Program-made: the position numbers and the translations under genes
Notes under the pieces: model-generated
What the model saw: the letters and a program-made list of their open reading frames with translations, nothing else
The model's database searches: none
Told to the model about the DNA's origin: nothing
NCBI RefSeq assembly: GCF_000768315.1
Contig: NZ_AQQX01000003.1
Coordinates: forward strand, 496,001 to 560,000
Origin: Pseudooceanicola atlanticus
Lineage (GTDB): Bacteria > Pseudomonadota > Alphaproteobacteria > Rhodobacterales > Rhodobacteraceae
DNA: 64,000 nucleotides
Direction: 5' to 3'
Shown here: positions 1-64,000 of the stretch, piece by piece
Numbering within the stretch: the first letter of the stretch is position 1
Layout of the letters: each line of letters opens with the position of its first letter

Positions 1-408
1 GAATTCAACCGCATCCATGAAACCGCGCAGAACTTCGGGGCCATCGTCGAACTCGTGGTTGCCCACGGTCATCGCCGTGTAGCCCATCTTGTTCATCATC
101 TCGGCGGCCAGCTTGCCCTTGTAATAGGTGTAGAACAGCGTGCCCTGGAACTGGTCGCCGCCATCCACGAGGATGGAGTTGTTGGACCGGCCGCGCGCCT
201 CTTCGATCGCGGTAATCAGGCGGGCAGAGCCACCAAAGCACTCACCGGCATCGTTGTCCTCGGCCGAACAGCCGCTGTCGTATTTGGAGATCGGTTCGAA
301 ACGGGCGTGGAAATCGTTGGTATGAAGAATGGTCAGCGAATAATCCGCCATGGCCACACCAGAGGTGAGGGCCAGGGCAGCGGCGCTGGTCAGCAGACGA
401 AAAGACAT
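1..408 (-). CDS. 5'-nucleotidase / UshA-type metallophosphatase, N-terminal part (cut by window edge)
   Basis: The reverse strand is open from an ATG at 408 to the window edge, giving the first 136 residues. Residues 1-21 form a Sec signal peptide ending VAMA. The mature part begins with the metallophosphatase signature TILHTNDFHARFEP (metal ligands Asp32 and His34), then VDGGDQFQGT (about 81-90) and VGNHEFDDG (about 115-123). These are the first three metal-site blocks of the 5'-nucleotidase/UshA family, which hydrolyses nucleotides in the periplasm. AGGGGAA lies just upstream of the ATG. The C-terminal nucleotide-binding domain is outside the window, so the exact substrate is unknown. Confidence 0.88.
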   Translation of the reverse strand, partial: MSFRLLTSAAALALTSGVAMADYSLTILHTNDFHARFEPISKYDSGCSAEDNDAGECFGGSARLITAIEEARGRSNNSILVDGGDQFQGTLFYTYYKGKLAAEMMNKMGYTAMTVGNHEFDDGPEVLRGFMDAVEF

Positions 409-681
409 GGAAATTCCCCTGTTGGTAGAGTTGTGCAGAAGATGCTGCACCGCAACTCGAACCGAGTCAAAGCACATTGCGGGCCCGGTGGCACGGGTTT
501 GCCAATGACCTTGGGGCAGCCGCCCGATCAGGCAATTGCTTAGGGCTGTCGACCGCGTCGGGCCGATCCCCTGCCCGGGGCGCCCCCCAAGACCCTTCAG
601 ACCCAGTAGCGCCCGCAGTTTCCCCGCCGCCACGGCATCCGTGCACTTGACGATCACGGAGCGTCGGGGCATCCCCAATTC

Positions 682-1020
682 ATGCTGATCTACAAGATAT
701 TTCGTGCGCCGGAATGGCAGCACCTCGCGGAAACCGGCCAGACCGATGGTGCCCCAATCGACCTGGCCGACGGCTACATCCACTTCTCGACCGCCACCCA
801 GGCCGAGGAAACCGCGGCCAAGCATTTCGCCGGGGCCGAGGGGCTGATCCTCGCCGCCGTCGATGCCGCCCCCTTGGGCGACGACCTGAAATGGGAGGTC
901 TCCCGCGGCGGTGCCGAATTCCCTCATCTCTACCGCCCCCTGCGGCTGGAGGATGTCACCTGGCACGAAGACCTGCCGCTGGTCGACGGCGCACACGTCT
1001 TCCCGGACCGTATGTCATGA
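682..1020 (+). CDS. DUF952 domain-containing protein
   Basis: A 112-residue protein starting [13 protein letters not shown] with the DUF952 hallmark [20 protein letters not shown] (about 31-50), followed by LKWEVSRGG and [11 protein letters not shown]952 is a small alpha/beta fold related to ADP-ribosyltransferase-like proteins, with no established function that I can name. Its TGA overlaps the pyrD start by four bases (ATGA), so it is translationally coupled to pyrD; DUF952-pyrD pairs are common in alphaproteobacteria. The ribosome binding site is weak. No signal peptide or membrane segment is visible. Confidence 0.85.
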
Positions 1021-2075
1021 ATTTTCTCGAACAGACCGGCATGGGATTGCTGCGCCGTATGGACCCTGAACAGGCCCACCGGATCGCGCTCTTCGCCATG
1101 AAATCGGGCCTTGCCCCCCTGCCCGGCCTGGTCACCTCGCCGCGCCTGCGCACGCAGCTGGCCGGGCTGAACCTGGCCAATCCCATCGGCCTGGCCGCCG
1201 GGTTCGACAAGAACGCAGAGGTCCTGTCGCCCCTGTCCCGCGCCGGTCTGGGCTTTATCGAGGTCGGCGGCGTCACCCCGCGCGCCCAGCCCGGCAATCC
1301 GCGCCCCCGTCTCTTCCGCCTGACCGAGGACCGCGCCGTCATCAACCGTTTCGGGTTCAACAATGACGGGATGGAGGTCATCGCCGACCGCCTGTCCCAA
1401 CGCCCCCGCGACGCGGTGATCGGCCTGAATCTAGGCGCCAACAAGGACAGCGACGACCGGGCCGAGGATTTCGCCCGCGTCCTGTCGCGCTGCGGTGAAT
1501 TCCTCGACTTCGCCACCGTCAATGTCAGCTCTCCCAACACCGAGAACCTGCGTGACCTGCAGGGTGCCGCGGCGCTCGACGCGCTGCTGGCGGGCGTGAT
1601 CGAAGCGCGGGATTGGCTGCCGCGCCGCATTCCCATTTTCCTCAAGATCGCCCCCGATCTGACCGATGCGGAAATCGTCGACATCGCCCGCGTGGCCACC
1701 AATCGCGGCCTCTCGGCGATCATCGCCACCAACACCACGCTCGACCGCAGCGGCCTCTCCAGCCCGCATCGCGAGGAAAAGGGCGGCCTCTCCGGCGCGC
1801 CCCTGTTCGAGAAATCGACCCGCGTACTTGCCCGCCTTGCCCAGGTCACCGAAGGCCAGATCCCGCTGATCGGTGTCGGCGGCATCAGCTCGGCCGAAGA
1901 CGCCTATGCCAAGATCCGCGCCGGCGCGTCGGCGGTGCAGCTTTATTCGGCCATGGTTTTCCACGGCCTTTCGCTGGGGGCCGAGATCGCCCATGGCCTC
2001 GACCGCCTGCTGGAGCGGGACGGCTTCGCCAATGTCGCCGACGCCGTCGGCACCGGGATGGAGGACTGGCTATGA
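1017..2075 (+). CDS. pyrD: Dihydroorotate dehydrogenase (quinone), class 2
   Basis: A 352-residue protein that oxidises dihydroorotate to orotate in pyrimidine synthesis, passing electrons to membrane quinone. The N-terminal amphipathic helix region (1-40, [20 protein letters not shown]) is typical of class 2 enzymes. FMN and substrate motifs follow: [14 protein letters not shown] (55-68), [10 protein letters not shown] (109-118), NVSSPNT (169-175) with catalytic Ser172, IATNTT and GVGGISS. Serine rather than cysteine as the base confirms class 2. The start is the ATG overlapping the DUF952 stop; an in-frame upstream extension only shadows DUF952. It ends in another ATGA overlap with the next gene. 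Confidence 0.96.
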
Positions 2076-2410
2076 TCCTGTGGCACAACCCGCGCTGCAC
2101 CAAGTCGCGCCAGACCCTCGCCCTGCTTCAGGAAAACGGGGTGGAGCCCACGATCCGCCTTTACCTCCAGGATCCGCCCGACACGTCCGAGATCCGCGCC
2201 GTTCTGGCCAAGCTGGACATCGCCCCGATCCAGATGATGCGGGTCAAGGAAAAGGCCTTCAAGGAGGCCGGGTTGAGCCGCGACAGCGACGATGACACGC
2301 TCATCGCCGCCATGGCCGAAACCCCGATCCTGATCGAACGCCCGATCGCGATCACCGACACACGCGCCGCCATCGGTCGCCCGCCCGAAGACGTTCTGGC
2401 CCTGCTCTGA
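2072..2410 (+). CDS. arsC: ArsC family (glutaredoxin-type) arsenate reductase-like protein
   Basis: A 112-residue thioredoxin-fold protein beginning [19 protein letters not shown]. Cys9 sits in the HNPRCTKSR context of the ArsC/Spx superfamily. The C-terminal part [20 protein letters not shown] matches the R-P-I...igRPpe block of ArsC. Members reduce arsenate with glutaredoxin, but many stand-alone copies outside ars operons have no proven arsenate role. Here it is coupled to pyrD (ATGA) with no ars genes nearby, so the family call is firm and the substrate is not. Confidence 0.85.
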
Positions 2411-2764
2411 CCGCCTCGGGCCAGCACGCACGCCGACCTCTCGCAACCCATGATTGATCCCACAGACACCGCCTGAGGGGCAGCGCGAACCTGCTTCGAC
2501 CTCACTTGATAACGGAACAGACCGCCGATCACGGTCGCGAAACGATTCGCATCAGGGGCGGCCGCTGTCCCCGAAACCCATCCGCAACTGCCCAAAAAAC
2601 ACGCAAAGTGTGAACTCGGCCCCTCTGCCACGGTGCCGGGCGCCGGTTTCCGGACGCCCTTCGGAGAGTGGGGAATTCCTTACTGTCGACTCAACACAGG
2701 GTTGTTGTAGTTTGATTGACGTTAGGTAAGGCGAATTTTTCATCCCTTTTTCCCGGAGGACGTC
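2411..2764. other. Gene-free promoter region before the peroxidase operon
   Basis: The 354 bases between the arsC-like stop and the peroxidase ATG contain no credible gene. The last 100 bases are AT-richer and hold a 17-base block TGGGGAATTCCTTACTG (2669-2685), then TTGACGTT (2716-2723) inside ATTGACGTTAGGTAAG, then the ribosome binding site CGGAGGA eight bases before the ATG at 2765. Nothing recognisable is seen in 2411-2660. Confidence 0.6.
2669..2730 (+). promoter_or_regulatory. Composite regulatory region: GGGGAATTCC block plus TTGACGTT site
   Basis: TGGGGAATTCCTTACTG (2669-2685) recurs at 23786-23802 with one mismatch, in front of the acyl-CoA synthetase gene. Both copies are followed by TTGACGTT, 47 and 37 bases after the start of the first block, a difference of one helical turn. 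ATTGACGTTAGGTAAG (2715-2730) also resembles the reverse complement of the palindromic site at 14014-14030 (ATTGACGTTAACGTAAG). The DNA similarity is seen; a regulator binding here is inferred. Confidence 0.45.
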
Positions 2765-4555
2765 ATGTCTCTCTTTTTTCAATCCCACGGCGGCAATAAT
2801 CGCCGCTCCGCCCCACCCAGAAAGTCCGCGCTTCAGGCCCGGGCCCTGATCCCTGCCGATGGCGACATCGCCGTCGACGAGGCCGGCGATTTCGGCTTCA
2901 TCCTGCCCCCCTCGGGCGATCCGGGCGATTACCTGCCCGATGACGTCCTGGCCGAACTGGACGAGCTGGGCGACCTGATGGTCCCCGCGGCCAATGCCGC
3001 CTCGCCCGACGTGACGCCGGATTCGACCATGCCCGCGGTGATGACCTATTGGGGCCAGTTCCTGGATCACGAGCTGACCGCGCGCACCGACCGCGAAACC
3101 CAGATCTCCTCGATCGAACACCCCGCCCCGACCCATACGGCGGACCAGATCGAAGCGCAGCTCAAGAATGCGCGCTCTCCGCGGTTCGACCTGGATTCGG
3201 TCTATGGCGGCCTGCCCGTCGGCCTTCAGGACAGCGCAGAGGCAGCCGCGGCCTATGCCGATGCGGCCCGCGTGATCTCGGGGATGCGGCACCCGAAATA
3301 CCCGGCCAAGATGCGCGTCGGAACCTGTGCCCCCCATGGCCCGATCCCCGACGGGCTCGACCCGCACCGCGACCTGCCCCGCTTCGGCCAGGTCGAACAT
3401 TCGGTCAAGCAAGCCTATCTCGACATCCTGGCCCGCAACCTGTCGCCCGCGGATGTGGCCAAGTTCGAGGCATCCCTCGACAGCCGCGCGCTGATCGGGG
3501 ACATGCGCAATGACGAAAACCTCAACATTGCGCAATTCCACCTCAGCTTCCTGCGGTTCCACAACCGCGTCGTCGACTTCCTCGAGGCGAACGACACCGG
3601 CTGGCTGCCCGATTTCCATTCCGCCCAGGCCCTGACCAAGCTGCATTACCAATGGCTGATCGTCGAAGGTTACCTCAAGACGGTCTGCGACCCGGCCGTG
3701 GTGCAATCGGTGCTGGCGGCCCGTGCCAAGCATTTCTTCGACTTCCGCGCCGCCCATGCGGACCGGATCGGCACCAAGACCCTGGGCGACGCCATGGCGA
3801 TGGAATTTTCCGTGGCCGCCTTCCGCTTCGGCCATTCGATGGTGCGCGATGCCTATGATTACAATGGCAATTTCGGGCGCGGCGGGGCGGCGGACAAGGC
3901 GCCCTTCGATCAGATCTTCGCCCATACCGGCGGCGGTGGCTTCGATGGCCATGGCAAGCTGCCGCGCGAACGGATCATCGACTGGTCCCGCTTCGTCACC
4001 GCCGATCCCGACAGCGCCGACGGCCATCCGGCGCGCGCGGCCCGGCGCATCGACACGCTGATCGCCCCGCCCCTCGGCGACCTGCGCAACGAGGGCGGCG
4101 AGGAAGAGGACGAGATGCTGAAAAAGCTCTTCCGTCAGCTTGCCCGCCGCAACCTGCGCCGCGGTTTCAGCCTGCGCCTGCCCACCGGACAGGCCCTGCA
4201 TGCCTACCTGAAATCCACCGGCGCGGTCACGACCGACCCGATCCCGGATGTCGGCGCGATCCTCGACAACAAGCCCAACCTGACCGGGTTCCTGCAAGGC
4301 ACGCAATCGCGGCTCTTCGAACGCACGCCGCTCTGGTTCTACGTCCTGGCCGAGGCCGAGGCAGCCGGCGGCGACCACCTGGGCGAGGTCGGCAGCTGGA
4401 TCGTGGCGAGCACCTTCGTCGCCATCCTGCTGGCCGATCCCGACAGCGCGCTGTCAAAGGATTTCGACCCGACCCACAGCCCGCTGCGCCTGCCCGATGG
4501 CAGCCCGATCGACAGCATCGAGGCCTGGATGAAATTCGCCCTCGTGCTCGAATGA
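2765..4555 (+). CDS. Animal-type haem peroxidase
   Basis: A 596-residue member of the peroxidase-cyclooxygenase superfamily (An_peroxidase). The key residues of the mammalian enzymes are in place: distal motif WGQFLDHE (96-103) with Asp101 and His102, GDMRNDEN (245-252) with Arg248 and Glu251 and the downstream FLRFHNR, and proximal His357 in FRFGHSMV. The Asp and Glu that make haem ester links in myeloperoxidase are therefore both conserved. It would use H2O2 to oxidise halides or organic substrates. No signal peptide is visible, unlike the secreted products downstream. It heads a five-gene same-strand unit with a good RBS (CGGAGGA). Substrate and location are unknown. Confidence 0.9.
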   Translation: MSLFFQSHGGNNRRSAPPRKSALQARALIPADGDIAVDEAGDFGFILPPSGDPGDYLPDDVLAELDELGDLMVPAANAASPDVTPDSTMPAVMTYWGQFLDHELTARTDRETQISSIEHPAPTHTADQIEAQLKNARSPRFDLDSVYGGLPVGLQDSAEAAAAYADAARVISGMRHPKYPAKMRVGTCAPHGPIPDGLDPHRDLPRFGQVEHSVKQAYLDILARNLSPADVAKFEASLDSRALIGDMRNDENLNIAQFHLSFLRFHNRVVDFLEANDTGWLPDFHSAQALTKLHYQWLIVEGYLKTVCDPAVVQSVLAARAKHFFDFRAAHADRIGTKTLGDAMAMEFSVAAFRFGHSMVRDAYDYNGNFGRGGAADKAPFDQIFAHTGGGGFDGHGKLPRERIIDWSRFVTADPDSADGHPARAARRIDTLIAPPLGDLRNEGGEEEDEMLKKLFRQLARRNLRRGFSLRLPTGQALHAYLKSTGAVTTDPIPDVGAILDNKPNLTGFLQGTQSRLFERTPLWFYVLAEAEAAGGDHLGEVGSWIVASTFVAILLADPDSALSKDFDPTHSPLRLPDGSPIDSIEAWMKFALVLE

Positions 4556-4643
4556 AACCCCGGCCGGGCCGTCACACAGGCGGCCCGCCCCCCGAACAGA
4601 CGCCCCAAGGCGCTGACATGACAGGACAAAGAGGACTTCAAGG

Positions 4644-6299
4644 ATGATAGACAGACGCGGACTCCTTCTGGGCCTCACCGGTGCCCTCGCCCTGCCGGGG
4701 CTGTCAGGCTGCGCCCAGGTCAGGCGGTTCTTCCAGCCCGAAGTGTCGCGCACCGCCATCGACATCCACACCCATTTCTTCAATGGCCGCGACGTGCCCG
4801 TGGTGGGCTTCCTGAAACAGACGATCATCCGCGATCCCCATGCGCCGGTCGATCCGGACATGACCACGGATGCCTTCCTGAAACTGCTGACCTCGATCCT
4901 GCTGGTGAACACGCCGACCGCGCGGGCCGAACTTGACGAGCTCGGCGGTCGCGTCGCCCCGATCCCGCGCGATGACCTGATCCGCCGCGACCAGCAGAAC
5001 GTGGCCGACGGCATCGCGCAATTCGCCGCTGCCGCCGGACCGCGCCCGACCGGCCTGTCGACCACGCGGCGGGACGAGGACCGCCTCCTCGACCGTATCG
5101 CTGAGGAGGTCGGAACCCCCGGCCTGCGCAATTCGCTGCAAACCCCGCAGGCCCAGGCCCGGACCCTCGCAAACCGCATCTATGACCGGGGCGCCGGGGG
5201 CCTCACCACCGGGCAGCCGCGCGATTACCTGCATTACTCGCCGCTGATCCAGACGATCCGCTGGGCCGGGCTGCTGACCCGGTCGCGCATCGACATCCTG
5301 GCCGAACTCGACCGGCTCTATGGCGGTCAGACCGGCATCCGCATCTTTTCGCCCTCGCTGGTGGATTTCGGCGCCTGGCTTGTCACCGAAGAGGACGTGA
5401 CCCCGATCGAGGACCAGATCGAACTGGTCGCCGCCATCGCGCGCAAGCACACCTCGTCGCTGATCCTGCCCTTCGCCCCCTTCTGCCCCCTGCGCGCCGC
5501 GCTGGAACGCGAGGACGACCCCTCCGTCGATCCGCTGCGCAACGTCAAGCATGCGGTGCTCGACCTGGGCTTTCTGGGGATCAAGCTCTACCCGCCCATG
5601 GGGTTCCGCCCCATCGGCAACAACACCGACCTGACCTGGGTGCCGCGCAAGCCTCGCGACGGCCCCCCCGCCCTGGATCGTGAGCTCGAGGCGCTCTACG
5701 CCTGGTGTGTCGAGAACGAGGTGCCGATCAAGGCCCATGCCAACAATTCCATCGCCGCCGGCCCCAATACCGGGACCTTCGCCGATCCGGCGGGCTGGCA
5801 AGTGGTGCTGCGCGATCCGCGGTTCAAGAACCTTCAGCTGAACCTGGCCCATTTCGGCGGCTTCGACGAAACCGGGCACGACGACGCCTTCACCTCAGGC
5901 TCGGATTGGGAGGCGACGATGGCCGCGATGGTCGGCGAATTTCCCAATGTCTATTTCGACCTCGGCTACTGGACCGATGCCGCCGAGATCGACAATGACG
6001 ACCGCCAGCGCGTGTTGGACCGTACCGCCGCGCTGATCGCATCGACGCCCAAGATGCTGGACCGGATGATGTATGGCTCCGACTTCTCGATGATCGGCCG
6101 CGTGCCCAGCCATCCCGCCTATCTCTCCGGGCTTCACCAGACCTTCGACGATCTCGGCCTCACCCCGGCCCAGACAGAGGCCGTCATGGGCGGCAATGCC
6201 GCCGCCTATCTCGGGCTCGATCGGCGCGGAAAGCAACGCGCGCGATTGGCCCATGTCTACAAAACCCACCCTATTTACCAGGACATTTTCGAGGATTGA
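4644..6299 (+). CDS. Lipoprotein amidohydrolase (amidohydrolase_2-like TIM barrel)
   Basis: A 551-residue metal-dependent hydrolase. The N-terminus MIDRRGLLLGLTGALALPGLSGC carries a twin-Arg-like start and a lipobox LSGC with Cys23, so it is probably a membrane-anchored periplasmic lipoprotein. The barrel starts with AIDIHTHFFN (HxH, His42/His44), then IKAHANNS (about 362-369), LNLAHFGG (about 399-406) and MYGSDFSM (about 477-484, catalytic Asp). This is the metal ligand pattern of amidohydrolase_2 decarboxylases and hydrolases. It follows the peroxidase by 88 bases and precedes the metalloprotease by three. The substrate is unknown. Confidence 0.85.
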   Translation: MIDRRGLLLGLTGALALPGLSGCAQVRRFFQPEVSRTAIDIHTHFFNGRDVPVVGFLKQTIIRDPHAPVDPDMTTDAFLKLLTSILLVNTPTARAELDELGGRVAPIPRDDLIRRDQQNVADGIAQFAAAAGPRPTGLSTTRRDEDRLLDRIAEEVGTPGLRNSLQTPQAQARTLANRIYDRGAGGLTTGQPRDYLHYSPLIQTIRWAGLLTRSRIDILAELDRLYGGQTGIRIFSPSLVDFGAWLVTEEDVTPIEDQIELVAAIARKHTSSLILPFAPFCPLRAALEREDDPSVDPLRNVKHAVLDLGFLGIKLYPPMGFRPIGNNTDLTWVPRKPRDGPPALDRELEALYAWCVENEVPIKAHANNSIAAGPNTGTFADPAGWQVVLRDPRFKNLQLNLAHFGGFDETGHDDAFTSGSDWEATMAAMVGEFPNVYFDLGYWTDAAEIDNDDRQRVLDRTAALIASTPKMLDRMMYGSDFSMIGRVPSHPAYLSGLHQTFDDLGLTPAQTEAVMGGNAAAYLGLDRRGKQRARLAHVYKTHPIYQDIFED

Positions 6300-6302
6300 C
6301 AG

Positions 6303-7553
6303 ATGCTTACCCCCGTTCTCCGCCCCACCCTTCCGCTGCTTGTCGCGCTGGCCCTTGCCGGTCCGGCCACGGCCCAGCCGGTTGATCCCGACACTGGCGA
6401 CGCCGCCCTGGCCGACCTCGCCGAAGCCGCCCGCGAGGCGCGATCCGGCCTCAGCTTCGAGGAATTCCGCGACCAGACCACCTATATCCCCGAGACGGGC
6501 AAGTATTACGTCAACGGCGATACGCCCATCCGCAACGAAAAGCTGCTGCGCGAATTCTGGGAACAGAACGTGCGCAACAAACCCGTGCCCCCCATGGGCG
6601 AGACGCCCGAATTCACCGTCATCAATGTCGGCGGGCTCGATCAGCTCTGGGGGCCCGTCGAAAAGCACAACCTGACCTATTGCGTCAGCACCGCCTTCGG
6701 CAGCCGCCACGCGCTGGTCGTGGGCGACATGCAGGCCGCCGCCGCCGCGTGGGAGGCCGTGGCCGATCTCGATTTCTCCTACATCGCGTCGCAGGACGGC
6801 GATTGCGACGCCGCCAATGACGAGGTGATGTTCGACGTGCGCCCGGTGAATGCGGGCGGGCAATTCCTGGCCGCCGCCTTCTTTCCCAACGACCCGAGAG
6901 AGGCGCGCAGCGTGGTGATCGACCCGTCCTCCTTCTCGCTGGACCCCAATGGCAACCTGACCCTGCGCGGCATCCTGCGCCACGAACTAGGCCACGTGAT
7001 CGGTGCGCGCCATGAACATGTCCGCCCCGAGGCCGGCACCTGTTTCGAAGATAATGACTGGCGGGGCGTCACCGATTACGATGCGTTTTCGGTCATGCAT
7101 TACCCGCAATGCAACGGGCTGGGCGACTGGTCGCTGCGCCTGACCGAGACCGACAAGAGCGGCGTCGCCTGCCTTTATGGGGCCGCCGCGGGTTTCACCA
7201 TCGACACCGATATCTGCACGCCCGAGGCCGGCACCAACGCCCCCGAAAGCGAAAGCTTCGGCCCCTTCACCGTGGCGCAGGGCGAAACCCGGCTCATCAC
7301 CTCCGTGCCCGTCACCCCCGGCACCGTCTTCCGGGCCGAGATGACCGGCAGCGGCGATCCCGACCTCTATGTAAAGCTCGACGGTCCGGCGCTGATCTCC
7401 AGCTACGATTGCCGCCCCTACACGTCAGGGGCCGAGGAAACCTGCGACTTCGTCGTGCCCGCCAACCGCTCCACCGCCTTCATCGCGGTGCATGGCTACA
7501 CGGACGGCGAATTCACCGTGACCGTCACGGCCACCGCCCCGCTGCCGCAATGA
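6303..7553 (+). CDS. Secreted astacin-like zinc metalloprotease with C-terminal PPC domain
   Basis: A 416-residue precursor with a Sec signal peptide (1-25, ending ATAQ). The zinc site HELGHVIGARHEH (His227, Glu228, His231, His237) is a full metzincin HExxHxxGxxH followed by Glu238 as in astacins, and SVMHY (263-267) is the Met-turn in its astacin form. DKSGVACLYG closes the catalytic domain. Residues about 320-416 (GETRLITSVPV, DPDLYVKLDG, ending in FTVTVTA) fit a bacterial pre-peptidase C-terminal (PPC) domain, usually removed after secretion. It starts three bases after the amidohydrolase stop, so co-transcription is very likely. Confidence 0.9.
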   Translation: MLTPVLRPTLPLLVALALAGPATAQPVDPDTGDAALADLAEAAREARSGLSFEEFRDQTTYIPETGKYYVNGDTPIRNEKLLREFWEQNVRNKPVPPMGETPEFTVINVGGLDQLWGPVEKHNLTYCVSTAFGSRHALVVGDMQAAAAAWEAVADLDFSYIASQDGDCDAANDEVMFDVRPVNAGGQFLAAAFFPNDPREARSVVIDPSSFSLDPNGNLTLRGILRHELGHVIGARHEHVRPEAGTCFEDNDWRGVTDYDAFSVMHYPQCNGLGDWSLRLTETDKSGVACLYGAAAGFTIDTDICTPEAGTNAPESESFGPFTVAQGETRLITSVPVTPGTVFRAEMTGSGDPDLYVKLDGPALISSYDCRPYTSGAEETCDFVVPANRSTAFIAVHGYTDGEFTVTVTATAPLPQ

Positions 7554-7599
7554 TCCGCACCTCCGAATGAAGACCCAGATGATGAAAAGGAGACCCCCG

Positions 7600-9843
7600 A
7601 TGATCCGACGCAGCCTTCTGGCCTGGACCGCGCTCCTTGCGGCCTCCACGGCCTCCGTCGCGACCGCCGAAATGGCGGTGCCCCAGATCACCTTCCAGTG
7701 GCAACCCGACGCCGCCAACGCCATCGAATTGTCCAACGAGATCGAGGCGCTCTACCTCGCGCTCTATAATTCCGGCAACCTCACCGTGCGCGACGCAGAA
7801 CTGGGCCAGCCCCCCTTCGTGGAATCGCTGATGCGCCAGGAACAGGTGATGCATGGCGCCCATTTCCCCGTCGCGCTGGACGCGATGATGTGCGACCTGA
7901 ACCCCGACCATTGCCGCCGCACCCTGCGCCCCGCCGGGTCAGGCGAGTTGCGGGACCTGACGGCCCATGTGGGCGGCTACGTCCCCAGCCGCGGCCGCTG
8001 GTCCCTGCGCGGTGGCGAGACGCTGAACATCCCCGATTACGACTTCATGACCACCACGACGCTGGAACGCATCCCCGCCCCCAAGGGCTGGACACCCGAT
8101 GCCTTCGTCGCGGATCAGGGGCTGGATTGCTCGGCCTTCAAGGCCAGCTGCGAAGACGTCGTGCGGCGCTTCAACCCGCAGCTTCTCAAGGCGCCCGCCT
8201 CGGGCAACGTGGCGATCACCGTGCCGCAACAGCAGATCGGCACCACCGTCGCCCTGCGGCCCGACACGCGCTCTAGCTATCTCAACCAGCTGAAAGAGGT
8301 GATGAACCCCGACCAGTCCGGCAGCATCGCCCAGCTCAGCTTTGACGAGGGCAGCACCTTCTCCCCGACCTGGAATCAGACACTCGAAAGCCGCTCCCCG
8401 GCGGACCTGGCGATCGAGGCGATCCGCCAGAACGTTCAGACCATCGGCACGATCCAGAATTTCGGGGTCGGCGACGAACCCTTCCTGCACAGCCAGATCG
8501 GGCTGTTCAAACTGGTGAACCACCCCTTCGCCCGGCTCGAGGACCTGGACGAAACCCAATCCCAGCCGGTGCATGTGGCGGTGATCGATTCCCGCCTGTC
8601 CGACGGGCATTGCGACCTGCCGGTGATCCGCCTGTCCGACGGCACCGACCTGGCACCGCCTGCCCCCGAAACCGATGCGGAGACGACCCCGACCCCGGTG
8701 TCGGACACCACAACGCCAGCGCCGCCCCCTGCCGACACCTGCGCCACCATCGACCACCTTGCCATGTCCGATGCCGATCACGCGGCGGGCGTGGCCGGCG
8801 TCATCGCCTCGCGCGCCAATGGCAAGGGCATGGTCGGCATGAACCCCCATGCCCGGCTCTGGATGATGGCGTTCGACCGCAACCGCGTCGCCGATCAGCA
8901 GATCGACAACCTGATCCTGCAAATGCAGATCGCCATCCCCGAAGACGTGCGCGTCGCCAATCTCAGCTTCGGGGTGCAGCCGCGGCTGTCCAACCCGGGC
9001 CGCATGGCCAATGCGATGGCGGTTCTCGGCTCCCGCATGCTCATCGTGGCCGCGGCCGGCAATGAAGGCGAGAAATTCGACGCTCAGCATTGCCCGGTCC
9101 TGCCCGCTTGCCTGAACGATCTGGACAACGTGCTGACCGTGGTCGGGCTGGACAGCGACATGGACGATCCCGGCCTCTGGACCTCGCAATCCGCGGGTTC
9201 CAATTCCAACCCGGCCTTCGACATCGGCGCGCCCGCGGAAAACATCCTCAGCACCGCGACAGGCAACCGCTTCACCCACCAGGCCGGCACCTCCTTCGCC
9301 GCGCCGCAGGTCACGGCGGCGGCCTCTCTCGTCTTCTCGACCGGCGAATATGTCTACGGCGACGAACTGGCCGGGGCGCAGCTGTCGCCCAAGATCGTCA
9401 AGGATCGGCTGATCTACACCTCGGATTTCTTCGCCGGCCTGTCTGGCGCGGTCCGTGCCGGGCGGCTCAATGTCGGGCGGGCGATCAACGTCCGCGAAGC
9501 GCAGTTCGAGTTGTTCGACGGCCGCACCATCACCGGACAGGTGCTCGAGGCCCCGGACGAATTCGTCTGCCGTACCCCGATCGCAGGCCAGCAATTCCAG
9601 AAATGGTACAACCTGCGCCGCCTGTCCTGGAACGAGACCAAGCAGCGGCATTTCCTCTTCCGCCATGTCGGCAGCGACCTCGGCGGGCGCTACGGGGTGC
9701 TGGAACGCGATGCCTCCTGCCTGGTGCGCACGCTGTCGGCCCCGGTCGAGGTGCTGGTGCGCCAGAACAACGGCCCCGGAGAGGTCGTGAGCTTCCAGTT
9801 CCGCGACATCCGCGACTACACCTCGCCCCTGTTCGACCAATGA
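7600..9843 (+). CDS. Secreted S8 family serine peptidase (subtilase)
   Basis: From the ATG at 7600 it is 747 residues. That start is chosen because AAGGAG lies at the right distance and the signal peptide MIRRSLLAWTALLAAS then begins cleanly; in-frame ATGs at 7567 and 7579 lack this. The triad is intact: Asp330 in VAVIDSRLSDGHCD, His394 in DHAAGVAGVIAS, Ser565 in GTSFAAPQVTAAA, with oxyanion Asn488 in AAAGNEG. Between Asp and His lies a Pro/Thr-rich insert with cysteines. Roughly 290 residues precede the catalytic domain and may act as a propeptide or binding region. It overlaps the next gene by four bases. Confidence 0.92.
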   Translation: MIRRSLLAWTALLAASTASVATAEMAVPQITFQWQPDAANAIELSNEIEALYLALYNSGNLTVRDAELGQPPFVESLMRQEQVMHGAHFPVALDAMMCDLNPDHCRRTLRPAGSGELRDLTAHVGGYVPSRGRWSLRGGETLNIPDYDFMTTTTLERIPAPKGWTPDAFVADQGLDCSAFKASCEDVVRRFNPQLLKAPASGNVAITVPQQQIGTTVALRPDTRSSYLNQLKEVMNPDQSGSIAQLSFDEGSTFSPTWNQTLESRSPADLAIEAIRQNVQTIGTIQNFGVGDEPFLHSQIGLFKLVNHPFARLEDLDETQSQPVHVAVIDSRLSDGHCDLPVIRLSDGTDLAPPAPETDAETTPTPVSDTTTPAPPPADTCATIDHLAMSDADHAAGVAGVIASRANGKGMVGMNPHARLWMMAFDRNRVADQQIDNLILQMQIAIPEDVRVANLSFGVQPRLSNPGRMANAMAVLGSRMLIVAAAGNEGEKFDAQHCPVLPACLNDLDNVLTVVGLDSDMDDPGLWTSQSAGSNSNPAFDIGAPAENILSTATGNRFTHQAGTSFAAPQVTAAASLVFSTGEYVYGDELAGAQLSPKIVKDRLIYTSDFFAGLSGAVRAGRLNVGRAINVREAQFELFDGRTITGQVLEAPDEFVCRTPIAGQQFQKWYNLRRLSWNETKQRHFLFRHVGSDLGGRYGVLERDASCLVRTLSAPVEVLVRQNNGPGEVVSFQFRDIRDYTSPLFDQ

Positions 9844-10979
9844 CCCGGCTGCCGCTCCTCCTGCTCGCGCTTGCGGGCCCCGCGATTGCCCAGGACGACA
9901 GCGCACGCCCCGGCCCCGTGCTCGAGGCCTATGTCGACGGGCTGATCGAGGCCCGCGACATCCGCATCGGCGCCGCCGAACGCACCGGCCCGTCCCCCGT
10001 CCCGTGGAGCGACGAGATCAGCGTGCCCGGCTCCGACTATATCCGCCTGCACCTGCGCGTCGAAGGCCCGCCCTTCCCGCCGGATGCCACCCTGCGCCTG
10101 CTGGGCGCGCTGGATCAGGACGTGGCGATCCCGCTCGACCGGGTCGGCCCCGATGGCATGTGGAGCGACCTGATGCCCTTCGGTCGCGCCCGCATCGCGC
10201 TGGTCGCGCCCACGCCCATCGACCCTCAAAGCACGCTCTTCATCGACCAGCTGATGATGCAAAGCACCAAGATCACGCCCTATTCCGTGCATGGCATCAA
10301 CCAGCTGACACCGATCAACGATGCCGCAGTCCCGGCCGACCTGCGCGCACTTGGCGCGCCCGTGGCCTTCCTGTCCTTCATCGAAGGCGGCTTTGCCCGC
10401 ACCTGTTCGGGCTTCCTGATAGGTCCCGACCGGCTGATGACCAACGAACATTGCATCAACAGCGCCGCAACCTGCGCCTCGATGACCGCCGTTTTCGGCT
10501 ATGAATTCGATACTGAGGGACGGCTTGGCATGGGGCCGCAGCTGCGCTGTCGCGATTTCGAAGCGGCGCAGGTGAACGTCACGCTCGATGCCAGCGTCGT
10601 CACCCTGACCGGCGCGCCCGGCCCCGAATACGGCCAGGTCGACCTCGCCATGCTCGGCGACGCTGCCGATGGCCCGATGGTGGTGATCCAGCATCCCGGC
10701 CCGCAGCCCAAGCAGATCTCATTTCTCGATTGCGACGCGGGCGAGACGCGGATCGCCGGCCGCGGGCCCGAGACGGACTTCACCCATACCTGCGACACTG
10801 CCGGCGGGTCGTCCGGCGCGCCGATCTTCGATGTCAGCGGACGGTTGGTCGGCCTGCATCATTTCGGGTTCCAGGATGGCGAGGCCTGGGACAGCAATCG
10901 CGGCGTCCATGCCGACCGCATCCAGGACTGGCTAAGCCCCGACACCACGGCCTACCCCGCCGAAACCCCACCGGAGTGA
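9840..10979 (+). CDS. Secreted trypsin-like serine protease
   Basis: A 379-residue precursor starting at the ATG that overlaps the subtilase TGA (ATGA). The signal peptide MTRLPLLLLALAGPAIAQ is clear. The chymotrypsin-fold triad is His204 in LMTNEHCI, Asp268 in QVDLAML and Ser325 in GGSSGAPIFD. Several cysteines flank the His and Ser sites, fitting a disulfide-bonded exported protease. The 180 residues before the protease domain contain a beta-rich region (SDYIRLHLRVEGPPFP) possibly for binding. It is the last gene of the peroxidase/protease unit and converges on the MATE gene across only 16 bases with no obvious terminator. Confidence 0.9.
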   Translation: MTRLPLLLLALAGPAIAQDDSARPGPVLEAYVDGLIEARDIRIGAAERTGPSPVPWSDEISVPGSDYIRLHLRVEGPPFPPDATLRLLGALDQDVAIPLDRVGPDGMWSDLMPFGRARIALVAPTPIDPQSTLFIDQLMMQSTKITPYSVHGINQLTPINDAAVPADLRALGAPVAFLSFIEGGFARTCSGFLIGPDRLMTNEHCINSAATCASMTAVFGYEFDTEGRLGMGPQLRCRDFEAAQVNVTLDASVVTLTGAPGPEYGQVDLAMLGDAADGPMVVIQHPGPQPKQISFLDCDAGETRIAGRGPETDFTHTCDTAGGSSGAPIFDVSGRLVGLHHFGFQDGEAWDSNRGVHADRIQDWLSPDTTAYPAETPPE

Positions 10980-10995
10980 CGCAGGGCGGAACCGC

Positions 10996-12315
10996 TCAGG
11001 CCTCCACCCGGTCCGCGTCCCGCTCCAGCCCGGGATACTTGATCGCCAGCGTCACGCCGCGCGCCGCGAACGAGATCAGCAGCGCCGCCCACAGCCCGTG
11101 ATTGCCCAGCCACGGCATCAACACCGCCAATGCGATGCCATAGATGACAAAGCTCACGGCCATCATGTTGCGCATGTCCACCGACCGCGCCGCCCCGATG
11201 AAGATGCCGTCCAGCATCCAGGACGCCACGCCGATGATCGGCGCCGCCACCATCCACGGCAGATAGGCCCGCGCTGCCTGCTGCACCGGTTCGGATTTCG
11301 CCATCAGGTCGATGATCATCCCGCCGGTCAGGGCAAAGACCACGGCCAGCACCACGCAGATGATCAGCCCCCACAGCCCCGTCAGCAGCGACCCGCGCCG
11401 CAGCGCAGCCCGGTCGCCGCGCCCCAGGGCCTGGCCCACGAAGGCCTCGGCGGCAAAGGCGAACCCGTCCAGCGCATAGGCGGTGATGAACAGGAACTGG
11501 ATCAGCACCTGGTTCGCCGCCAGTTGCACATCGCCGAAATCCGACCCGAAGAACATGAAGGACAGGAAGATCACCTGCAGCAGCATCGACCGGATCAGGA
11601 TGTCGCGATTGACCAGCGCCATCCGGGTCAGACGCACGCGGTCGAACACCCTCTCCCAGTCGCGCCAGGCGGGCACGCGAAACGCCGCGCGGCAATACCA
11701 CAGGCCCAGGGCCACGCCGCATAGCTCGGAAATCACAGTCGCCACGGCCACGCCGCGCACGCCCCAGTCGAAGCCCAGCACGAACAGCACGTCGAGCCCC
11801 ATGTTCATGCCGTTCATCACCACCTGGATGCCCAGAACGGCCCGGGTCCGTTCCTGCGCGATCAGCCAGCCAGTGATCCCGTAGATGGCAATCGCCGCCG
11901 GGGCCGACCAGATGCGGATCGCCATGTATTGCCGCGCCAGCCCCTCGACCTCGTCACTGGCGGGCGAGATGCGGAAGGCGCCCCAGAAGATCGGCCATTG
12001 CAGCACGATCAGCGCCAGCCCCCCGGCCAGCCCGACCATCAGCGCGCGGGTCAGCAGCGCGGCGACCTCGGCGGTTTCGCCCCGGCCCACGGCATTGGCG
12101 GTCAGGCCCGTCGTGCCCATCCGCAGGAAGCCGAAGATCCAGTAGATCGCCGTCAGGGTGACGCCGCCGATCCCCACGGCCCCGATCGGGGCCGCCGCAC
12201 CCATCTGGCCGACCACGCCGGTATCGACGGCGGCCAGCAGCGGCACGGTGGCGTTGGACAGCACGATCGGCAGGGCGATCTGCAGCACCCGCCGGTGGGT
12301 GATCGGGTCCGCCAT
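10996..12315 (-). CDS. MATE family efflux transporter (DinF-like)
   Basis: A 439-residue integral membrane protein with about twelve hydrophobic segments. The N-terminal half has the MATE pattern ALPIVLSNATVPLLAAVDTGVVG, then GTTGLTANAVGRGE, and the second half repeats the fold (ANQVLIQFLFITAYALDGFAFAAE, FVGQALGRGDR). MATE proteins export cationic drugs and metabolites in exchange for H+ or Na+; the DinF branch fits best. The thioesterase gene lies nine bases upstream on the same strand, so it is probably the last gene of a three-gene unit. The substrate cannot be read from sequence. Confidence 0.93.
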   Translation of the reverse strand: MADPITHRRVLQIALPIVLSNATVPLLAAVDTGVVGQMGAAAPIGAVGIGGVTLTAIYWIFGFLRMGTTGLTANAVGRGETAEVAALLTRALMVGLAGGLALIVLQWPIFWGAFRISPASDEVEGLARQYMAIRIWSAPAAIAIYGITGWLIAQERTRAVLGIQVVMNGMNMGLDVLFVLGFDWGVRGVAVATVISELCGVALGLWYCRAAFRVPAWRDWERVFDRVRLTRMALVNRDILIRSMLLQVIFLSFMFFGSDFGDVQLAANQVLIQFLFITAYALDGFAFAAEAFVGQALGRGDRAALRRGSLLTGLWGLIICVVLAVVFALTGGMIIDLMAKSEPVQQAARAYLPWMVAAPIIGVASWMLDGIFIGAARSVDMRNMMAVSFVIYGIALAVLMPWLGNHGLWAALLISFAARGVTLAIKYPGLERDADRVEA

Positions 12316-12324
12316 GTGCGCCTG

Positions 12325-12846
12325 TTACCCCGACGACCGGTCGGGCATCAGGAAATGCCCTGTCGCCTGGGCGAAGGGACGGTCGCGATTATCCTGCCAG
12401 GCCTCCACCCGGACCGAGGCATAGCGCCGCCCGGATCGCGTGATTTCGGCCCGGGCATAGGCGTCGCGCGGCAGGCCGGACCGCAGGTAATCGACGGTCA
12501 GGTCGATCGTCTTGGGCCATTTCGGCTGTGCCTGGCGCACCAGGTCGGCCGGATCGTTGTCGCCGTTCTCGATCTCGTCCCAGATCATCGACCAGCCCAG
12601 CCCGACAATCGCCGTCGTCTCGAGAAAGCCCGAGGTCACCCCGCCATGCAGCGCCGGCAACAACGGATTGCCGATCAGCTCTTCCTTGAAGGGCAGCACC
12701 GCGGTCAGCTCGTCACCGCGCCGTTCGAACTGGATGCCGAGGAACCGGATATAGGGAATGCCGTCGACCAGCGCCTTCAGCGCCGCATCCCGCCGTTGCT
12801 TGATGACCTGCACCGGCTCCGGCCGCTTGTTGCCCGCCCCGCTCAT
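12325..12846 (-). CDS. PaaI-type hotdog thioesterase
   Basis: A 173-residue hotdog-fold protein. The core FLGIQFERRGDELTAVLPF, NPLLPALHGGVTSGFLETTA and TIDLTVDYLRSGLPRDAYARAEI matches acyl-CoA thioesterases of the PaaI/4HBT_2 family, with the HGG motif and following acidic residue at the active-site helix. It overlaps the next thioesterase upstream by four bases, so the two are coupled and may form a heterodimer or act on different acyl-CoAs. The location beside a fatty-acid oxidation cluster suggests CoA release or housekeeping of dead-end acyl-CoAs. Confidence 0.88.
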   Translation of the reverse strand: MSGAGNKRPEPVQVIKQRRDAALKALVDGIPYIRFLGIQFERRGDELTAVLPFKEELIGNPLLPALHGGVTSGFLETTAIVGLGWSMIWDEIENGDNDPADLVRQAQPKWPKTIDLTVDYLRSGLPRDAYARAEITRSGRRYASVRVEAWQDNRDRPFAQATGHFLMPDRSSG

Positions 12847-13316
12847 GGCCGCGCCTGGAAGGTAAAGGCCCCGGTGGCCGAGGCCACGGGCCGGTCGTCG
12901 TCATCGTCCAGCGCCACCGCCCGCACGAAAGCGACCGAGCGTGTCACCTGGTAGCATTCCGCCCGCGCCCGCACCGATTGTCCGGGCGTCGCCGGGCGCA
13001 TGTAGTCGATCCGCAGATCCAGCGTCGCCGTGCCACCCGCGCTGCGCGGATGCGAAATCACCGACGCCCCGCAGGTCGTGTCCAGCAAGGCCGACACCGC
13101 GCCCCCGGCCAGCACACCGGTCGCGGGATCGCCGATCAGCTTTTCGGAATAGGGCAAGGTGAACTCCGCCCTGCCCTGGCCGACGGACCCGGGCTCCAGC
13201 CCAAGCGCCTTGGCATGGGGCAGCGCATCCATGAATTGCCGGGTCAGCCGGTCATTGTCTTCCGGGCTGCGGGGCTTGGACGGATCTGGGGGGATGGCAG
13301 TGCTGTCGTCGGTCAT
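12843..13316 (-). CDS. PaaI-type hotdog thioesterase (second copy)
   Basis: A 157-residue hotdog protein (KALGLEPGSVGQGRAEFTLPY, GVLAGGAVSALLDTTCGASVIS, TLDLRIDYMRPATPGQSVRARAE). The start at 13316 is preferred because GGGGAAAGGG lies upstream at a suitable distance; a GTG/ATG extension to 13358 has no such site. It is paralogous to the downstream thioesterase and coupled to it by a four-base overlap. The gene is divergent from the first MerR regulator, with a 15-base inverted repeat between them that could control both. Confidence 0.87.
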   Translation of the reverse strand: MTDDSTAIPPDPSKPRSPEDNDRLTRQFMDALPHAKALGLEPGSVGQGRAEFTLPYSEKLIGDPATGVLAGGAVSALLDTTCGASVISHPRSAGGTATLDLRIDYMRPATPGQSVRARAECYQVTRSVAFVRAVALDDDDDRPVASATGAFTFQARP

Positions 13317-13403
13317 TCTTGAACCCTTTCCCCGGCATATGACCGGCATTCCCGCCAAGGGGCAAGTCTTGCACCTGCTTGCCCTTGCAGATCGTCGTGG
13401 CTC

Positions 13404-13418
13404 GGGTCAAAATGACCC
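13404..13418. promoter_or_regulatory. 15-bp inverted repeat between thioesterase and MerR genes
   Basis: GGGTCAAAATGACCC is a perfect inverted repeat (6-bp arms, 3-bp centre) placed between two divergent genes, 88 bases from the thioesterase start and 54 from the MerR start. The position suits an operator. The binding protein is unknown; autoregulation by the adjacent MerR protein is one possibility. Confidence 0.4.
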
Positions 13419-13471
13419 TGCGTCACATTGGGGCGCGACTTGCTGGGCAACAAGGTCGGAGCAGCCGTTGA

Positions 13472-13885
13472 ATGAGTGAAACACGCCTGAGTTTCAAGGA
13501 GATGTGCGCCAGGTTCGAGGTGACCCCACGCACCCTTCGCTATTACGAGTATATCGAGCTTCTGCACCCCGAACGCGAAGGCCGGTCCCGGTTCTACTCG
13601 GCCCGCGACTGCGCCCGGATGAAGCTGATCCTGCGCGGCAGAAAATACGGTTTTCCACTTGAAAACATCCGCCAATGGCTCGACCTCTATGACGAGGAAG
13701 GCTCTGCCGCCCAGATGCAAAGCTGGGTGGAAAACGCCGACACCCAACTGGCCGAACTGCGCGAGCAGCGCGACCAGATCGATGAAACCATCGCGGAGCT
13801 TCAGGCGTTGCGCGATCGCACCGCGGCCAGCCTCGCCGCCTATGACGAATCAACCGAGGCCGTGCAGGACATCGTCGAGGACTGA
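13472..13885 (+). CDS. MerR family transcriptional regulator (copy 1)
   Basis: A 137-residue regulator. The winged-helix DNA-binding part is FKEMCARFEVTPRTLRYYEYIELLHPEREG (about 6-35), followed by RDCARMKLILRGRKYGFPLENIRQWLDLYD, and then a coiled-coil dimer helix (about 80-135). It has no cysteine metal-binding loop, so it is not a metal sensor and belongs to the short MerR group that controls acyl-CoA metabolism (LiuR-like) in proteobacteria. It is a paralogue of the next gene, sharing TPRTLR(Y/F)YE and LKLILRG. Its target is probably the adjacent fad genes (inference from position). Confidence 0.9.
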   Translation: MSETRLSFKEMCARFEVTPRTLRYYEYIELLHPEREGRSRFYSARDCARMKLILRGRKYGFPLENIRQWLDLYDEEGSAAQMQSWVENADTQLAELREQRDQIDETIAELQALRDRTAASLAAYDESTEAVQDIVED

Positions 13886-14013
13886 CCTGCCCCGGCGTCA
13901 CCCCTGCCCCGCAAATGCCTGACCCAAGGGCATGCGGCTGACTATGAAAATTTCGCGAAACCCGGACGAATTTGGCTGATCTTACGTCAACTTGGAAATG
14001 ACGCGACGTTTGG

Positions 14014-14030
14014 CTTACGTTAACGTCAAT
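14014..14030. promoter_or_regulatory. Palindromic operator candidate (ACGTTAACGT core)
   Basis: CTTACGTTAACGTCAAT holds a perfect 10-bp palindrome ACGTTAACGT with near-symmetric flanks, about 65 bases before the second MerR gene. A related half-site CTTACGTCAAC lies at 13981-13991, 33 bases upstream. The pattern is close to published LiuR-type MerR operators in other proteobacteria (from memory, not compared here). Autoregulation by one or both MerR proteins and control of the fad genes is inferred. Confidence 0.55.
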
Positions 14031-14095
14031 CAGTGTTGTAAACAGAGACAGGTTCTGTTTTTGACCGTCCGATCAAAATTCATGGATGTGACGAG

Positions 14096-14500
14096 ATGGA
14101 AAACGAGCGACAGATGACCATCCGCGAGATGTGCGACGCGTATGACGTGACCCCGCGCACCCTGCGGTTCTACGAAGCGAAGGAGCTTTTGTTTCCGATC
14201 CGCGAAGGCCAGAAGCGCCTGTTCACGCGGCGTGACCGGGCCCGGCTCAAGCTGATCCTGCGCGGCAAGCGCTTCGGCTTCAGCCTGGAAGAGATCCGCC
14301 AGCTACTGGATCTCTACGACATGGGCGATCAGCAGCACACCCAGCTGGTGAAGACCTACGAGATCGCCCAGGAACGCCTCGCGGAAATGGAAAGCCGTCG
14401 GGATGAGCTGAACGCAGCCATCGACGACCTGAAGCAACAGATGGACTGGGGCGCGCAGATGATCGCCTCGTTCGAAGACGACAAGACCGCGGCCGAGTGA
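14096..14500 (+). CDS. MerR family transcriptional regulator (copy 2)
   Basis: A 134-residue MerR regulator with HTH IREMCDAYDVTPRTLRFYEAKELLFPIREGQ (about 9-40), RDRARLKLILRGKRFGFSLEEIRQLLDLYD and a C-terminal coiled coil rich in Glu, Arg and Gln. There is no metal-binding cysteine cluster. It resembles the preceding MerR protein closely, which suggests a tandem duplication with divergence of the effector end. It lies 42 bases before the acyl-CoA dehydrogenase on the same strand and behind a strong palindrome, so it is the best candidate to control the operon. Confidence 0.9.
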   Translation: MENERQMTIREMCDAYDVTPRTLRFYEAKELLFPIREGQKRLFTRRDRARLKLILRGKRFGFSLEEIRQLLDLYDMGDQQHTQLVKTYEIAQERLAEMESRRDELNAAIDDLKQQMDWGAQMIASFEDDKTAAE

Positions 14501-14542
14501 TCCAGAACACGATCCCGACCGCTCAACGTTAGGGAGAGAGCA

Positions 14543-16321
14543 ATGCCGACCTACACCGCACCTGTCAAAGACATGCAGTTCGTCATCCACGAGGTCCTCA
14601 AGGCCTCCGAGCAGGATATCCCCGGCTATGACGAGCTGGACCGCGATTTCACCGCCGCGATCCTCGACGAGGCCGGCAAGATCTCGTCCGAGGTCATCGC
14701 CCCCCTCAACGTGGTCGGCGACCAGGAAGGCGTGACGCTGGAAAACGGTGTCGTGCGCACCCCGAAAGGCTTCAAGGATGCCTTCGACCAGCTGCGCGAA
14801 GGCGGCTGGACCGGCCTCGATTGCGATCCCGAATATGGCGGTCAGGGCATGCCCTACATCCTCGCCACCGCGACCGGAGAGATGTTCTCGGCCGCGAACA
14901 TGGCCTTCATGATGTATCCCGGCCTGACCCACGGTGCCTATTCCGCGATCCATGCCCACGGCTCGGACGAGCAGAAGCAGACCTACCTGCCCAAGATGGT
15001 CTCCTGCGAATGGACCGGCACCATGAACCTGACGGAACCGCATTGCGGCACCGATCTGGGCCTGATGCGCACCAAGGCCGAACCGCAGGACGACGGCACG
15101 TACAAGATCACCGGCCAGAAGATCTTCATCTCCGCCGGTGACCACGACATGTCCGACAACGTGATCCACCTGGTGCTGGCCAAGATCCCCGGCGGCCCCG
15201 ATGGCATCAAGGGCGTGTCGCTGTTCATCGTGCCCAAGTTCATCGTCAAGGACGACAACACCCCCGGCGAACGCAACTCCCTCTCGGTCGGCAAGATCGA
15301 AGAGAAGATGGGCATTCACGGCAACGCCACCTGCGTGATGAACTACGACGGCGCCACCGGCTACCTGCTGGGCGAGGAACACAAGGGCATGCGCGCCATG
15401 TTCACCATGATGAACGAGGCCCGGATGGGTGTCGGCATGCAGGGCCTGTCCCAGGCCGCCGTCGCCTATGAAAACGCGCTCGCCTATGCCAAGGACCGCC
15501 TGCAGGGCCGCGCCATCACCGGTGCCGAAAACCCCGATGGCCCGGCCGATCCGCTGATCGTGCATCCCGATATCCGCCGCTCGCTGATGGACCAGAAAAG
15601 CTTCGTCGAGGGCGCCCGCGCCTTCGGCATGTGGGGCGCCACGCTGATCGACCGCGCACACCGCAAGGGCGACAAGCAGGCCGAGGGGCTGATCTCTCTG
15701 ATGACCCCGGTCATCAAGGGCTTCTTCACCGACGAAGGCTACGACATGACCGTGCTGGCCCAGCAGGTCTATGGCGGTCACGGCTATATCGAGGAATGGG
15801 GCATGTCCCAGTTCACCCGCGACGCCCGGATCGCCATGATCTACGAAGGCGCCAACGGGGTGCAGGCACTCGACCTCGTGGGCCGGAAACTCGCCTCGGA
15901 CGGCGGCAAGCCCGCCATGGCCTTCTTCGAAGAGATCAAGACCTTCATCAAGGAAAATTCCGACGACGAAGACCTCAAGGCCGGCTTCCTCGACCCGCTC
16001 AAGACGGCGTCCAAACAGCTGCAGGAGGCCGCGATGTTCTTCATGCAGAACGGCATGAAGAACCCGAACGAGGCGCTGTCCGGGTCGTATGACTTCATGC
16101 ACCTCTTCGGCCATGTCTGCCTGGGCTACATGTGGGCGCGGATGGCCGTCGCCTCCAAGGCCGCCCTGGCCGCCGGCGCGGATGACCGCGACTTCTACGA
16201 AGCCAAGATCGCGACGGGCCGCTACTACATGGCCCGCCGCCTGCCCGCCTGTGCCATGCATGTCGCCCGGATCACCTCCGGTGCCGACCCCGTCATGGCG
16301 CTCGACGCGGCCAATTTCTGA
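14543..16321 (+). CDS. Large acyl-CoA dehydrogenase (FadE/DmdC-like, 592 residues)
   Basis: An FAD enzyme that makes the 2,3-double bond in acyl-CoA. At 592 residues it is longer than ordinary acyl-CoA dehydrogenases (about 380) and has the extra C-terminal domain of the long form that includes DmdC. Visible motifs are [35 protein letters not shown], a [10 protein letters not shown] block, [27 protein letters not shown] (catalytic region) and [23 protein letters not shown] is ahead of the ATG. Downstream thiolase and hydratase/dehydrogenase genes argue for fatty-acid beta-oxidation; methylmercaptopropionyl-CoA is an alternative substrate. Confidence 0.92.
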
Positions 16322-16444
16322 GCCGGGGATCAACCCCGCGCCATGTTCGGCCACGCGGCCGGCCAACAGGGGGCGAAACGCCTCCACTCACGGACCGGGA
16401 GCCCCCGTCGCACCTGACGCGGCGTTGCGGGCTTCCACAAGGCA

Positions 16445-16476
16445 CGGTGCCTGTGCAAGGGGTTGCACAGGCACCG
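16445..16476 (+). other. Strong intercistronic stem-loop after the acyl-CoA dehydrogenase
   Basis: CGGTGCCTGTGCAA (16445-16458) pairs perfectly with TTGCACAGGCACCG (16463-16476) across a GGGG loop: 14 base pairs without a mismatch. No U-run follows, and the small gene starts 36 bases later. This fits either a partial terminator or an mRNA-stabilising processing hairpin that sets different transcript levels for the dehydrogenase and the downstream genes, as known for other Rhodobacteraceae operons. Confidence 0.65.
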
Positions 16477-16511
16477 GATCGCCCCACAGATAGGGGCAAA
16501 GGGAGAGGTCC

Positions 16512-16724
16512 ATGCCAAAACGTTTCCGCCTGACCCGACGCTTCCCCGTCGCCATGACCGAGGACGGCTACCGCCGCCTGAAACGGTTCGCGCAGGAGGC
16601 CGGTCTGGACGAAGGCGAGGCACTCTCGTTCCTGTTCGAAAATTTCGACAGCGTCACCGACGAGGACAACCTCACCCACCGACTGCGCCTGTTCAATTCC
16701 GAGCTGGAGGATCGCAAGCGATGA
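16512..16724 (+). CDS. Small conserved hypothetical protein in the fad operon
   Basis: A 70-residue basic/acidic protein (MPKRFRLTRRFPVAMTEDGYRRLKRFA...). A good RBS (AAAGGGAGAGG) precedes the ATG. The stretch VAMTEDGYRRLKRFAQEAGL resembles the beta-strand/helix start of ribbon-helix-helix proteins, and GEALSFLFENFDSV would be the second helix. I do not recognise a named family. Its place between the acyl-CoA dehydrogenase and the GST gene, behind a strong hairpin, suggests a real operon member, perhaps a small regulator. Confidence 0.68.
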   Translation: MPKRFRLTRRFPVAMTEDGYRRLKRFAQEAGLDEGEALSFLFENFDSVTDEDNLTHRLRLFNSELEDRKR

Positions 16725-17041
16725 GGGTCGTACGCCACAATCCGGTCGTTGCACGGGTGGATAGGGTCCAACGCCTCCGGCGGGAGTATTTTTGGCAAGA
16801 TGAAGATGGATCAGCACGCCGATCCACCCCGGCGGCCCGTGACACGCGTCGCGCCATCCCGAACCAACCGGGGCTTCACCTTGCATACCCATCGGCTCTC
16901 CAGCCTGTGGCACGTGAGCAATCTAAGGCGATTAACCTTAATGCTTGATGAATCATCCCCCTTCATCTTGCCAGAAATACTCCACGGGGGTGCGGGGGTG
17001 TGAAACCCCCGCTGTCGGAACGGTCCAAGGGAGGACGGGAC
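16725..17041. other. Gene-free segment holding an inverted repeat pair
   Basis: The 317 bases between the small gene and the GST gene show no convincing coding sequence. They carry the 23-base repeat at 16783-16805 and its inverted copy at 16961-16983, an AT-rich centre (about 16915-16950, with TTAACCTTAA), and the GST ribosome binding site AAGGGAGGACGGGAC just before 17042. Confidence 0.6.
16783..16983. repeat. Inverted pair of a 23-bp intergenic repeat
   Basis: GGAGTATTTTTGGCAAGATG plus AAG (16783-16805) recurs as its reverse complement at 16961-16983 with one mismatch, enclosing 155 bases. Both copies are flanked on the outer side by G/C-rich runs (cctccggcg and cccccgtg). Very similar GGAGTATTT...AAGATGAAG strings are, from memory, frequent in Rhodobacteraceae intergenic DNA. 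The arrangement could be a miniature mobile or REP-like unit, or a long transcript hairpin. Confidence 0.7.
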
Positions 17042-17677
17042 ATGATCAAACTTTACTGCTTCGGAGAAAGCGGCAATGCCTACAAGGCCGCCCTGCCCCT
17101 CGAATTGTCGGGCCTCGAGTGGGAGGCCGAGAAGGTCGACTTCTTCGGCGGCCAGGCGCGCAGCCCGGAATACCAGGCGATGAACGTGATGGGCGAGGTG
17201 CCGGTGCTGGTCGATGGCGACCTGACGCTCAGCCAGTCCGGCGTCATCCAGATGTACATCACCGAGAAATCGGGCAAATTCGGCGGCTCCAGCCGCGAGG
17301 AAAACCGCGAGATCACGCGCTGGATGTTCTGGGACAATCACAAGATGTCCTCGCAATGCGGCACCCAGCGGTTCCTGATGAACTTCCTGCCCGAGGAAAA
17401 GCGCCCGCAGGAGGTCATCGCCTTCAATGCAGGCCGCCTCAAGGCCGCGTTCAAGACGCTCGATACCGCGCTCGAAGGCCGCAACTGGCTTGTCGGCGAC
17501 GGCGTCAGCCACGCCGATTTCTCCTGCTGCAGCTACCTTTTCTACCCCGAACCCTTCGGCTTCGACCGCAAGGACTGGGGCAATATCGACCGCTGGCTCT
17601 CGAATATCGAAGGGCTGGACGGCTGGAAACACCCCTATGACTTGATGCCCGGTCGGCCTTCCGACCGCGGCCTGTAA
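17042..17677 (+). CDS. Glutathione S-transferase family protein
   Basis: A 211-residue protein with an N-terminal thioredoxin-fold domain (MIKLYCFGESGNAYKAALPL; about 1-75, containing GEVPVLVDGDLTLSQSGVIQMYI with the GSH-contacting VP and QS residues) and an all-helical C-terminal domain (about 85-205). The start at 17042 follows AAGGGAGGACGGGAC; the upstream in-frame ATG at 17000 has no comparable site. It sits between the acyl-CoA dehydrogenase and the thiolase. A role in detoxifying electrophilic enoyl products is plausible but not shown. Confidence 0.9.
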   Translation: MIKLYCFGESGNAYKAALPLELSGLEWEAEKVDFFGGQARSPEYQAMNVMGEVPVLVDGDLTLSQSGVIQMYITEKSGKFGGSSREENREITRWMFWDNHKMSSQCGTQRFLMNFLPEEKRPQEVIAFNAGRLKAAFKTLDTALEGRNWLVGDGVSHADFSCCSYLFYPEPFGFDRKDWGNIDRWLSNIEGLDGWKHPYDLMPGRPSDRGL

Positions 17678-17693
17678 TCCCAAGGAGGCAGAC

Positions 17694-18905
<1,212 letters not shown>

Positions 18906-18919
18906 GGGAGACGGAACAG

Positions 18920-21103
18920 ATGTCTGAATTCACGATGGAAAAAGGCGCCGACGGCGTCGCGATCATCACCTGGGACATTCCCGGAAAATCCATGAACGTG
19001 CTGACGCTCGACGGCGCGGCACAGCTTGACGCGGCCATCGACGACGCGCTGGCCGATGACGCGGTCAAGGGCATCGTCATCACCTCCGGCAAGGATGCCT
19101 TCGCCGGCGGCATGGACCTCAACGTGCTCGCGGGCATGAAGGAAGACGGCGCCCAGGGCGTCTTCGACGGCGTCATGTCGCTGCACCACATGCTGCGCAA
19201 GATCGAACGCGCGGGGATGGAGCCGAAGACCAACAAGGGCGGCAAGCCGATCGCGGCCGCCCTGCCCGGCACGGCCATGGGCATCGGTCTCGAACTGCCG
19301 CTGGCCTGCCACCGCATCTTCGTCGCTGACAATCCCAAGGCCAAGATCGGCCTGCCGGAAATCATGGTCGGCATCTTCCCCGGCTCCGGCGGCACCACCC
19401 GCCTCGTGCGCAAGCTGGGCGTGATGGGCGCCTCGCAATACCTGCTGCAAGGCAAGTCCGTCGATCCGAAGAAGGCGAAATCCGCCGGCATCATCGACGA
19501 GGTCGCCGCAGACCCGGTCGCCGCGGCCAAGGAATGGGTTCTGTCGGAGCCCAAGATCGTCAAGCCGTGGGATGAAAAGGGTTACAAGATGCCCGGCGGC
19601 GCGCCCTACCACCCCGCGGGCTTCCAGACCTTCGTCGGCGCCAACGCGATGGTGAACGGCCAGACCTGGGGCGCCTTCCCGGCCGCCAAGGCGCTGCTCT
19701 CGGCCGTCTACGAGGGCGCGATGGTCCCCTTCGACACCGCGCTCAAGATCGAGGCCCGCTGGTTCACCTCCGTGATCCTCAACCCGTCCTCGGGGGCGAT
19801 GATCCGGTCGCTGTTCCTCAACAAGGAAGCGCTTGAAAAGGGCGCCAACCGTCCCGACGTGGCTGACCAGACCGTCAAGAAGGTAGGCGTCATGGGCGCT
19901 GGCATGATGGGGGCCGGCATCGCGCTCGTCTCGGCCCAGGCCGGGATCGAGGTCGTGCTGATCGACCAGAAGCAGGAAGCGGCGGACAAGGGCAAGGCCT
20001 ACGTCGAAACCTATTTCGAAAAGGGCATCAAGCGCGGCAAGTCCACGCCGGAAAAGGCCAAGGCCGCCCTGGACCGGATCAATGCCACGACCGATTACAA
20101 CGCGCTGTCTGACGCCGACCTCATCATCGAGGCCGTGTTCGAAGACGTGGGTGTGAAGGCGGAAGTGACCAAGAACGTCGAAGCCGTGGTGCCCGAGGAT
20201 TGCATCTTCGCCACCAACACCTCGACCCTGCCGATCACCGATCTGGCCAAGGCGTCGAAGCGGCCCGAGCAGTTCATCGGCATCCACTTCTTCTCGCCGG
20301 TCGAAAAGATGGCGCTGGTCGAGATCATCAAGGGTGCAGAAACCGGCGATCGCGCGGTGGCCAAGTCGCTGGACTACGTGCGCCAGATCCGCAAGACGCC
20401 GATCGTCGTCAACGATGCGCGCTTCTTCTACGCCAACCGCTGCATCATCCCCTACCTCAACGAAGGCGCCCGCATGGTCGCCGAAGGGGTGGAACCGGCG
20501 TTGGTCGACAATGCCGCGCGTCTGCTGGGCATGCCCGTCGGCCCGCTGCAGCTGATCGACGAGACCTCGATCGACCTGGCGATCAAGATCGCCACGGCCA
20601 CGAAACAGGCGCTCGGCGACAAGTACCCGGCCGACAACAAGCCCGTCGATGACCTGATGATGGCGCTCTACAACGATGGCCGGCTTGGCCGGAAATCCAA
20701 TGCGGGCTTCTACAGCTACGACGAAAAGGGCAAGCGCACCGGCCTCTGGGACGGTCTCGACGCCCTGACGCCGACGCTGGACGACCAGCCCGACGTGACC
20801 GAGGTGCAGCATCGCCTGATGTTCGCACAGGTGCTCGAAGCCGTCCGCGCGCTGGAAGAAGGCGTGCTGGAAGACATCCGCGAAGGCGATGTCGGCGCGA
20901 TCCTCGGCTGGGGCTTCGCGCCCTGGTCCGGCGGTCCGTTCAGCTGGCTCGACATCCTCGGCGCGGAATACGCTGCCGAGCGTTGCGATCAACTGGCGCA
21001 GAAATTCGGGCCGCGGTTCTCCTGCCCCGACCTGCTGCGCGACATGGCGTCGAAGGGTCAGAGCTTCTATGGCCGCTTCGGCCCCGAAGCCGCTGCCGCC
21101 TGA
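18920..21103 (+). CDS. fadB: Multifunctional enoyl-CoA hydratase / 3-hydroxyacyl-CoA dehydrogenase (FadB/FadJ type)
   Basis: A 727-residue two-step beta-oxidation enzyme. The N-terminal crotonase domain (about 1-300) shows GGKPIAAALPGTAMGIGLEL, which forms the oxyanion hole, and KIGLPEIMVGIFPGSGG with the catalytic Glu. The Rossmann domain starts at VGVMGAGMMGAGIALVSAQA (about 317-336) with VVLID after it, followed by NTSTLPI and GIHFFSPVEKM typical of 3-hydroxyacyl-CoA dehydrogenases, and two C-terminal helical domains (about 500-727). It ends the fad operon, with a stem-loop 26 bases past the stop. Confidence 0.94.
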   Translation: MSEFTMEKGADGVAIITWDIPGKSMNVLTLDGAAQLDAAIDDALADDAVKGIVITSGKDAFAGGMDLNVLAGMKEDGAQGVFDGVMSLHHMLRKIERAGMEPKTNKGGKPIAAALPGTAMGIGLELPLACHRIFVADNPKAKIGLPEIMVGIFPGSGGTTRLVRKLGVMGASQYLLQGKSVDPKKAKSAGIIDEVAADPVAAAKEWVLSEPKIVKPWDEKGYKMPGGAPYHPAGFQTFVGANAMVNGQTWGAFPAAKALLSAVYEGAMVPFDTALKIEARWFTSVILNPSSGAMIRSLFLNKEALEKGANRPDVADQTVKKVGVMGAGMMGAGIALVSAQAGIEVVLIDQKQEAADKGKAYVETYFEKGIKRGKSTPEKAKAALDRINATTDYNALSDADLIIEAVFEDVGVKAEVTKNVEAVVPEDCIFATNTSTLPITDLAKASKRPEQFIGIHFFSPVEKMALVEIIKGAETGDRAVAKSLDYVRQIRKTPIVVNDARFFYANRCIIPYLNEGARMVAEGVEPALVDNAARLLGMPVGPLQLIDETSIDLAIKIATATKQALGDKYPADNKPVDDLMMALYNDGRLGRKSNAGFYSYDEKGKRTGLWDGLDALTPTLDDQPDVTEVQHRLMFAQVLEAVRALEEGVLEDIREGDVGAILGWGFAPWSGGPFSWLDILGAEYAAERCDQLAQKFGPRFSCPDLLRDMASKGQSFYGRFGPEAAAA

Positions 21104-21128
21104 TTCAGGCCGGCATCGCAAGACCAAG

Positions 21129-21156
21129 GAAACCGCGGCCCCCGGGTCGCGGTTTC
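21129..21156 (+). terminator. Terminator-like hairpin of the fad operon
   Basis: GAAACCGCG (21129-21137) pairs with CGCGGTTTC (21148-21156) across a 10-base G/C loop, 26 bases after the fadB stop. The U-run after it is short (TTTC, then TGCGTTT), so termination may be partial or Rho-assisted. Confidence 0.6.
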
Positions 21157-21209
21157 TGCGTTTCCGGGATCGTCAGACGCCTCCGGCATCATGGCGACAA
21201 CCGACGGGC

Positions 21210-21255
21210 GCACCGACGCAATACCGACCGGATACCGACGTGATACCGACGTGCC
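21210..21255 (+). repeat. 46-bp element made of 11-bp ACCGAC iterons (copy A)
   Basis: Four ACCGAC units at 21212, 21223, 21234 and 21245 keep an 11-base step; a fifth lies at 21200. The full 46-base block recurs, inverted, at 45776-45821 with five mismatches. The ~one-helical-turn spacing would put every unit on the same face of the DNA, as in protein-binding iterons. Confidence 0.7.
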
Positions 21256-21324
21256 GTTCGGTGGGTTTACCTGGGGTCTGTTCGGGGAATTTCGTTAACG
21301 CGCCGCGCGGCGCAACGCCCGTCA

Positions 21325-21369
21325 CCGCAACGCGAAATGCCGCAACACGATAAGCCGCAACATGAAAAA
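21325..21369 (+). repeat. Three 15-bp direct repeats (CCGCAAC...)
   Basis: CCGCAAC begins at 21325, 21340 and 21355, each followed by an A-rich tail (GCGAAATG, ACGATAAG, ATGAAAAA). The exact 15-base period is seen directly. No function is known; the last unit runs into the terminator of the Hint gene. Confidence 0.55.
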
Positions 21370-21370
21370 A

Positions 21371-21393
21371 GGGCCACGGGGATGCCGTGGCCC
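21371..21393 (-). terminator. Rho-independent terminator of the Hint-domain gene
   Basis: GGGCCACGG (21371-21379) pairs with CCGTGGCCC (21385-21393), with a GGATG loop. Six A residues at 21365-21370 become a U-run after the hairpin on the minus strand, giving a classic terminator about 75 bases past the Hint stop codon. Confidence 0.85.
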
Positions 21394-21467
21394 AAGTTCT
21401 CTACAGGCGTAGAGTCAGGTTCGCACAGAGACAGGTGCGAGGGGTTCGGAAATGACGGGGGACGGGA

Positions 21468-22121
21468 TCAGGCGGCCTTGGCCAGTCCTGCGTCCAGCTC
21501 GGCGCGGATCGCGTCGACCAGGTCTGCGTCTTTGTAAGCGGTCAGGGTTTTGTATTCACGGCCACCTTCCGGGCGGTTCAGCATGCCTTCCAGGTCGGAC
21601 CGGGACGGGCAGACGCACATGGCGCCGGACGCGGCAAAGATGACCTCGTCGGTTTCGAACTCGAGGGTGACAACGGTCATCGGGGCCGACGGGGCCACAC
21701 GGGTAATGCCCTGAATACCTTCGAGGTCTTTCGCCTGCATCAGGACGAAGGGATCACCGAAGGCTGCCTCGGCGGCGTCGCTTTCGACCAGCACGGCCTG
21801 ATGCGGCAGCAGCATCATGTCCTGTGCGTTGCCGATGGCGCCAGCCGGGACAAACAGCGGATGGAGAGAGCGGGGGCATTCGGCGGAGGCGAACCACAGC
21901 GGTTCGCGACGAACGGCGCGCACTTGCTGCAGGCCATTGTCGAATGTGACGACGCGGGCACCGGGTTCGAGCGTCTCGATCTTCTGGAACCCCATGGCAG
22001 TTGCAATCTTCGTGCCTTCGACGAGGCCGGAGCATGCGCCCATCACGGCGCCGTCATAGGCCCCGGTCAGTTCGGTCATGCGGCGATTGATCTGCGGTGC
22101 CGTCTTGAAACCTTTGGTCAT
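21468..22121 (-). CDS. Hint-domain protein (Hint_2 type)
   Basis: A 217-residue protein with a Hedgehog/intein-like fold: CSGLVEGTKIATAMGFQKIETLEPGARVVTFDNG (about 30-63), then LHPLFVPAGAIGNAQDMMLLPHQAVLVES (about 86-114) with the conserved His pair. In Rhodobacteraceae this domain occurs alone or at the end of large secreted proteins and may self-process, with Cys30 as the possible nucleophile. No signal peptide is seen. RBS GGGAGTTAGGAA precedes the ATG and a strong terminator follows. It is monocistronic, and its biological role is not established. Confidence 0.85.
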   Translation of the reverse strand: MTKGFKTAPQINRRMTELTGAYDGAVMGACSGLVEGTKIATAMGFQKIETLEPGARVVTFDNGLQQVRAVRREPLWFASAECPRSLHPLFVPAGAIGNAQDMMLLPHQAVLVESDAAEAAFGDPFVLMQAKDLEGIQGITRVAPSAPMTVVTLEFETDEVIFAASGAMCVCPSRSDLEGMLNRPEGGREYKTLTAYKDADLVDAIRAELDAGLAKAA

Positions 22122-22284
22122 TTCCTAACTCCCGTCTGTCGGCGTTTTGCCGTTTGGTGACAGGATCAAGATGACTTCGTTAAGGGGCCAGTTCTGGGTC
22201 CAAATGAGGCAACTTTGCGATCACGGGCCCATTTCCGACACGATATTCGCGCTCTGCGGGTGATTGTCCCGACAGCGGCGACAG

Positions 22285-22947
22285 TCACGTAGCGTCAAAC
22301 CGATAATCGAAGCGTTTTATGTCCTCGGCGCAGAGACGGGAAAGCAGATTCGAATCCGATTCGTCGTAAAAGCGCCGATAATCAGCACCCTGGCCGGTGG
22401 TGTTCACCTTGGGCAGTTCCAGCTTGAAGCCCAGATGCGCCTCCAGCGGCGCGACATCCTCGGCGAAATGTTCCAGCCGGATGAACAGTGTCGGCCGCTC
22501 CTGCCCGCTCGCATCGGTGACATAGCTGCGCGCCGGGCTCATGCGAAAGCTCTTGCCGATCAGCGGGTCGTTGAGGAACGGACTGAACGCCTTTTCCTTC
22601 GCGATGCGCACCGCGGGATGGTCGAAGCTCTGCTGTTGCAGCCAGTGGTAATAGGACACGACCCGCGCCCAGGGGTTCCGCACGAGGGTGAAGATGAACA
22701 GATCGTCCAGCTCTTCGGGCCGCACCAGCCCGTCCAGGTCCCGCAGGGTCGAATGTTTCCAGAGCCGCCCACGCGTGGCGATCCCCTTGACCTTTCCGCG
22801 CCGCTTCACCGCCTTGGGCGTGTCGCCCAGCATGATGTCGTCCTTCATCGCGCGGTCCTCCAGCGCCAGGGCAAGCGAGGTGCCCCCGGTCTTGGGGATG
22901 TGGATGAACAGGTATTTTCGGCCGCGCGACAATATCATGCCCTGCAT
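22285..22947 (-). CDS. Sulfotransferase family 2 protein
   Basis: From the ATG at 22947 it is 220 residues. The PAPS-binding loop is FIHIPKTGGTSLALALE (P-loop-like IPKTGGTS), and the second PAPS contact region is FTLVRNPWARVVSYYHWL. These are the Sulfotransfer_2 signatures; such enzymes move sulfate from PAPS to a sugar or lipid hydroxyl. The start is uncertain: a GTG at 22983 or the ATG at 22938 would add or remove a few residues, and none has a strong RBS. It is divergent from the TauE/SafE permease. The substrate is unknown. Confidence 0.85.
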   Translation of the reverse strand: MQGMILSRGRKYLFIHIPKTGGTSLALALEDRAMKDDIMLGDTPKAVKRRGKVKGIATRGRLWKHSTLRDLDGLVRPEELDDLFIFTLVRNPWARVVSYYHWLQQQSFDHPAVRIAKEKAFSPFLNDPLIGKSFRMSPARSYVTDASGQERPTLFIRLEHFAEDVAPLEAHLGFKLELPKVNTTGQGADYRRFYDESDSNLLSRLCAEDIKRFDYRFDAT

Positions 22948-23042
22948 TAGGCCCGCGCCGTCGATCCGTGCAAGCCCCGGCACGCGGTTGTGGCCCCGCC
23001 CCGGTCGGGCTATGGCTGATCCGACCTTACCGGACCTCCCTC

Positions 23043-23783
23043 ATGGACCCCATTTTCCTGCTGATCCCCGCCGCGCTTCTGGTCGGCACGTCCAAGGGCG
23101 GGCTGGCCTCTGCCGGGTCGCTGGCCGTACCGCTGACCGCCCTGCTGATGAACCCGGTCGAGGCGGCGGCGTTGCTTCTTCCGGTCTTCATCGTCACCGA
23201 TTGGGTCAGCGTTTACCTTTACCGTCGCGACTTTTCTCCGCGGAACCTGAAAATCCTCATCCCCTCCGCCCTCCTCGGCGTGGTGATCGCGGCGTTCATC
23301 GTCACCTGGACGTCAGAGGCATTTTTGCTGATCGCAACGGGGCTTATCGGCTTCTGGTACTGCCTGCGCGCCTGGCTGACGCGGCCCGATCCCTCGCCCC
23401 GGCCGGCGCGGCTGGTGCCGGGGATCATCTGGGGGATGCTGGCGGGGATCACGTCATTCATTACCCATACGGGCGGTCCGCCGGCCCAGGCCTACCTGCT
23501 GCCGCAGAACATGCCGAAGCTGGTCTTCGCTGGCACGATCTCGATCACCTTCGCGGCGATCAACCTGTCCAAGCTGCCGGGCTATTACGTCACGGGCCTT
23601 TTCGAAGGCCTGAACTGGTCGATCGTCGCCATCCTGATCGTCACAGGAGTCATGGGCACGGTGCTGGGGCGCCGGCTGACCATGATCCTGCCGCAGGCCG
23701 CCTATGTCCGGGTGATCCAGGTGCTCTTGTTCGGCCTGTCCGTCGTGCTGGTCACGAAAGGCGGCGCTGACCTGATTGGCTGA
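23043..23783 (+). CDS. TauE/SafE family anion permease
   Basis: A 246-residue membrane protein with about seven to eight hydrophobic helices. The start MDPIFLLIPAALLVGTSKGGLASAGS and the mid-protein ITSFITHTGGPPAQAYLLPQN match the two inverted repeats of TauE/SafE (DUF81) proteins, which export sulfite or sulfoacetate or move other organic anions. The ATG at 23043 puts the first helix at the N-terminus; a longer reading starting at 22968 adds an unlikely leader that overlaps the divergent sulfotransferase. A link to sulfur metabolism of the neighbouring sulfotransferase is only suggestive. Confidence 0.9.
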   Translation: MDPIFLLIPAALLVGTSKGGLASAGSLAVPLTALLMNPVEAAALLLPVFIVTDWVSVYLYRRDFSPRNLKILIPSALLGVVIAAFIVTWTSEAFLLIATGLIGFWYCLRAWLTRPDPSPRPARLVPGIIWGMLAGITSFITHTGGPPAQAYLLPQNMPKLVFAGTISITFAAINLSKLPGYYVTGLFEGLNWSIVAILIVTGVMGTVLGRRLTMILPQAAYVRVIQVLLFGLSVVLVTKGGADLIG

Positions 23784-23785
23784 TC

Positions 23786-23830
23786 TGGGGAATTCCATAC
23801 TGCGGAATTCTGCGCTATGGCGTTGACGTT
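23786..23830 (+). promoter_or_regulatory. Shared motif pair before the acyl-CoA synthetase
   Basis: TGGGGAATTCCATACTG (23786-23802) matches the block at 2669-2685 in 16 of 17 bases, and TTGACGTT (23823-23830) repeats the second element seen there. A second GGAATTC follows at 23804-23810. The pair lies between the permease stop and the synthetase start. Co-regulation with the peroxidase operon is inferred. Confidence 0.45.
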
Positions 23831-23856
23831 GGATCATGAATTTCAGGGAGGACACC

Positions 23857-25485
23857 ATGGGCTGGATGGCCGATGAAACCGGGCTCGAAAAATGTGAGGC
23901 GAATTACGTTCCGCTGACCCCGCTCAGCAACCTGCGCCGGGCCGCACGCATCTGGCCGGAGCGCGAGGCGCTGGTCTACCGGTCCTTCCGCAAGACCTAT
24001 GCCGAATATTACGAGCGCGTGACGCGTCTGGCCTCTGCGCTTGCCGGCATGGGCGTGAAGCCCGGCGACGTGGTCGCCACCATCCTGCCCAACCTGCCCC
24101 CCCATGCAGAGGCGCATTTCGGCGTGCCCGCCTGCGGGGCCGTGCTGAACGCGATCAACACGCGGGTCGAGGCCGACACGATCGCCTATATCCTCGACCA
24201 TGGCGGGGCCAAGGTCGTGCTGTGCGACACCCAGTTCCTGCCCGTCCTGGCCGAGGCGATGGACCGGATGGAAGGCCCCGCGCCGCAGGTCATCGAATGC
24301 CCCGATGACGAGGCCGGGGTGCATGCCCATTCCGACTACCTGAAATACGAGGACCTGCTGGAAAAGGGCGATCCGTCCTTCGACTGGATCATGCCCGAGG
24401 ATGAATGGGAGAGCATTGCGCTCAACTATACCTCCGGCACCACGGGGCGGCCCAAGGGCGTGGTCTATCACCACCGCGGCGCGCATCAGAACGCCATGGG
24501 GCAGATCCTGTCCTGGCGGATGCAGCTCTACCCGCGCTACCTGACCATCGTGCCGCTGTTCCATTGCAACGGCTGGTGCCACACCTGGATGATCCCGTTG
24601 CTGGGCGGCACGGTCGTTTGCTGCCGCGACATCACCGCGCCCGCGCTGTTCGATGCCTTCGCCGATGAGGGCGTGACCCATTTCGGTGGCGCGCCCATCG
24701 TGTTGAACATGTTGGTCAACGCCCCCGACGACCAGAAACGTGACTTCGACCAGACGGTGGAGGTCTTCACCGCAGGCGCCCCGCCCGCCCCCGCCACGCT
24801 GGCCAAGATCGAACCGATGGGCTTCAACGTGACGCAGGTCTACGGGCTGACCGAGACCTACGGCCCCGCGACCGAAAGCACTTGGGATGATGACCTCTGG
24901 GGGGATCTGACCGGCGATGACCGCGCCGCCAAGAAGGCCCGGCAGGGCGTTGCCATGCCAGCCTATGAACATATCACCGCCATGACCTCGGAGATGGAGC
25001 AGATCCCGATGGATGCCGAGGCAACCGGCGAGATCATGATGCGCGGCAACGGCGTGATGAAGGGATATCTGAAGAACCCCGAAGCCACGAAAGAGGCGTT
25101 CAAGGGCGGCTATTTCCACACCGGCGACATCGCGTTGCAGCATCCCGACGGCTATCTTCAGATCGCCGACCGGGCCAAGGACATCATCATTTCGGGGGGC
25201 GAGAACATCTCCTCCGTCGAGGTGGAAAGCACCCTGATGGGCCACCCTTCTGTCCTGCTCTGTGCCGTGGTGGCCAAGCCGGACGAGAAATGGGGCGAGG
25301 TGCCCTGCGCCTTCGTCGAACTGAAGGACGGTGTCGAAACGTCCGAGGCCGACCTGATCGCTTATGCCCGCGAACGCCTGGCCGGGTTCAAGACGCCCAA
25401 GAAGGTCGTGTTCCAGGAATTGCCCAAGACCTCGACCGGGAAAATCCAGAAGTTCGAGCTGCGGACCGCGGCCAAGGCCCTCTGA
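23857..25485 (+). CDS. Acyl-CoA synthetase (AMP-forming)
   Basis: A 542-residue adenylate-forming ligase that activates a carboxylic acid with ATP and CoA. The start at 23857 follows GGGAGG at an ideal distance; the ATG at 23836 has no RBS. Motifs are ALNYTSGTTGRPKGVVYHH (ATP loop, about 189-207), PLFHCNGWCHTW (fatty-acid tunnel gate region), QVYGLTETYGP, GYFHTGDIA and RAKDIIISGGENISS, and the C-terminal Lys in PKTSTGKIQKF. The FHCNGW type acts on short to medium-chain or aromatic acids. It shares promoter motifs with the peroxidase operon. Confidence 0.93.
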   Translation: MGWMADETGLEKCEANYVPLTPLSNLRRAARIWPEREALVYRSFRKTYAEYYERVTRLASALAGMGVKPGDVVATILPNLPPHAEAHFGVPACGAVLNAINTRVEADTIAYILDHGGAKVVLCDTQFLPVLAEAMDRMEGPAPQVIECPDDEAGVHAHSDYLKYEDLLEKGDPSFDWIMPEDEWESIALNYTSGTTGRPKGVVYHHRGAHQNAMGQILSWRMQLYPRYLTIVPLFHCNGWCHTWMIPLLGGTVVCCRDITAPALFDAFADEGVTHFGGAPIVLNMLVNAPDDQKRDFDQTVEVFTAGAPPAPATLAKIEPMGFNVTQVYGLTETYGPATESTWDDDLWGDLTGDDRAAKKARQGVAMPAYEHITAMTSEMEQIPMDAEATGEIMMRGNGVMKGYLKNPEATKEAFKGGYFHTGDIALQHPDGYLQIADRAKDIIISGGENISSVEVESTLMGHPSVLLCAVVAKPDEKWGEVPCAFVELKDGVETSEADLIAYARERLAGFKTPKKVVFQELPKTSTGKIQKFELRTAAKAL

Positions 25486-25914
25486 CCCGCGAAGGATCGA
25501 CTGCGGTCCGGGAACGCTGCAAGCACCCGGACCGCAGGAAACCGATAGTGGAGCCTCTCGCCTCTACCCAGAATGACGAGGTTCCTCCCTCCGACCATCA
25601 GTCATAGGGGGTGCCGAACGGACGGCGTAGGGACCGCCGCCGGCCCGCAACGTGACGGTACTCACGCTGCGCCTCCAGAAGGGGCCTCTATTCCTTAACA
25701 AATGATTAACGGGACCGCGTCTCGCTTAATCAATGATTGCAAATGCAGGTTTTCACCTGAATTGCTCCCATTTCCCGCACATGTTATTCATATCCGTCAA
25801 AAGGCCGAGCAGCCGGCGCGATTGCCGGGCCCTAGCACGACCCCGCCCAAGCGCCCGGCGGTGATCGCAGCGACGGACAAGGCCAGATAAAACAGGTCGT
25901 TACAGGTCCGAACC
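25486..25914. other. Gene-free segment after the acyl-CoA synthetase
   Basis: 429 bases with no convincing gene. A perfect 12-bp stem lies at 25501-25537. The stretch 25690-25800 is AT-rich for this genome (TTCCTTAACAAATGATTAACGGG, CTTAATCAATGATTGC) and probably carries the promoter of the downstream gene. Small-RNA content cannot be excluded. Confidence 0.5.
25501..25537 (+). terminator. Terminator-like hairpin after the acyl-CoA synthetase
   Basis: CTGCGGTCCGGG (25501-25512) pairs perfectly with CCCGGACCGCAG (25526-25537) over a 13-base loop, 16 bases beyond the stop codon. There is no U-run after it, so it may act with Rho or protect the 3' end. Confidence 0.6.
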
Positions 25915-26940
25915 ATGACAGCACTGACCGAATACCAGCGCCTCGAGGCGGCGGGGCTGTGGCGCGAAACGCCCCAGTCGCAGCGGCGCGATGTCATCGT
26001 CTCGATCGGCGAGGCGACGCTGATCCTGTCCGACACCTCCGACCGGCCGTTAACACATTGGTCCCTGCCCGCCCTCGTCCGCGCCAATCCCGGAGAGTTC
26101 CCCGCACTCTACCATCCCGACGGCGATCCCGGCGAAACGCTGGAACTTGCAGCCGAGGAAACCGACATGATCACGGCGCTGGAAAAGCTGCGGACCGTGA
26201 TCGACAAGCGGCGCCCTCATCCCGGACGGCTGCGCCTGGTGCTGCTGGCCGCCATGTGCCTGGCCATCGTGCTGGGCGGTCTCTTCTGGCTGCCCTCGGC
26301 GCTGCGCGGTCATGTCGTCAACGTCGTCCCGCAGGTCAAGCGCGAGGCGATCGGCGCTGCCCTCGCCGAAGAGATCGCCCGAGTTTCCGGCCCCCCCTGC
26401 GGCGAGAATGACGGCCAGGTCGCGCTGGACAAGCTGGCGAACCGCGTCGCCACCGACGACCGCCCCCTGACCCTGCGCGTCGTGCGTCAGGGCGTGGATG
26501 GCGCGCTGCTGCTGCCCGGTCGCCAGGTCCTGCTGAACCGCGCCCTGATCGAGGATTACGAGGAACCCGATGTCGCCGCCGGTTATGCGCTGGCCGAATT
26601 GCTGCGCGCCGACAGCCATGACCCGCTGGCCGACATGCTGGACACTGCCGGCCTTGGTGCCTCCTTCCGGCTGCTGACGACCGGCGAGGTGCCCGAGGAC
26701 GCCCTGCGCGCCTATGCCGAACACCTGGTCACCCGGCCCCGCCCGCAGCCCGAGACCGAGGCGCTTCTGGACCTCTTCGAAGAGGCGCAGGTCCGGTCCA
26801 GCCCCTATGCCTATGCGCTGGATATCACCGGCGAATCCGTCCTTACGCTGATCGAGGCCGACCCCTTCGCCAATGCCGCTCCGCCGCCGCTTCTGTCGGA
26901 TGGTGACTGGCTGCGCCTGCAATCCATCTGCGGCGGCTGA
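25915..26940 (+). CDS. Membrane protein with a degenerate M48-like domain
   Basis: A 341-residue protein with one transmembrane helix at about 104-124 (LRLVLLAAMCLAIVLGGLFWL). The C-terminal part reads like an M48 zinc peptidase: VPQVKREAIGAALAEEIARV, GQVALDKLANRV, then GALLLPGRQVLLNRALIEDY in the place of the usual NAFALPGG...GLL block. Where M48 enzymes have HExxH, this protein has GYALAELLRAD, so the zinc site is absent. Topology suggests a cytoplasmic N-terminus and a periplasmic pseudo-peptidase domain. The M48 likeness is my reading of motifs, not a search result. Confidence 0.7.
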   Translation: MTALTEYQRLEAAGLWRETPQSQRRDVIVSIGEATLILSDTSDRPLTHWSLPALVRANPGEFPALYHPDGDPGETLELAAEETDMITALEKLRTVIDKRRPHPGRLRLVLLAAMCLAIVLGGLFWLPSALRGHVVNVVPQVKREAIGAALAEEIARVSGPPCGENDGQVALDKLANRVATDDRPLTLRVVRQGVDGALLLPGRQVLLNRALIEDYEEPDVAAGYALAELLRADSHDPLADMLDTAGLGASFRLLTTGEVPEDALRAYAEHLVTRPRPQPETEALLDLFEEAQVRSSPYAYALDITGESVLTLIEADPFANAAPPPLLSDGDWLRLQSICGG

Positions 26941-27018
26941 GCCCCTTAAGGCACGTCCCGAAATATTGGCGCCCGATTTCAGGCGGCAGGACGGGCCGGA
27001 ATCGCCTAACCTGCGATC

Positions 27019-28086
27019 ATGATGTTCGACCTTCCCGACCCGCAAAGCTGTTACGACGCCTTTTTTGCCCGCGCCCCGGAAACCTCCGGCCGGCTCTGGG
27101 TCGGCGTGACCTCAACCGGAATCTTCTGCCGCCCCGGCTGCCCGGCGCGACAGCCAAAGCCCGAGAATTGTCGCTGGTTCGACAGCGTCCAGGGCTGCCT
27201 GGAGGCCGGGTTCCGCCCCTGCAAGCGCTGTCGCCCGTTGGAGCAGAACAGTCCCGACCCGCAGGTCACCCGCCTGCTTGCCGCGCTGGAGGCCGACCCC
27301 GCCCGCCGCTGGAGCGAAGGCGATGTGGCGGCCCTAGGGGTCGATCCGTCCACCGCACGGCGGGCCTTCAAACGCGCCTTCGGCATGACGTTCCTCGACA
27401 TGGCCCGGATGCCCCGTTTGCAGGCCGGGGCGCAGCATCTCAAACAGGGGGCCAAGGTGATCGACGCGCAGCTGGAGGCCGGGTTCGACAGCGGGTCGGG
27501 CTTTCGGGCGGCCTTTGCCCGGTTGCTGGGCCTCTCGCCCGAGGCCCTGATGCCCGGACGCGAGCCGCCGCTCTTGCAGGCCGACTGGATCGACACCGAT
27601 CTCGGCCCGATGATCGCCGTGGCGAACGATCACAGCCTGCACCTGCTGGAATTCGCAGACCGCCCCGCCCTGCCCCGTGAACTGGCCCGGCTGCGTTCGG
27701 CCGTCGGCAACCGGCTGGCCTTTGGCCGCACCGCCCCGATGGACCAGGTCGCGGACGAATTGTCCGACTACATGACAGGCCGCGCCGCGCGGTTCGACAC
27801 GCGGCTGGCGCTGCATGGCACGCCCTTTACCCGACAGGTCTGGACCGAATTGCAGACCATCCCGCCCGGCGATACCCGCAGCTATTCCGACCTTGCCCGC
27901 CAGATCGGCCGCCCCACGGCCACCCGCGCCGTCGCCCGCGCGAACGGGGCGAACCAGATCGCCATCCTGATCCCCTGTCACAGGGTCGTCGGGGCGGACG
28001 GGTCGTTGACCGGCTATGGCGGCGGGCTATGGCGCAAGGAACGGCTGATCGCGTTGGAGCAAGGCTACGCAAAGGCCCGCGCCTGA
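27019..28086 (+). CDS. ada: Ada: bifunctional DNA alkylation repair protein and transcriptional activator
   Basis: A 355-residue protein with the full Ada layout: an N-terminal zinc domain (about 1-75) with cysteines in TGIFCRPGCPARQPKPENC and FRPCKRCRP, the first being the methylphosphotriester acceptor; an AraC-type HTH (about 85-175, SEGDVAALGVDPSTARRAFKRAFG); and the O6-alkylguanine transferase domain (about 190-350) with active-site ILIPCHRVVGADGSLTGYGGG. Methylation of the N-terminal Cys normally turns it into an activator of repair genes. No alkB or alkA lies beside it. A second in-frame ATG three bases on (27022) is equally possible. Confidence 0.95.
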   Translation: MMFDLPDPQSCYDAFFARAPETSGRLWVGVTSTGIFCRPGCPARQPKPENCRWFDSVQGCLEAGFRPCKRCRPLEQNSPDPQVTRLLAALEADPARRWSEGDVAALGVDPSTARRAFKRAFGMTFLDMARMPRLQAGAQHLKQGAKVIDAQLEAGFDSGSGFRAAFARLLGLSPEALMPGREPPLLQADWIDTDLGPMIAVANDHSLHLLEFADRPALPRELARLRSAVGNRLAFGRTAPMDQVADELSDYMTGRAARFDTRLALHGTPFTRQVWTELQTIPPGDTRSYSDLARQIGRPTATRAVARANGANQIAILIPCHRVVGADGSLTGYGGGLWRKERLIALEQGYAKARA

Positions 28087-28102
28087 CCCTCACGGAAACG
28101 AA

Positions 28103-28127
28103 AAAGGGCCCCACGACGGGGCCCTTT
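28103..28127. terminator. Bidirectional terminator between ada and the SPOR gene
   Basis: AAAGGGCCCC (28103-28112) pairs with GGGGCCCTTT (28118-28127), loop ACGAC. A-rich on one side and T-rich on the other, it can end both convergent transcripts. Confidence 0.88.
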
Positions 28128-28150
28128 GATTTCAATGCGATGTGACGCGG

Positions 28151-29557
28151 TCAGCGGGTGACACGCCCCTGGTAGCCAGAGCGGCGCGCCGCCGCCATGG
28201 CATGGGCCAGGTCCGCATCCGAGGCGAAGGGCCCTGCGATCACGGTATTGCCACCGACCCGAACACGCAGGCCGCTATTGGCCATGTTCTGGGCAACGCG
28301 CCGGGCGCTCTGGCTGTCGCGGACGCCGACCTTGACGTAACGCGCGGCTGCGACGGGGGCCGGGGCCGGTGCGCTGCGGGACGAGAAATGCCCCTTTTTC
28401 ACGACGTGCTGGCGCTGAACCGGAGCCACCTCGACCGGCACCAGGCGGCGCGGCACGGTCTGGGTCCAGACCATCTCCATCTTGCGCTTGCCGGCCAGGG
28501 TCTGTTCGGCGCGGCGCGGGTTCAGGCGATCGTCTTCCCACAGCGGCTTGTAGCCTTTGGGAACGGAGACGCCTTCGCGCGCCAATGCACGCTCTTCGTA
28601 GACATGGCGCGGCACGACCCGCGCCTGCGGCGACACCGCCTGCTGCGAGGTCCGCACGCCGGGCACGACGCGGCGCACCTCGGTCCGGGGCACTTCAAAG
28701 ACGCGGCGGGTGTTGGTCGGGGCCGCTGCGATCACGCGCACCGGGGTGTCGCCGTCGTAGCTGGGCACCGAGGGCGCGCCATAGGTCCGGGGCGCATAGC
28801 CCGGTGCCGCGAGCCGCGGCGCCGGAGCGGTCATCGGCGCGGGCGCGGAATTGCCGTAGGGCGAATAGACTGCCTGTGGGCCACAGCGCACGTCGTCGCC
28901 GATCATGTATTGCTGCGACAGGGCCGACATGCCGGTGCAATTGCCACCGACCTGAACGGCGGCGCGCGGCGCGGCACTGGGGCGCACGGCGCGGGGCGCT
29001 ACGTCGGGCGTCGGAGAGGCGATGCCGCGCACGACCTGCGACGTCACGATGCGCGCGGTCTGGGCCGGGCCTGCGCCTGTCGGCTCTGCCGGTTGGATGA
29101 CGCGGGGCTGCGGTGCCGGTGTGGTGTTGCGGACCTGGCGGGTCTGCGGCACGCGGGCCGCCGGCGTCGGCCGCGGAGCGGGAGCTGCGGCGGCAGTGCG
29201 CACCTGGCGCGGAGCCTCGGCGGCGGGGGCCCCGTCTTCGGGGGCGGCCGCGCTGATCACCGGCACATTGGCGGGGCGAGCGGACGGCGCTTCGGCGGCG
29301 CTGGCGATACCGGTGGGCTGGAAGCCGCAGACGACGGTGCGGTTGCGCGCGACGCGCGGCACCCAAGTCGTTGCCCCATCGACACCCGCACGGATGTAGA
29401 CACAGCCCTTGCTGTCGACGTATTGCTTGCCCTGATAGGATTCAGGCGGGTATTCCGCCGGTCCGGAATTGTTGCGCAGGCTTTGCGCTGCGACGGGTCC
29501 GGCGCCCAGAACCGCCGCCAGAACCATCAGTGAAATACCGCGTTTAAACTGCTTCAT
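28151..29557 (-). CDS. Secreted SPOR-domain protein with Ala/Pro-rich middle
   Basis: A 468-residue exported protein. The signal peptide is MKQFKRGISLMVLAAVLGAGPVAAQS. After a short folded part containing SKGCVYIRAGVDGATTWVPRV and a cysteine, residues about 85-330 are rich in Ala, Pro, Thr and Arg and likely disordered. The C-terminal 75 residues (ARYVKVGVRDSQSARRVAQNMA...VIAGPFASDADLAHAMAAAR) form a SPOR domain, which binds denuded septal peptidoglycan. A role in cell division or envelope organisation follows from that family. It is monocistronic, with a terminator past its stop. Confidence 0.88.
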   Translation of the reverse strand: MKQFKRGISLMVLAAVLGAGPVAAQSLRNNSGPAEYPPESYQGKQYVDSKGCVYIRAGVDGATTWVPRVARNRTVVCGFQPTGIASAAEAPSARPANVPVISAAAPEDGAPAAEAPRQVRTAAAAPAPRPTPAARVPQTRQVRNTTPAPQPRVIQPAEPTGAGPAQTARIVTSQVVRGIASPTPDVAPRAVRPSAAPRAAVQVGGNCTGMSALSQQYMIGDDVRCGPQAVYSPYGNSAPAPMTAPAPRLAAPGYAPRTYGAPSVPSYDGDTPVRVIAAAPTNTRRVFEVPRTEVRRVVPGVRTSQQAVSPQARVVPRHVYEERALAREGVSVPKGYKPLWEDDRLNPRRAEQTLAGKRKMEMVWTQTVPRRLVPVEVAPVQRQHVVKKGHFSSRSAPAPAPVAAARYVKVGVRDSQSARRVAQNMANSGLRVRVGGNTVIAGPFASDADLAHAMAAARRSGYQGRVTR

Positions 29558-29623
29558 GCATACCCCCCGGGGTTGTACCGCGATCCTGACTCAATCCAAT
29601 TGCGGAGTAAAGTGATCCTTGGC

Positions 29624-30256
29624 CTATTTGGTGCCGAACATGCGGTCGCCCGCATCCCCTAGTCCCGGAACGATATAGCCCTTGTCATTCAAATGGCTAT
29701 CCAGGGACGCCGTGACGATCGGTACATCCGGGTGTGCCTCTTTCATGCGGGCCACGCCTTCGGGGGCCGCCAGCAGGCAGAGGAAACGGATATTGGTGGC
29801 GCCCGCGTTCTTCAGCAGGTCGATCGCCGCGGCCGAGGAATTACCCGTGGCCAGCATCGGGTCGACGGCGATGACAAGGCGATCTTCCAGGTTTTCCGGC
29901 ACCTTGAAGTAATATTGCACTGGCTGAAGCGTCTTTTCATCCCGGTAGAGCCCGACAAACCCGACCCGGGCCGAGGGGATGAGCTCCAGCACGCCATCCA
30001 GCAGCCCGTTGCCCGCCCGCAGGATCGAGATCAGGGCCAGCTTCTTGCCCTCCAGCACCGGCGCGTCCATCGGCTCAAGCGGGGTATCGATGCGCTGCGT
30101 GGTCATCGGCATGTCGCGGGTGATTTCATAGGCAAGCAGCTGGCTGATCTCGCGCAGCAACTGGCGGAAGGACGCGGTAGAGGTGTTCACGTCCCGCATG
30201 ATGGTCAGCTTGTGCTGGACCAGGGGGTGGTCGACAACGGTCAGATGTTCACTCAT
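29624..30256 (-). CDS. upp: Uracil phosphoribosyltransferase
   Basis: A 210-residue enzyme that converts uracil and PRPP to UMP. The PRPP loop is [18 protein letters not shown] and the uracil-binding C-terminus is [16 protein letters not shown], both diagnostic. The start [17 protein letters not shown] at 30256 gives the normal family length; the longer in-frame reading only overlaps add. Its start overlaps the add stop by eight bases, so it is the last gene of a salvage operon cdd-deoA-deoB-add-upp and recovers uracil released by nucleoside breakdown. Confidence 0.97.
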
Positions 30257-31244
30257 GCGGGTGGTCCTCAAGTCTCTTGGCAATCTTCGCCTTGGTATCC
30301 TCGTCACAGAAGGCCGCCGCAAGAGCGGTTTGCGAAATCTCGTGGAAATCCGCGGCGCCCCAGCCGAAAGCGCGCTCCAATTCCTCGTATTCGCGCGTCA
30401 TCGTGGTGTGGAAGAAGGGCGGATCGTCCGTGGACACCGTCACCTTCACCCCGCGCTCGCGCAATTTCTGAATCGGATGCTGGTCCCATTTGGGGTAGAC
30501 GCCGAGCGTGACGTTCGATCCCGGGCAGACCTCCAGCGTGATGCCATCCTCGGCCAACCGGTCCACCAGCGCCAGATCCTCGATCGCGCGGACGCCGTGG
30601 CCGATGCGTTCCACCTTCAGATCGTCCAGCGCGTCCTTCACCGATTGCGGCCCGCCCCATTCGCCCGCATGGGCGGTCAGGCGCAGCCCGGCCTCGCGTG
30701 CCATGTCGAAGGAATAGGCAAAGTCGCGCGGCTTGCCCTGCCCCTCGTCGCCCGCGATGCCGAACCCGGTGATCCAGTCCCCGGCGGTTTCCGCCGCACA
30801 GCGGGCCGAGGCCTTGGCCTTTTCGGGGCCGAAATGGCGGATGCAGGTGACGATACCGCGCAGGATGATGCCATGCTGCGCCTCGGCCCGGTCGGCGGCG
30901 TCCTGCATCGCGTGCAGGTATTCGCGCCACGCCCCCACATCCGAGCCGCCGCAGAAATCGGGGCTGACGAAGGTTTCGCAATAGACGACACCGTGGGCCG
31001 CGCTTTCCTCGAGCACGGCAGTGACGAGACGCGCGTAATCCTCGGGCGATTTCAGCACCGAGGTGGCGGCCTCGTAGACCGACAGGAAATGCACGAAATC
31101 CCGGTAGGCATAGGAGCCGTCCTCGCGGAAGATACCGGACAGATCGACCGATTTCTCCTTGGCCAGACCCCGGATGAAGGCGGGCGGCGCGGCCCCTTCC
31201 AGATGCAGGTGGAGTTCCAGTTTCGGCAGCTCGGAAAGGCTCAT
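30249..31244 (-). CDS. add: Adenosine deaminase
   Basis: A 331-residue TIM-barrel zinc enzyme deaminating (deoxy)adenosine to (deoxy)inosine. Metal and catalytic motifs are [11 protein letters not shown] (His14/His16 region), [21 protein letters not shown] and [14 protein letters not shown]. The length and [16 protein letters not shown] start fit bacterial Add; adenine deaminase-like relatives are less likely because the HAGE and STDDP motifs are in the Add form. It overlaps deoB by four bases and upp by eight, within the nucleoside salvage operon. Confidence 0.94.
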
Positions 31245-32437
31245 GAGGCGTCCCAGTCGATATCAAGGTGGCGCGCGGCCATGTGGGCCACGCCGGTGAA
31301 GGGGATCAGCCCCAATTGCCCGGGCCCCTGCCCCGCAACCAGCACCGGCACCCGTTCGCGGGTGTGATCCGTGCCGGACCAGGACGGGTCGTTGCCGTGG
31401 TCGGCGGTCAGGATCAGCATATCACCCTCGCGCAATTTGGCGATGACCTGTCCGATCTCTCGGTCAAACCATTCCAGCGCCCGGGCATAGCCCGAGATAT
31501 CGCGGCGATGCCCGTAAAGGCTGTCGAACTCGACGAAATTGGCAAAGGTCAGGCTGCCCTCCTCGGCGGTGTCGATGGCGGCTGACAGGTCCTGCATCAG
31601 CTTGTCATCCGTGCCCTTGGTCACGTCATCGATCCCCCGCATCGAGAAGATGTCGCCGATCTTGCCGATTGCATGAACCGGCCGCCCCGCCGCCTGCACC
31701 CGGTCGCAGAGCGTGGGCGCCGGCGGTGCGATGGCGAAGTCGCGGCGGTTGGAGGTGCGGGCAAATGTGTCCGGTGTCTCGCCCAGAAAAGGGCGCGCGA
31801 TGACGCGACCCACCTTCATGGCGTGCAGCACCGGCGCGATGTCACGGCAGAGCTGCAGCAATCTCTCGAGGCCGAAATGCGTTTCATGCGCGGCGATCTG
31901 AAAGACGCTGTCGGCAGAGGTGTAGCAGATCGGCTGGCCGGTCGCGATATGCGCCTCCCCCAACTCCTTGATGATGGCGGTGCCGGAGGCGTGGCAATTT
32001 CCAAGAATGCCATCGGTGCCCGCCGCCGCGCAGACCTTGCGGGTCAGCTCAGCGGGGAAAGCGGGGGTCGTATCGGGAAAGTAGTGCCAGTCCCAGGGCA
32101 CCGGCACGCCGGCCAGTTCCCAATGCCCCGAGGGCGTGTCCTTGCCCGGGCTGATTTCTGTCGCGGCGCCCCAGGTTCCCGTCGGCTCTGCCTCCAGTCC
32201 CGGCGCGTCCTCGCCAGATGCCAGGTTCACCGCCGCCCCCAGCCCGAGCGCATCGAGGTTGGGCAGATGCAGCGGCCCGCTGCGCCCGTCCTCCACCTTA
32301 CCCCTCGCGCAGGCCTGCGCGATATGGGCCAGGGTGTTGGCGCCGGTATCGGGTGTCTTGCCGTTGAAGAAGCGGTCGGCATCGGGCGCCCCGCCAATCC
32401 CCACGGAATCCATCACGGCCAGGAAGACACGGGCCAT
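31241..32437 (-). CDS. deoB: Phosphopentomutase
   Basis: A 398-residue alkaline-phosphatase-fold enzyme that converts (deoxy)ribose 1-phosphate to the 5-phosphate. It opens with RVFLAVMDSVGIGGAPDA (metal Asp), has the catalytic Thr region in DTGANTL, STGHWELAG-like KDTPSGHWELAGVPV, and the C-terminal metal site LILTADHGNDPSWSGTDHTRE. Its product goes to deoxyribose-phosphate aldolase, which is not in this window. It is coupled to deoA by a one-base overlap and to add by four. Confidence 0.96.
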   Translation of the reverse strand: MARVFLAVMDSVGIGGAPDADRFFNGKTPDTGANTLAHIAQACARGKVEDGRSGPLHLPNLDALGLGAAVNLASGEDAPGLEAEPTGTWGAATEISPGKDTPSGHWELAGVPVPWDWHYFPDTTPAFPAELTRKVCAAAGTDGILGNCHASGTAIIKELGEAHIATGQPICYTSADSVFQIAAHETHFGLERLLQLCRDIAPVLHAMKVGRVIARPFLGETPDTFARTSNRRDFAIAPPAPTLCDRVQAAGRPVHAIGKIGDIFSMRGIDDVTKGTDDKLMQDLSAAIDTAEEGSLTFANFVEFDSLYGHRRDISGYARALEWFDREIGQVIAKLREGDMLILTADHGNDPSWSGTDHTRERVPVLVAGQGPGQLGLIPFTGVAHMAARHLDIDWDAS

Positions 32438-33741
32438 CAGCCGATCCCCTCGCGTACCAGCGCCGGGACCTCTGGCGCGGTGTCGCCCAGGGTGATCGCG
32501 GCCTGCACGTCGCGCACCGCGCGCGTGGCGCTTTCCATGCGCGAGGCATGGACGCGGCCCAGTGGCTGGCCCTTCGTCACCTTCGTGCCCAGGGGCAGAA
32601 TATCCGACAGGCCCACGGCATAATCTATCGGGTCGCTTTCCACCTTGCGCCCCCCGCCCAGGTCGACGACCGTCAGGCCAAGCGCCTCACCATCCATCGC
32701 GGTGATGTAACCATCTGCGGGCGCGGGAATTTCCCGGATCACCGTCGCTTCGGGCAGAAACCGGTCCCAGTTCTCTACGAATTGCAGCGGCCCGCCCATG
32801 GCGGCGACCATGCGCCCGAAATGCTCTGCCGCGCGGCCCGACGTGATCGCCTCCACGATCTTCGCATGTCCATCGGCGGCGTCCTCGGCCAGGCCTGCCC
32901 CCGCCAGAACGACACCGCCAAGGGCTGCGGACAGGTCCAGCAATGGCCCCTGCCCGCGCCCGGTCAGCACCTCGCAGGACGCCCCGACCTCCAGCGCGTT
33001 GCCAAGAGCGGGGGCCAGCGGCTGGCTCATGTCCGAGATCAGCGCGGCAGTGTTGCAGCCAGCCTCGTTCGCAGTCGTCACCAGCGCCTCGGCCAGCGAC
33101 TTCGCCTCGTCCATGTTCTTCATGAACGCGCCCGAGCCGATCTTGACGTCCAGCACCAGCCCGTCAAGGCCCGCCGACAATTTCTTGGACAGGATCGACG
33201 CGGTGATCAGGTCCAGGCTCTCCACGGTCGAGGTCACATCGCGGATCGCGTAGAGCCGCCGGTCCGCCGGGGCGATATCCGCGGTGGCCGACACGATGGC
33301 GCAGCCCGCCTTGGCCACGACCGACCGAAACCGCCCCTCGTCCAACGAGGTCACGAGGCCCGGGATCGCCTCCATCTTGTCCAGCGTGCCGCCCGTATGG
33401 CCCAGCCCGCGCCCCGAAATCATCGGCACGTAGGCCCCGCAGGCCGCCAGCGCGGGGGCCAGGACCAGCGACACGCAATCGCCGACACCGCCGGTGGAAT
33501 GCTTGTCCAGCAGCGGGCCGTCCATATCCCAATGCAGCACCCGCCCGCTGTCGCGCATGGCGAGCGTCAGGCCCACGCGGCCCTCATCCGTCATGCCGTT
33601 CAGCAGGGCCGCCATGGCAAAGGCACCGGCCTGGGCATCCGTCACGCTCTGATCGGCCAGCCCGTTCGCGAACCAGGTCAGTTCCTCGCGGCTGGGTGTC
33701 TCGCCATCCCTGAGCCGCGCGATGATGCGCCGCGCATCCAT
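32437..33741 (-). CDS. deoA: Thymidine phosphorylase
   Basis: A 434-residue enzyme cleaving thymidine or deoxyuridine with phosphate to the base and deoxyribose 1-phosphate. The phosphate-binding signature DKHSTGGVGDCVSLVLAP and MISGRGLGHTGGTLDKMEAIPG (pyrimidine site) are present, with the ITASILSKKLSAGLDGLVLDVKIGSGAFMK-region block that marks the family (shown here only as its start and end: ITASILSKK...KIGSGAFMK). It follows cdd by one base. Together they turn cytidine-type nucleosides into uracil for upp. Confidence 0.95.
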   Translation of the reverse strand: MDARRIIARLRDGETPSREELTWFANGLADQSVTDAQAGAFAMAALLNGMTDEGRVGLTLAMRDSGRVLHWDMDGPLLDKHSTGGVGDCVSLVLAPALAACGAYVPMISGRGLGHTGGTLDKMEAIPGLVTSLDEGRFRSVVAKAGCAIVSATADIAPADRRLYAIRDVTSTVESLDLITASILSKKLSAGLDGLVLDVKIGSGAFMKNMDEAKSLAEALVTTANEAGCNTAALISDMSQPLAPALGNALEVGASCEVLTGRGQGPLLDLSAALGGVVLAGAGLAEDAADGHAKIVEAITSGRAAEHFGRMVAAMGGPLQFVENWDRFLPEATVIREIPAPADGYITAMDGEALGLTVVDLGGGRKVESDPIDYAVGLSDILPLGTKVTKGQPLGRVHASRMESATRAVRDVQAAITLGDTAPEVPALVREGIG

Positions 33742-33742
33742 G

Positions 33743-34135
33743 TCAGCCCTTCTCCATATGTCCTGCGTCGAACCGGCCAGGCAGCAGGTCCGCGAGGGTC
33801 ATCGCCTTTTCCAACCCGTCGGTCGTGGCCATGGTCAACGTCACGCCGCCCTGGGCAAATTCCACCAGCTTCTGGCGGCAGCCCCCGCATGGCGGCACCG
33901 GGCTGGGGCTGTCGGCGATCACCGCGGCTTCGGTGAACTCGGTCTCACCGGCGGCCACCATCGCGGCGATCGCGCCCGCCTCGGCACAGGTGCCTTCGGG
34001 ATAGGCCACGTTTTCCACGTTGCAGCCGGTATAGATCGTGCCGGATTTCCCCCGCAGCGCCGCACCGACCTTGAAGTTGGAATAAGGCGCATAGGCCTTT
34101 TCGCGCACCTCGCGCGCCGCTTGCATCAGATCCAT
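33743..34135 (-). CDS. cdd: Cytidine deaminase
   Basis: A 130-residue homotetrameric-type zinc enzyme turning (deoxy)cytidine into (deoxy)uridine. Zinc ligands are in TCAEAGAIAAM (Cys, with catalytic Glu) and PPCGGCRQKL (two Cys). The start MDLMQAAREVREKAYAPYSNF at 34135 follows GGGAGA; an extension to 34183 lacks a site. It is the first gene of the salvage operon, with a 245-base divergent region shared with maeB. The Ala-Pro-Tyr-Ser-Asn-Phe block is family-typical. Confidence 0.96.
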   Translation of the reverse strand: MDLMQAAREVREKAYAPYSNFKVGAALRGKSGTIYTGCNVENVAYPEGTCAEAGAIAAMVAAGETEFTEAAVIADSPSPVPPCGGCRQKLVEFAQGGVTLTMATTDGLEKAMTLADLLPGRFDAGHMEKG

Positions 34136-34344
34136 GCTAATCTCCCAAATGGTTCGCGCAGTCTTGGGCGCGGCGCAGGGCAATGCAAGGGGGGCAGAAT
34201 GGTTTTCGTCGCGGCACGGGCAGACCCCGCCGATCCCCTCGCGTCAAACCCTCGGCCGCGTCACCCCCCGTGCGGTCAAAACCCTGTCACGGGGCACGAT
34301 CTAACATGTCGCAGAACATCCGGGTTCCACCCGTCAAGAATATA

Positions 34345-34358
34345 GTTTAACGCTAAAC
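34345..34358. promoter_or_regulatory. Near-palindromic site before maeB
   Basis: GTTTAACGCTAAAC has 5-bp inverted arms (GTTTA/TAAAC) around ACGC, in an AT-rich patch 23 bases before the maeB ATG and downstream of likely promoter sequence. The position would suit repression. No binding protein can be named. Confidence 0.35.
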
Positions 34359-34380
34359 CATCATCGCGGGAGGCGCCATC

Positions 34381-36672
<2,292 letters not shown>

Positions 36673-36712
36673 TCCGATTCCCCCGGGCCCGCGCCGGACT
36701 TTGCCGCGCAGG

Positions 36713-36730
36713 ATTGCAAAACTTTGCAAA
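36713..36730 (+). promoter_or_regulatory. TTTGCAAA-type operator 1 (RamB/ScfR/PccR-like)
   Basis: ATTGCAAAACTTTGCAAA is a direct pair of (T/A)TTGCAAA units with a 10-base period, about 180 bases before prpE. RamB-family short-chain acyl-CoA regulators bind TTTGCAAA-type repeats in Corynebacterium and Rhodobacter (PccR). Control of propionyl-CoA entry is the expected role; the regulator gene is not in this window. Confidence 0.7.
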
Positions 36731-36771
36731 ACGGCGCGGAATATGCAGATCGAATCCTGTAAACACTAAGG

Positions 36772-36787
36772 TTTGCAAAAATTTGCA
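36772..36787 (+). promoter_or_regulatory. TTTGCAAA-type operator 2 (RamB/ScfR/PccR-like)
   Basis: TTTGCAAAAATTTGCA again shows two units 10 bases apart, 59 bases after the first site. A single further unit, CTGCAAACTTT, lies at 36806-36816. The cluster of three within 105 bases upstream of prpE is far beyond chance in this GC-rich DNA. Confidence 0.7.
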
Positions 36788-36909
36788 GGCCGATTTCGCT
36801 TAGGACTGCAAACTTTCCGCGCCAAAGCGCCGCGTTTTTTGCTTCCCTTGTTGCGAGCCGTGCTATCCCTCCTCTACGACAGCGGCACGGCTGGAGGAGG
36901 AGGATTTCC

Positions 36910-38799
36910 ATGGGTTACAATGACGTCTATGCCAACTGGCAGAAGGACCCCGAAGCGTTCTGGATGGAGGCCGCGGAGGCGATCGACTGGGATCGCAAAC
37001 CGACCAAGGCCCTGGATGACAGCAACGCTCCGCTTTACGAGTGGTTCTCCGACGGCATGGTCAACACCTGCTGGAACGCGGTGGACCGCCATGTCGAAAA
37101 CGGCCGCGGCGAACAGACCGCGATCATCTATGACAGCCCCATCACCCATACCAAGCGCGAGATTTCCTTCGTGGAACTGCGCAACCGCGTCGCCACGCTG
37201 GCCGGCGCTCTGCGCAAGAAGGGCATCGAAAAGGGCGACCGCGTCATCATCTACATGCCGATGGTTCCCGAGGCGCTGGAGGCGATGCTGGCCTGCGCCC
37301 GACTGGGGGCCGTGCATTCCGTCGTCTTTGGCGGGTTTGCCGCCCATGAACTGGCCGTGCGTATCGACGACGCAAAACCCAAGGCGATCATCGCGGCGTC
37401 CTGCGGGCTCGAACCCGGGCGCGTGGTGCATTACAAGCCGCTGCTCGACGGGGCCATCGACCAGGCCACGCACAAGCCCGATTTCTGCGTGATCTTCCAG
37501 CGCGAACAAGAAGTTGCAGAACTGACCCCGGGTCGAGACGTGAACTGGCACGGCTTCCAGTACGGGGTCGAACCGGCGGAATGTGTCCCGGTCGAGGGCA
37601 ACCACCCGGCCTATATCCTCTACACGTCCGGCACGACGGGTCAGCCCAAGGGCGTGATCCGCGCGACCGGCGGGCACCTCGTCGCGCTGAACTGGACGAT
37701 GAAGAACGTCTACAATGTCGATCCGGGCGACGTGTTCTGGGCCGCCTCCGACGTGGGTTGGGTCGTCGGTCACAGCTATATCTGCTACGGCCCGCTGATC
37801 CACGGCAACACCACGATCGTCTTCGAGGGCAAGCCCGTCGGCACCCCCGATCCCGGCACTTTCTGGCGCGTCATCAGCGAACACAAGGTGAAGAGCTTTT
37901 TCACCGCCCCGACCGCCTTCCGCGCCGTGAAGCGTGAAGATCCGAAGGGCGAGTACCTGAAAAAGTACGATATTTCCTGCCTCAAGACGATCTACCTGGC
38001 CGGCGAACGCGCCGATCCGGACACGATCAACTGGGCGCATGACCTGACCGGCCTGCCCATCGTCGACCATTGGTGGCAGACGGAAACGGGCTTTGCCATC
38101 GCCGCCAACCCTATGGGGATCGAGCCGCTGCCGATCAAGGTCGGTTCGCCCTCCGTCGCGATGCCGGGCTATGACGTGCAGATCCTGGACGAGGCCGGCA
38201 ACCAGATGAAACCCGGCGAACTTGGCGCCATCGCGATCAAGCTGCCCCTGCCCCCCGGCACTCTGCCCGGTCTGTGGAACGCCGAAGAGCGGTTCAAGAA
38301 GAGCTATCTCAACACCTTCCCCGGTTACTACGAAACCGGCGACGCGGGCATGATCGACGAGGACGGCTACCTCTACATCATGGCGCGCACCGATGATGTC
38401 ATCAACGTCGCTGGCCACCGCCTGTCGACCGGCGCGATGGAGGAGGTCCTGGCCTCTCACCCCGACGTGGCGGAATGTGCGGTGATCGGGGTGTCCGACC
38501 CGTTGAAGGGCCAGTTGCCCGTTGGGTTCATGTGCCTGACCAAGGGCGTGAACCGGCCCCATGAGGACATCGTCCAGGAATCCGTCAGCCTCGTGCGCGA
38601 CCAGATCGGCCCCGTTGCCGCGTTCAAGCTGGCGGTGATCGTGGACCGCCTGCCCAAGACCCGGTCGGGCAAGATCCTGCGTGCGACGATGGTCAAGCTG
38701 GCGGACGGCGAAGAGTTCAAGGTGCCCGCGACGATCGACGATCCGGCCATCCTGGACGAGATCAAGGACGCGCTGCAAACGATCGGCTACGCAAAGTAA
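36910..38799 (+). CDS. prpE: Propionyl-CoA synthetase
   Basis: A 629-residue acyl-CoA synthetase of the Acs/PrpE branch. The opening YNDVYANWQKDPEAFWMEAAEAIDW and the ATP loop YILYTSGTTGQPKGVIRATGG match PrpE rather than acetyl-CoA synthetase (which has SGSTGKPKGVLHTTGG). DVGWVVGHSY, WWQTETG and the C-terminal RLPKTRSGKILRATM with the acetylatable Lys are present. It makes propionyl-CoA from propionate, ATP and CoA. Upstream TTTGCAAA operators fit control by a PccR-type regulator. Acetate activity as a side reaction is possible. Confidence 0.93.
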   Translation: MGYNDVYANWQKDPEAFWMEAAEAIDWDRKPTKALDDSNAPLYEWFSDGMVNTCWNAVDRHVENGRGEQTAIIYDSPITHTKREISFVELRNRVATLAGALRKKGIEKGDRVIIYMPMVPEALEAMLACARLGAVHSVVFGGFAAHELAVRIDDAKPKAIIAASCGLEPGRVVHYKPLLDGAIDQATHKPDFCVIFQREQEVAELTPGRDVNWHGFQYGVEPAECVPVEGNHPAYILYTSGTTGQPKGVIRATGGHLVALNWTMKNVYNVDPGDVFWAASDVGWVVGHSYICYGPLIHGNTTIVFEGKPVGTPDPGTFWRVISEHKVKSFFTAPTAFRAVKREDPKGEYLKKYDISCLKTIYLAGERADPDTINWAHDLTGLPIVDHWWQTETGFAIAANPMGIEPLPIKVGSPSVAMPGYDVQILDEAGNQMKPGELGAIAIKLPLPPGTLPGLWNAEERFKKSYLNTFPGYYETGDAGMIDEDGYLYIMARTDDVINVAGHRLSTGAMEEVLASHPDVAECAVIGVSDPLKGQLPVGFMCLTKGVNRPHEDIVQESVSLVRDQIGPVAAFKLAVIVDRLPKTRSGKILRATMVKLADGEEFKVPATIDDPAILDEIKDALQTIGYAK

Positions 38800-38827
38800 T
38801 CCGGCACCGACGAAGCGACGCAAACGA

Positions 38828-38855
38828 AAACGGGCGGGGAAATCCCCGCCCGTTT
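38828..38855. terminator. Bidirectional terminator between prpE and csbD-like gene
   Basis: AAACGGGCGGGG (38828-38839) pairs with CCCCGCCCGTTT (38844-38855), loop AAAT. It serves both convergent genes. Confidence 0.88.
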
Positions 38856-38877
38856 CGCTTTGGTTCAAAGGCCCGGC

Positions 38878-39075
38878 TCAGTGCTTGGCGATGAACTCAT
38901 CAACTTCGCGCTCGGCCTCGTCCTTGGCGTAGCCGTAGCGTTCCTGAAGCTTGCCAACCAGTTTCTGATGATCGCCTTCGACCTGGTCGAGGTCGTCATC
39001 CGTCAGCTTGCCCCATTGCACTTGGGCTTCGCCCTTGATCTGTTTCCAGTTACCTTGGATTTGATCCCAGTTCAT
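38878..39075 (-). CDS. CsbD family stress-response protein
   Basis: A 65-residue soluble protein, MNWDQIQGNWKQIKGEAQVQ at the start, then GKLTDDDLDQVEGDHQKLVG and a Lys/Glu-rich end. This is the complete CsbD pattern (four short helices). CsbD-like proteins accumulate in general stress in many bacteria; the molecular role is unclear. RBS AGGAGG lies before the ATG. It is monocistronic, with a terminator shared with prpE. Confidence 0.93.
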   Translation of the reverse strand: MNWDQIQGNWKQIKGEAQVQWGKLTDDDLDQVEGDHQKLVGKLQERYGYAKDEAEREVDEFIAKH

Positions 39076-39141
39076 ATCGGTGTCCTCCTGACTTTCCGTT
39101 GTCAGGGAAACGCCACAGCCCGCGGCAGGGTTCCGACAAGA

Positions 39142-39624
39142 TCAGAGGTCGAGGCCCCAATCCTGGCCGTTCAGATCCTGCCCGAAGCTATGGTGCCGCG
39201 CCTCTGACATCAGGGTGAACCCCCGCGCCTGGTAGAGCCGGCGCGCGCCCGCCAGCACGTCGTTCGTCCAAAGCTCGAGCCGGGAATACCCGGCCTCCCG
39301 GGCAAAGCCGATGCAGGCATCCACCAAGCGGCCCCCAAGGCCATAGCCACGCGCGGCTTCCTCGACATGCAGAAGACGCAACTGCGCGATATCAGGGGAT
39401 TTTTCCATGACAAAGACGGCGCCTGCCATCTGGCCGTTGACCTCGGCGATCCAGCCGTTTTCGCGCGGGTTGGGCTGGCGGCGGGCATAGGCGCCGAGGA
39501 TTTCCAGCACCAGCGCCTCGTAATCGCCGTTCCAGCCGTATTCCCGGACATAGAGCCGGGTCTGCGCCATCACCACCCAGCCCAGATCACCGGGATCGAG
39601 CGGGCGCAGATTCACCACCGACAT
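39142..39624 (-). CDS. GNAT family N-acetyltransferase
   Basis: A 160-residue GNAT enzyme. The acetyl-CoA binding core is QLRLLHVEEAARGYGLGGRLVDACIGFA (beta4 and the R/Q-x-x-G-x-G/A loop), with RLYQARGFTLMSEARHHSFGQDL typical of a C-terminal extension seen in MarR-fused and stand-alone members. It shares one base with the nadK stop and is probably its operon partner. The acceptor substrate is unknown. Confidence 0.9.
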   Translation of the reverse strand: MSVVNLRPLDPGDLGWVVMAQTRLYVREYGWNGDYEALVLEILGAYARRQPNPRENGWIAEVNGQMAGAVFVMEKSPDIAQLRLLHVEEAARGYGLGGRLVDACIGFAREAGYSRLELWTNDVLAGARRLYQARGFTLMSEARHHSFGQDLNGQDWGLDL

Positions 39625-40379
39625 CAGACGAATTGCTCGCGGATCAGGCGTTCTTCCAAGCCGTGGCCGGGATCGAACAGGATCTTGTGGGTGATGCGCG
39701 GTTCGGACTGTATCTCGACCGAGATCACGTTGGGCACCGACCGGCTGTCGGCATCCGCCATGACGGGGCGTTTCTCGGGCTCCAGCACGTCGAACCTGAC
39801 CAGCGACGTCGTCGGCACCAGCGCCCCGCGCCAGCGGCGGGGCCGGAAGGGCGCGATGGCGGTCAGGGCCAGCACGTCCGCCTCGATCGGCAGGATGGGA
39901 CCGTGGGCGGAGTAATTATAGGCGGTCGACCCGGCGGGCGTGGCCAGCAGCGCGCCGTCGCAGACCAGTTCCTCCATCCGGACATGGCCGTCCACGGTGA
40001 TCCGCAGCTTGGCCGCCTGGGGGCCGGCCCGCAGCAAGGACACCTCGTTGATGGCCAGCGCGTCCTGCATCTTGCCATCGGCCCGCGTCGCCCGCATCGA
40101 CAGCGGGTTGATCCGGGCGATCTCCGCGGCCTTCAGCCGCTCCATCAGGTCGTCCTCGTGATATTCGTTCATCAGGAAGCCGACGGTGCCGCGATTCATC
40201 CCGTAGACCGGGGCGGGCAGACTCTGGGTACGGTGCAGCGTGGCCAGCATGAACCCGTCCCCGCCAAGGGCCACGATCACGTCGGCATCCTTCTCGTCCA
40301 CATTTCCGAACCGGGCAATCAGCGCTTCCCGCGCCTCTCGGGCCTTGGGGCCCCGGCTGGCGACGAAGGCCAGTTTCAT
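39624..40379 (-). CDS. nadK: NAD kinase
   Basis: A 251-residue enzyme making NADP+ from NAD+ and ATP. The signature [16 protein letters not shown] (GGDG) is followed by [15 protein letters not shown] and the NAD site [20 protein letters not shown]. The length fits the shorter alphaproteobacterial form. The start ATG AAA CTG GCC at 40379 lies close behind a G-rich stretch. It overlaps the GNAT gene and is divergent from glyA across 197 bases that show no clear riboswitch. Confidence 0.95.
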
Positions 40380-40576
40380 GTCGTCTCCCCTCAGCGCGGT
40401 TGGAGGTCAGGGACTCGGCAGGTTTCCCATTCGATCCACGGCGTTCCGAAAGAAGCATAAAGTCCCGCAACGTGCCAGCCCTGCCGCAAACTTGATATGA
40501 AGCGTCACTTTCGCCCCTTTCAGCGCGGCCTAGGATTGGCTAGGACAGGTCCAACTGGACGTATAGGAGACGCGCC

Positions 40577-41872
40577 ATGAAAGACGCCATCAAAGACGAA
40601 GGCTTTTTCACCGAAGCCCTGGAAACCCGCGACCCGGAAATTTTCGGCGCGATCCGCAACGAGCTTGGCCGCCAGCGTGACGAGATCGAGCTGATCGCCT
40701 CCGAAAACATCGTATCCGCCGCCGTCATGGAAGCGCAGGGTTCGGTGATGACCAACAAATACGCCGAAGGCTATCCGGGCAAGCGTTACTATGGCGGCTG
40801 CCAGTATGTCGACGTCGCCGAGGAACTGGCCATCGAGCGCGCCAAGCAGCTGTTCGGTTGCAACTTTGCCAACGTGCAGCCCAATTCCGGCAGCCAGATG
40901 AACCAGGCCGTGTTCCTGGCCCTGCTGCAGCCCGGCGACACGTTCATGGGCCTCGACCTGAATTCCGGTGGCCACCTGACCCACGGTTCGCCCGTCAACA
41001 TGTCGGGCAAGTGGTTCAACGTCGTGTCCTACGGCGTGCGCCAGCAGGACGAACTGCTCGACATGGAAGACGTCCGCGCCAAGGCGCTTGAGCACAAGCC
41101 CAAGCTGATCGTCGCCGGCGGCACCGCCTATTCCCGCGTCTGGGACTGGCAGGCCTTCCGCGACATCGCGGACGAGGTCGGCGCCTACCTGATGGTCGAC
41201 ATGGCCCATATCGCGGGCCTGGTTGCGGGTGGCGTTCACCCCTCGCCCATCGGCATCGCCGACGTGGTCACCACCACCACCCACAAGTCGCTGCGCGGCC
41301 CGCGGGGCGGCATGATCCTGACCAATGACGAGGCGATCGCGAAAAAGATCAACTCCGCCGTCTTCCCCGGCCTGCAGGGTGGCCCGCTGATGCATGTCAT
41401 CGCCGCCAAGGCCGTGGCATTCGGTGAGGCGCTGCGCCCGGAATTCAAGGATTACGCGGCCCAGGTCGTGGCCAACGCCCAGGCGATGTCCGACCAGCTG
41501 ATGAAGGGCGGGATCAACGTCGTCTCCGGCGGCACCGACAACCACCTGTGCCTTGCGGACCTGCGCCCCAAGGGCGTGACCGGCAAGGCGGCAGAGGCCG
41601 CACTTGGCCGCGCCCACATCACCTGCAACAAGAACGGCGTGCCGTTCGACCCGGAAAAACCCTTTGTGACCAGCGGCATCCGCCTTGGCGCGCCTGCGGG
41701 CACCACCCGCGGCTTCGGTGAGGCCGAGTTCCGCCAGATCGCCGACTGGATCGTCGAGGTCGTGGACGGGCTGGCCGCCAATGGCGAAGCCGACAACGGC
41801 GAGGTCGAGGCCAAGGTGCGCGGCGAAGTCGCCGAGCTCTGCGCGCGTTTCCCGCTCTACGCCGAGATGTAA
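40577..41872 (+). CDS. glyA: Serine hydroxymethyltransferase
   Basis: A 431-residue PLP enzyme that interconverts serine and glycine and charges tetrahydrofolate with one-carbon units. The PLP lysine is in [15 protein letters not shown] (about residue 233), with [25 protein letters not shown] and [13 protein letters not shown] in their usual places. RBS TAGGAG precedes the ATG. A terminator follows 25 bases after the stop. The length and motifs are as expected for the bacterial enzyme. Confidence 0.97.
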
Positions 41873-41897
41873 GCACTTCCCGCACCGGGATTATTTC

Positions 41898-41923
41898 AAG
41901 GGCCGTCCGTCGTGACGGCCCTT
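41898..41923 (+). terminator. Rho-independent terminator of glyA
   Basis: AAGGGCCGTC (41898-41907) pairs with GACGGCCCTT (41914-41923), followed by TT and then CATTTGG. It lies 25 bases after the glyA stop. Confidence 0.85.
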
Positions 41924-41962
41924 TTCATTTGGCGCTTTGCCGGGCTTTGGGTAATCAACCTC

Positions 41963-42496
41963 ATGGCTACGGATCGCGACATATCGAAATACATGTCCTA
42001 CGTGCTGCGCCACGCGCCCGAGAGCGCCGGCCTGCAGCTAGATGCGGGCGGCTGGTGCGACGTTGAGGCGCTGATCGCCGCCGCACCGATGCCGCTGGAC
42101 CGCACCCGCCTGGCCCAGGTGATCCAGGGCAGCGACAAGCAGCGCTTTGCCCTGTCACCCGACGGCAGCCTTGTCCGCGCCAACCAGGGCCATTCGATCC
42201 CCGTCGATCTGGGGCTGGTGCCGGTCCCGCCGCCCGCACAGCTGTATCACGGCACCGCCCGCGCAAACCTCGCGGCCATCCGGGCCGAAGGGCTGAAACG
42301 CGGCAGCCGCCATCACGTCCACCTGTCGCCGGACCCTGAAACCGCCCGCAAGGTCGGAATGCGGCACGGCACGCCGGTTGTCCTGATCGTGGAAAGCAGC
42401 GCCATGGCATTGAACGGCCACGATTTTTTCCGCTCCGAGAATGGCGTCTGGCTGACCGATCACGTGCCGCCCCGCTATCTGGCACCCGATGACTGA
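41963..42496 (+). CDS. kptA: RNA 2'-phosphotransferase (Tpt1/KptA family)
   Basis: A 177-residue protein. DISKYMSYVLRHAPESAGLQL (about 6-26) is the N-terminal winged-helix signature, and QLYHGTARANLAAIRAEGLKRGSRHHVHLS is the NAD+-binding catalytic half with the conserved His and Arg residues (shown as QLYHGTAR and HHVHLS). The family moves an internal 2'-phosphate from RNA to NAD+ to make ADP-ribose 1''-2'' cyclic phosphate; bacteria have no tRNA splicing, so the natural substrate is unknown. The start at 41963 gives family length. The last eight bases overlap the DUF817 gene. Confidence 0.92.
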   Translation: MATDRDISKYMSYVLRHAPESAGLQLDAGGWCDVEALIAAAPMPLDRTRLAQVIQGSDKQRFALSPDGSLVRANQGHSIPVDLGLVPVPPPAQLYHGTARANLAAIRAEGLKRGSRHHVHLSPDPETARKVGMRHGTPVVLIVESSAMALNGHDFFRSENGVWLTDHVPPRYLAPDD

Positions 42497-43385
42497 CCCC
42501 GCCCACCAGCCATTGAGCATCGAACGCCGCCTGGGCGACGCGATGCGCGCCCGCCTGCCATTCGCGGTGGCGGAACTGGTGATGTTCATCCTCAAACAGG
42601 GCTGGGCCGCGCTGTTCGGCGTGCTTCTTCTGGGGGCGATCCTGATCAGCCGGGCGGTCTGGCAACCGGATTGGCCGATGGCCCGCTACGATGCGCTTTT
42701 CGTCTTCGCGATCGGCGTTCAGATCCTGTTCCTGCGGTTCCGGCTGGAAAGCTGGGAAGAGGCGCGGGTGATCGCGCTGTTCCACCTGACCGGCACCGCG
42801 ATGGAATGGTTCAAGGTCCATGCGGGCAGCTGGGCCTACCCCGAGCCGGGTATCTTCAAGCTATTGAACGTGCCGCTTTTTTCCGGGTTCATGTATGCAG
42901 CCGTGGGCAGTTTCATGGCCCGCGTGATCCGGCTGTTCGACATGGTCTTTGCCCCCTTCCCGCCGCTCTGGACATTGTGGGCTTTGGCCGTGGCGATCTA
43001 CGTCAACTTCTTCGCCCACCACTTCCTGCCCGACATCCGGCTGGTGCTGTTCGCGGCGACGGTTCTGCTGTTTGCACGGACACGGATCTGGTTCCGGATC
43101 GGCGGCTGGTACTGGATGCCGCTGCCGCTGGCCGCCTTCCTGTCGAGCTTTGCGCTCTGGGTGGCTGAAAATATCGGCACGCTGACAGGCACCTGGCTAT
43201 ATGCCGGCCAAAGCGTTCTGGACCGGGTGAGCTTTGCCAAGATGGGGTCGTGGTACCTGTTGCTCTTCGTCAGCTTTGCCACGGTGATGGTCGTGACGCG
43301 CCAGTCGATCCGGCGCGCGCCGTTCAGACCCAGCCCCGCCACATCGCAAAGAGCAGCAGAAGACCAAAGAAAACCAGCAGGTTGA
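42489..43385 (+). CDS. DUF817 integral membrane protein
   Basis: A 298-residue protein with about eight hydrophobic helices (e.g. AALFGVLLLGAILISRAVW, FVFAIGVQILFLRF, FMYAAVGSFMARVIRLF). The conserved central block GTAMEWFKVHAGSWAYPEPG and the histidine-containing NFFAHHFLPDIR identify DUF817, a membrane family of unknown role. It starts inside the kptA stop region, so it is translationally coupled. The 3' end runs 62 bases into the opposite-strand gene at 43324, which may shorten its true C-terminus functionally to the end of the last helix. Confidence 0.9.
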   Translation: MTDPAHQPLSIERRLGDAMRARLPFAVAELVMFILKQGWAALFGVLLLGAILISRAVWQPDWPMARYDALFVFAIGVQILFLRFRLESWEEARVIALFHLTGTAMEWFKVHAGSWAYPEPGIFKLLNVPLFSGFMYAAVGSFMARVIRLFDMVFAPFPPLWTLWALAVAIYVNFFAHHFLPDIRLVLFAATVLLFARTRIWFRIGGWYWMPLPLAAFLSSFALWVAENIGTLTGTWLYAGQSVLDRVSFAKMGSWYLLLFVSFATVMVVTRQSIRRAPFRPSPATSQRAAEDQRKPAG

Positions 43386-43698
43386 AGGCCGTCGCGGCGA
43401 GCGCGCCAAGCACGGCGCCCTTGCGGCGGTCGGCCATGTCGACGCTCTTGATCCCGGCGATCAGGCGGTCGAACTGCTTGTCCAGCTTTTCGCCGTCCAG
43501 TTGCTGCTGAAGCTTGGGATGCTCGGCCAGCGGCTGTGCCTTCACGATCTCGCGGCCGGCCAGACGCGCCTTGCGCGGTAGGCGGCGCCCGGCCTTGCGC
43601 AGCCCGGCCTTCAGCGTCTTCGGATCCCCGCCGAAAGTGCGTTTCAGAAGCGTCTGCGCCTCTTTCAGGCGGGTCTGGAAATGGGCGGGGTCGAACAC
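43324..43698 (-). CDS. Hypothetical protein with C-terminal membrane helix
   Basis: A 124-residue protein read from a GTG at 43698. The N-terminal 80 residues are basic and helical (LKEAQTLLKRTFGGDPKTLKAGL, then repeated Lys/Arg); one transmembrane helix lies at about 96-117 (ALAATAFNLLVFFGLLLLFAM). I do not recognise the family. It converges on the DUF817 gene with a 62-base overlap of coding ends. The coherent hydrophobic segment and lack of alternative frames support a real gene; confidence is moderate. Confidence 0.65.
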   Translation of the reverse strand: MFDPAHFQTRLKEAQTLLKRTFGGDPKTLKAGLRKAGRRLPRKARLAGREIVKAQPLAEHPKLQQQLDGEKLDKQFDRLIAGIKSVDMADRRKGAVLGALAATAFNLLVFFGLLLLFAMWRGWV

Positions 43699-43799
43699 GG
43701 TGACAGCTTTGGCTCAAATGGTTTCGGAACCTTTACCCCGCCCGGCGCCAAGGCTCAACTGCGCTGGCCATCCCTTTGGAATGCAGGTACTTTCGCTGC

Positions 43800-44561
43800 A
43801 TGTTGAACATGATCCGCCATGATGGTCCCGACAATGTCACCCCGCTGGTCATCGCCCACGGGCTGTTCGGCTCTGCCCGCAATTGGGGGGTCATCGCCAA
43901 GCGGTTGTCCAAGGTGCGTCCCGTGATCGCCGTGGACATGCGCAACCATGGTCAGAGCCTGCACGACCCCGATCACAGCTATCCCGCCCTGGCCGAGGAC
44001 CTGGCCGAGGTGATTGCCGACCTGGGAGAGGCCGACCTTCTGGGCCATTCCATGGGCGGCAAGGCGGCGATGGTGACGGCCCTGCTGCACCCGCAGGGGC
44101 TGCGCCGGCTGATCGTCGCGGATATCGCGCCGGTGGCCTACGGGCATACGCAGATGCAGTTCATCGACGCGATGGAGGCGGTGGATCTGTCGCAGGTCTC
44201 GCGCCGGTCGGACGCGGAAACCATGCTGGAAGATCAAAGGGTTGAACCTGCCCTGCGCAGTTTCTTCACCCAGTCGCTGGACGTGCCGAACAAGGCCTGG
44301 CGGCTGAACCTTGCGGCGCTCAGGGACCAGATGCCGCATATCCTGTCCTTCCCCGAAATCGAGGGCCAGTTCGAGGGGCCGACTCTGTTCCTGTCGGGCG
44401 CCAATTCCGATTACGTCAGCCGCGAGTATCGCGACCGGATCAAGGCGTTCTTCCCCGAGGCGGTGTTTGCCAAGATCCCCGGTGCAGGGCATTGGCTGCA
44501 TGCCGACAAGCCCCGGGAATTCGAGGCCGCCGTCGCGGCCTTCCTGGCGGCCGGGGATTGA
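43800..44561 (+). CDS. Alpha/beta hydrolase (YbfF-like esterase)
   Basis: A 253-residue alpha/beta-fold hydrolase. The oxyanion segment is LVIAHGLFGSARNWG, the nucleophile Ser is in DLLGHSMGGKAAM (about 97-109), and the catalytic His is in GAGHWLHADKP near the C-terminus, with Asp probably in LSGANSDYVS. DMRNHGQS is the typical YbfF/dihydro-coumarin-type lid start. The family hydrolyses short acyl esters, including acyl-CoA in some members. The start at 43800 is preferred, though the ATG at 43809 is possible. Confidence 0.9.
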   Translation: MLNMIRHDGPDNVTPLVIAHGLFGSARNWGVIAKRLSKVRPVIAVDMRNHGQSLHDPDHSYPALAEDLAEVIADLGEADLLGHSMGGKAAMVTALLHPQGLRRLIVADIAPVAYGHTQMQFIDAMEAVDLSQVSRRSDAETMLEDQRVEPALRSFFTQSLDVPNKAWRLNLAALRDQMPHILSFPEIEGQFEGPTLFLSGANSDYVSREYRDRIKAFFPEAVFAKIPGAGHWLHADKPREFEAAVAAFLAAGD

Positions 44562-44592
44562 GGGAAAAAACTCAACCCCCTGAAATTAAATA

Positions 44593-45564
44593 TTAAAGCT
44601 GATCCGCAACACCCGGGTCCGTGGTGGGCGCAGACACATCATCGCCGGCCGATCCGAACGCGGGTTCACCTTCGCCGGTGAGGGCGGGATCGACGGATTG
44701 TTCAGAGGAACCGGGATAGGCGTCGTCACCGTAAGCATCATCACCGTAGGCGTCGTCGCCGTAGCCGTAATCGTCGCCGTCATGATCATACCCGCCAGAG
44801 GGGACATGAGCCGGAGCGTTCACGACCTGCAGTGCGCGGACCTCGCGTTCCACCAGGGCTTCGACCTCGGGCAGGGACGGGTCGGAGCGTTCGATCTCGG
44901 CCACGACGCGGCCCAGGGCGGCCTGCAATTCTTCCGTCGGAATATTGGCGAGGTCGTCGCGGTCATGCCCCGGGTAGCTGTCGGTACCCTGGGTCGAGAT
45001 CACCTCGCCCGTGGTCGACACGGTGGGATGCGGCCGGGTGAGCGACCAGCGCGGGCCGCCCATATAAACAGCTGAAAACAGCACCTTGGCCCGTGTATCG
45101 GGCGTGCCGCCGACGCGGAGCGCTTCGTAGAACATGCGGTGCGTGTCCTGCCAGTTGCGGGTGTGGAAATAGGGTGTGTCCTCGTTTCCGATCCCGCAAT
45201 AACTATCATGGATCGCGGCGGCGTTGCGGTATTCGGCGCGGTTCGGGTCGCCGACAACCTTGGTGAAGATCGGCGGAATCGAGGCGCCATCGGTCAGGAT
45301 GCCTTCGGGCGCGATCCAGACGCGGCCGGTGGCGTCGACGAAGCGCAGATCGTCGGCCAGCGGTTTGAACGGATAGGGCCTGTCCGGCAAGTTGATGATT
45401 TGGCTGGCCAATTTCAGCGGTGCGTTGGCAAAGGCGCAGATTGCGGCGGCGGCCCCGGAACAGAAGGTGCCGCCCTTGCCGGGTTGCGCGGTTTCGGTCC
45501 CTGAGATCTGCACGCAACCGGACAGCAGCCCTGCAGCCAGGAGGGCGGGAAAAAGTGATTTCAT
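44593..45564 (-). CDS. DUF1353 lipoprotein with acidic YGDDA repeats
   Basis: A 323-residue lipoprotein: MKSLFPALLAAGLLSGCVQ has the lipobox LSGC with Cys17. The DUF1353 core is RVWIAPEGILTDGASIPPIF, AIHDSYCGI and DTHRMFYEALRVGGTP, a domain common in phage lysis-related and cell-wall proteins (it resembles a small hydrolase with a conserved His/Asp). The C-terminal 100 residues are acidic and disordered, with YGDDA repeated three times in a 15-base DNA repeat (about 44716-44775). It may act at the envelope. Phage origin is possible but not supported by neighbours. Confidence 0.82.
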   Translation of the reverse strand: MKSLFPALLAAGLLSGCVQISGTETAQPGKGGTFCSGAAAAICAFANAPLKLASQIINLPDRPYPFKPLADDLRFVDATGRVWIAPEGILTDGASIPPIFTKVVGDPNRAEYRNAAAIHDSYCGIGNEDTPYFHTRNWQDTHRMFYEALRVGGTPDTRAKVLFSAVYMGGPRWSLTRPHPTVSTTGEVISTQGTDSYPGHDRDDLANIPTEELQAALGRVVAEIERSDPSLPEVEALVEREVRALQVVNAPAHVPSGGYDHDGDDYGYGDDAYGDDAYGDDAYPGSSEQSVDPALTGEGEPAFGSAGDDVSAPTTDPGVADQL

Positions 45565-45775
45565 TTCAATACCCTGTCGAGTGACTGGATTCGTTTGGTC
45601 TTTAATACGGACAGGTTAGGCGAATTGTTGCCACTTCGCCAGTTTTGAGCGCGAATGACGCCTCGTCATCCCCGTTGCGTGGCTGAAATAATTAACAAGG
45701 CGGGCGGCGTTGCGCGGCCCGGATGCGACCGGACGGTCGCCGAGTCCCCGTTCACCCTTGGAAAACACGCGTTTT

Positions 45776-45821
45776 GGCACGTCGGTATCGCGTCGGTACA
45801 ACGTCGGTATTGCGTCGGTGC
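45776..45821 (-). repeat. 46-bp element made of 11-bp iterons (copy B, inverted)
   Basis: GTCGGT starts at 45781, 45792, 45803 and 45814, an exact 11-base step. The reverse complement of the whole block matches 21210-21255 in 41 of 46 positions. The sequence outside the block differs, so this is a discrete element, not a longer duplication. Confidence 0.7.
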
Positions 45822-45851
45822 GGGATCGGCAGAGGCCGGGGTTAACGCTGC

Positions 45852-45876
45852 GCGCGGGCGATCATGACGCCCGCGC
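45852..45876 (-). terminator. Hairpin after the small membrane protein gene
   Basis: GCGCGGGCG (45852-45860) pairs with CGCCCGCGC (45868-45876), loop ATCATGA, 16 bases beyond the stop on the minus strand. The U-run is weak (CAGCGTTAACC follows). Confidence 0.5.
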
Positions 45877-45891
45877 CCAGGCAACACCTGG

Positions 45892-46074
45892 TCAGGCGCG
45901 GTAAAGCCGTGCCGCCACCGCCCAGGCCACCGGCAGCGCCGCGATGAAACCAAGCGCGGCGGCGATCAGGATCGGGCGCAGCGTGTCCTGGCCAATCACC
46001 AGGGCCACCACCACCGCCGACCCGGCCAGGGTCGTGCCGATCAGGGAATAGAGCATCATGGCAAGGCGCAACAT
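45892..46074 (-). CDS. Small two-helix membrane protein
   Basis: A 60-residue protein starting MLRLAMMLYSLIGTTLAGSA at 46074, where GAGGAGAG gives a strong RBS. Two hydrophobic helices are visible (about 5-27 and 33-55). Close relatives in Rhodobacteraceae are, from memory, often labelled CTP synthetase, which cannot be right for 60 residues with no catalytic domain. The function is unknown. The longer reading to 46128 adds an unlikely polar leader. Confidence 0.75.
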   Translation of the reverse strand: MLRLAMMLYSLIGTTLAGSAVVVALVIGQDTLRPILIAAALGFIAALPVAWAVAARLYRA

Positions 46075-46111
46075 CGGACTCTCCTCATGCGGATGACATG
46101 AGGAAAACATA

Positions 46112-46927
46112 TCATTTTCGGAATGCATCTGCCTTGATCTGGATCAGCCCTGCCCCGCCTTCGGCCCCGCACCCGGCCTCGGTCGCGAGGTCATAGCCGA
46201 CCGATGCCTCCTGCCGCCGGTCGAGCTGGGACAGGACGAATTCGCGATCCTCGTCCGTGAAGTCGATATCGAGCGCGGGAGCACGCGGCCCGACCTGGCG
46301 ATTGACCTCGGCAAAGGCCGGCGCGTCCGGCATCGGGAAAAGACCGCTCAGCGTGTCGACGAAGCCCTGCTGGTCGGCGACCACGTCCTCGTATCGCACG
46401 AAGACCGCGTTGAGGTTGCGGGCCAGCAGCGACAGGTGACCCTGCAACTTGGTGTTGCGCAATTCGACCACGTTGCGGAAACGGCGCCCGGTGATCGGGT
46501 GGCGATCCAGCTGCAACACGGTGCCGCGACCGAGCCTTGGGTCGAGCTCGTATCCATGGTCGAACCAGCCGGAATTGCGCGGGGTGTAGACGCTTTCCCA
46601 TTCTGCGCGCAGGAAGTCGGGAAAGGGTTTGCGGGCGATGTCCGGGGCGACCTCGAACGGGCCGCGATAGAAGCTTTTCAGCCAGTCCAGCGGGTGCCGG
46701 ACGACCCCGATGAACAGGCATTTCAGCGGCATGACCGGATAAGCCGGAAGCCCGTGTTTCCAGCCAAAGCGGTTGGTCATCTGCAACCCGGTATTCCGCC
46801 CGAGGAGGCGGTGCACCAGGTTGGTGCCGGAGCGGCGTTCCCCGAATACCTGCGCCATCTCGAGCGGCGGCGCGTCTTCGTTGCGGGTCCAGCCGACAAG
46901 GGGGAAATGGGGCGCGACCTGATCCAT
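46112..46927 (-). CDS. Sulfotransferase-like protein
   Basis: A 271-residue protein starting MDQVAPHFPLVGWTRNE at 46927 behind AGAGAG. The nucleotide loop is QVFGERRSGTNLVHRLLGRN, and FIGVVRHPLDWLKSFYRGPF is the 3'-phosphate contact region, the two hallmarks of the sulfotransferase fold. The GERRSGTN loop variant is common in bacterial proteins that act on cell-surface polysaccharides. It is unrelated in detail to the other two sulfotransferases of the window. The substrate is unknown; a longer in-frame extension to 47128 has no RBS. Confidence 0.82.
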   Translation of the reverse strand: MDQVAPHFPLVGWTRNEDAPPLEMAQVFGERRSGTNLVHRLLGRNTGLQMTNRFGWKHGLPAYPVMPLKCLFIGVVRHPLDWLKSFYRGPFEVAPDIARKPFPDFLRAEWESVYTPRNSGWFDHGYELDPRLGRGTVLQLDRHPITGRRFRNVVELRNTKLQGHLSLLARNLNAVFVRYEDVVADQQGFVDTLSGLFPMPDAPAFAEVNRQVGPRAPALDIDFTDEDREFVLSQLDRRQEASVGYDLATEAGCGAEGGAGLIQIKADAFRK

Positions 46928-47030
46928 GGGGCACTCTCTACGACAGATAGTGCGGAGAGAGTACCGGGATGGGGCATTATCGCAAGGGATGGTGGGTCCA
47001 GGCGCGGCGTCAGGTGGTCGCGGGGCGGTG

Positions 47031-47054
47031 CCCGGCGGTGCCGCCGAGCGGGGG
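47031..47054. repeat. 24-bp palindromic REP-like element (copy A)
   Basis: A C/G-rich 24-base string CCCGGCGGTGCCGCCGAGCG plus GGGG recurs at 50272-50295 with one change. Its first part, CCCGGCGG-TG-CCGCCGAG, folds back on itself. Such elements are typical of dispersed intergenic REP-like palindromes. Confidence 0.6.
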
Positions 47055-47169
47055 AACCTCTGAGCTGCGATAGCGCGGCCATATGGGCGGTTCAGCGCAG
47101 GCCGCTCTGCCCGATCCGGGTGCCGCACGCGATTTGCCTTTCGGCAATTCGCTTTCGCGCACTGCGGTC

Positions 47170-47219
47170 ATCAGCGCGAAAAATGGACAACCTCAGTTGT
47201 CCATTTTGAGAGCGCTGAT
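47170..47219 (-). terminator. Long inverted repeat spanning the lepA stop codon
   Basis: AAAATGGACAAC (47180-47191) pairs with GTTGTCCATTTT (47196-47207) around CTCA; outside it, ATCAGCGC (47170-47177) pairs with GCGCTGAT (47212-47219). On the minus strand the UGA stop of lepA falls in the loop and the stem encodes its last residues; TTTTTT follows. It reads as a Rho-independent terminator built into the coding end. Confidence 0.75.
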
Positions 47220-48992
47220 AAACGCCTCCTGTGGGATATCCACCTTGCCGAACTGGCGCATCTTCTTCTTGCCGGCCTTCTGCTTGTCCAGCAGCTTGCG
47301 CTTCCGGGTCGCGTCGCCGCCGTAGCATTTGGCGGTCACGTCCTTGCGGAGCGCGGCGAGGGTTTCGCGGGCGATGACCTTGCCGCCGATGGCGGCCTGG
47401 ATCGGGATCTTGAACATGTGGCGCGGGATCAGGTCCTTGAGCTTTTCGCACATGGCACGGCCGCGCATTTCCGCCCGGTCGCGGTGGACCATCATCGACA
47501 GCGCGTCGACGGGTTCGTCATTCACCAGGATCTGCATCTTCACCAGGTTGTCCTGGCGGTAGCCAATCAGCTGGTAATCGAAGGAGGCATAGCCCTTGGT
47601 CACCGATTTCAGGCGGTCGTAGAAATCGAAGACGACCTCGTTCAGGGGCAGGTCATAGACCGCCATGGCGCGGCCGCCGACATAGGTCAGGTCTTCCTGG
47701 ATGCCGCGGCGATCCTGGCAGAGCTTGAGCACATCGCCGAGATATTCGTCGGGCACCATGATGGTGGCCTTGATCCGCGGTTCCTCCACGTGGTCGACAT
47801 GGGTCAGGTCGGGCATGTCGGCGGGGTTGTGCAGGTCGATCTTCTCTCCGTCCTTCATGAAGACGTGGTAGATCACCGAGGGCGCGGTGGTGATGAGCTC
47901 GATATCGTATTCGCGTTCGATCCGGTCGCGGATCACCTCGAGATGCAGCAGCCCGAGGAAGCCGCAGCGGAAGCCGAAGCCAAGCGCCGCCGAGGTTTCC
48001 ATTTCATAGGAGAACGAGGCGTCGTTCAGGGCCAGTTTCTCGATCGCGTCCCGAAGATCCTCGAATTCGGCGCTGTCGACGGGGAAGAGGCCACAGAAGA
48101 CGACCGGGATCGACGGTTTGAAGCCCGGCAGCGGTTTCTCGCAGCCCTTCTTTTCGGTGGTGATCGTGTCGCCGACTTTGGTGTCGCGCACCTGCTTGAT
48201 CTGGGCGGTGAGGAAGCCGATTTCGCCGGGGCCGAGTTCATCGACATTCTGCATCGCGGGACGGAAGACACCGATCCGGTCGACGCCGTATTTCGCGCCG
48301 GTCTGCATCATCTTGATCTGGTCGCCCTTCTTCAGGACGCCATCCATGATCCGCACCAGAACGACCACGCCGAGATAGGGGTCATACCAGCTATCGACCA
48401 GCATCGCCTTGAGCGGCGCGTCGCGGTCGCCCTGGGGCGCGGGCAGCCGGGCGATGATCGCCTCGAGCGTTTCCTCGATGCCGATGCCGGACTTGGCGGA
48501 AACAAGCATCGCCTCGGAGGCGTCGATGCCGATCACGTCCTCGATCTGTTCCCTGACCCGGTCCGGTTCCGAGGCCGGCAGGTCGATCTTGTTGAGCACC
48601 GGCACGATCTCGTGGTCGGCGTCGATGGCCTGATAGACATTGGCGAGGGTCTGCGCCTCGACCCCCTGGGTGCTGTCGACGACAAGCAGGGAGCCCTCGA
48701 CCGCGCGCATGGAGCGGGAGACCTCGTAGGCGAAGTCGACATGGCCGGGGGTGTCGATCAGGTTGAGGATGTATTTCTCGCCGTCCTTGGCGATGTATTC
48801 GATGCGGACGGTGTTGGCCTTGATGGTGATCCCACGCTCGCGTTCGATGTCCATCGCATCGAGCAGCTGTTCCTTCATCTCGCGTTCCGACACGGTGTTG
48901 GTCGACTGGATCAGGCGGTCGGCCAGGGTGGATTTCCCGTGGTCGATATGGGCAACGATGGAGAAGTTGCGGATATGGTCAAGCTCGGTCAT
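47193..48992 (-). CDS. lepA: Elongation factor 4 (LepA)
   Basis: A 599-residue ribosome-associated GTPase that promotes back-translocation or assists initiation under stress. G motifs are [18 protein letters not shown], the switch block [23 protein letters not shown] and [11 protein letters not shown]; the C-terminal LepA-specific domain ends [20 protein letters not shown]. The start [15 protein letters not shown] at 48992 gives the usual length. The stop lies in the loop of a terminator hairpin. Confidence 0.97.
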
Positions 48993-49215
48993 GGGGTGCT
49001 CAGATAGCAGAGGATCGGGGGGCGTGAAAGCCTGTGGCTGACGCCCCTTGGTCGGAGGCATTGGCGCCTTCTACATTAGGTTGTCTGGCGGGGGAAGCGG
49101 CTTGATCGCGGGCGCGGCGACGTGGCCGTTTCGCGCGGTGGCGGGGGCAGTGTCGGGGGTTGTCGCCGGGGCCGTGCGGGGCCAATCTGGCGCGACCATT
49201 GGAGGAGCCCCGGAC

Positions 49216-50127
49216 ATGTCGCACCCTGCCCCCGTTCTTGCCCCCGTGATTGCGCCTCCGGCCCGCGCCTTTCGCGGAGAGCTGACCGATCCGGATCGCT
49301 GGGCGGTCTGGCAGCCGCGGGCGGGCGATATCCTGGTCTGCACCCCGCCCAAGGCCGGCACGACCTGGAGCCAGACGATCCTGACCATGCTGGCCCTGGG
49401 CACGACCGACCTGCCGGACAAGGTGCCGGTGCTGTCGCCCTGGGTCGATGCCGATCTGGGCGTTTCGGCCGAGGATGTCGCCGCGGCGCTCGACCGGCAG
49501 GAGGGGCGGCGCGTGGTCAAGACCCACACCCCCGCCACCGGCTTCCCGGTCTGGGAGGGCGTGCGGGTGATCGCCGTCTATCGCCATCCGCTGGATATCC
49601 TGTTCTCGGTCCGCAAGGCGGTGGCCAACCGGATCAGCGCCAGTCCCGACCACCCGATGAAGCTGCCCCTGGAGGCCTCCGCGCGGGTCTTCCTGGAAAG
49701 CCCGGCGCGGTTCGACGATTTCGACACCGACACGCTGGCGCTGATCGTGGCGCATTACCTCGAGACGGTGCAATCGGGGCGGGTGCCGGGGCTGGGCCTG
49801 TTTCACTACGCCGACATGCTGCGCGACGGGCGCGGCACGGTGCGGCGCATGGCGGAAGCCGCCGGGATCGACGCATCGGAGGCGCTGATCGACGCGGTGA
49901 CGGCGGCGACGGAGTTCGGCGCGATGAAGCAGAAGGCCGCGGATTACGCGCCGGTGGGCGGGACCGGGTTCTGGCATTCCGATGCGGCGTTCTTCGATTC
50001 CGGCACGTCGGACAAATGGGCGGGGCAATTGTCGGAGGAGCTGCTGGCGCTTTACGACCGGCGAATGGCAGAGCTGTTGCCGGACCCGGAGCAGCGGCGG
50101 TGGCTGGAGGTCGGCTCCGGCGGGTGA
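49216..50127 (+). CDS. Sulfotransferase (Sulfotransfer_1 type)
   Basis: A 303-residue PAPS-dependent sulfotransferase. The 5'-phosphosulfate loop CTPPKAGTTWSQTIL and the 3'-phosphate segment VIAVYRHPLDILFSVRK are complete, with a C-terminal SDKWAGQLSEEL-type motif close to the family's KW-dimer region. The ATG at 49216 follows GGAGGAG; an in-frame Gly/Ala-rich extension to 49048 (LIAGAATWPFRAVAGAVSG) could be read from an upstream start but lacks a ribosome site. This branch sulfates small hydroxylated molecules; the target is unknown. Confidence 0.9.
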   Translation: MSHPAPVLAPVIAPPARAFRGELTDPDRWAVWQPRAGDILVCTPPKAGTTWSQTILTMLALGTTDLPDKVPVLSPWVDADLGVSAEDVAAALDRQEGRRVVKTHTPATGFPVWEGVRVIAVYRHPLDILFSVRKAVANRISASPDHPMKLPLEASARVFLESPARFDDFDTDTLALIVAHYLETVQSGRVPGLGLFHYADMLRDGRGTVRRMAEAAGIDASEALIDAVTAATEFGAMKQKAADYAPVGGTGFWHSDAAFFDSGTSDKWAGQLSEELLALYDRRMAELLPDPEQRRWLEVGSGG

Positions 50128-50271
50128 GGCTTGGTGGGCTTGGTGGCGTGTCAGCGCCTGCCGTGTCATGGCCGGTGGATGCAGAAATCTCGTCCCTTGC
50201 CGCGTTATTACTGAGGGCTGCGCCTGCATGGGCGGGCGCGAATGCGCCTGCCGAGGGGCAGGCAGGCGCAG

Positions 50272-50295
50272 CCCGGCGGTGCCGCCGGGCGGGGG
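50272..50295. repeat. 24-bp palindromic REP-like element (copy B)
   Basis: Identical to 47031-47054 except for one A-to-G change that improves the palindrome (CCCGGCGG-TG-CCGCCGGG). It lies in a gap rich in other inverted repeats. Confidence 0.6.
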
Positions 50296-50391
50296 ATAAG
50301 ATCCGAGGGCTGCGCGCTGATCCTTAGGCCGGTACCGGCTGGTAGGACCGAGAGACCCCGGCATTGGACCCAAGCCCCTGCCCCGGCACAT

Positions 50392-50418
50392 AAAAGGGCG
50401 CCACGGGGGCGCCCTTTT
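50392..50418. terminator. Bidirectional terminator between sulfotransferase and TRAP genes
   Basis: AAAAGGGCGCC (50392-50402) pairs with GGCGCCCTTTT (50408-50418), loop ACGGG. It suits both converging transcripts. Confidence 0.9.
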
Positions 50419-50470
50419 CCTGCCTCGGGTCGGGCGGCTTCGGGGCCGCCCTTGCTGCATGGCTAGGCGC

Positions 50471-51481
50471 TTACATGGCGCCCAGGGCGTTGCGGAAGGC
50501 GGCGAGGATCTCGGACCCCTTCTTGCCCCGCCCATCGAGTTCGGCGGCCCATTCGTCGCCGACATTGGACATCATGTCGGCCAGCTTGGCCTGGTCGGCC
50601 TCGGGCAGGTCGACGAAGGTCACGCCCTGTTCGGCGACGAAGGCCTTGTCGGCGTCGGCAGAGGCGTCGGTGGCCTCGCAGCCGTTGAGCGTGGCGGCGG
50701 CGCCGGCCTCGGTCAGGGCTTGCTGCACGTCTTCGGGCAGTTCGTCGTATTTCGACTGCGAGATCATCCAGGTCGCGACGAAGGCGCCGAAATTGGTGCC
50801 CTGGGTCGCGGTCTTGATATGCGGCGCCAAGTCATAGGGCTTGATCGACCCGATCGGGAAGGCGATCGCGTCGACGGTGCCGCGCGACAGGGCCTCGCGG
50901 GTTTCGGGGCCCGGCACGGCGACCGGGACGCCACCCAGCTTTTTCACTCCGGCGATCTTGGGCGCGCCGGTCACGCGGACCTTCCAGCCGTTGATGCTGT
51001 CGAGGCCGGTGATCTCTTTCGAGGCGAAGAGCTGATAGGGCGGCAGGACCAGCACGGCCAGCGCGCGCACGCCCTGTTCCTGGTATTCGGCCACGTCGAG
51101 CGCGCCGCCCGGCTTGGCGATTTCCCAGAATGCCTTGGTGCCTTCGCAGGAATTGGTGAAGGCCTCGGGCAGTTCCCCGACCGAGCTGAGCGGCAGCTTG
51201 TCGGCGGAATAGGACGCACCGACATAGGCGATGTCGGCCACGCCGGATTGCACGAGCGAGAGCATGTCCTTGGCCTTGCCCAGCTGCTGCGCCGGGAAAT
51301 GTTCGAAGGCGACCGCGCCGCCGGTGGCCTCGGTCGTGGCCTCCATCAGCGGTTCGGCGACGCCGGTGGTCATGTAATGGCCGACCGGCAGGCTGTCTGC
51401 CAGGCGCAGGGTGATGTCCTGCGCGGACACGGCGGTGGTCGTCAGTAGCAGGGCCGCAAGGGCCGTCGTGGTCTTCCTCAT
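50471..51481 (-). CDS. TRAP transporter substrate-binding protein (DctP family)
   Basis: A 336-residue periplasmic protein with signal peptide MRKTTTALAALLLTTTAVSAQ, started at 51481 behind GAGGAGGAA. The DctP features are a GVAEPLMEATTEATGGAV ligand-facing helix, SLVQSGVADIAYVG, and the arginine-containing block WKVRVTGAPKIAGVKKLGGVPV, whose Arg normally binds a carboxylate. With DctM and DctQ upstream in the same operon it forms a Na+-driven importer of an organic acid. Confidence 0.94.
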   Translation of the reverse strand: MRKTTTALAALLLTTTAVSAQDITLRLADSLPVGHYMTTGVAEPLMEATTEATGGAVAFEHFPAQQLGKAKDMLSLVQSGVADIAYVGASYSADKLPLSSVGELPEAFTNSCEGTKAFWEIAKPGGALDVAEYQEQGVRALAVLVLPPYQLFASKEITGLDSINGWKVRVTGAPKIAGVKKLGGVPVAVPGPETREALSRGTVDAIAFPIGSIKPYDLAPHIKTATQGTNFGAFVATWMISQSKYDELPEDVQQALTEAGAAATLNGCEATDASADADKAFVAEQGVTFVDLPEADQAKLADMMSNVGDEWAAELDGRGKKGSEILAAFRNALGAM

Positions 51482-51515
51482 TGTTCTTCCTCCTCTGTCG
51501 AACAATAGAACGCGG

Positions 51516-52802
51516 CTACCGCATCGTTGACGGCAGCCACAGGGTGATCGCCGGAAACGCGGCGAGCAATGCGATGACGATCAGGTGCGCCCAGACATGG
51601 GGCGCGACGCCGCGGAACAGCTCTCCGAGCGGGCGGCGGGTGTAACGGGCGACGACGAAGACGTTCATGCCCAGGGGTGGCGTGACCATGCCGACCTCGG
51701 CGGTGACGACGACAAGCACGCCGAACCAGATCGGGTCATAGCCCATCTGCAGGATCAACGGCAGGATCACCGGCACGGTCAGGATCAGGATCGCGATCTG
51801 GTCCATGAAGAAGCCGAGGATCAGGTAGCCGAGCAGGATCACCGCCAGGATCACCCAGCGAGAGGTTTCCAGCGCCCCCACCCAGGTGGTGATGTCGTTG
51901 GTCACGCGGGTCAGCGTGAAGAAATAGCCGAAGACATGGGCGCCCAGGATGATGAAGAGCACCATGCAGGTGGTCTGTGCCGCCGAGCGCAGGGCGCGCA
52001 ACCCGTTCTTCAGCGTCAGCTGGCGTTCCCATGCGGCGATCAGCATGGCGCAGAAGGCGCCGATGCCCGAGGCCTCGGTCGGGGTGGCGATGCCGGAATA
52101 GATCGTGCCGGTCACCGCGAAGAACAGGATCAGCACCAGCCCGACCCGCTTGAGCGAGGCGAATTTCTGGCGGAACGTGTAGGACTGGCCCAGCGGCGCT
52201 GCCGAGGGGTCGCGCCAGACCAGGAAGGCGATGGTCAGCATGATCGTCACGGTGACGATCAGGCCCGGGATCACCCCGCCGATCAGCAGCGACCCGATCG
52301 GGATGTCGGCGATGATCCCGTAGAGGATCAGCGCGATCGAGGGCGGGATCAGCATGGCCAGCGTGCCGGAAATCGCGACGACGCCACAGGCGAGCTTGGG
52401 CTCGTAGCCTTCCTTCAGCATTGCAGGGATCGAGGTCGAGGCGAGCGTGGCGGCGGCCGCGGTGGACGAGCCCGAGATCGCGCCGAAGCCCGCACCGGCC
52501 AGCGCGGTGGCCATGGCGACCCCGCCACGCAGGCGGCCGACCCAGACGGTGGCGGCGCGGAACAGGTCGTTGGCGACGCCCGATATGATGACGAATTCGG
52601 CCATCAGCAGGAACATCGGGATGGTGATGATCTCGTAATCATTGGCGGTCGACAGGGGTGCGGTCTTGAGGATGCCCTGAAGGATCGGCCAGCCGCCGAA
52701 CATGTAGAGCCCGACAGCCCCCGACACGCCCATGGCAAGGGCCACGGGCAGGCCAAAGACAAGCATGGCCACGAGGACAAGTAGCGCGACGGTCACGGTC
52801 AT
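51516..52802 (-). CDS. TRAP transporter large permease (DctM)
   Basis: A 428-residue membrane protein with 12-13 hydrophobic helices. FGLPVALAMGVSGAVGLYMFGG at the start, GGVAMATALAGAGFGAISGSSTAAAATLASTSIPAMLKEGY (core motif GAISGSSTAAAAT) and YDPIWFGVLVVVTAEVGMVTPPLGMNVFV are diagnostic for DctM. It is the ion-coupled permease; it overlaps DctQ by four bases and is followed by the binding protein 34 bases later. Confidence 0.96.
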   Translation of the reverse strand: MTVTVALLVLVAMLVFGLPVALAMGVSGAVGLYMFGGWPILQGILKTAPLSTANDYEIITIPMFLLMAEFVIISGVANDLFRAATVWVGRLRGGVAMATALAGAGFGAISGSSTAAAATLASTSIPAMLKEGYEPKLACGVVAISGTLAMLIPPSIALILYGIIADIPIGSLLIGGVIPGLIVTVTIMLTIAFLVWRDPSAAPLGQSYTFRQKFASLKRVGLVLILFFAVTGTIYSGIATPTEASGIGAFCAMLIAAWERQLTLKNGLRALRSAAQTTCMVLFIILGAHVFGYFFTLTRVTNDITTWVGALETSRWVILAVILLGYLILGFFMDQIAILILTVPVILPLILQMGYDPIWFGVLVVVTAEVGMVTPPLGMNVFVVARYTRRPLGELFRGVAPHVWAHLIVIALLAAFPAITLWLPSTMR

Positions 52803-53386
52803 TCGGCATGCTCCGACTTGGTGGACGAGGTGATGGGCGGGGGCGGCAATTCGACGTTGGGCCGCCCGGAAACCGCTGAAATCGCGTGGAAAATCGACCG
52901 GTAAGCGCAGCGCAGGACCAGCGCCCCCATGCCGATGGCCAGCACCGCATGGGCGACCCAGGTCTGGAAGGGCACGACACCGGCGATGCGGTCATCGGCC
53001 ATGAAGGCGCCCTCGGCTTCCCAGATCTCGAGCCAGGTGATCGCGGCCAGGAACAGGGTCGAGGCGGCAAAGCCCAGCGATTGCGCCGCGTGGCGCAGGC
53101 GGAACGGGATCAGCGGCACGAAGACGTCGAGCGCGATATGTCCGTGCTGCTGCATCGTGTCCGAGAGCGCGAAGAAGAACACCGCCCCCACGAGGTAGAG
53201 GCCGATCAGGTCGAAGGACCAGACAAGCGGCGCGTCGAACACATAGCGCAGCACCACGTCGGCCATGACGATGCACATGATTGCGGCCATGGCGAGGGTC
53301 GACAGGAAGACGAGCGCCGTTTCCACCTTGGCCAGCAGGGCGGAGGGCAGGTTCAGCGGGACCTGGTCGTTACCGGGCGCGGCCAT
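52799..53386 (-). CDS. TRAP transporter small permease (DctQ)
   Basis: A 195-residue protein with four transmembrane helices (VFLSTLAMAAIMCIVMADVVLRYVF, LIGLYLVGAVFFFALSDTMQ, LGFAASTLFLAAITWLEIWE and AVLAIGMGALVLRCAYR), the DctQ layout, including HIALDVFVP. It partners DctM in the membrane. It begins in a one-base overlap with the lyase stop upstream, tying the importer to the catabolic genes in one transcript. Confidence 0.94.
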   Translation of the reverse strand: MAAPGNDQVPLNLPSALLAKVETALVFLSTLAMAAIMCIVMADVVLRYVFDAPLVWSFDLIGLYLVGAVFFFALSDTMQQHGHIALDVFVPLIPFRLRHAAQSLGFAASTLFLAAITWLEIWEAEGAFMADDRIAGVVPFQTWVAHAVLAIGMGALVLRCAYRSIFHAISAVSGRPNVELPPPPITSSTKSEHAE

Positions 53387-54270
53387 CAGGACGTCCCCCC
53401 GGCGGTGGCCATGATCTTTTGCGCGGCGCGTTCGTGCGGCTTGTCGATCATCTGCCCGTCGATGCGCACCACCCCTGCCCCGGGATCGGCGGCGAAGGCC
53501 GCGAGCACCTTCTTCGCCCAGGCGAGTTCCTCTTCGGTGGGCGTGAAGGCGGTGTTGACCGGCGCGACATGTTTGGGGTGGATCACCGCCTTGGCGCCGA
53601 AGCCGTCGCGGCGGGCCTCCCGCGCCTCGCGGGTGACGACGTCGAAGTCGTCCAGCACGGCGCAGATCGTGTCGATGGCGACGACACCCGCCGCCGCGGC
53701 CCCGGCCAGGCAGAGGTTGCGGGCCAGGCGGAAGGGTTCGTGGAACCCTTCGCGCGCGCCGTTTTCACGGGCGCCCAGATCGGCGGACAGGTCCTCGGCC
53801 CCCCACATCATGCCCCAAAGCCGTTCGTCGCAGCCCGCGTAATTGCCCAGCGTGAAGAGCGAGGCGGCGGTTTCCGTGGCGATGGCGATGATCGGCGTCG
53901 GCGGCAGGTCATGGGCGGCCTCGAACGCGGCCAGGTAATGGGCGACGCGGTTCAGGTCGTCGGGGCCCTGGCATTTCGGCAGCGCGATCCCGTCCGGGCG
54001 ATGCGGCATGATCGCGGCGAGGTCATCCAGCGTCATCCCGGTATCGAGCGCATTGACCCGGACGAAGAGCGCCGGGCCATCGCCTGGCTCGTTACGGGGC
54101 TCATCACGGGGCGCATCCAGCATGTCGGCCACGGTGCCGCGCGCCGTGACCTTGGCGGTGGCGGCGACGCTGTCCTCGAGGTCGAGGATCAGGGCATCAG
54201 CCTCACCGGCGCGGGCCTTTTCGAACTTGCGGGGGGCGTCGCCCGGCACGAAGAGGAACGAGCGCATCAT
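53386..54270 (-). CDS. HpcH/HpaI-type CoA-ester lyase (CitE-like)
   Basis: A 294-residue TIM-barrel lyase starting MMRSFLFVPGDAPRKFEKARAG. ALILDLEDSV (Asp/Glu metal and substrate site), LFVRVNALDTG, GIALPKCQGPDD, IAIATETAAS with the metal Glu, and GMMWGAEDLSADLG are the CitE/malyl-CoA lyase hallmarks. Such enzymes split malyl-, methylmalyl- or citramalyl-CoA. Here it follows MaoC by an ATGA overlap, suggesting it cleaves the hydroxyacyl-CoA made by the MaoC hydratase. Confidence 0.93.
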   Translation of the reverse strand: MMRSFLFVPGDAPRKFEKARAGEADALILDLEDSVAATAKVTARGTVADMLDAPRDEPRNEPGDGPALFVRVNALDTGMTLDDLAAIMPHRPDGIALPKCQGPDDLNRVAHYLAAFEAAHDLPPTPIIAIATETAASLFTLGNYAGCDERLWGMMWGAEDLSADLGARENGAREGFHEPFRLARNLCLAGAAAAGVVAIDTICAVLDDFDVVTREAREARRDGFGAKAVIHPKHVAPVNTAFTPTEEELAWAKKVLAAFAADPGAGVVRIDGQMIDKPHERAAQKIMATAGGTS

Positions 54271-54725
54271 GCGGCCTCCGGCCGTTTGCGCATCAGGGCC
54301 ATGCGCTTGCACTGGCCGACCAGCGTGCCGTCCTGCTTGAGGCAATGGTGTTCGAACTCGACCAGGCCCTGGGTCGGGCGGGATTTCGACGCGCGGGTCG
54401 ACAGTACCGTGGTTTCGGCGCGCAGGGTGTCGCCGTGGAAAACAGGCGCGGGAAACTTGACCTCGGAAAAGCCGAGATTGCCGATCGTGGTGCCCAGCGT
54501 CGTGTCCTGCACCGTCAGCCCGACCATGATCGCGAAGGTGAACATGGAGTTGAACAGCGGCTGTCCCCATTCCGTGTCCTTGGCAAAGTTGAAGTCGATA
54601 TGCAGGGGCTGCGGGTTCATCGACATCAGCGAAAACATCATGTTGTCGGATTCCGTCACCGTGCGCGTCAGCTCGTGACGGAAATGCAGACCTTCGTGGA
54701 ATTCCTCGAACCAGAGACCGGCCAT
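54267..54725 (-). CDS. MaoC family (R)-hydratase
   Basis: A 152-residue hotdog-fold hydratase. The catalytic Asp/His are in the MaoC-like block NMMFSLMSMNPQPLHIDFNFAKDT, where N(P/x)QPLH(I/L)D is the family's DxNPxHxD-type motif, followed by FNSMFTFAIMVGL and GNLGFSEVKFPAPVFHGDTL. It would hydrate an enoyl-CoA. It sits between the acyl-CoA dehydrogenase and the lyase, consistent with a dehydrogenate-hydrate-cleave sequence. Mesaconyl-CoA hydratase is one candidate. Confidence 0.92.
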   Translation of the reverse strand: MAGLWFEEFHEGLHFRHELTRTVTESDNMMFSLMSMNPQPLHIDFNFAKDTEWGQPLFNSMFTFAIMVGLTVQDTTLGTTIGNLGFSEVKFPAPVFHGDTLRAETTVLSTRASKSRPTQGLVEFEHHCLKQDGTLVGQCKRMALMRKRPEAA

Positions 54726-54736
54726 GAGCGTGTCCT

Positions 54737-55903
54737 TCAGTAAGATTTCGGCAGGCCCAGCACGCGTTCCGCGATGTAGCAGAGCGCCAGCTGGGGCGAG
54801 ATCGGGGCGATGCGGGGGATCAGGCTTTCGCGCAGGTAGCGTTCGACGTGATATTCCTTGGCATAGCCAAAGCCGCCATGGGTCATCACCGCCTGCTGGC
54901 AGGCATTGAACCCCGCCTCGCCGGCCAGGTATTTCGCCATGTTCGCGCTGGCGCCGCAGGGCAGGCCCTGATCGTATTCCCAGGCGGCCTTCATGGTGAC
55001 CAGCCAGGCGGCCTCCAGTTCCGACTGGCAGATGGCCAGCGGATGCTGGATGGCCTGGTTCTGACCGATGGGCCGGTTGAACACGTTGCGGTCCTTGGCA
55101 TAGGCGGTGGCCTTTTTCAGGGCGGCGAAACCCAGGCCCACGGCTTCGGCCGCGATGAGGATACGTTCGGGGTTCATGCCCTGCAGGATGTACTTGAAGC
55201 CCTCGCCCTCTTCGCCGATGCGGTCGGTTTCGGGGATCTCGAAATCCTCGAAGAAGAGCTCGTTGCTGTCGACGGCCTTGCGGCCCATCTTTTCGATCTC
55301 GGACACCTTGATGCGGTCACGGTCGAAGGGCGTGTAGAAAAGCGACAGGCCCTGCGTCGGCTTGGTCACGTCCTCGAGCGGGGTGGTGCGGGCCAGAAGC
55401 AGGATGTTGTCGGCGACCTGCGCGGTCGAGATCCAGACCTTCTGGCCGTTCACGACATATGTGTCGCCGCGCTTGTCGGCGCGCAGCTTCAGCTGGGTCG
55501 TGTTGAGGCCGGTATTGGGTTCGGTCACGCCGAAACAGGCCTTGGCGCGGCCCTCGGCCATGGGGCGGATCATGCGGTTCTTCTGCTCGTCCGTGCCGAA
55601 GACATCGACCGGTTTCAGCCCGAAGATGTTGATATGCACGGCAGAGGCGCCAGACAGCCCTGCCCCGCTTTCGGCGATGGTGCGCATCATGATCGAGGCC
55701 TCGGTCACGCCGAGCCCGGCGCCGCCCTGATCCTCTGCAGTGCAGATGCCGAGCCAGCCTTCGCGGGCCAGCGCGTCGTAGAAATCGGTCGGGAAGCCGC
55801 CCTCGCGGTCCTTTTTCAGCCAGTATTCGTCGCCGAAGCCCGCGCAGATCCGTTCGATCGCGTCCTGGATGGCCTTCTGGTCGTCGGACAGGGAAAAGTC
55901 CAT
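54737..55903 (-). CDS. Acyl-CoA dehydrogenase (catabolic island)
   Basis: A 388-residue FAD enzyme of normal length. MDFSLSDDQKAIQDAIERIC opens it; CFGVTEPNTGLNTTQLK (FAD/substrate), YVVNGQKVWIS, and the C-terminal QAVMTHGGFGYAKEYHVERYLRES are the family signatures; the base Glu is less obvious than in fatty-acyl enzymes. RBS GAAGGGG lies before the ATG at 55903. It lies one base from the CoA-transferase stop and 11 bases before MaoC. It probably oxidises a CoA-activated acid of the pathway. Confidence 0.94.
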   Translation of the reverse strand: MDFSLSDDQKAIQDAIERICAGFGDEYWLKKDREGGFPTDFYDALAREGWLGICTAEDQGGAGLGVTEASIMMRTIAESGAGLSGASAVHINIFGLKPVDVFGTDEQKNRMIRPMAEGRAKACFGVTEPNTGLNTTQLKLRADKRGDTYVVNGQKVWISTAQVADNILLLARTTPLEDVTKPTQGLSLFYTPFDRDRIKVSEIEKMGRKAVDSNELFFEDFEIPETDRIGEEGEGFKYILQGMNPERILIAAEAVGLGFAALKKATAYAKDRNVFNRPIGQNQAIQHPLAICQSELEAAWLVTMKAAWEYDQGLPCGASANMAKYLAGEAGFNACQQAVMTHGGFGYAKEYHVERYLRESLIPRIAPISPQLALCYIAERVLGLPKSY

Positions 55904-55904
55904 G

Positions 55905-57125
55905 TTATTCAGCCCCTTCCGTCTTTTGCGCATCCGGCAATGTCAGCGCCCCGCTTTGCGCCAAGGCGGTGATTTCGTCGGCGGTGAAGCCCATGCGCGA
56001 CAGCACTTCGGCCCCGTCGGCGCCCTGGCGGGGGGCCAGGCGTTCGGGTGTGGCCGGGGTGCGCGAGAAACTGGTGGGAACGGCCATCTGGCGAATGCGT
56101 CCCTCGGTCGGGTGGTCGACCTCTTCGAAGAAGCCGACCTCGCGCAGATGCGGATCCTCGAGCACGGATTCGAAGGAATGCATCGGCAGGGCCGGCACGT
56201 CCGCGCGGTCGAACAGGTCGAGCCATTCGGCGGTGGTGCGGGTCTTCATCAGGGTGCCAAGCTCAGCATAGACCTCGTCTATATGCTCCATCCGGGCGGC
56301 AAAGGTGGCATAACGGGGGTCGGCGGCAGGCATGTCGGGGCGGCCTAGTTCGCGGAAGAACCGTTCCCAATGGCCGTCATTGTAGATCAGCGCGCAGACG
56401 TAGCCGTCCTTGGTTTCATAGGGTTTGCGGTCGGGCGACAGGTGCCGCTTGTACCCGCCGTGATCCAGCGGCGGCATGAAGGTCAGACCGCCCAGGTGAT
56501 CGGCCAGGATCATCGAGAGCATGGTCTCGAACATCGGCACCTCGACCTTCTGGCCCTGGCCGGATTTGCCGCGTTCGATCACCGCGGCGAGGATCGCGTT
56601 CACCGCGGACATGCCGACGATGCGGTCGCAGATCGCGGCGGGCACGTAGGCCGGCTGCTGGCCGGCGCGTTCGAAGAGATGCGGGATGCAGACCCCGCCC
56701 TGGATCAGGTCATCATAGGCCGGGCGCCCGGCATAGGGACCCTGCTGGTCGAAGCCGACAAGGGCAGCATAGATGATCCGGGGGTTGGCGGCGCTCAGCG
56801 CCTCCCAGGTCAGGCCCAGGCGGTCCATCTTGCGCGGGCGCACATTGCTGAGCACGACATCGCAATCGGCGACCATTCGCAGCACCGCGTCGCGCCCCTC
56901 GGCCGTCTTGAGGTTCAGCACGATGCTTTGCTTCGAACGGTTCGAGTTGAGGAACATCGCCCCCATCCCCGCCGAACGCGATGGCTGGATTTCCCGCACG
57001 AGGTCACCGGCCGGCGCTTCGACCTTTATGACCTCGGCGCCGTAATCCCCGAGAATCTGCGATGCATACGGCCCCATAAGCACGGAGCTGAGATCGAGGA
57101 CGCGAAGTCCGTCGAGTGGTCCCAT
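55905..57125 (-). CDS. Class III CoA-transferase (CaiB/BaiF)
   Basis: A 406-residue CoA-transferase. It begins MGPLDGLRVLDLSSVLMGPYAS (typical family start), has GDYGAEVIKVEAP and NLKTAEGRD, and the catalytic Asp138 in YAGRPAYDDLIQ. It swaps CoA from a donor (such as succinyl-CoA) to the imported acid. The start at 57125 follows GGGAGGAGA. It is the first gene of the operon, directly behind a 22-base palindrome shared with the divergent IclR gene. Confidence 0.93.
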   Translation of the reverse strand: MGPLDGLRVLDLSSVLMGPYASQILGDYGAEVIKVEAPAGDLVREIQPSRSAGMGAMFLNSNRSKQSIVLNLKTAEGRDAVLRMVADCDVVLSNVRPRKMDRLGLTWEALSAANPRIIYAALVGFDQQGPYAGRPAYDDLIQGGVCIPHLFERAGQQPAYVPAAICDRIVGMSAVNAILAAVIERGKSGQGQKVEVPMFETMLSMILADHLGGLTFMPPLDHGGYKRHLSPDRKPYETKDGYVCALIYNDGHWERFFRELGRPDMPAADPRYATFAARMEHIDEVYAELGTLMKTRTTAEWLDLFDRADVPALPMHSFESVLEDPHLREVGFFEEVDHPTEGRIRQMAVPTSFSRTPATPERLAPRQGADGAEVLSRMGFTADEITALAQSGALTLPDAQKTEGAE

Positions 57126-57142
57126 TTTGCCGTCTCCTCCCA

Positions 57143-57164
57143 TTTGTCCATATATCTGGACAAA
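57143..57164. promoter_or_regulatory. 22-bp perfect palindrome between CoA-transferase and IclR genes
   Basis: TTTGTCCA (57143-57150) and TGGACAAA (57157-57164) form perfect arms around TATATC, in the only AT-rich patch of this divergent region. IclR regulators bind palindromes of about this size near their own genes. It probably overlaps the catabolic promoter; binding by the adjacent IclR is inferred. Confidence 0.75.
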
Positions 57165-57254
57165 TACAGCAATATTTGGAACAAGTAAGACAGAGCGCGA
57201 TTCACTTGTCAACGCGCGTCTGGATCAGAACCGGCAAACGGGGCAGAAGAAGTC

Positions 57255-58049
57255 ATGGCAGTCAAACAGATCGAAAACCTTCTGGCCTTGCTGGAATTCT
57301 TTGCCGAGCGACAGGAGCCCGCGACGCTGGCAGATGTGGTCCGACATTTCGACTGGCCACGATCCAGCGCTCATAACATACTGACAACATTGGCAGATGC
57401 GGGATACCTGTACGAACCCCGCGCACGCGGCGGGTACTACCCGTCATCCCGCTGGCAGCAATTGTCCGAAGCCTTCACCGAGGCCGAGCCGGTGCCCGAG
57501 GCGCTGCGCCGGATCATCGTCCGGCTGGGGGAAGAGACCGGGGAAACCACCTGGATTTCCGCCCCGAACGGGCAATTCGCGGTGTTCCTGGCGGTGGTCG
57601 AATCGTCGGCCGCCGTGCGCTACGCGGCGCAGCTGGGCAACCGGGTGCCGATCCATGTCACCGCGTCGGGCCAGACGCTGCTGTCGCAGATGCCCGAACG
57701 TGACCGCGAGGTGATCCTGCGCAAGACCGAATATGGCTGCTGGGGGCCCAACGCCGCCAAGTCGGTCGACGAGGTGCGCGAGCAGATGGCCGAGGCCGGG
57801 GCGCGCGGCTGGTTCGTGTCGGCGTCCAACTACTCGCCCGACCTGGGCGGGGTGGCGGTGCCGATCGTGCTGGGCAACCGGATCTATTCCGTGACCGTGG
57901 CCGGGCCCCTTTATCGCGTGACCGACAAGTTCGAGGAAAACGCCCTGCGCATCCACCGCGCCATCGCGCAGGAGCTGGGGCCGGATCATTCACGCAAGAC
58001 CCTGACGGGGATCACCATTCCCGACTGGCAGGGGGCGGCGCTGGACTGA
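57255..58049 (+). CDS. IclR family transcriptional regulator
   Basis: A 264-residue regulator. The winged-helix domain (about 1-70) includes IENLLALLEFFAERQEPATLADVVRHFDWPRSSAHNIL, whose recognition helix is in WPRSSAHNILTTL; the effector domain (about 85-250) has the IclR pattern RYAAQLGNRVPIHVTASGQTLLS and GVAVPIVLGNRIYSVTVAGP. It is divergent from the CoA-transferase operon and separated from it by the palindrome at 57143, so it most likely represses or activates that operon in response to its substrate. Confidence 0.95.
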   Translation: MAVKQIENLLALLEFFAERQEPATLADVVRHFDWPRSSAHNILTTLADAGYLYEPRARGGYYPSSRWQQLSEAFTEAEPVPEALRRIIVRLGEETGETTWISAPNGQFAVFLAVVESSAAVRYAAQLGNRVPIHVTASGQTLLSQMPERDREVILRKTEYGCWGPNAAKSVDEVREQMAEAGARGWFVSASNYSPDLGGVAVPIVLGNRIYSVTVAGPLYRVTDKFEENALRIHRAIAQELGPDHSRKTLTGITIPDWQGAALD

Positions 58050-58061
58050 TCCGGGCCGCGC

Positions 58062-58625
58062 TCAGGACGGCATGGAGGTCAGGCAGCGCACCAGTTCCAG
58101 CGAATTGCGAACGCCGAAACGGGTCATCAGCCGGTTCTTGTGGACATGCACGGTGCGCGGAGAGATCTCGAGCCGCCGGGCGATTTCCTTGGCGGTCAGG
58201 CCCTCGACCAGCAGCATCCCGACCTGCCGTTCGCGCCGCGACAGGGCCAGGACGGGACGTTCGGCCGAAAGATCCGCAAAGCTCCAGACCGCGCGGGCCA
58301 GAGGGGTGGCGGGGTCGAGCGCCTGCCCCCGGACACGGCACCAGAACAGCCCGCCATCGCGGCGCTTCATGATCCGTTCGTCGACATAGGCGCCATGGGC
58401 GCTGAGCTCTTTCGTCCAGTGCTGGCCGGTATGGTCGAACTCGTCCAGCGAGGGATAGAGCATCGCCAGCGACTGGCCCTGAAGGGCGGCGTCGTCATAG
58501 CCGAAGAGCGCGGCGAAGCGATGGTTGAAGCGCCGGATCATCCGGTCCTCGGAATAGAGCAGCCCTACGGGGGCGTGGTCGAAGATCGCGGAATCGAGGT
58601 CGGTCAGCATCGCGGGGTTCGCCAT
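58062..58625 (-). CDS. PAS-LuxR transcriptional regulator
   Basis: A 187-residue regulator starting MANPAMLTDLDSAIFDHAPVG. Residues about 8-115 form a PAS domain (FNHRFAALFGYDDAALQGQSL, LFWCRVRGQAL), and the C-terminal 65 residues are a LuxR-type HTH (LSRRERQVGMLLVEGLTAKEIARRLEISPRTVHVHK core, motif LTAKEIARRLEIS). There is no receiver domain, so it senses a small molecule or redox cue through PAS. It is convergent with IclR and divergent from the thiolase gene, which it may control. Longer upstream readings overlap the thiolase on the other strand and are discounted. Confidence 0.88.
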   Translation of the reverse strand: MANPAMLTDLDSAIFDHAPVGLLYSEDRMIRRFNHRFAALFGYDDAALQGQSLAMLYPSLDEFDHTGQHWTKELSAHGAYVDERIMKRRDGGLFWCRVRGQALDPATPLARAVWSFADLSAERPVLALSRRERQVGMLLVEGLTAKEIARRLEISPRTVHVHKNRLMTRFGVRNSLELVRCLTSMPS

Positions 58626-58695
58626 TAGGTAACTTTGCGGACTACCGGGGCGCGGCGCAGGGGGCCAAGATCGCGCCCAAGGTAGGAGAGACATC

Positions 58696-59856
58696 ATGCA
58701 ACCATGTATCACTGGCTGGGGCCACACGAAATTCGGCGCGCTGAAAGAGCAGAGCCTGGAAGACCTGATCATCGCCGCCGCCGACGAGGCGCTGACCCAT
58801 GCAGGCGTCGCCGCCGAGGATGTCGACGGCATCTGGCTGGGGCATTTCAATTCCGGCATGGTGCCGGATGCCTTTGCCTCTTCCTTGGTGATGGGGCTGG
58901 ATGACGGTCTGCGCTTCACCCCCGCGACGCGATGCGAGAATGCCTGCGCGTCGGGGTCGGCCGCGATCTACAACGCGCTGAACGCGATCCGCGCGGGCCA
59001 GACCAAGATCGCGCTGGTGATCGGCGTGGAGAAGATGACCGACCTGGATACGGCGGGCGTGACCAAGGCGCTGGCCGGGGCGTCCTACCAGAAAGAGGAA
59101 AGCGGCGTGTCCTTTCCGCAGATCTTCGGGCGGATCGCGGGGCAGTATTTCCAGCGCTTCGGCGACCAGGGCGCGGCGCTCGCGCAGATTGCGGTGAAGA
59201 ACCATGCCAATGCGATGGCCAACCCCTTGGCACATATGCAGAAGGCGGTGAATTTCGAGTTCTGCAACGCGGTGTCGGACAAGAACCCGATGATCGCCGC
59301 GCCGCTGCGGATGACCGATTGTTCGCTGATCTCGGACGGGGCGGCGGCGCTGGTGATCGTGGCCCCCGAACTGGCCGAGGATTTCCCGCAGGCCGTGACC
59401 TTCCGCGCCGCGGAGCAGGTGAACGATTTCATGCCGATGTCGCGCCGCGACATGACCGAGCTGACCGGGCCGCGCGTCGCCTTTGACAAGGCGTTCGCAG
59501 CGGCGGGTGTGGGGCTGGACGATATCGGCTTTGCCGAGGTGCATGACTGCTTCACCATCGCGGAGCTGATGATCTACGAGGCCATGGGCCTGAAACCCAA
59601 GGGCCACGGCGCCGAGGCGGTGGCCGAAGGGATTGTCATGAAGGGTGGCAAGCTGCCGGTGAACCTGTCGGGCGGGCTGAAGGCCAAGGGCCACCCGGTG
59701 GGCGCGACCGGCGTGTCGATGCACGTGATGGCGGCGCGGCAGGTGACCGGCAATGCCGGCGACATGCAGGCCGACCGCTCGGATCTGGGGCTGGTCTTCA
59801 ACATGGGCGGATCGGGCGTCGCCAATTACTGTTCGGTGCTTGAGGCGGCGAAATGA
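58696..59856 (+). CDS. Thiolase (SCP2-type, acetyl-CoA acetyltransferase family)
   Basis: A 386-residue thiolase of the SCP-x/SCP2 branch. The nucleophile is Cys84 in CENACASGSAA; His is in AKGHPVGATGVS; the branch-typical EVHDCFTIAE replaces the HEAF block of ordinary thiolases. The C-terminus (GGSGVANYCSVLEAAK) lacks the usual CxGxG cysteine motif, as in the SCP2 branch. RBS GTAGGAGAG precedes the ATG. It overlaps the AMP ligase by four bases. It would cleave a branched or ring-derived 3-ketoacyl-CoA. Confidence 0.9.
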   Translation: MQPCITGWGHTKFGALKEQSLEDLIIAAADEALTHAGVAAEDVDGIWLGHFNSGMVPDAFASSLVMGLDDGLRFTPATRCENACASGSAAIYNALNAIRAGQTKIALVIGVEKMTDLDTAGVTKALAGASYQKEESGVSFPQIFGRIAGQYFQRFGDQGAALAQIAVKNHANAMANPLAHMQKAVNFEFCNAVSDKNPMIAAPLRMTDCSLISDGAAALVIVAPELAEDFPQAVTFRAAEQVNDFMPMSRRDMTELTGPRVAFDKAFAAAGVGLDDIGFAEVHDCFTIAELMIYEAMGLKPKGHGAEAVAEGIVMKGGKLPVNLSGGLKAKGHPVGATGVSMHVMAARQVTGNAGDMQADRSDLGLVFNMGGSGVANYCSVLEAAK

Positions 59857-61370
59857 ACCCGGCGGAATGGCTGGCCCGGACGGCGCGGGACCGGCCCGAC
59901 GCCCCGGCGCTGTTCGTGGGCACGCGGCTGGTCGCGGATTACGCGGGCTTTGCCGCGCAGGCCGCCGCCATCGGCGCAGCGCTGGTGGCGCGGGGGATCG
60001 GGCCCGGTGACCGGGTGGCGATCTTCCTGCCCAATTCGGTCGATTACCTGCCGATCTTCTACGGTATCCTCTACGCGGGCGCGACGGCCGTGCCGGTCAA
60101 CGGCAAGCTGCACGCAAAGGAAGCCGCCTGGATCATCGCGCATTCGGGCACGCGGTTCGTCTTTGCCAAGGACCCCGAGGCCTTGCTGGCAACCGGCGAT
60201 ATCGGCGACACGCCCTGCATCGCGCCGGGATCGCCCGAACTTGCCGCGATGCTGGACCATGCCCCCCTGCCCTGGCCTGCGCCGATGGCGGGCGGGGACG
60301 TGGCGTGGCTGTTCTATACCTCCGGCACGACGGGGCGGCCCAAGGGGGCGATGCTGACCTGCCTGAACCTGATGGCGGCCTCGCTGAGCTATCTGGCCGA
60401 TGTCGATTACGTGCTGGCCGAGGATGCCGCGCTCTATGCCGCGCCGATGTCGCACGGGGCGGGGCTCTATAACTTCGTGCATGTGCAGCGCGGTGCCCGC
60501 CACGTGATCCCGGACAGCGGCGGCTTCGATCCGGGTGAAATCCTGGAATTGGGTCGCGAGATGCGCAACGTGTCGATGTTCGCGGCCCCGACCATGGTCA
60601 AGCGGCTGGTCGATGCGGCGCGGCATGCGGGGTCGGACGGCGACGGGATCAAGACGATCGTCTATGGCGGCGGGCCGATGTACGTGGCCGATATCAAGGA
60701 GGCGCTGGCCGTGCTGGGGCCGAAATTCGTGCAGATCTACGGCCAGGGCGAAGCGCCGATGACGATCACCGCCCTGTCGCGCGGCGATATCGCCGACAGC
60801 AGCCACCCCGATTGGGCGGCGCGGCTGGCCTCGGTCGGACGGGCGCAATCGGTGGCGGAGGTGCGGATCATCGGTGCGGACGGCGCCCCCCTGCCCCCCG
60901 GCGAGGTCGGAGAGATCGCGGTGCGCGGCCCGCAGGTCATGGCAGGCTACCTCGACAATCCCGAGGCCAACGCGAAGAGCCTGAAGGAGGGCTGGCTGAT
61001 GACCGGCGACCTGGGGCACCTGGATGCGGGCGGCTACCTGACGCTGCATGACCGGGCCAAGGACCTGGTGATCTCGGGCGGGTCGAACATCTATCCCCGA
61101 GAGGTCGAAGAGGCGCTGCTGACCCATCCGCACGTGCGCGAAGTGTCGGTGATCGGCGCGCCCGATCCGGAATGGGGCGAGATCGTCGTGGCCTTCGTGG
61201 TTTGCGACGGCACGCCGGAGACCGGCGCGCTGGACGAGGTCTGCACCAGCCAGATCGCCCGGTTCAAGAAGCCCAAGCGCTATGTCTTCGTCGACGAGCT
61301 GCCGAAGAACAATTACGGCAAGGTGCTGAAGACCGACCTGCGGGAGCGGCTGGCGACCGAGGCGGGCTGA
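59853..61370 (+). CDS. AMP-forming acyl-CoA ligase
   Basis: A 505-residue adenylate-forming ligase (short N-terminus, MNPAEWLARTARDRPDAPAL). The ATP loop is WLFYTSGTTGRPKGAML, then KFVQIYGQGEAPM (in place of the more common YGxTE, with QGEAPM), WLMTGDLGH, RAKDLVISGGSNIYPREVEE and PKNNYGKVLKTDLR with the catalytic Lys. It starts in an ATGA overlap with the thiolase, so the two are co-translated. It probably activates the acid whose CoA ester the thiolase pathway degrades. Confidence 0.92.
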   Translation: MNPAEWLARTARDRPDAPALFVGTRLVADYAGFAAQAAAIGAALVARGIGPGDRVAIFLPNSVDYLPIFYGILYAGATAVPVNGKLHAKEAAWIIAHSGTRFVFAKDPEALLATGDIGDTPCIAPGSPELAAMLDHAPLPWPAPMAGGDVAWLFYTSGTTGRPKGAMLTCLNLMAASLSYLADVDYVLAEDAALYAAPMSHGAGLYNFVHVQRGARHVIPDSGGFDPGEILELGREMRNVSMFAAPTMVKRLVDAARHAGSDGDGIKTIVYGGGPMYVADIKEALAVLGPKFVQIYGQGEAPMTITALSRGDIADSSHPDWAARLASVGRAQSVAEVRIIGADGAPLPPGEVGEIAVRGPQVMAGYLDNPEANAKSLKEGWLMTGDLGHLDAGGYLTLHDRAKDLVISGGSNIYPREVEEALLTHPHVREVSVIGAPDPEWGEIVVAFVVCDGTPETGALDEVCTSQIARFKKPKRYVFVDELPKNNYGKVLKTDLRERLATEAG

Positions 61371-61377
61371 CACGCAA

Positions 61378-61404
61378 ACAGGGCGGGTACGATACCCGCC
61401 CTGT
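61378..61404. terminator. Bidirectional terminator between AMP ligase and dehydratase genes
   Basis: ACAGGGCGGGTA (61378-61389) pairs with TACCCGCCCTGT (61393-61404), loop CGA. TCTTTGTTGTTT follows on the plus strand. It is placed between two convergent genes. Confidence 0.9.
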
Positions 61405-61439
61405 TCTTTGTTGTTTGGCCTGCTTGTTAGGCCTGCGCC

Positions 61440-62579
61440 TTACTTCTTGGGCAGTTCCACGATGCAGGAGCCGACGGCGGACATCTCGCCGTCCTGCTGT
61501 TCGGCCCGCTGGGTGATCTCGACGTAGAACTTGCCGTCCTTGTCGAACTTCCGCGCGACCTCGCCGTGGATCAGGATGATGTCGCCCTCGGGGTTGTGAC
61601 GGCGGACCTGGCATTTCGCCTGGCTGAGATGGCCGTCATCGCCCATCCAGTTGGTGACGTGATGGGTCAGCCAGGAGGCGCGTTCGGGGCCGTAATCGTA
61701 GGCACCGGGGGCACCGACCTCGAGCGCGAAATCCTCTTCCCAATGCACACGTTCGGGGCAATCGGGGATGCCGAAGCGGTTCTTGATGCCCGCGCCGGGG
61801 TGCTTCTGCTGAAGCTTCCAGGCCATCTTGTTGGCGCGGATATAGAGCCCGCCCCAGCCCTGGGCATAGGCGATGAAGCCGGTGACGGTCATCGGGCCCT
61901 TGACCATGGTGGGCAGCGCGTCGCCCACGGTCACGTCATCCCAGTACCGGGTTTCGGCGCCGCGGATTTCCTCCTGCTCGTAATACTTGGTGTAGCTGTC
62001 GAGCTCTTCCTGCGTGTAGACGCGGGGCTGGCGGTTCTTGACGTCGGTGTACTTGGTGCCCTTTTCGGCGGCGTGGTTGCGTTCGGTCCGGAAACACCAG
62101 CTGTCGGCCGCGGCCAGCTGATCGCCGGTCTTCGCGTCGTAGAAATCGACGTGGTAGATCTGCTGCACGGCGCGGCCGGCAAAGCGGGTCTCGTGTTCGA
62201 TCAGGTCCTTCAGATAGGCCTCGGTCCGCAATTCGGTGTTGCGGGCGATCGGTTTCATCCATTCCCATTCCGAGCCCGACCACATGGCGTGCACGCCCGG
62301 CAGGCCGCCGACATAGCCCGAGATGATGCGGCTGGTGGAAAACAGGAACGAGGGCAGCGCGATCACGTCGCCGAATTTCGTGCCCTTCGCATAATCCGGG
62401 TCGCACCAGAGCGGGTTGTCGTCGCCGATGCCGTGGGCGTAGTGGCGGATATTGTCGCGGGTGGCCTCGTAGCACCAGGGCTCCACGGTGTTCTCGATCT
62501 TCACGCCGATCCGCTTGGACAGGTCATCGAGCCCTTCCTGCGTGATACGGGGGAATTGTCTCTGGGTCATGTCGTTCAT
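61440..62579 (-). CDS. FAS1-like/MaoC-type dehydratase protein
   Basis: A 379-residue protein with two hotdog-like halves. The N-terminal half has EPWCYEATRDNIRHYAHGIGDDNPLWCDPDYA, the FAS1-like dehydratase/MaoC_dehydrat_N pattern with GIGDDNPLW; the C-terminal half has YDYGPERASWLTHHVTNWMGDDGHL, its second hotdog. Such proteins hydrate enoyl-CoAs, often branched or aromatic-derived. The start MNDMTQRQFPRITQEGL at 62579 follows GGAGGAG. It is coupled with the AMP ligase upstream on the minus strand. Confidence 0.87.
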   Translation of the reverse strand: MNDMTQRQFPRITQEGLDDLSKRIGVKIENTVEPWCYEATRDNIRHYAHGIGDDNPLWCDPDYAKGTKFGDVIALPSFLFSTSRIISGYVGGLPGVHAMWSGSEWEWMKPIARNTELRTEAYLKDLIEHETRFAGRAVQQIYHVDFYDAKTGDQLAAADSWCFRTERNHAAEKGTKYTDVKNRQPRVYTQEELDSYTKYYEQEEIRGAETRYWDDVTVGDALPTMVKGPMTVTGFIAYAQGWGGLYIRANKMAWKLQQKHPGAGIKNRFGIPDCPERVHWEEDFALEVGAPGAYDYGPERASWLTHHVTNWMGDDGHLSQAKCQVRRHNPEGDIILIHGEVARKFDKDGKFYVEITQRAEQQDGEMSAVGSCIVELPKK

Positions 62580-62616
62580 CTTGGTCTCCTCCAAATGCTG
62601 GTTATTCAGGGATTGC

Positions 62617-64000
62617 TCAGGCGGCCGCCTTTGCCTCGTTGTCCCTGAGGATCTTGCGGTTGACCTTGCCCGCGGGGGTCTTGGGCAGGTCGGTGACGAT
62701 CGCGACGTGGCGCGGGTATTCGTGGCGCGAGAGGGTCTGGCGGACGAGGTCCTGTATCTCTTCGACGAGGCCCGGGCTTTCGCTGTCCTTCAGCACGACG
62801 AAGGCCTTGACCACCTGGCCGCGCACCTCGTCCGGGACGCCGATGGCGGCGGCTTCGGCCACCTTGGGATGGCGCAGGATCGCGTCCTCGATCTCGACCG
62901 CGCTCATCGTCCAGCCGGCGGAGATGATGACATCGTCGGCGCGGCCGGCATGGTAGAAATACCCGTCCTCGTCGATCCGGCCGAGATCCTTGGTCGGGAA
63001 CCATTCGCCCCGACGCATGACCATCAGCTCGCCGATCTCGCCGGGCTGGGCGGGCTTGCCCGTGGCGTCATGCACCTCGACCACGTTGCCGGGCACGGCC
63101 TTGCCGAGCGATCCGTCGCGGACCTCGAAATCCTCGGCGCCGGGGTAATTGGCCAGGATCACCCCGATCTCGGTCGTGCCGTACATCGAGCAAACCGTGG
63201 TGCCGAACAGATCGTCGACATAGCGGGCGGTTTCGCTGTCGATGGGTTCGCCGGTGAACGTGAGCTTGTCGAAATGGTAGGTGAAATCCTCGGCCCGGCC
63301 GCAATTGCGCATCATCCGGTAATGGGTCGCGGCGGCCGAGAGGTTGGTGATCTCGAAATCCGACAACGCCTTGCACAGGCGCACCGGGTCGAACCGGCCC
63401 GAGAAGGTGCCGGTGGACACGCCAAGCGCCAGCGGTGACAGCGTGCCGTGCCACAGGCCATGGCCCCAGGCGGGCGAGGACGGGCAGAAGAACCGGTCGC
63501 CCGGGCGGATCCCCGTGGCATAAAGCGCGGCGACCATCAGCGTGACGATGGAGCGGTGGTTGTGCTTCACCGCCGCCGGCAGCGCGCGGGTCGTGCCCGA
63601 GGTGTATTGCAGCACCGCCAGGTCGCTGCCCGCGGTGTTGCAGGTGAAATCGGTGGGCAGGTCGGCCAGAGCGTCGAGGAAATCCTGGTCGACGACCACG
63701 ACCTCGGTCCCGCCGGCCTCGCGCGCCTCGGCCTCTTTCTCGCGGCTGGTGAACAGCAGCTTGGGGGTGCAATCGTCGGTGCGCAGGCGGATGCCGTCGG
63801 GCCCGAAAAGCGTGAACATCGGCACGGCCACCGCGCCCATCTTCATCGCGCCGAACATGGCGGCGTAGAAGGCCTCGGTCGGGTCGAGCATCACCGCGAC
63901 CCGGTCCCCCTTGGCCACGCCCTGCCCCAGCAGCCAGTGAGCCAGTTGCGACGACAGCGCGGACAGCGCGTCGAAGGTCACGATCTCGTCCCGGCCGTCG
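62617..64000 (-). CDS. AMP-forming acyl-CoA ligase (N-terminus beyond window edge)
   Basis: A partial gene, open to the window edge (about 461 residues seen). GVAKGDRVAVMLDPTEAFYAAMFGAMK, SMYGTTEIGVI, GYFYHAGRADDVIISAGWTMSAVEIED and PKTPAGKVNRKIL are class I adenylate-forming enzyme motifs. The ATP loop reads YTSGTTRALPAAVKHNHRS rather than YTSGTTGxPKG, so the usual Gly and Lys are missing; I recall the same variant as conserved in a ligase subgroup of roseobacters and rhizobia, so it is likely active. It is 37 bases upstream of the dehydratase gene on the same strand. Confidence 0.9.
   Translation of the reverse strand, partial: DGRDEIVTFDALSALSSQLAHWLLGQGVAKGDRVAVMLDPTEAFYAAMFGAMKMGAVAVPMFTLFGPDGIRLRTDDCTPKLLFTSREKEAEAREAGGTEVVVVDQDFLDALADLPTDFTCNTAGSDLAVLQYTSGTTRALPAAVKHNHRSIVTLMVAALYATGIRPGDRFFCPSSPAWGHGLWHGTLSPLALGVSTGTFSGRFDPVRLCKALSDFEITNLSAAATHYRMMRNCGRAEDFTYHFDKLTFTGEPIDSETARYVDDLFGTTVCSMYGTTEIGVILANYPGAEDFEVRDGSLGKAVPGNVVEVHDATGKPAQPGEIGELMVMRRGEWFPTKDLGRIDEDGYFYHAGRADDVIISAGWTMSAVEIEDAILRHPKVAEAAAIGVPDEVRGQVVKAFVVLKDSESPGLVEEIQDLVRQTLSRHEYPRHVAIVTDLPKTPAGKVNRKILRDNEAKAAA

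What the first reader, a model, noticed from the sequence alone, without database searches (positions are those of the whole stretch)
2669..10979. Five-gene unit: animal-type haem peroxidase, lipoprotein amidohydrolase and three different secreted proteases
One strand carries, with gaps of 88, 3 and 46 bases and a 4-base overlap, an intact haem peroxidase (Asp101, His102, Arg248, Glu251, His357), a lipoprotein amidohydrolase, an astacin-like metzincin with a PPC domain, a subtilase and a trypsin-like protease, all with intact catalytic residues. I know of no described system with this make-up. Metallo-, subtilisin- and trypsin-type proteases together with an oxidant-making enzyme suggest a secreted attack, matrix-remodelling or activation cascade in which one protease matures another. 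The function is inference; the gene content is seen directly.
Basis: partly seen in the sequence, partly recalled or inferred. Interest (0 to 1): 0.85.

Follow-up and report, generated by a model that had tools for sequence, protein, structure and literature searches.

The report
Mobile protease operon with optional peroxidase
A bacterium carries a compact, apparently transferable set of four exported protein-cutting and related enzymes, sometimes led by an animal-type haem peroxidase, and relatives of that peroxidase often lie beside proteases, which hints at an undescribed bacterial weapon or self-defence system.

Summary
In detail: five intact genes on one strand with the stated gaps and catalytic residues. 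The unit lies in 8.6 kb between arsC and a MATE gene, which are near neighbours in 11 of 20 other congeneric loci; only the window's genome has the peroxidase (of 22) or metzincin (of 19 searched).

The conserved core is four genes: Tat-type lipoprotein amidohydrolase, metzincin-PPC, subtilase, trypsin-like protease. In 394 family genomes the metzincin occurs in 7, always with the amidohydrolase and subtilase. A 4-base subtilase/trypsin overlap is kept in 7 of 7 loci. Only 2 of those 7 genomes have the haem peroxidase (an eighth has peroxidase plus amidohydrolase at a contig end). It has no visible signal peptide, so a jointly secreted oxidant is not supported.

Peroxidases of this clade lie within 6 kb of S8, trypsin, papain or metzincin proteases in 20 of 30 well-flanked loci, against 2 of 37 for more distant ones; one neighbours a NucA-trypsin system. 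Best explanation (inferred): an exported zymogen cascade used in conflict or stress, joined by a leaderless peroxidase effector. The searches made found no account of this operon; function is untested.

The parts
2411..2764 (+). Leader between arsC and the unit, presumed promoter region
   Evidence: No sigma-70-like site found in it; one terminator-like site at 2687-2704, in a scan that found no more such sites than shuffles do; no motif shared with the leaders of L003, L104, L105, L167 or L004 beyond weak 12-mer matches
2765..4555 (+). Animal-type haem peroxidase (PF03098), 596 aa, no visible signal peptide; D101, H102, R248, E251, H357 intact; optional member
4644..6299 (+). Amidohydrolase (Amidohydro_2), 551 aa, twin-arginine N-terminus and lipobox Cys23, likely metal ligands H42, H44, H365, H403, D480; core gene 1
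   Evidence: those residues, R4, R5 and C23 invariant in 7 sequences
6303..7553 (+). Metzincin with PPC domain, 416 aa, signal peptide by eye, HELGHVIGARHEH and Met265; core gene 2
7600..9843 (+). Subtilase S8, 747 aa, signal peptide by eye, about 300-aa N-terminal region, D330, H394, N488, S565; core gene 3
9840..10979 (+). Trypsin-like protease (Trypsin_2), 379 aa, signal peptide by eye, about 150-aa N-terminal region, H204, D250, S325; core gene 4, 4-base overlap with the subtilase
   Evidence: overlap in 7 of 7 loci with both genes intact
2072..2410 (+). Left flank: arsC (after pyrD)
   Evidence: Near MATE in 11 of 20 loci from other genomes of the genus; names by sequence inspection
10996..12315 (-). 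Right flank: MATE transporter gene, convergent
   Evidence: MATE name by sequence inspection

Best explanation
A laterally transferred operon whose core is an exported proteolytic cascade: a Tat-exported lipoprotein amidohydrolase, a metzincin zymogen, a subtilase and a trypsin-like protease. Most likely the trypsin-like protease, or the subtilase, cuts the metzincin propeptide (a VxGD motif like the astacin aspartate switch, followed by an Arg) and so switches it on at the cell surface. The peroxidase is an accessory effector: a leaderless enzyme that uses hydrogen peroxide to make reactive oxidants inside the cell, or outside after lysis. The set probably serves conflict or stress response rather than housekeeping. 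Shown: gene content, co-inheritance, conserved active sites, arsC-MATE junction without the unit in congeners, recurrent peroxidase-protease linkage. Inferred: co-transcription, export, activation order, oxidant, purpose.
For: Same five-gene order in the window, L003 and L104 with different flanking genes; core without peroxidase in L167, L168, L169 and, decayed, L170. Metzincin in 7, amidohydrolase in 8, subtilase in 7 of 394 family genomes; the seven metzincin genomes all have the other two. In the genus the peroxidase is in 1 of 22 and the metzincin in 1 of 19 genomes searched, both times only the window's own; junction without the unit in congeners. Catalytic residues conserved. G72 and D73 of the propeptide invariant in 7 of 7, Arg91 position kept in 6 of 7; Asp319, at the trypsin S1-pocket spacing (recalled), invariant in 7 of 7. 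A distant metzincin-S8-trypsin trio in the same order on Rhizobium plasmid pRL10. Peroxidase clade near proteases in 20 of 30 loci, against 2 of 37 for distant peroxidases, including a trypsin-NucA-S8 fusion with trypsin and NACHT-like genes in L007.
Against: Five of the 7 family genomes with the metzincin core gave no peroxidase at E 1e-30, and the peroxidase is leaderless, so it may not act with the exported enzymes. Close peroxidases also stand without such proteases (10 of 30 loci). No sensor, NTPase, nuclease, immunity protein or dedicated regulator was seen in the window unit. Patchy presence fits a nutritional operon equally well. L104 lacks the Arg at the proposed cleavage site, and L169 has Glu for the catalytic Asp of the subtilase. 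A terminator-like site lies in the leader.
Confidence: 0.42

Rival explanations
1. Nutritional operon: exported proteases degrade environmental protein, the amidohydrolase trims a product, and the peroxidase detoxifies peroxide.
For: Four of five proteins look exported; three proteases of different classes would widen cleavage; L167 has what look like peptide ABC transporter genes upstream (by sequence inspection only).
Against: No peptide transporter inside the unit; the flanking MATE gene is an efflux type (by inspection). Long conserved N-terminal regions rather than bare digestive enzymes. Related peroxidases sit with proteases that look leaderless, and with caspase and NucA-trypsin genes, which are not digestive.
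Confidence: 0.25
2. Two modules side by side: the four-gene hydrolase operon and the peroxidase only share a landing site and have no joint function.
For: The peroxidase is missing from 5 of 7 family genomes with the metzincin core and lives in other contexts elsewhere.
Against: The peroxidase has the same place and strand, 36-88 bases before the amidohydrolase, in the window, L104 and L003. The peroxidases of the four linked loci form one clade with 90% ultrafast bootstrap, which is below the usual 95. Chance co-occurrence in 394 genomes is unlikely (P 0.0002 for 3 genomes shared by 8 with the amidohydrolase and 7 close peroxidases; 0.011 against all 26).
Confidence: 0.2
3. Envelope or peptide maturation: the proteases process a surface protein or a peptide made elsewhere, and the amidohydrolase modifies it.
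For: Lipoprotein anchor; the Rhizobium trio lies near an N-acetylmuramoyl-alanine amidase and an M23 peptidase; the subtilase matches the mycosin and PatA models far below their cut-offs, as many S8 enzymes do.
Against: No precursor-peptide gene was recognised in the unit (one search listed ORFs of 90 aa or more only; short ORFs were not searched).
Confidence: 0.13

Closest known systems
NucA-trypsin conflict systems ('System 3', Kaur et al. 2020, PMC7159879; section 32 and 12 passages read)
   Same: Mostly alphaproteobacterial operons with several peptidases (trypsin, sometimes S8), proposed to work by a proteolytic cascade; L007 carries such genes beside a close relative of this peroxidase.
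   Different: The window unit has no NucA nuclease, NTPase or recognised EAD, and its proteases carry signal peptides by eye. The word peroxidase does not occur in that main text.
SARP/TPR-like regulator + PAP2 + S8 + haem peroxidase + LCAT-trypsin + trypsin cluster of Marivita, Thalassobacter, Loktanella (seen here)
   Same: Peroxidase 57-61% identical to the window's, with S8 and trypsin-type proteases adjacent.
   Different: Regulator, PAP2 protein and lipase present; no amidohydrolase or metzincin found; the proteases look leaderless by eye. Pfam was run on the L014 set; the other loci rest on profiles built here.
Peroxidase-cyclooxygenase superfamily, bacterial peroxicins (Zamocky et al. 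2015, PMC4420034; passages read)
   Same: Distal His, Arg, ester-type Asp and Glu and proximal His; that review calls the role of peroxicins (Family 5) completely unknown.
   Different: No RTX or PERCAL calcium motif and a single peroxidase match; which family it belongs to was not tested with a tree.
Metzincin-S8-serine protease trio of Rhizobium ruizarguesonis plasmid pRL10
   Same: Same gene order; metzincin E 3.6e-42 and trypsin including part of its N-terminal region E 3.9e-25 to the window profiles.
   Different: No match to the peroxidase or amidohydrolase profiles in the 16.9 kb examined; the subtilase is only distantly related (E 1e-7).
Vertebrate neutrophil granule enzymes: myeloperoxidase with serine proteases (recalled)
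   Same: Same pairing of oxidant-making haem peroxidase and serine proteases.
   Different: An analogy only; no Met at the myeloperoxidase Met243 position (N252; position recalled), and no shared organisation is claimed.

Membership tests
Animal haem peroxidase (PF03098) | Profile match and distal Asp-His, Arg..Glu, proximal His | tested here: met
   57.7 bits, cut-off 25; five residues invariant in 13 sequences; weak lactoperoxidase alignment (E 0.0016) at the same motifs
Mn-oxidising MopA-type peroxidase | RTX or other calcium-binding repeats (feature recalled) | tested here: not met
   No RTX, PERCAL or dockerin-like pattern in P0001
Cyclooxygenase or fatty-acid dioxygenase | Catalytic Tyr three residues before the proximal His (recalled) | tested here: not met
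   R354 is at that position
Astacin (M12A) | HExxHxxGxxHExxR signature and Met-turn; profile above cut-off | tested here: inconclusive
   Signature present and Met265 invariant in 7; Pfam Astacin 17.8 bits, below 22.5, while M10 passes; PDB profile hits include both BMP1 and stromelysin-3
Subtilase S8 | Profile match and Asp-His-Ser triad | tested here: met
   85.7 bits; triad present in the window; Asp is Glu in 1 of 7 sequences
Trypsin-like (Trypsin_2) | Profile match and His-Asp-Ser triad | tested here: met
   58.9 bits; H204, D250, S325 invariant in 7
NucA-trypsin conflict system (System 3) | NucA endonuclease gene | tested here: not met
   No Endonuclease_NS match among the five proteins
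NucA-trypsin conflict system (System 3) | Trypsin-like peptidase, several peptidases in one operon | tested here: met
   Three peptidase genes in a row; co-transcription not shown
Known anti-phage system (PADLOC 2023) | Match to a system-defining model | tested here: not met
   Only subtilase, IetS and RT-Protease partial matches for the S8 and trypsin-like proteins
Exported proteins | Cleaved signal peptides | not testable with these tools
   Judged by eye; no signal-peptide predictor available

The most novel reading that the evidence does not exclude
A clade of bacterial animal-type haem peroxidases is an unrecognised effector class of protease-cascade conflict systems (trypsin, S8, papain, caspase, NucA, NACHT-like NTPase, lipases), and the window unit is an exported branch of it: a bacterial pairing of peroxidase and serine proteases that works like neutrophil granule contents.
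Probability: 0.3. Interest if true: 0.85.

Novelty: new variant of a known kind. Interest (0 to 1): 0.6.

Why it matters
The review whose passages were read here calls the role of bacterial peroxicins, relatives of myeloperoxidase, completely unknown. A repeated link to protease and conflict-type genes gives a testable role and suggests that pairing peroxidase with serine proteases also arose in bacteria. The four-gene core is a defined, apparently mobile proteolytic operon that can be cloned and assayed.

Tried and rejected
Rejected: Mn oxidation (no calcium repeats); cyclooxygenase or dioxygenase (no Tyr); known anti-phage system (neighbour tallies showed no consistent system, the latter list being cut at 25 of 63 families); phage origin (no match in the phage collection). 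Led nowhere: AlphaFold models of the subtilase (pLDDT 27) and the trypsin-like protein (pLDDT 39) were too poor to use, so no fold search was run; leader motif comparison; promoter scan. Literature searches listed no paper on this operon; lists were capped (one search showed 20 of 495, 12 of 44). My first gene caller missed genes in lower-GC loci, one search stopped with an error, and a second caller was used from then on. The shared N-terminal part of L108, L109, L112 and L114 was first taken for an adaptor domain; Pfam then matched GDSL lipase in L109 and, below its cut-off, in L108.

Limits of counts: the identity groups were set; its HMMs were seeded from neighbours of the closer loci; L001, L002, L021, L106 and L075-L099 were dropped as redundant or short, and only loci with 5-kb flanks entered the 20 of 30 against 2 of 37 (all kept loci: 25 of 38 against 2 of 53). 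Five similar Marivita-type loci (L013-L016, L020) count separately (16 of 26 by subtraction if collapsed). The two positives of the distant group, L115 and L117, lie just under the identity cut. G265 has two contigs whose 938-base overlap is 94% identical, so it holds two copies or is a mixed assembly; it is represented by one contig and by the other, and its branch combines the two.
Full report
OBSERVATION. Five intact genes lie on the + strand at 2765-4555, 4644-6299, 6303-7553, 7600-9843 and 9840-10979, with gaps of 88, 3, 46 and -4 bases. Pfam assigns An_peroxidase, Amidohydro_2, Peptidase_M10 plus PPC, Peptidase_S8 and Trypsin_2, all above curated cut-offs. The metzincin carries the astacin-type signature (recalled), but the Astacin model itself is below its cut-off. 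Pfam searches found one S8 gene, one An_peroxidase gene and six Trypsin_2 genes in the 4.94-Mb genome, so the cluster is not a chance pile-up.

INSERTION. In the genus the peroxidase is in 1 of 22 genomes and the metzincin in 1 of 19 searched, each time only the window's own. The right-hand neighbour, a MATE gene, is in 21 of 22. In 11 of the 20 MATE loci from other genomes arsC lies next to MATE, with 9 to 362 bases between the two matches; a twelfth has pyrD there, and eight show neither within the 1.5 kb held. In the window 8,585 bases lie between them. A discrete acquisition is the simplest reading; repeated loss elsewhere is not excluded. Terminal repeats and integrases were not looked for.

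THE CORE IS FOUR GENES. The whole five-gene unit recurs in the same order in L003 (an Alphaproteobacteria MAG) and L104 (a one-contig genome of another genus); L105 (Tropicimonas, the same contig as L002) has peroxidase and amidohydrolase and then the contig ends. Flanking genes differ between the window, L003 and L104. In 394 family genomes the peroxidase query hits 26 at E 1e-30, the metzincin 7 and the subtilase 7 at E 1e-20, and the amidohydrolase 8 at E 1e-30. The seven metzincin genomes are exactly the subtilase genomes, and all have the amidohydrolase next to them. In G265 the module is spread over two contigs that overlap at 94% identity, so it has two copies or is a mixed assembly. 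The eighth amidohydrolase genome, G028, is the one whose contig ends. Of the seven, two have the peroxidase (window, G076); with G028 that is three of eight. The other five gave no peroxidase match anywhere at that threshold. The trypsin-like gene was not searched across all 394, but it follows the subtilase in the window, L003, L104, L167, L168, L169, L172 and, broken, L170. The 4-base subtilase-trypsin overlap is present in 7 of 7 loci with both genes intact. A profile of the metzincin found two hits in 357 genomes drawn from the class, both already known. On plasmids, Rhizobium ruizarguesonis pRL10 has a distant metzincin-S8-trypsin trio in the same order, so the three-protease association may be older than the family.

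TREES. Peroxidases of the four linked loci (window, L104, L105, L003) group together with 90% ultrafast bootstrap, while in the four-gene tree the peroxidase-bearing loci are mixed with bare ones (its G265 row joins two contigs). With the same position before the amidohydrolase, the simplest reading is one ancient joining and several losses, but 90% is below the usual 95 and few sequences were available.

THE PEROXIDASE ELSEWHERE. A scan of genome contigs gave 73 loci. With profiles for S8, trypsin, papain and metzincin, proteases lie within 6 kb in 20 of 30 well-flanked closer loci and 2 of 37 more distant ones (Fisher P 1.1e-7); 1 of the 30 had one at 6-12 kb. The limits of this test are given under Tried and rejected. 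A Pfam tally of nearest neighbours agrees: the three commonest families near the closer peroxidases are Peptidase_S8 (8 of 113), PAP2 (7) and Trypsin_2 (6), with GDSL lipase (3), LCAT (3), caspase (2) and M10 (2) also there; none of these is in the 25 families listed of 160 for the distant set of 116. Specific layouts: regulator, PAP2, S8, peroxidase, LCAT-trypsin, trypsin in Marivita and relatives; a trypsin-NucA-S8 fusion, a further trypsin and a NACHT-like ATPase (all NTPase models below cut-off) in L007, which resembles the published NucA-trypsin system with its STAND NTPase; papain-like proteases in L112 (Pfam), L101 (annotation) and, by a profile seeded from L112, L108, L109 and L114; caspase domains in L108 and L109; an M6 protease in L103, which one search counted as without a protease. 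Against this, 10 of the 30 closer loci have no such protease by these profiles: L004-L006, L009, L022, L025, L100, L102, L103 and L110. The plasmid collection had 34 records with a match, all under 60% identity; the phage collection had none.

HOW IT MAY WORK. By eye the amidohydrolase has a twin-arginine lipoprotein signal (R4, R5 and C23 invariant in 7) and the three proteases have Sec signals; the peroxidase has none. The metzincin propeptide holds an invariant GD in a VxGD context like the astacin aspartate switch (recalled) and an Arg before the presumed mature domain in 6 of 7. The trypsin-like protein has Asp at the trypsin S1-pocket spacing in 7 of 7. This makes trypsin-type activation of the metzincin plausible; it is inference. 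The peroxidase would act in the cytoplasm or after lysis unless it leaves by another route.

LITERATURE. Passages and section 32 of PMC7159879, passages of PMC8195603 and passages of PMC4420034 were read; the other papers were seen only in search listings. Neither conflict-system paper contains the word peroxidase in its main text. Nine searches, with capped lists, showed no description of this operon; most subscription papers and all bioRxiv preprints are outside the library.

VERDICT. A real, conserved and apparently mobile operon of exported hydrolases with an optional haem peroxidase; a new variant of the protease-cascade kind, with function untested. The most interesting part is the wider link between this peroxidase clade and proteases, which none of the searches made showed in print.

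Noticed in passing
L014:6701-7819, L012, L018, L008, L111, L115, L116, L023, L024, L027: PAP2-type proteins (Pfam match tested for L014; others by a profile built here) beside the peroxidase start with simple tandem repeats that differ between loci (GGF, GGV, GAT, RS, QG, RSG, NAG, GAGGS, GGA, GGK), next to a SARP/TPR-like regulator.
   Followed up: partly
L175:7854-12429: Conjugative Rhizobium plasmid pRL10 carries a metzincin-S8-trypsin trio in the window order, near an amidase and an M23 peptidase.
   Followed up: partly
L170 (G369:C1:1676000-1695900): A copy of the four-gene module with internal stops, apparently decaying.
   Followed up: partly
L171 and L172 (G265): Two contigs carry overlapping ends of the module at 94% identity: two copies or a mixed assembly.
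   Followed up: partly
L169:7621-9789: Subtilase of the module has Glu in place of the catalytic Asp330.
   Followed up: no
L108, L109, L112, L114: Proteins sharing an N-terminal part (GDSL-lipase match in L109, weaker in L108) are fused either to a caspase-like domain or to a trypsin-like domain near the peroxidase.
   Followed up: partly
L107:6338-8749: A RoxA-like cytochrome c protein lies next to a close relative of the peroxidase.
   Followed up: no
window 13472-13885 and 14096-14500: Two MerR-like regulator genes in tandem upstream of an acyl-CoA dehydrogenase-like gene (by sequence inspection).
   Followed up: no
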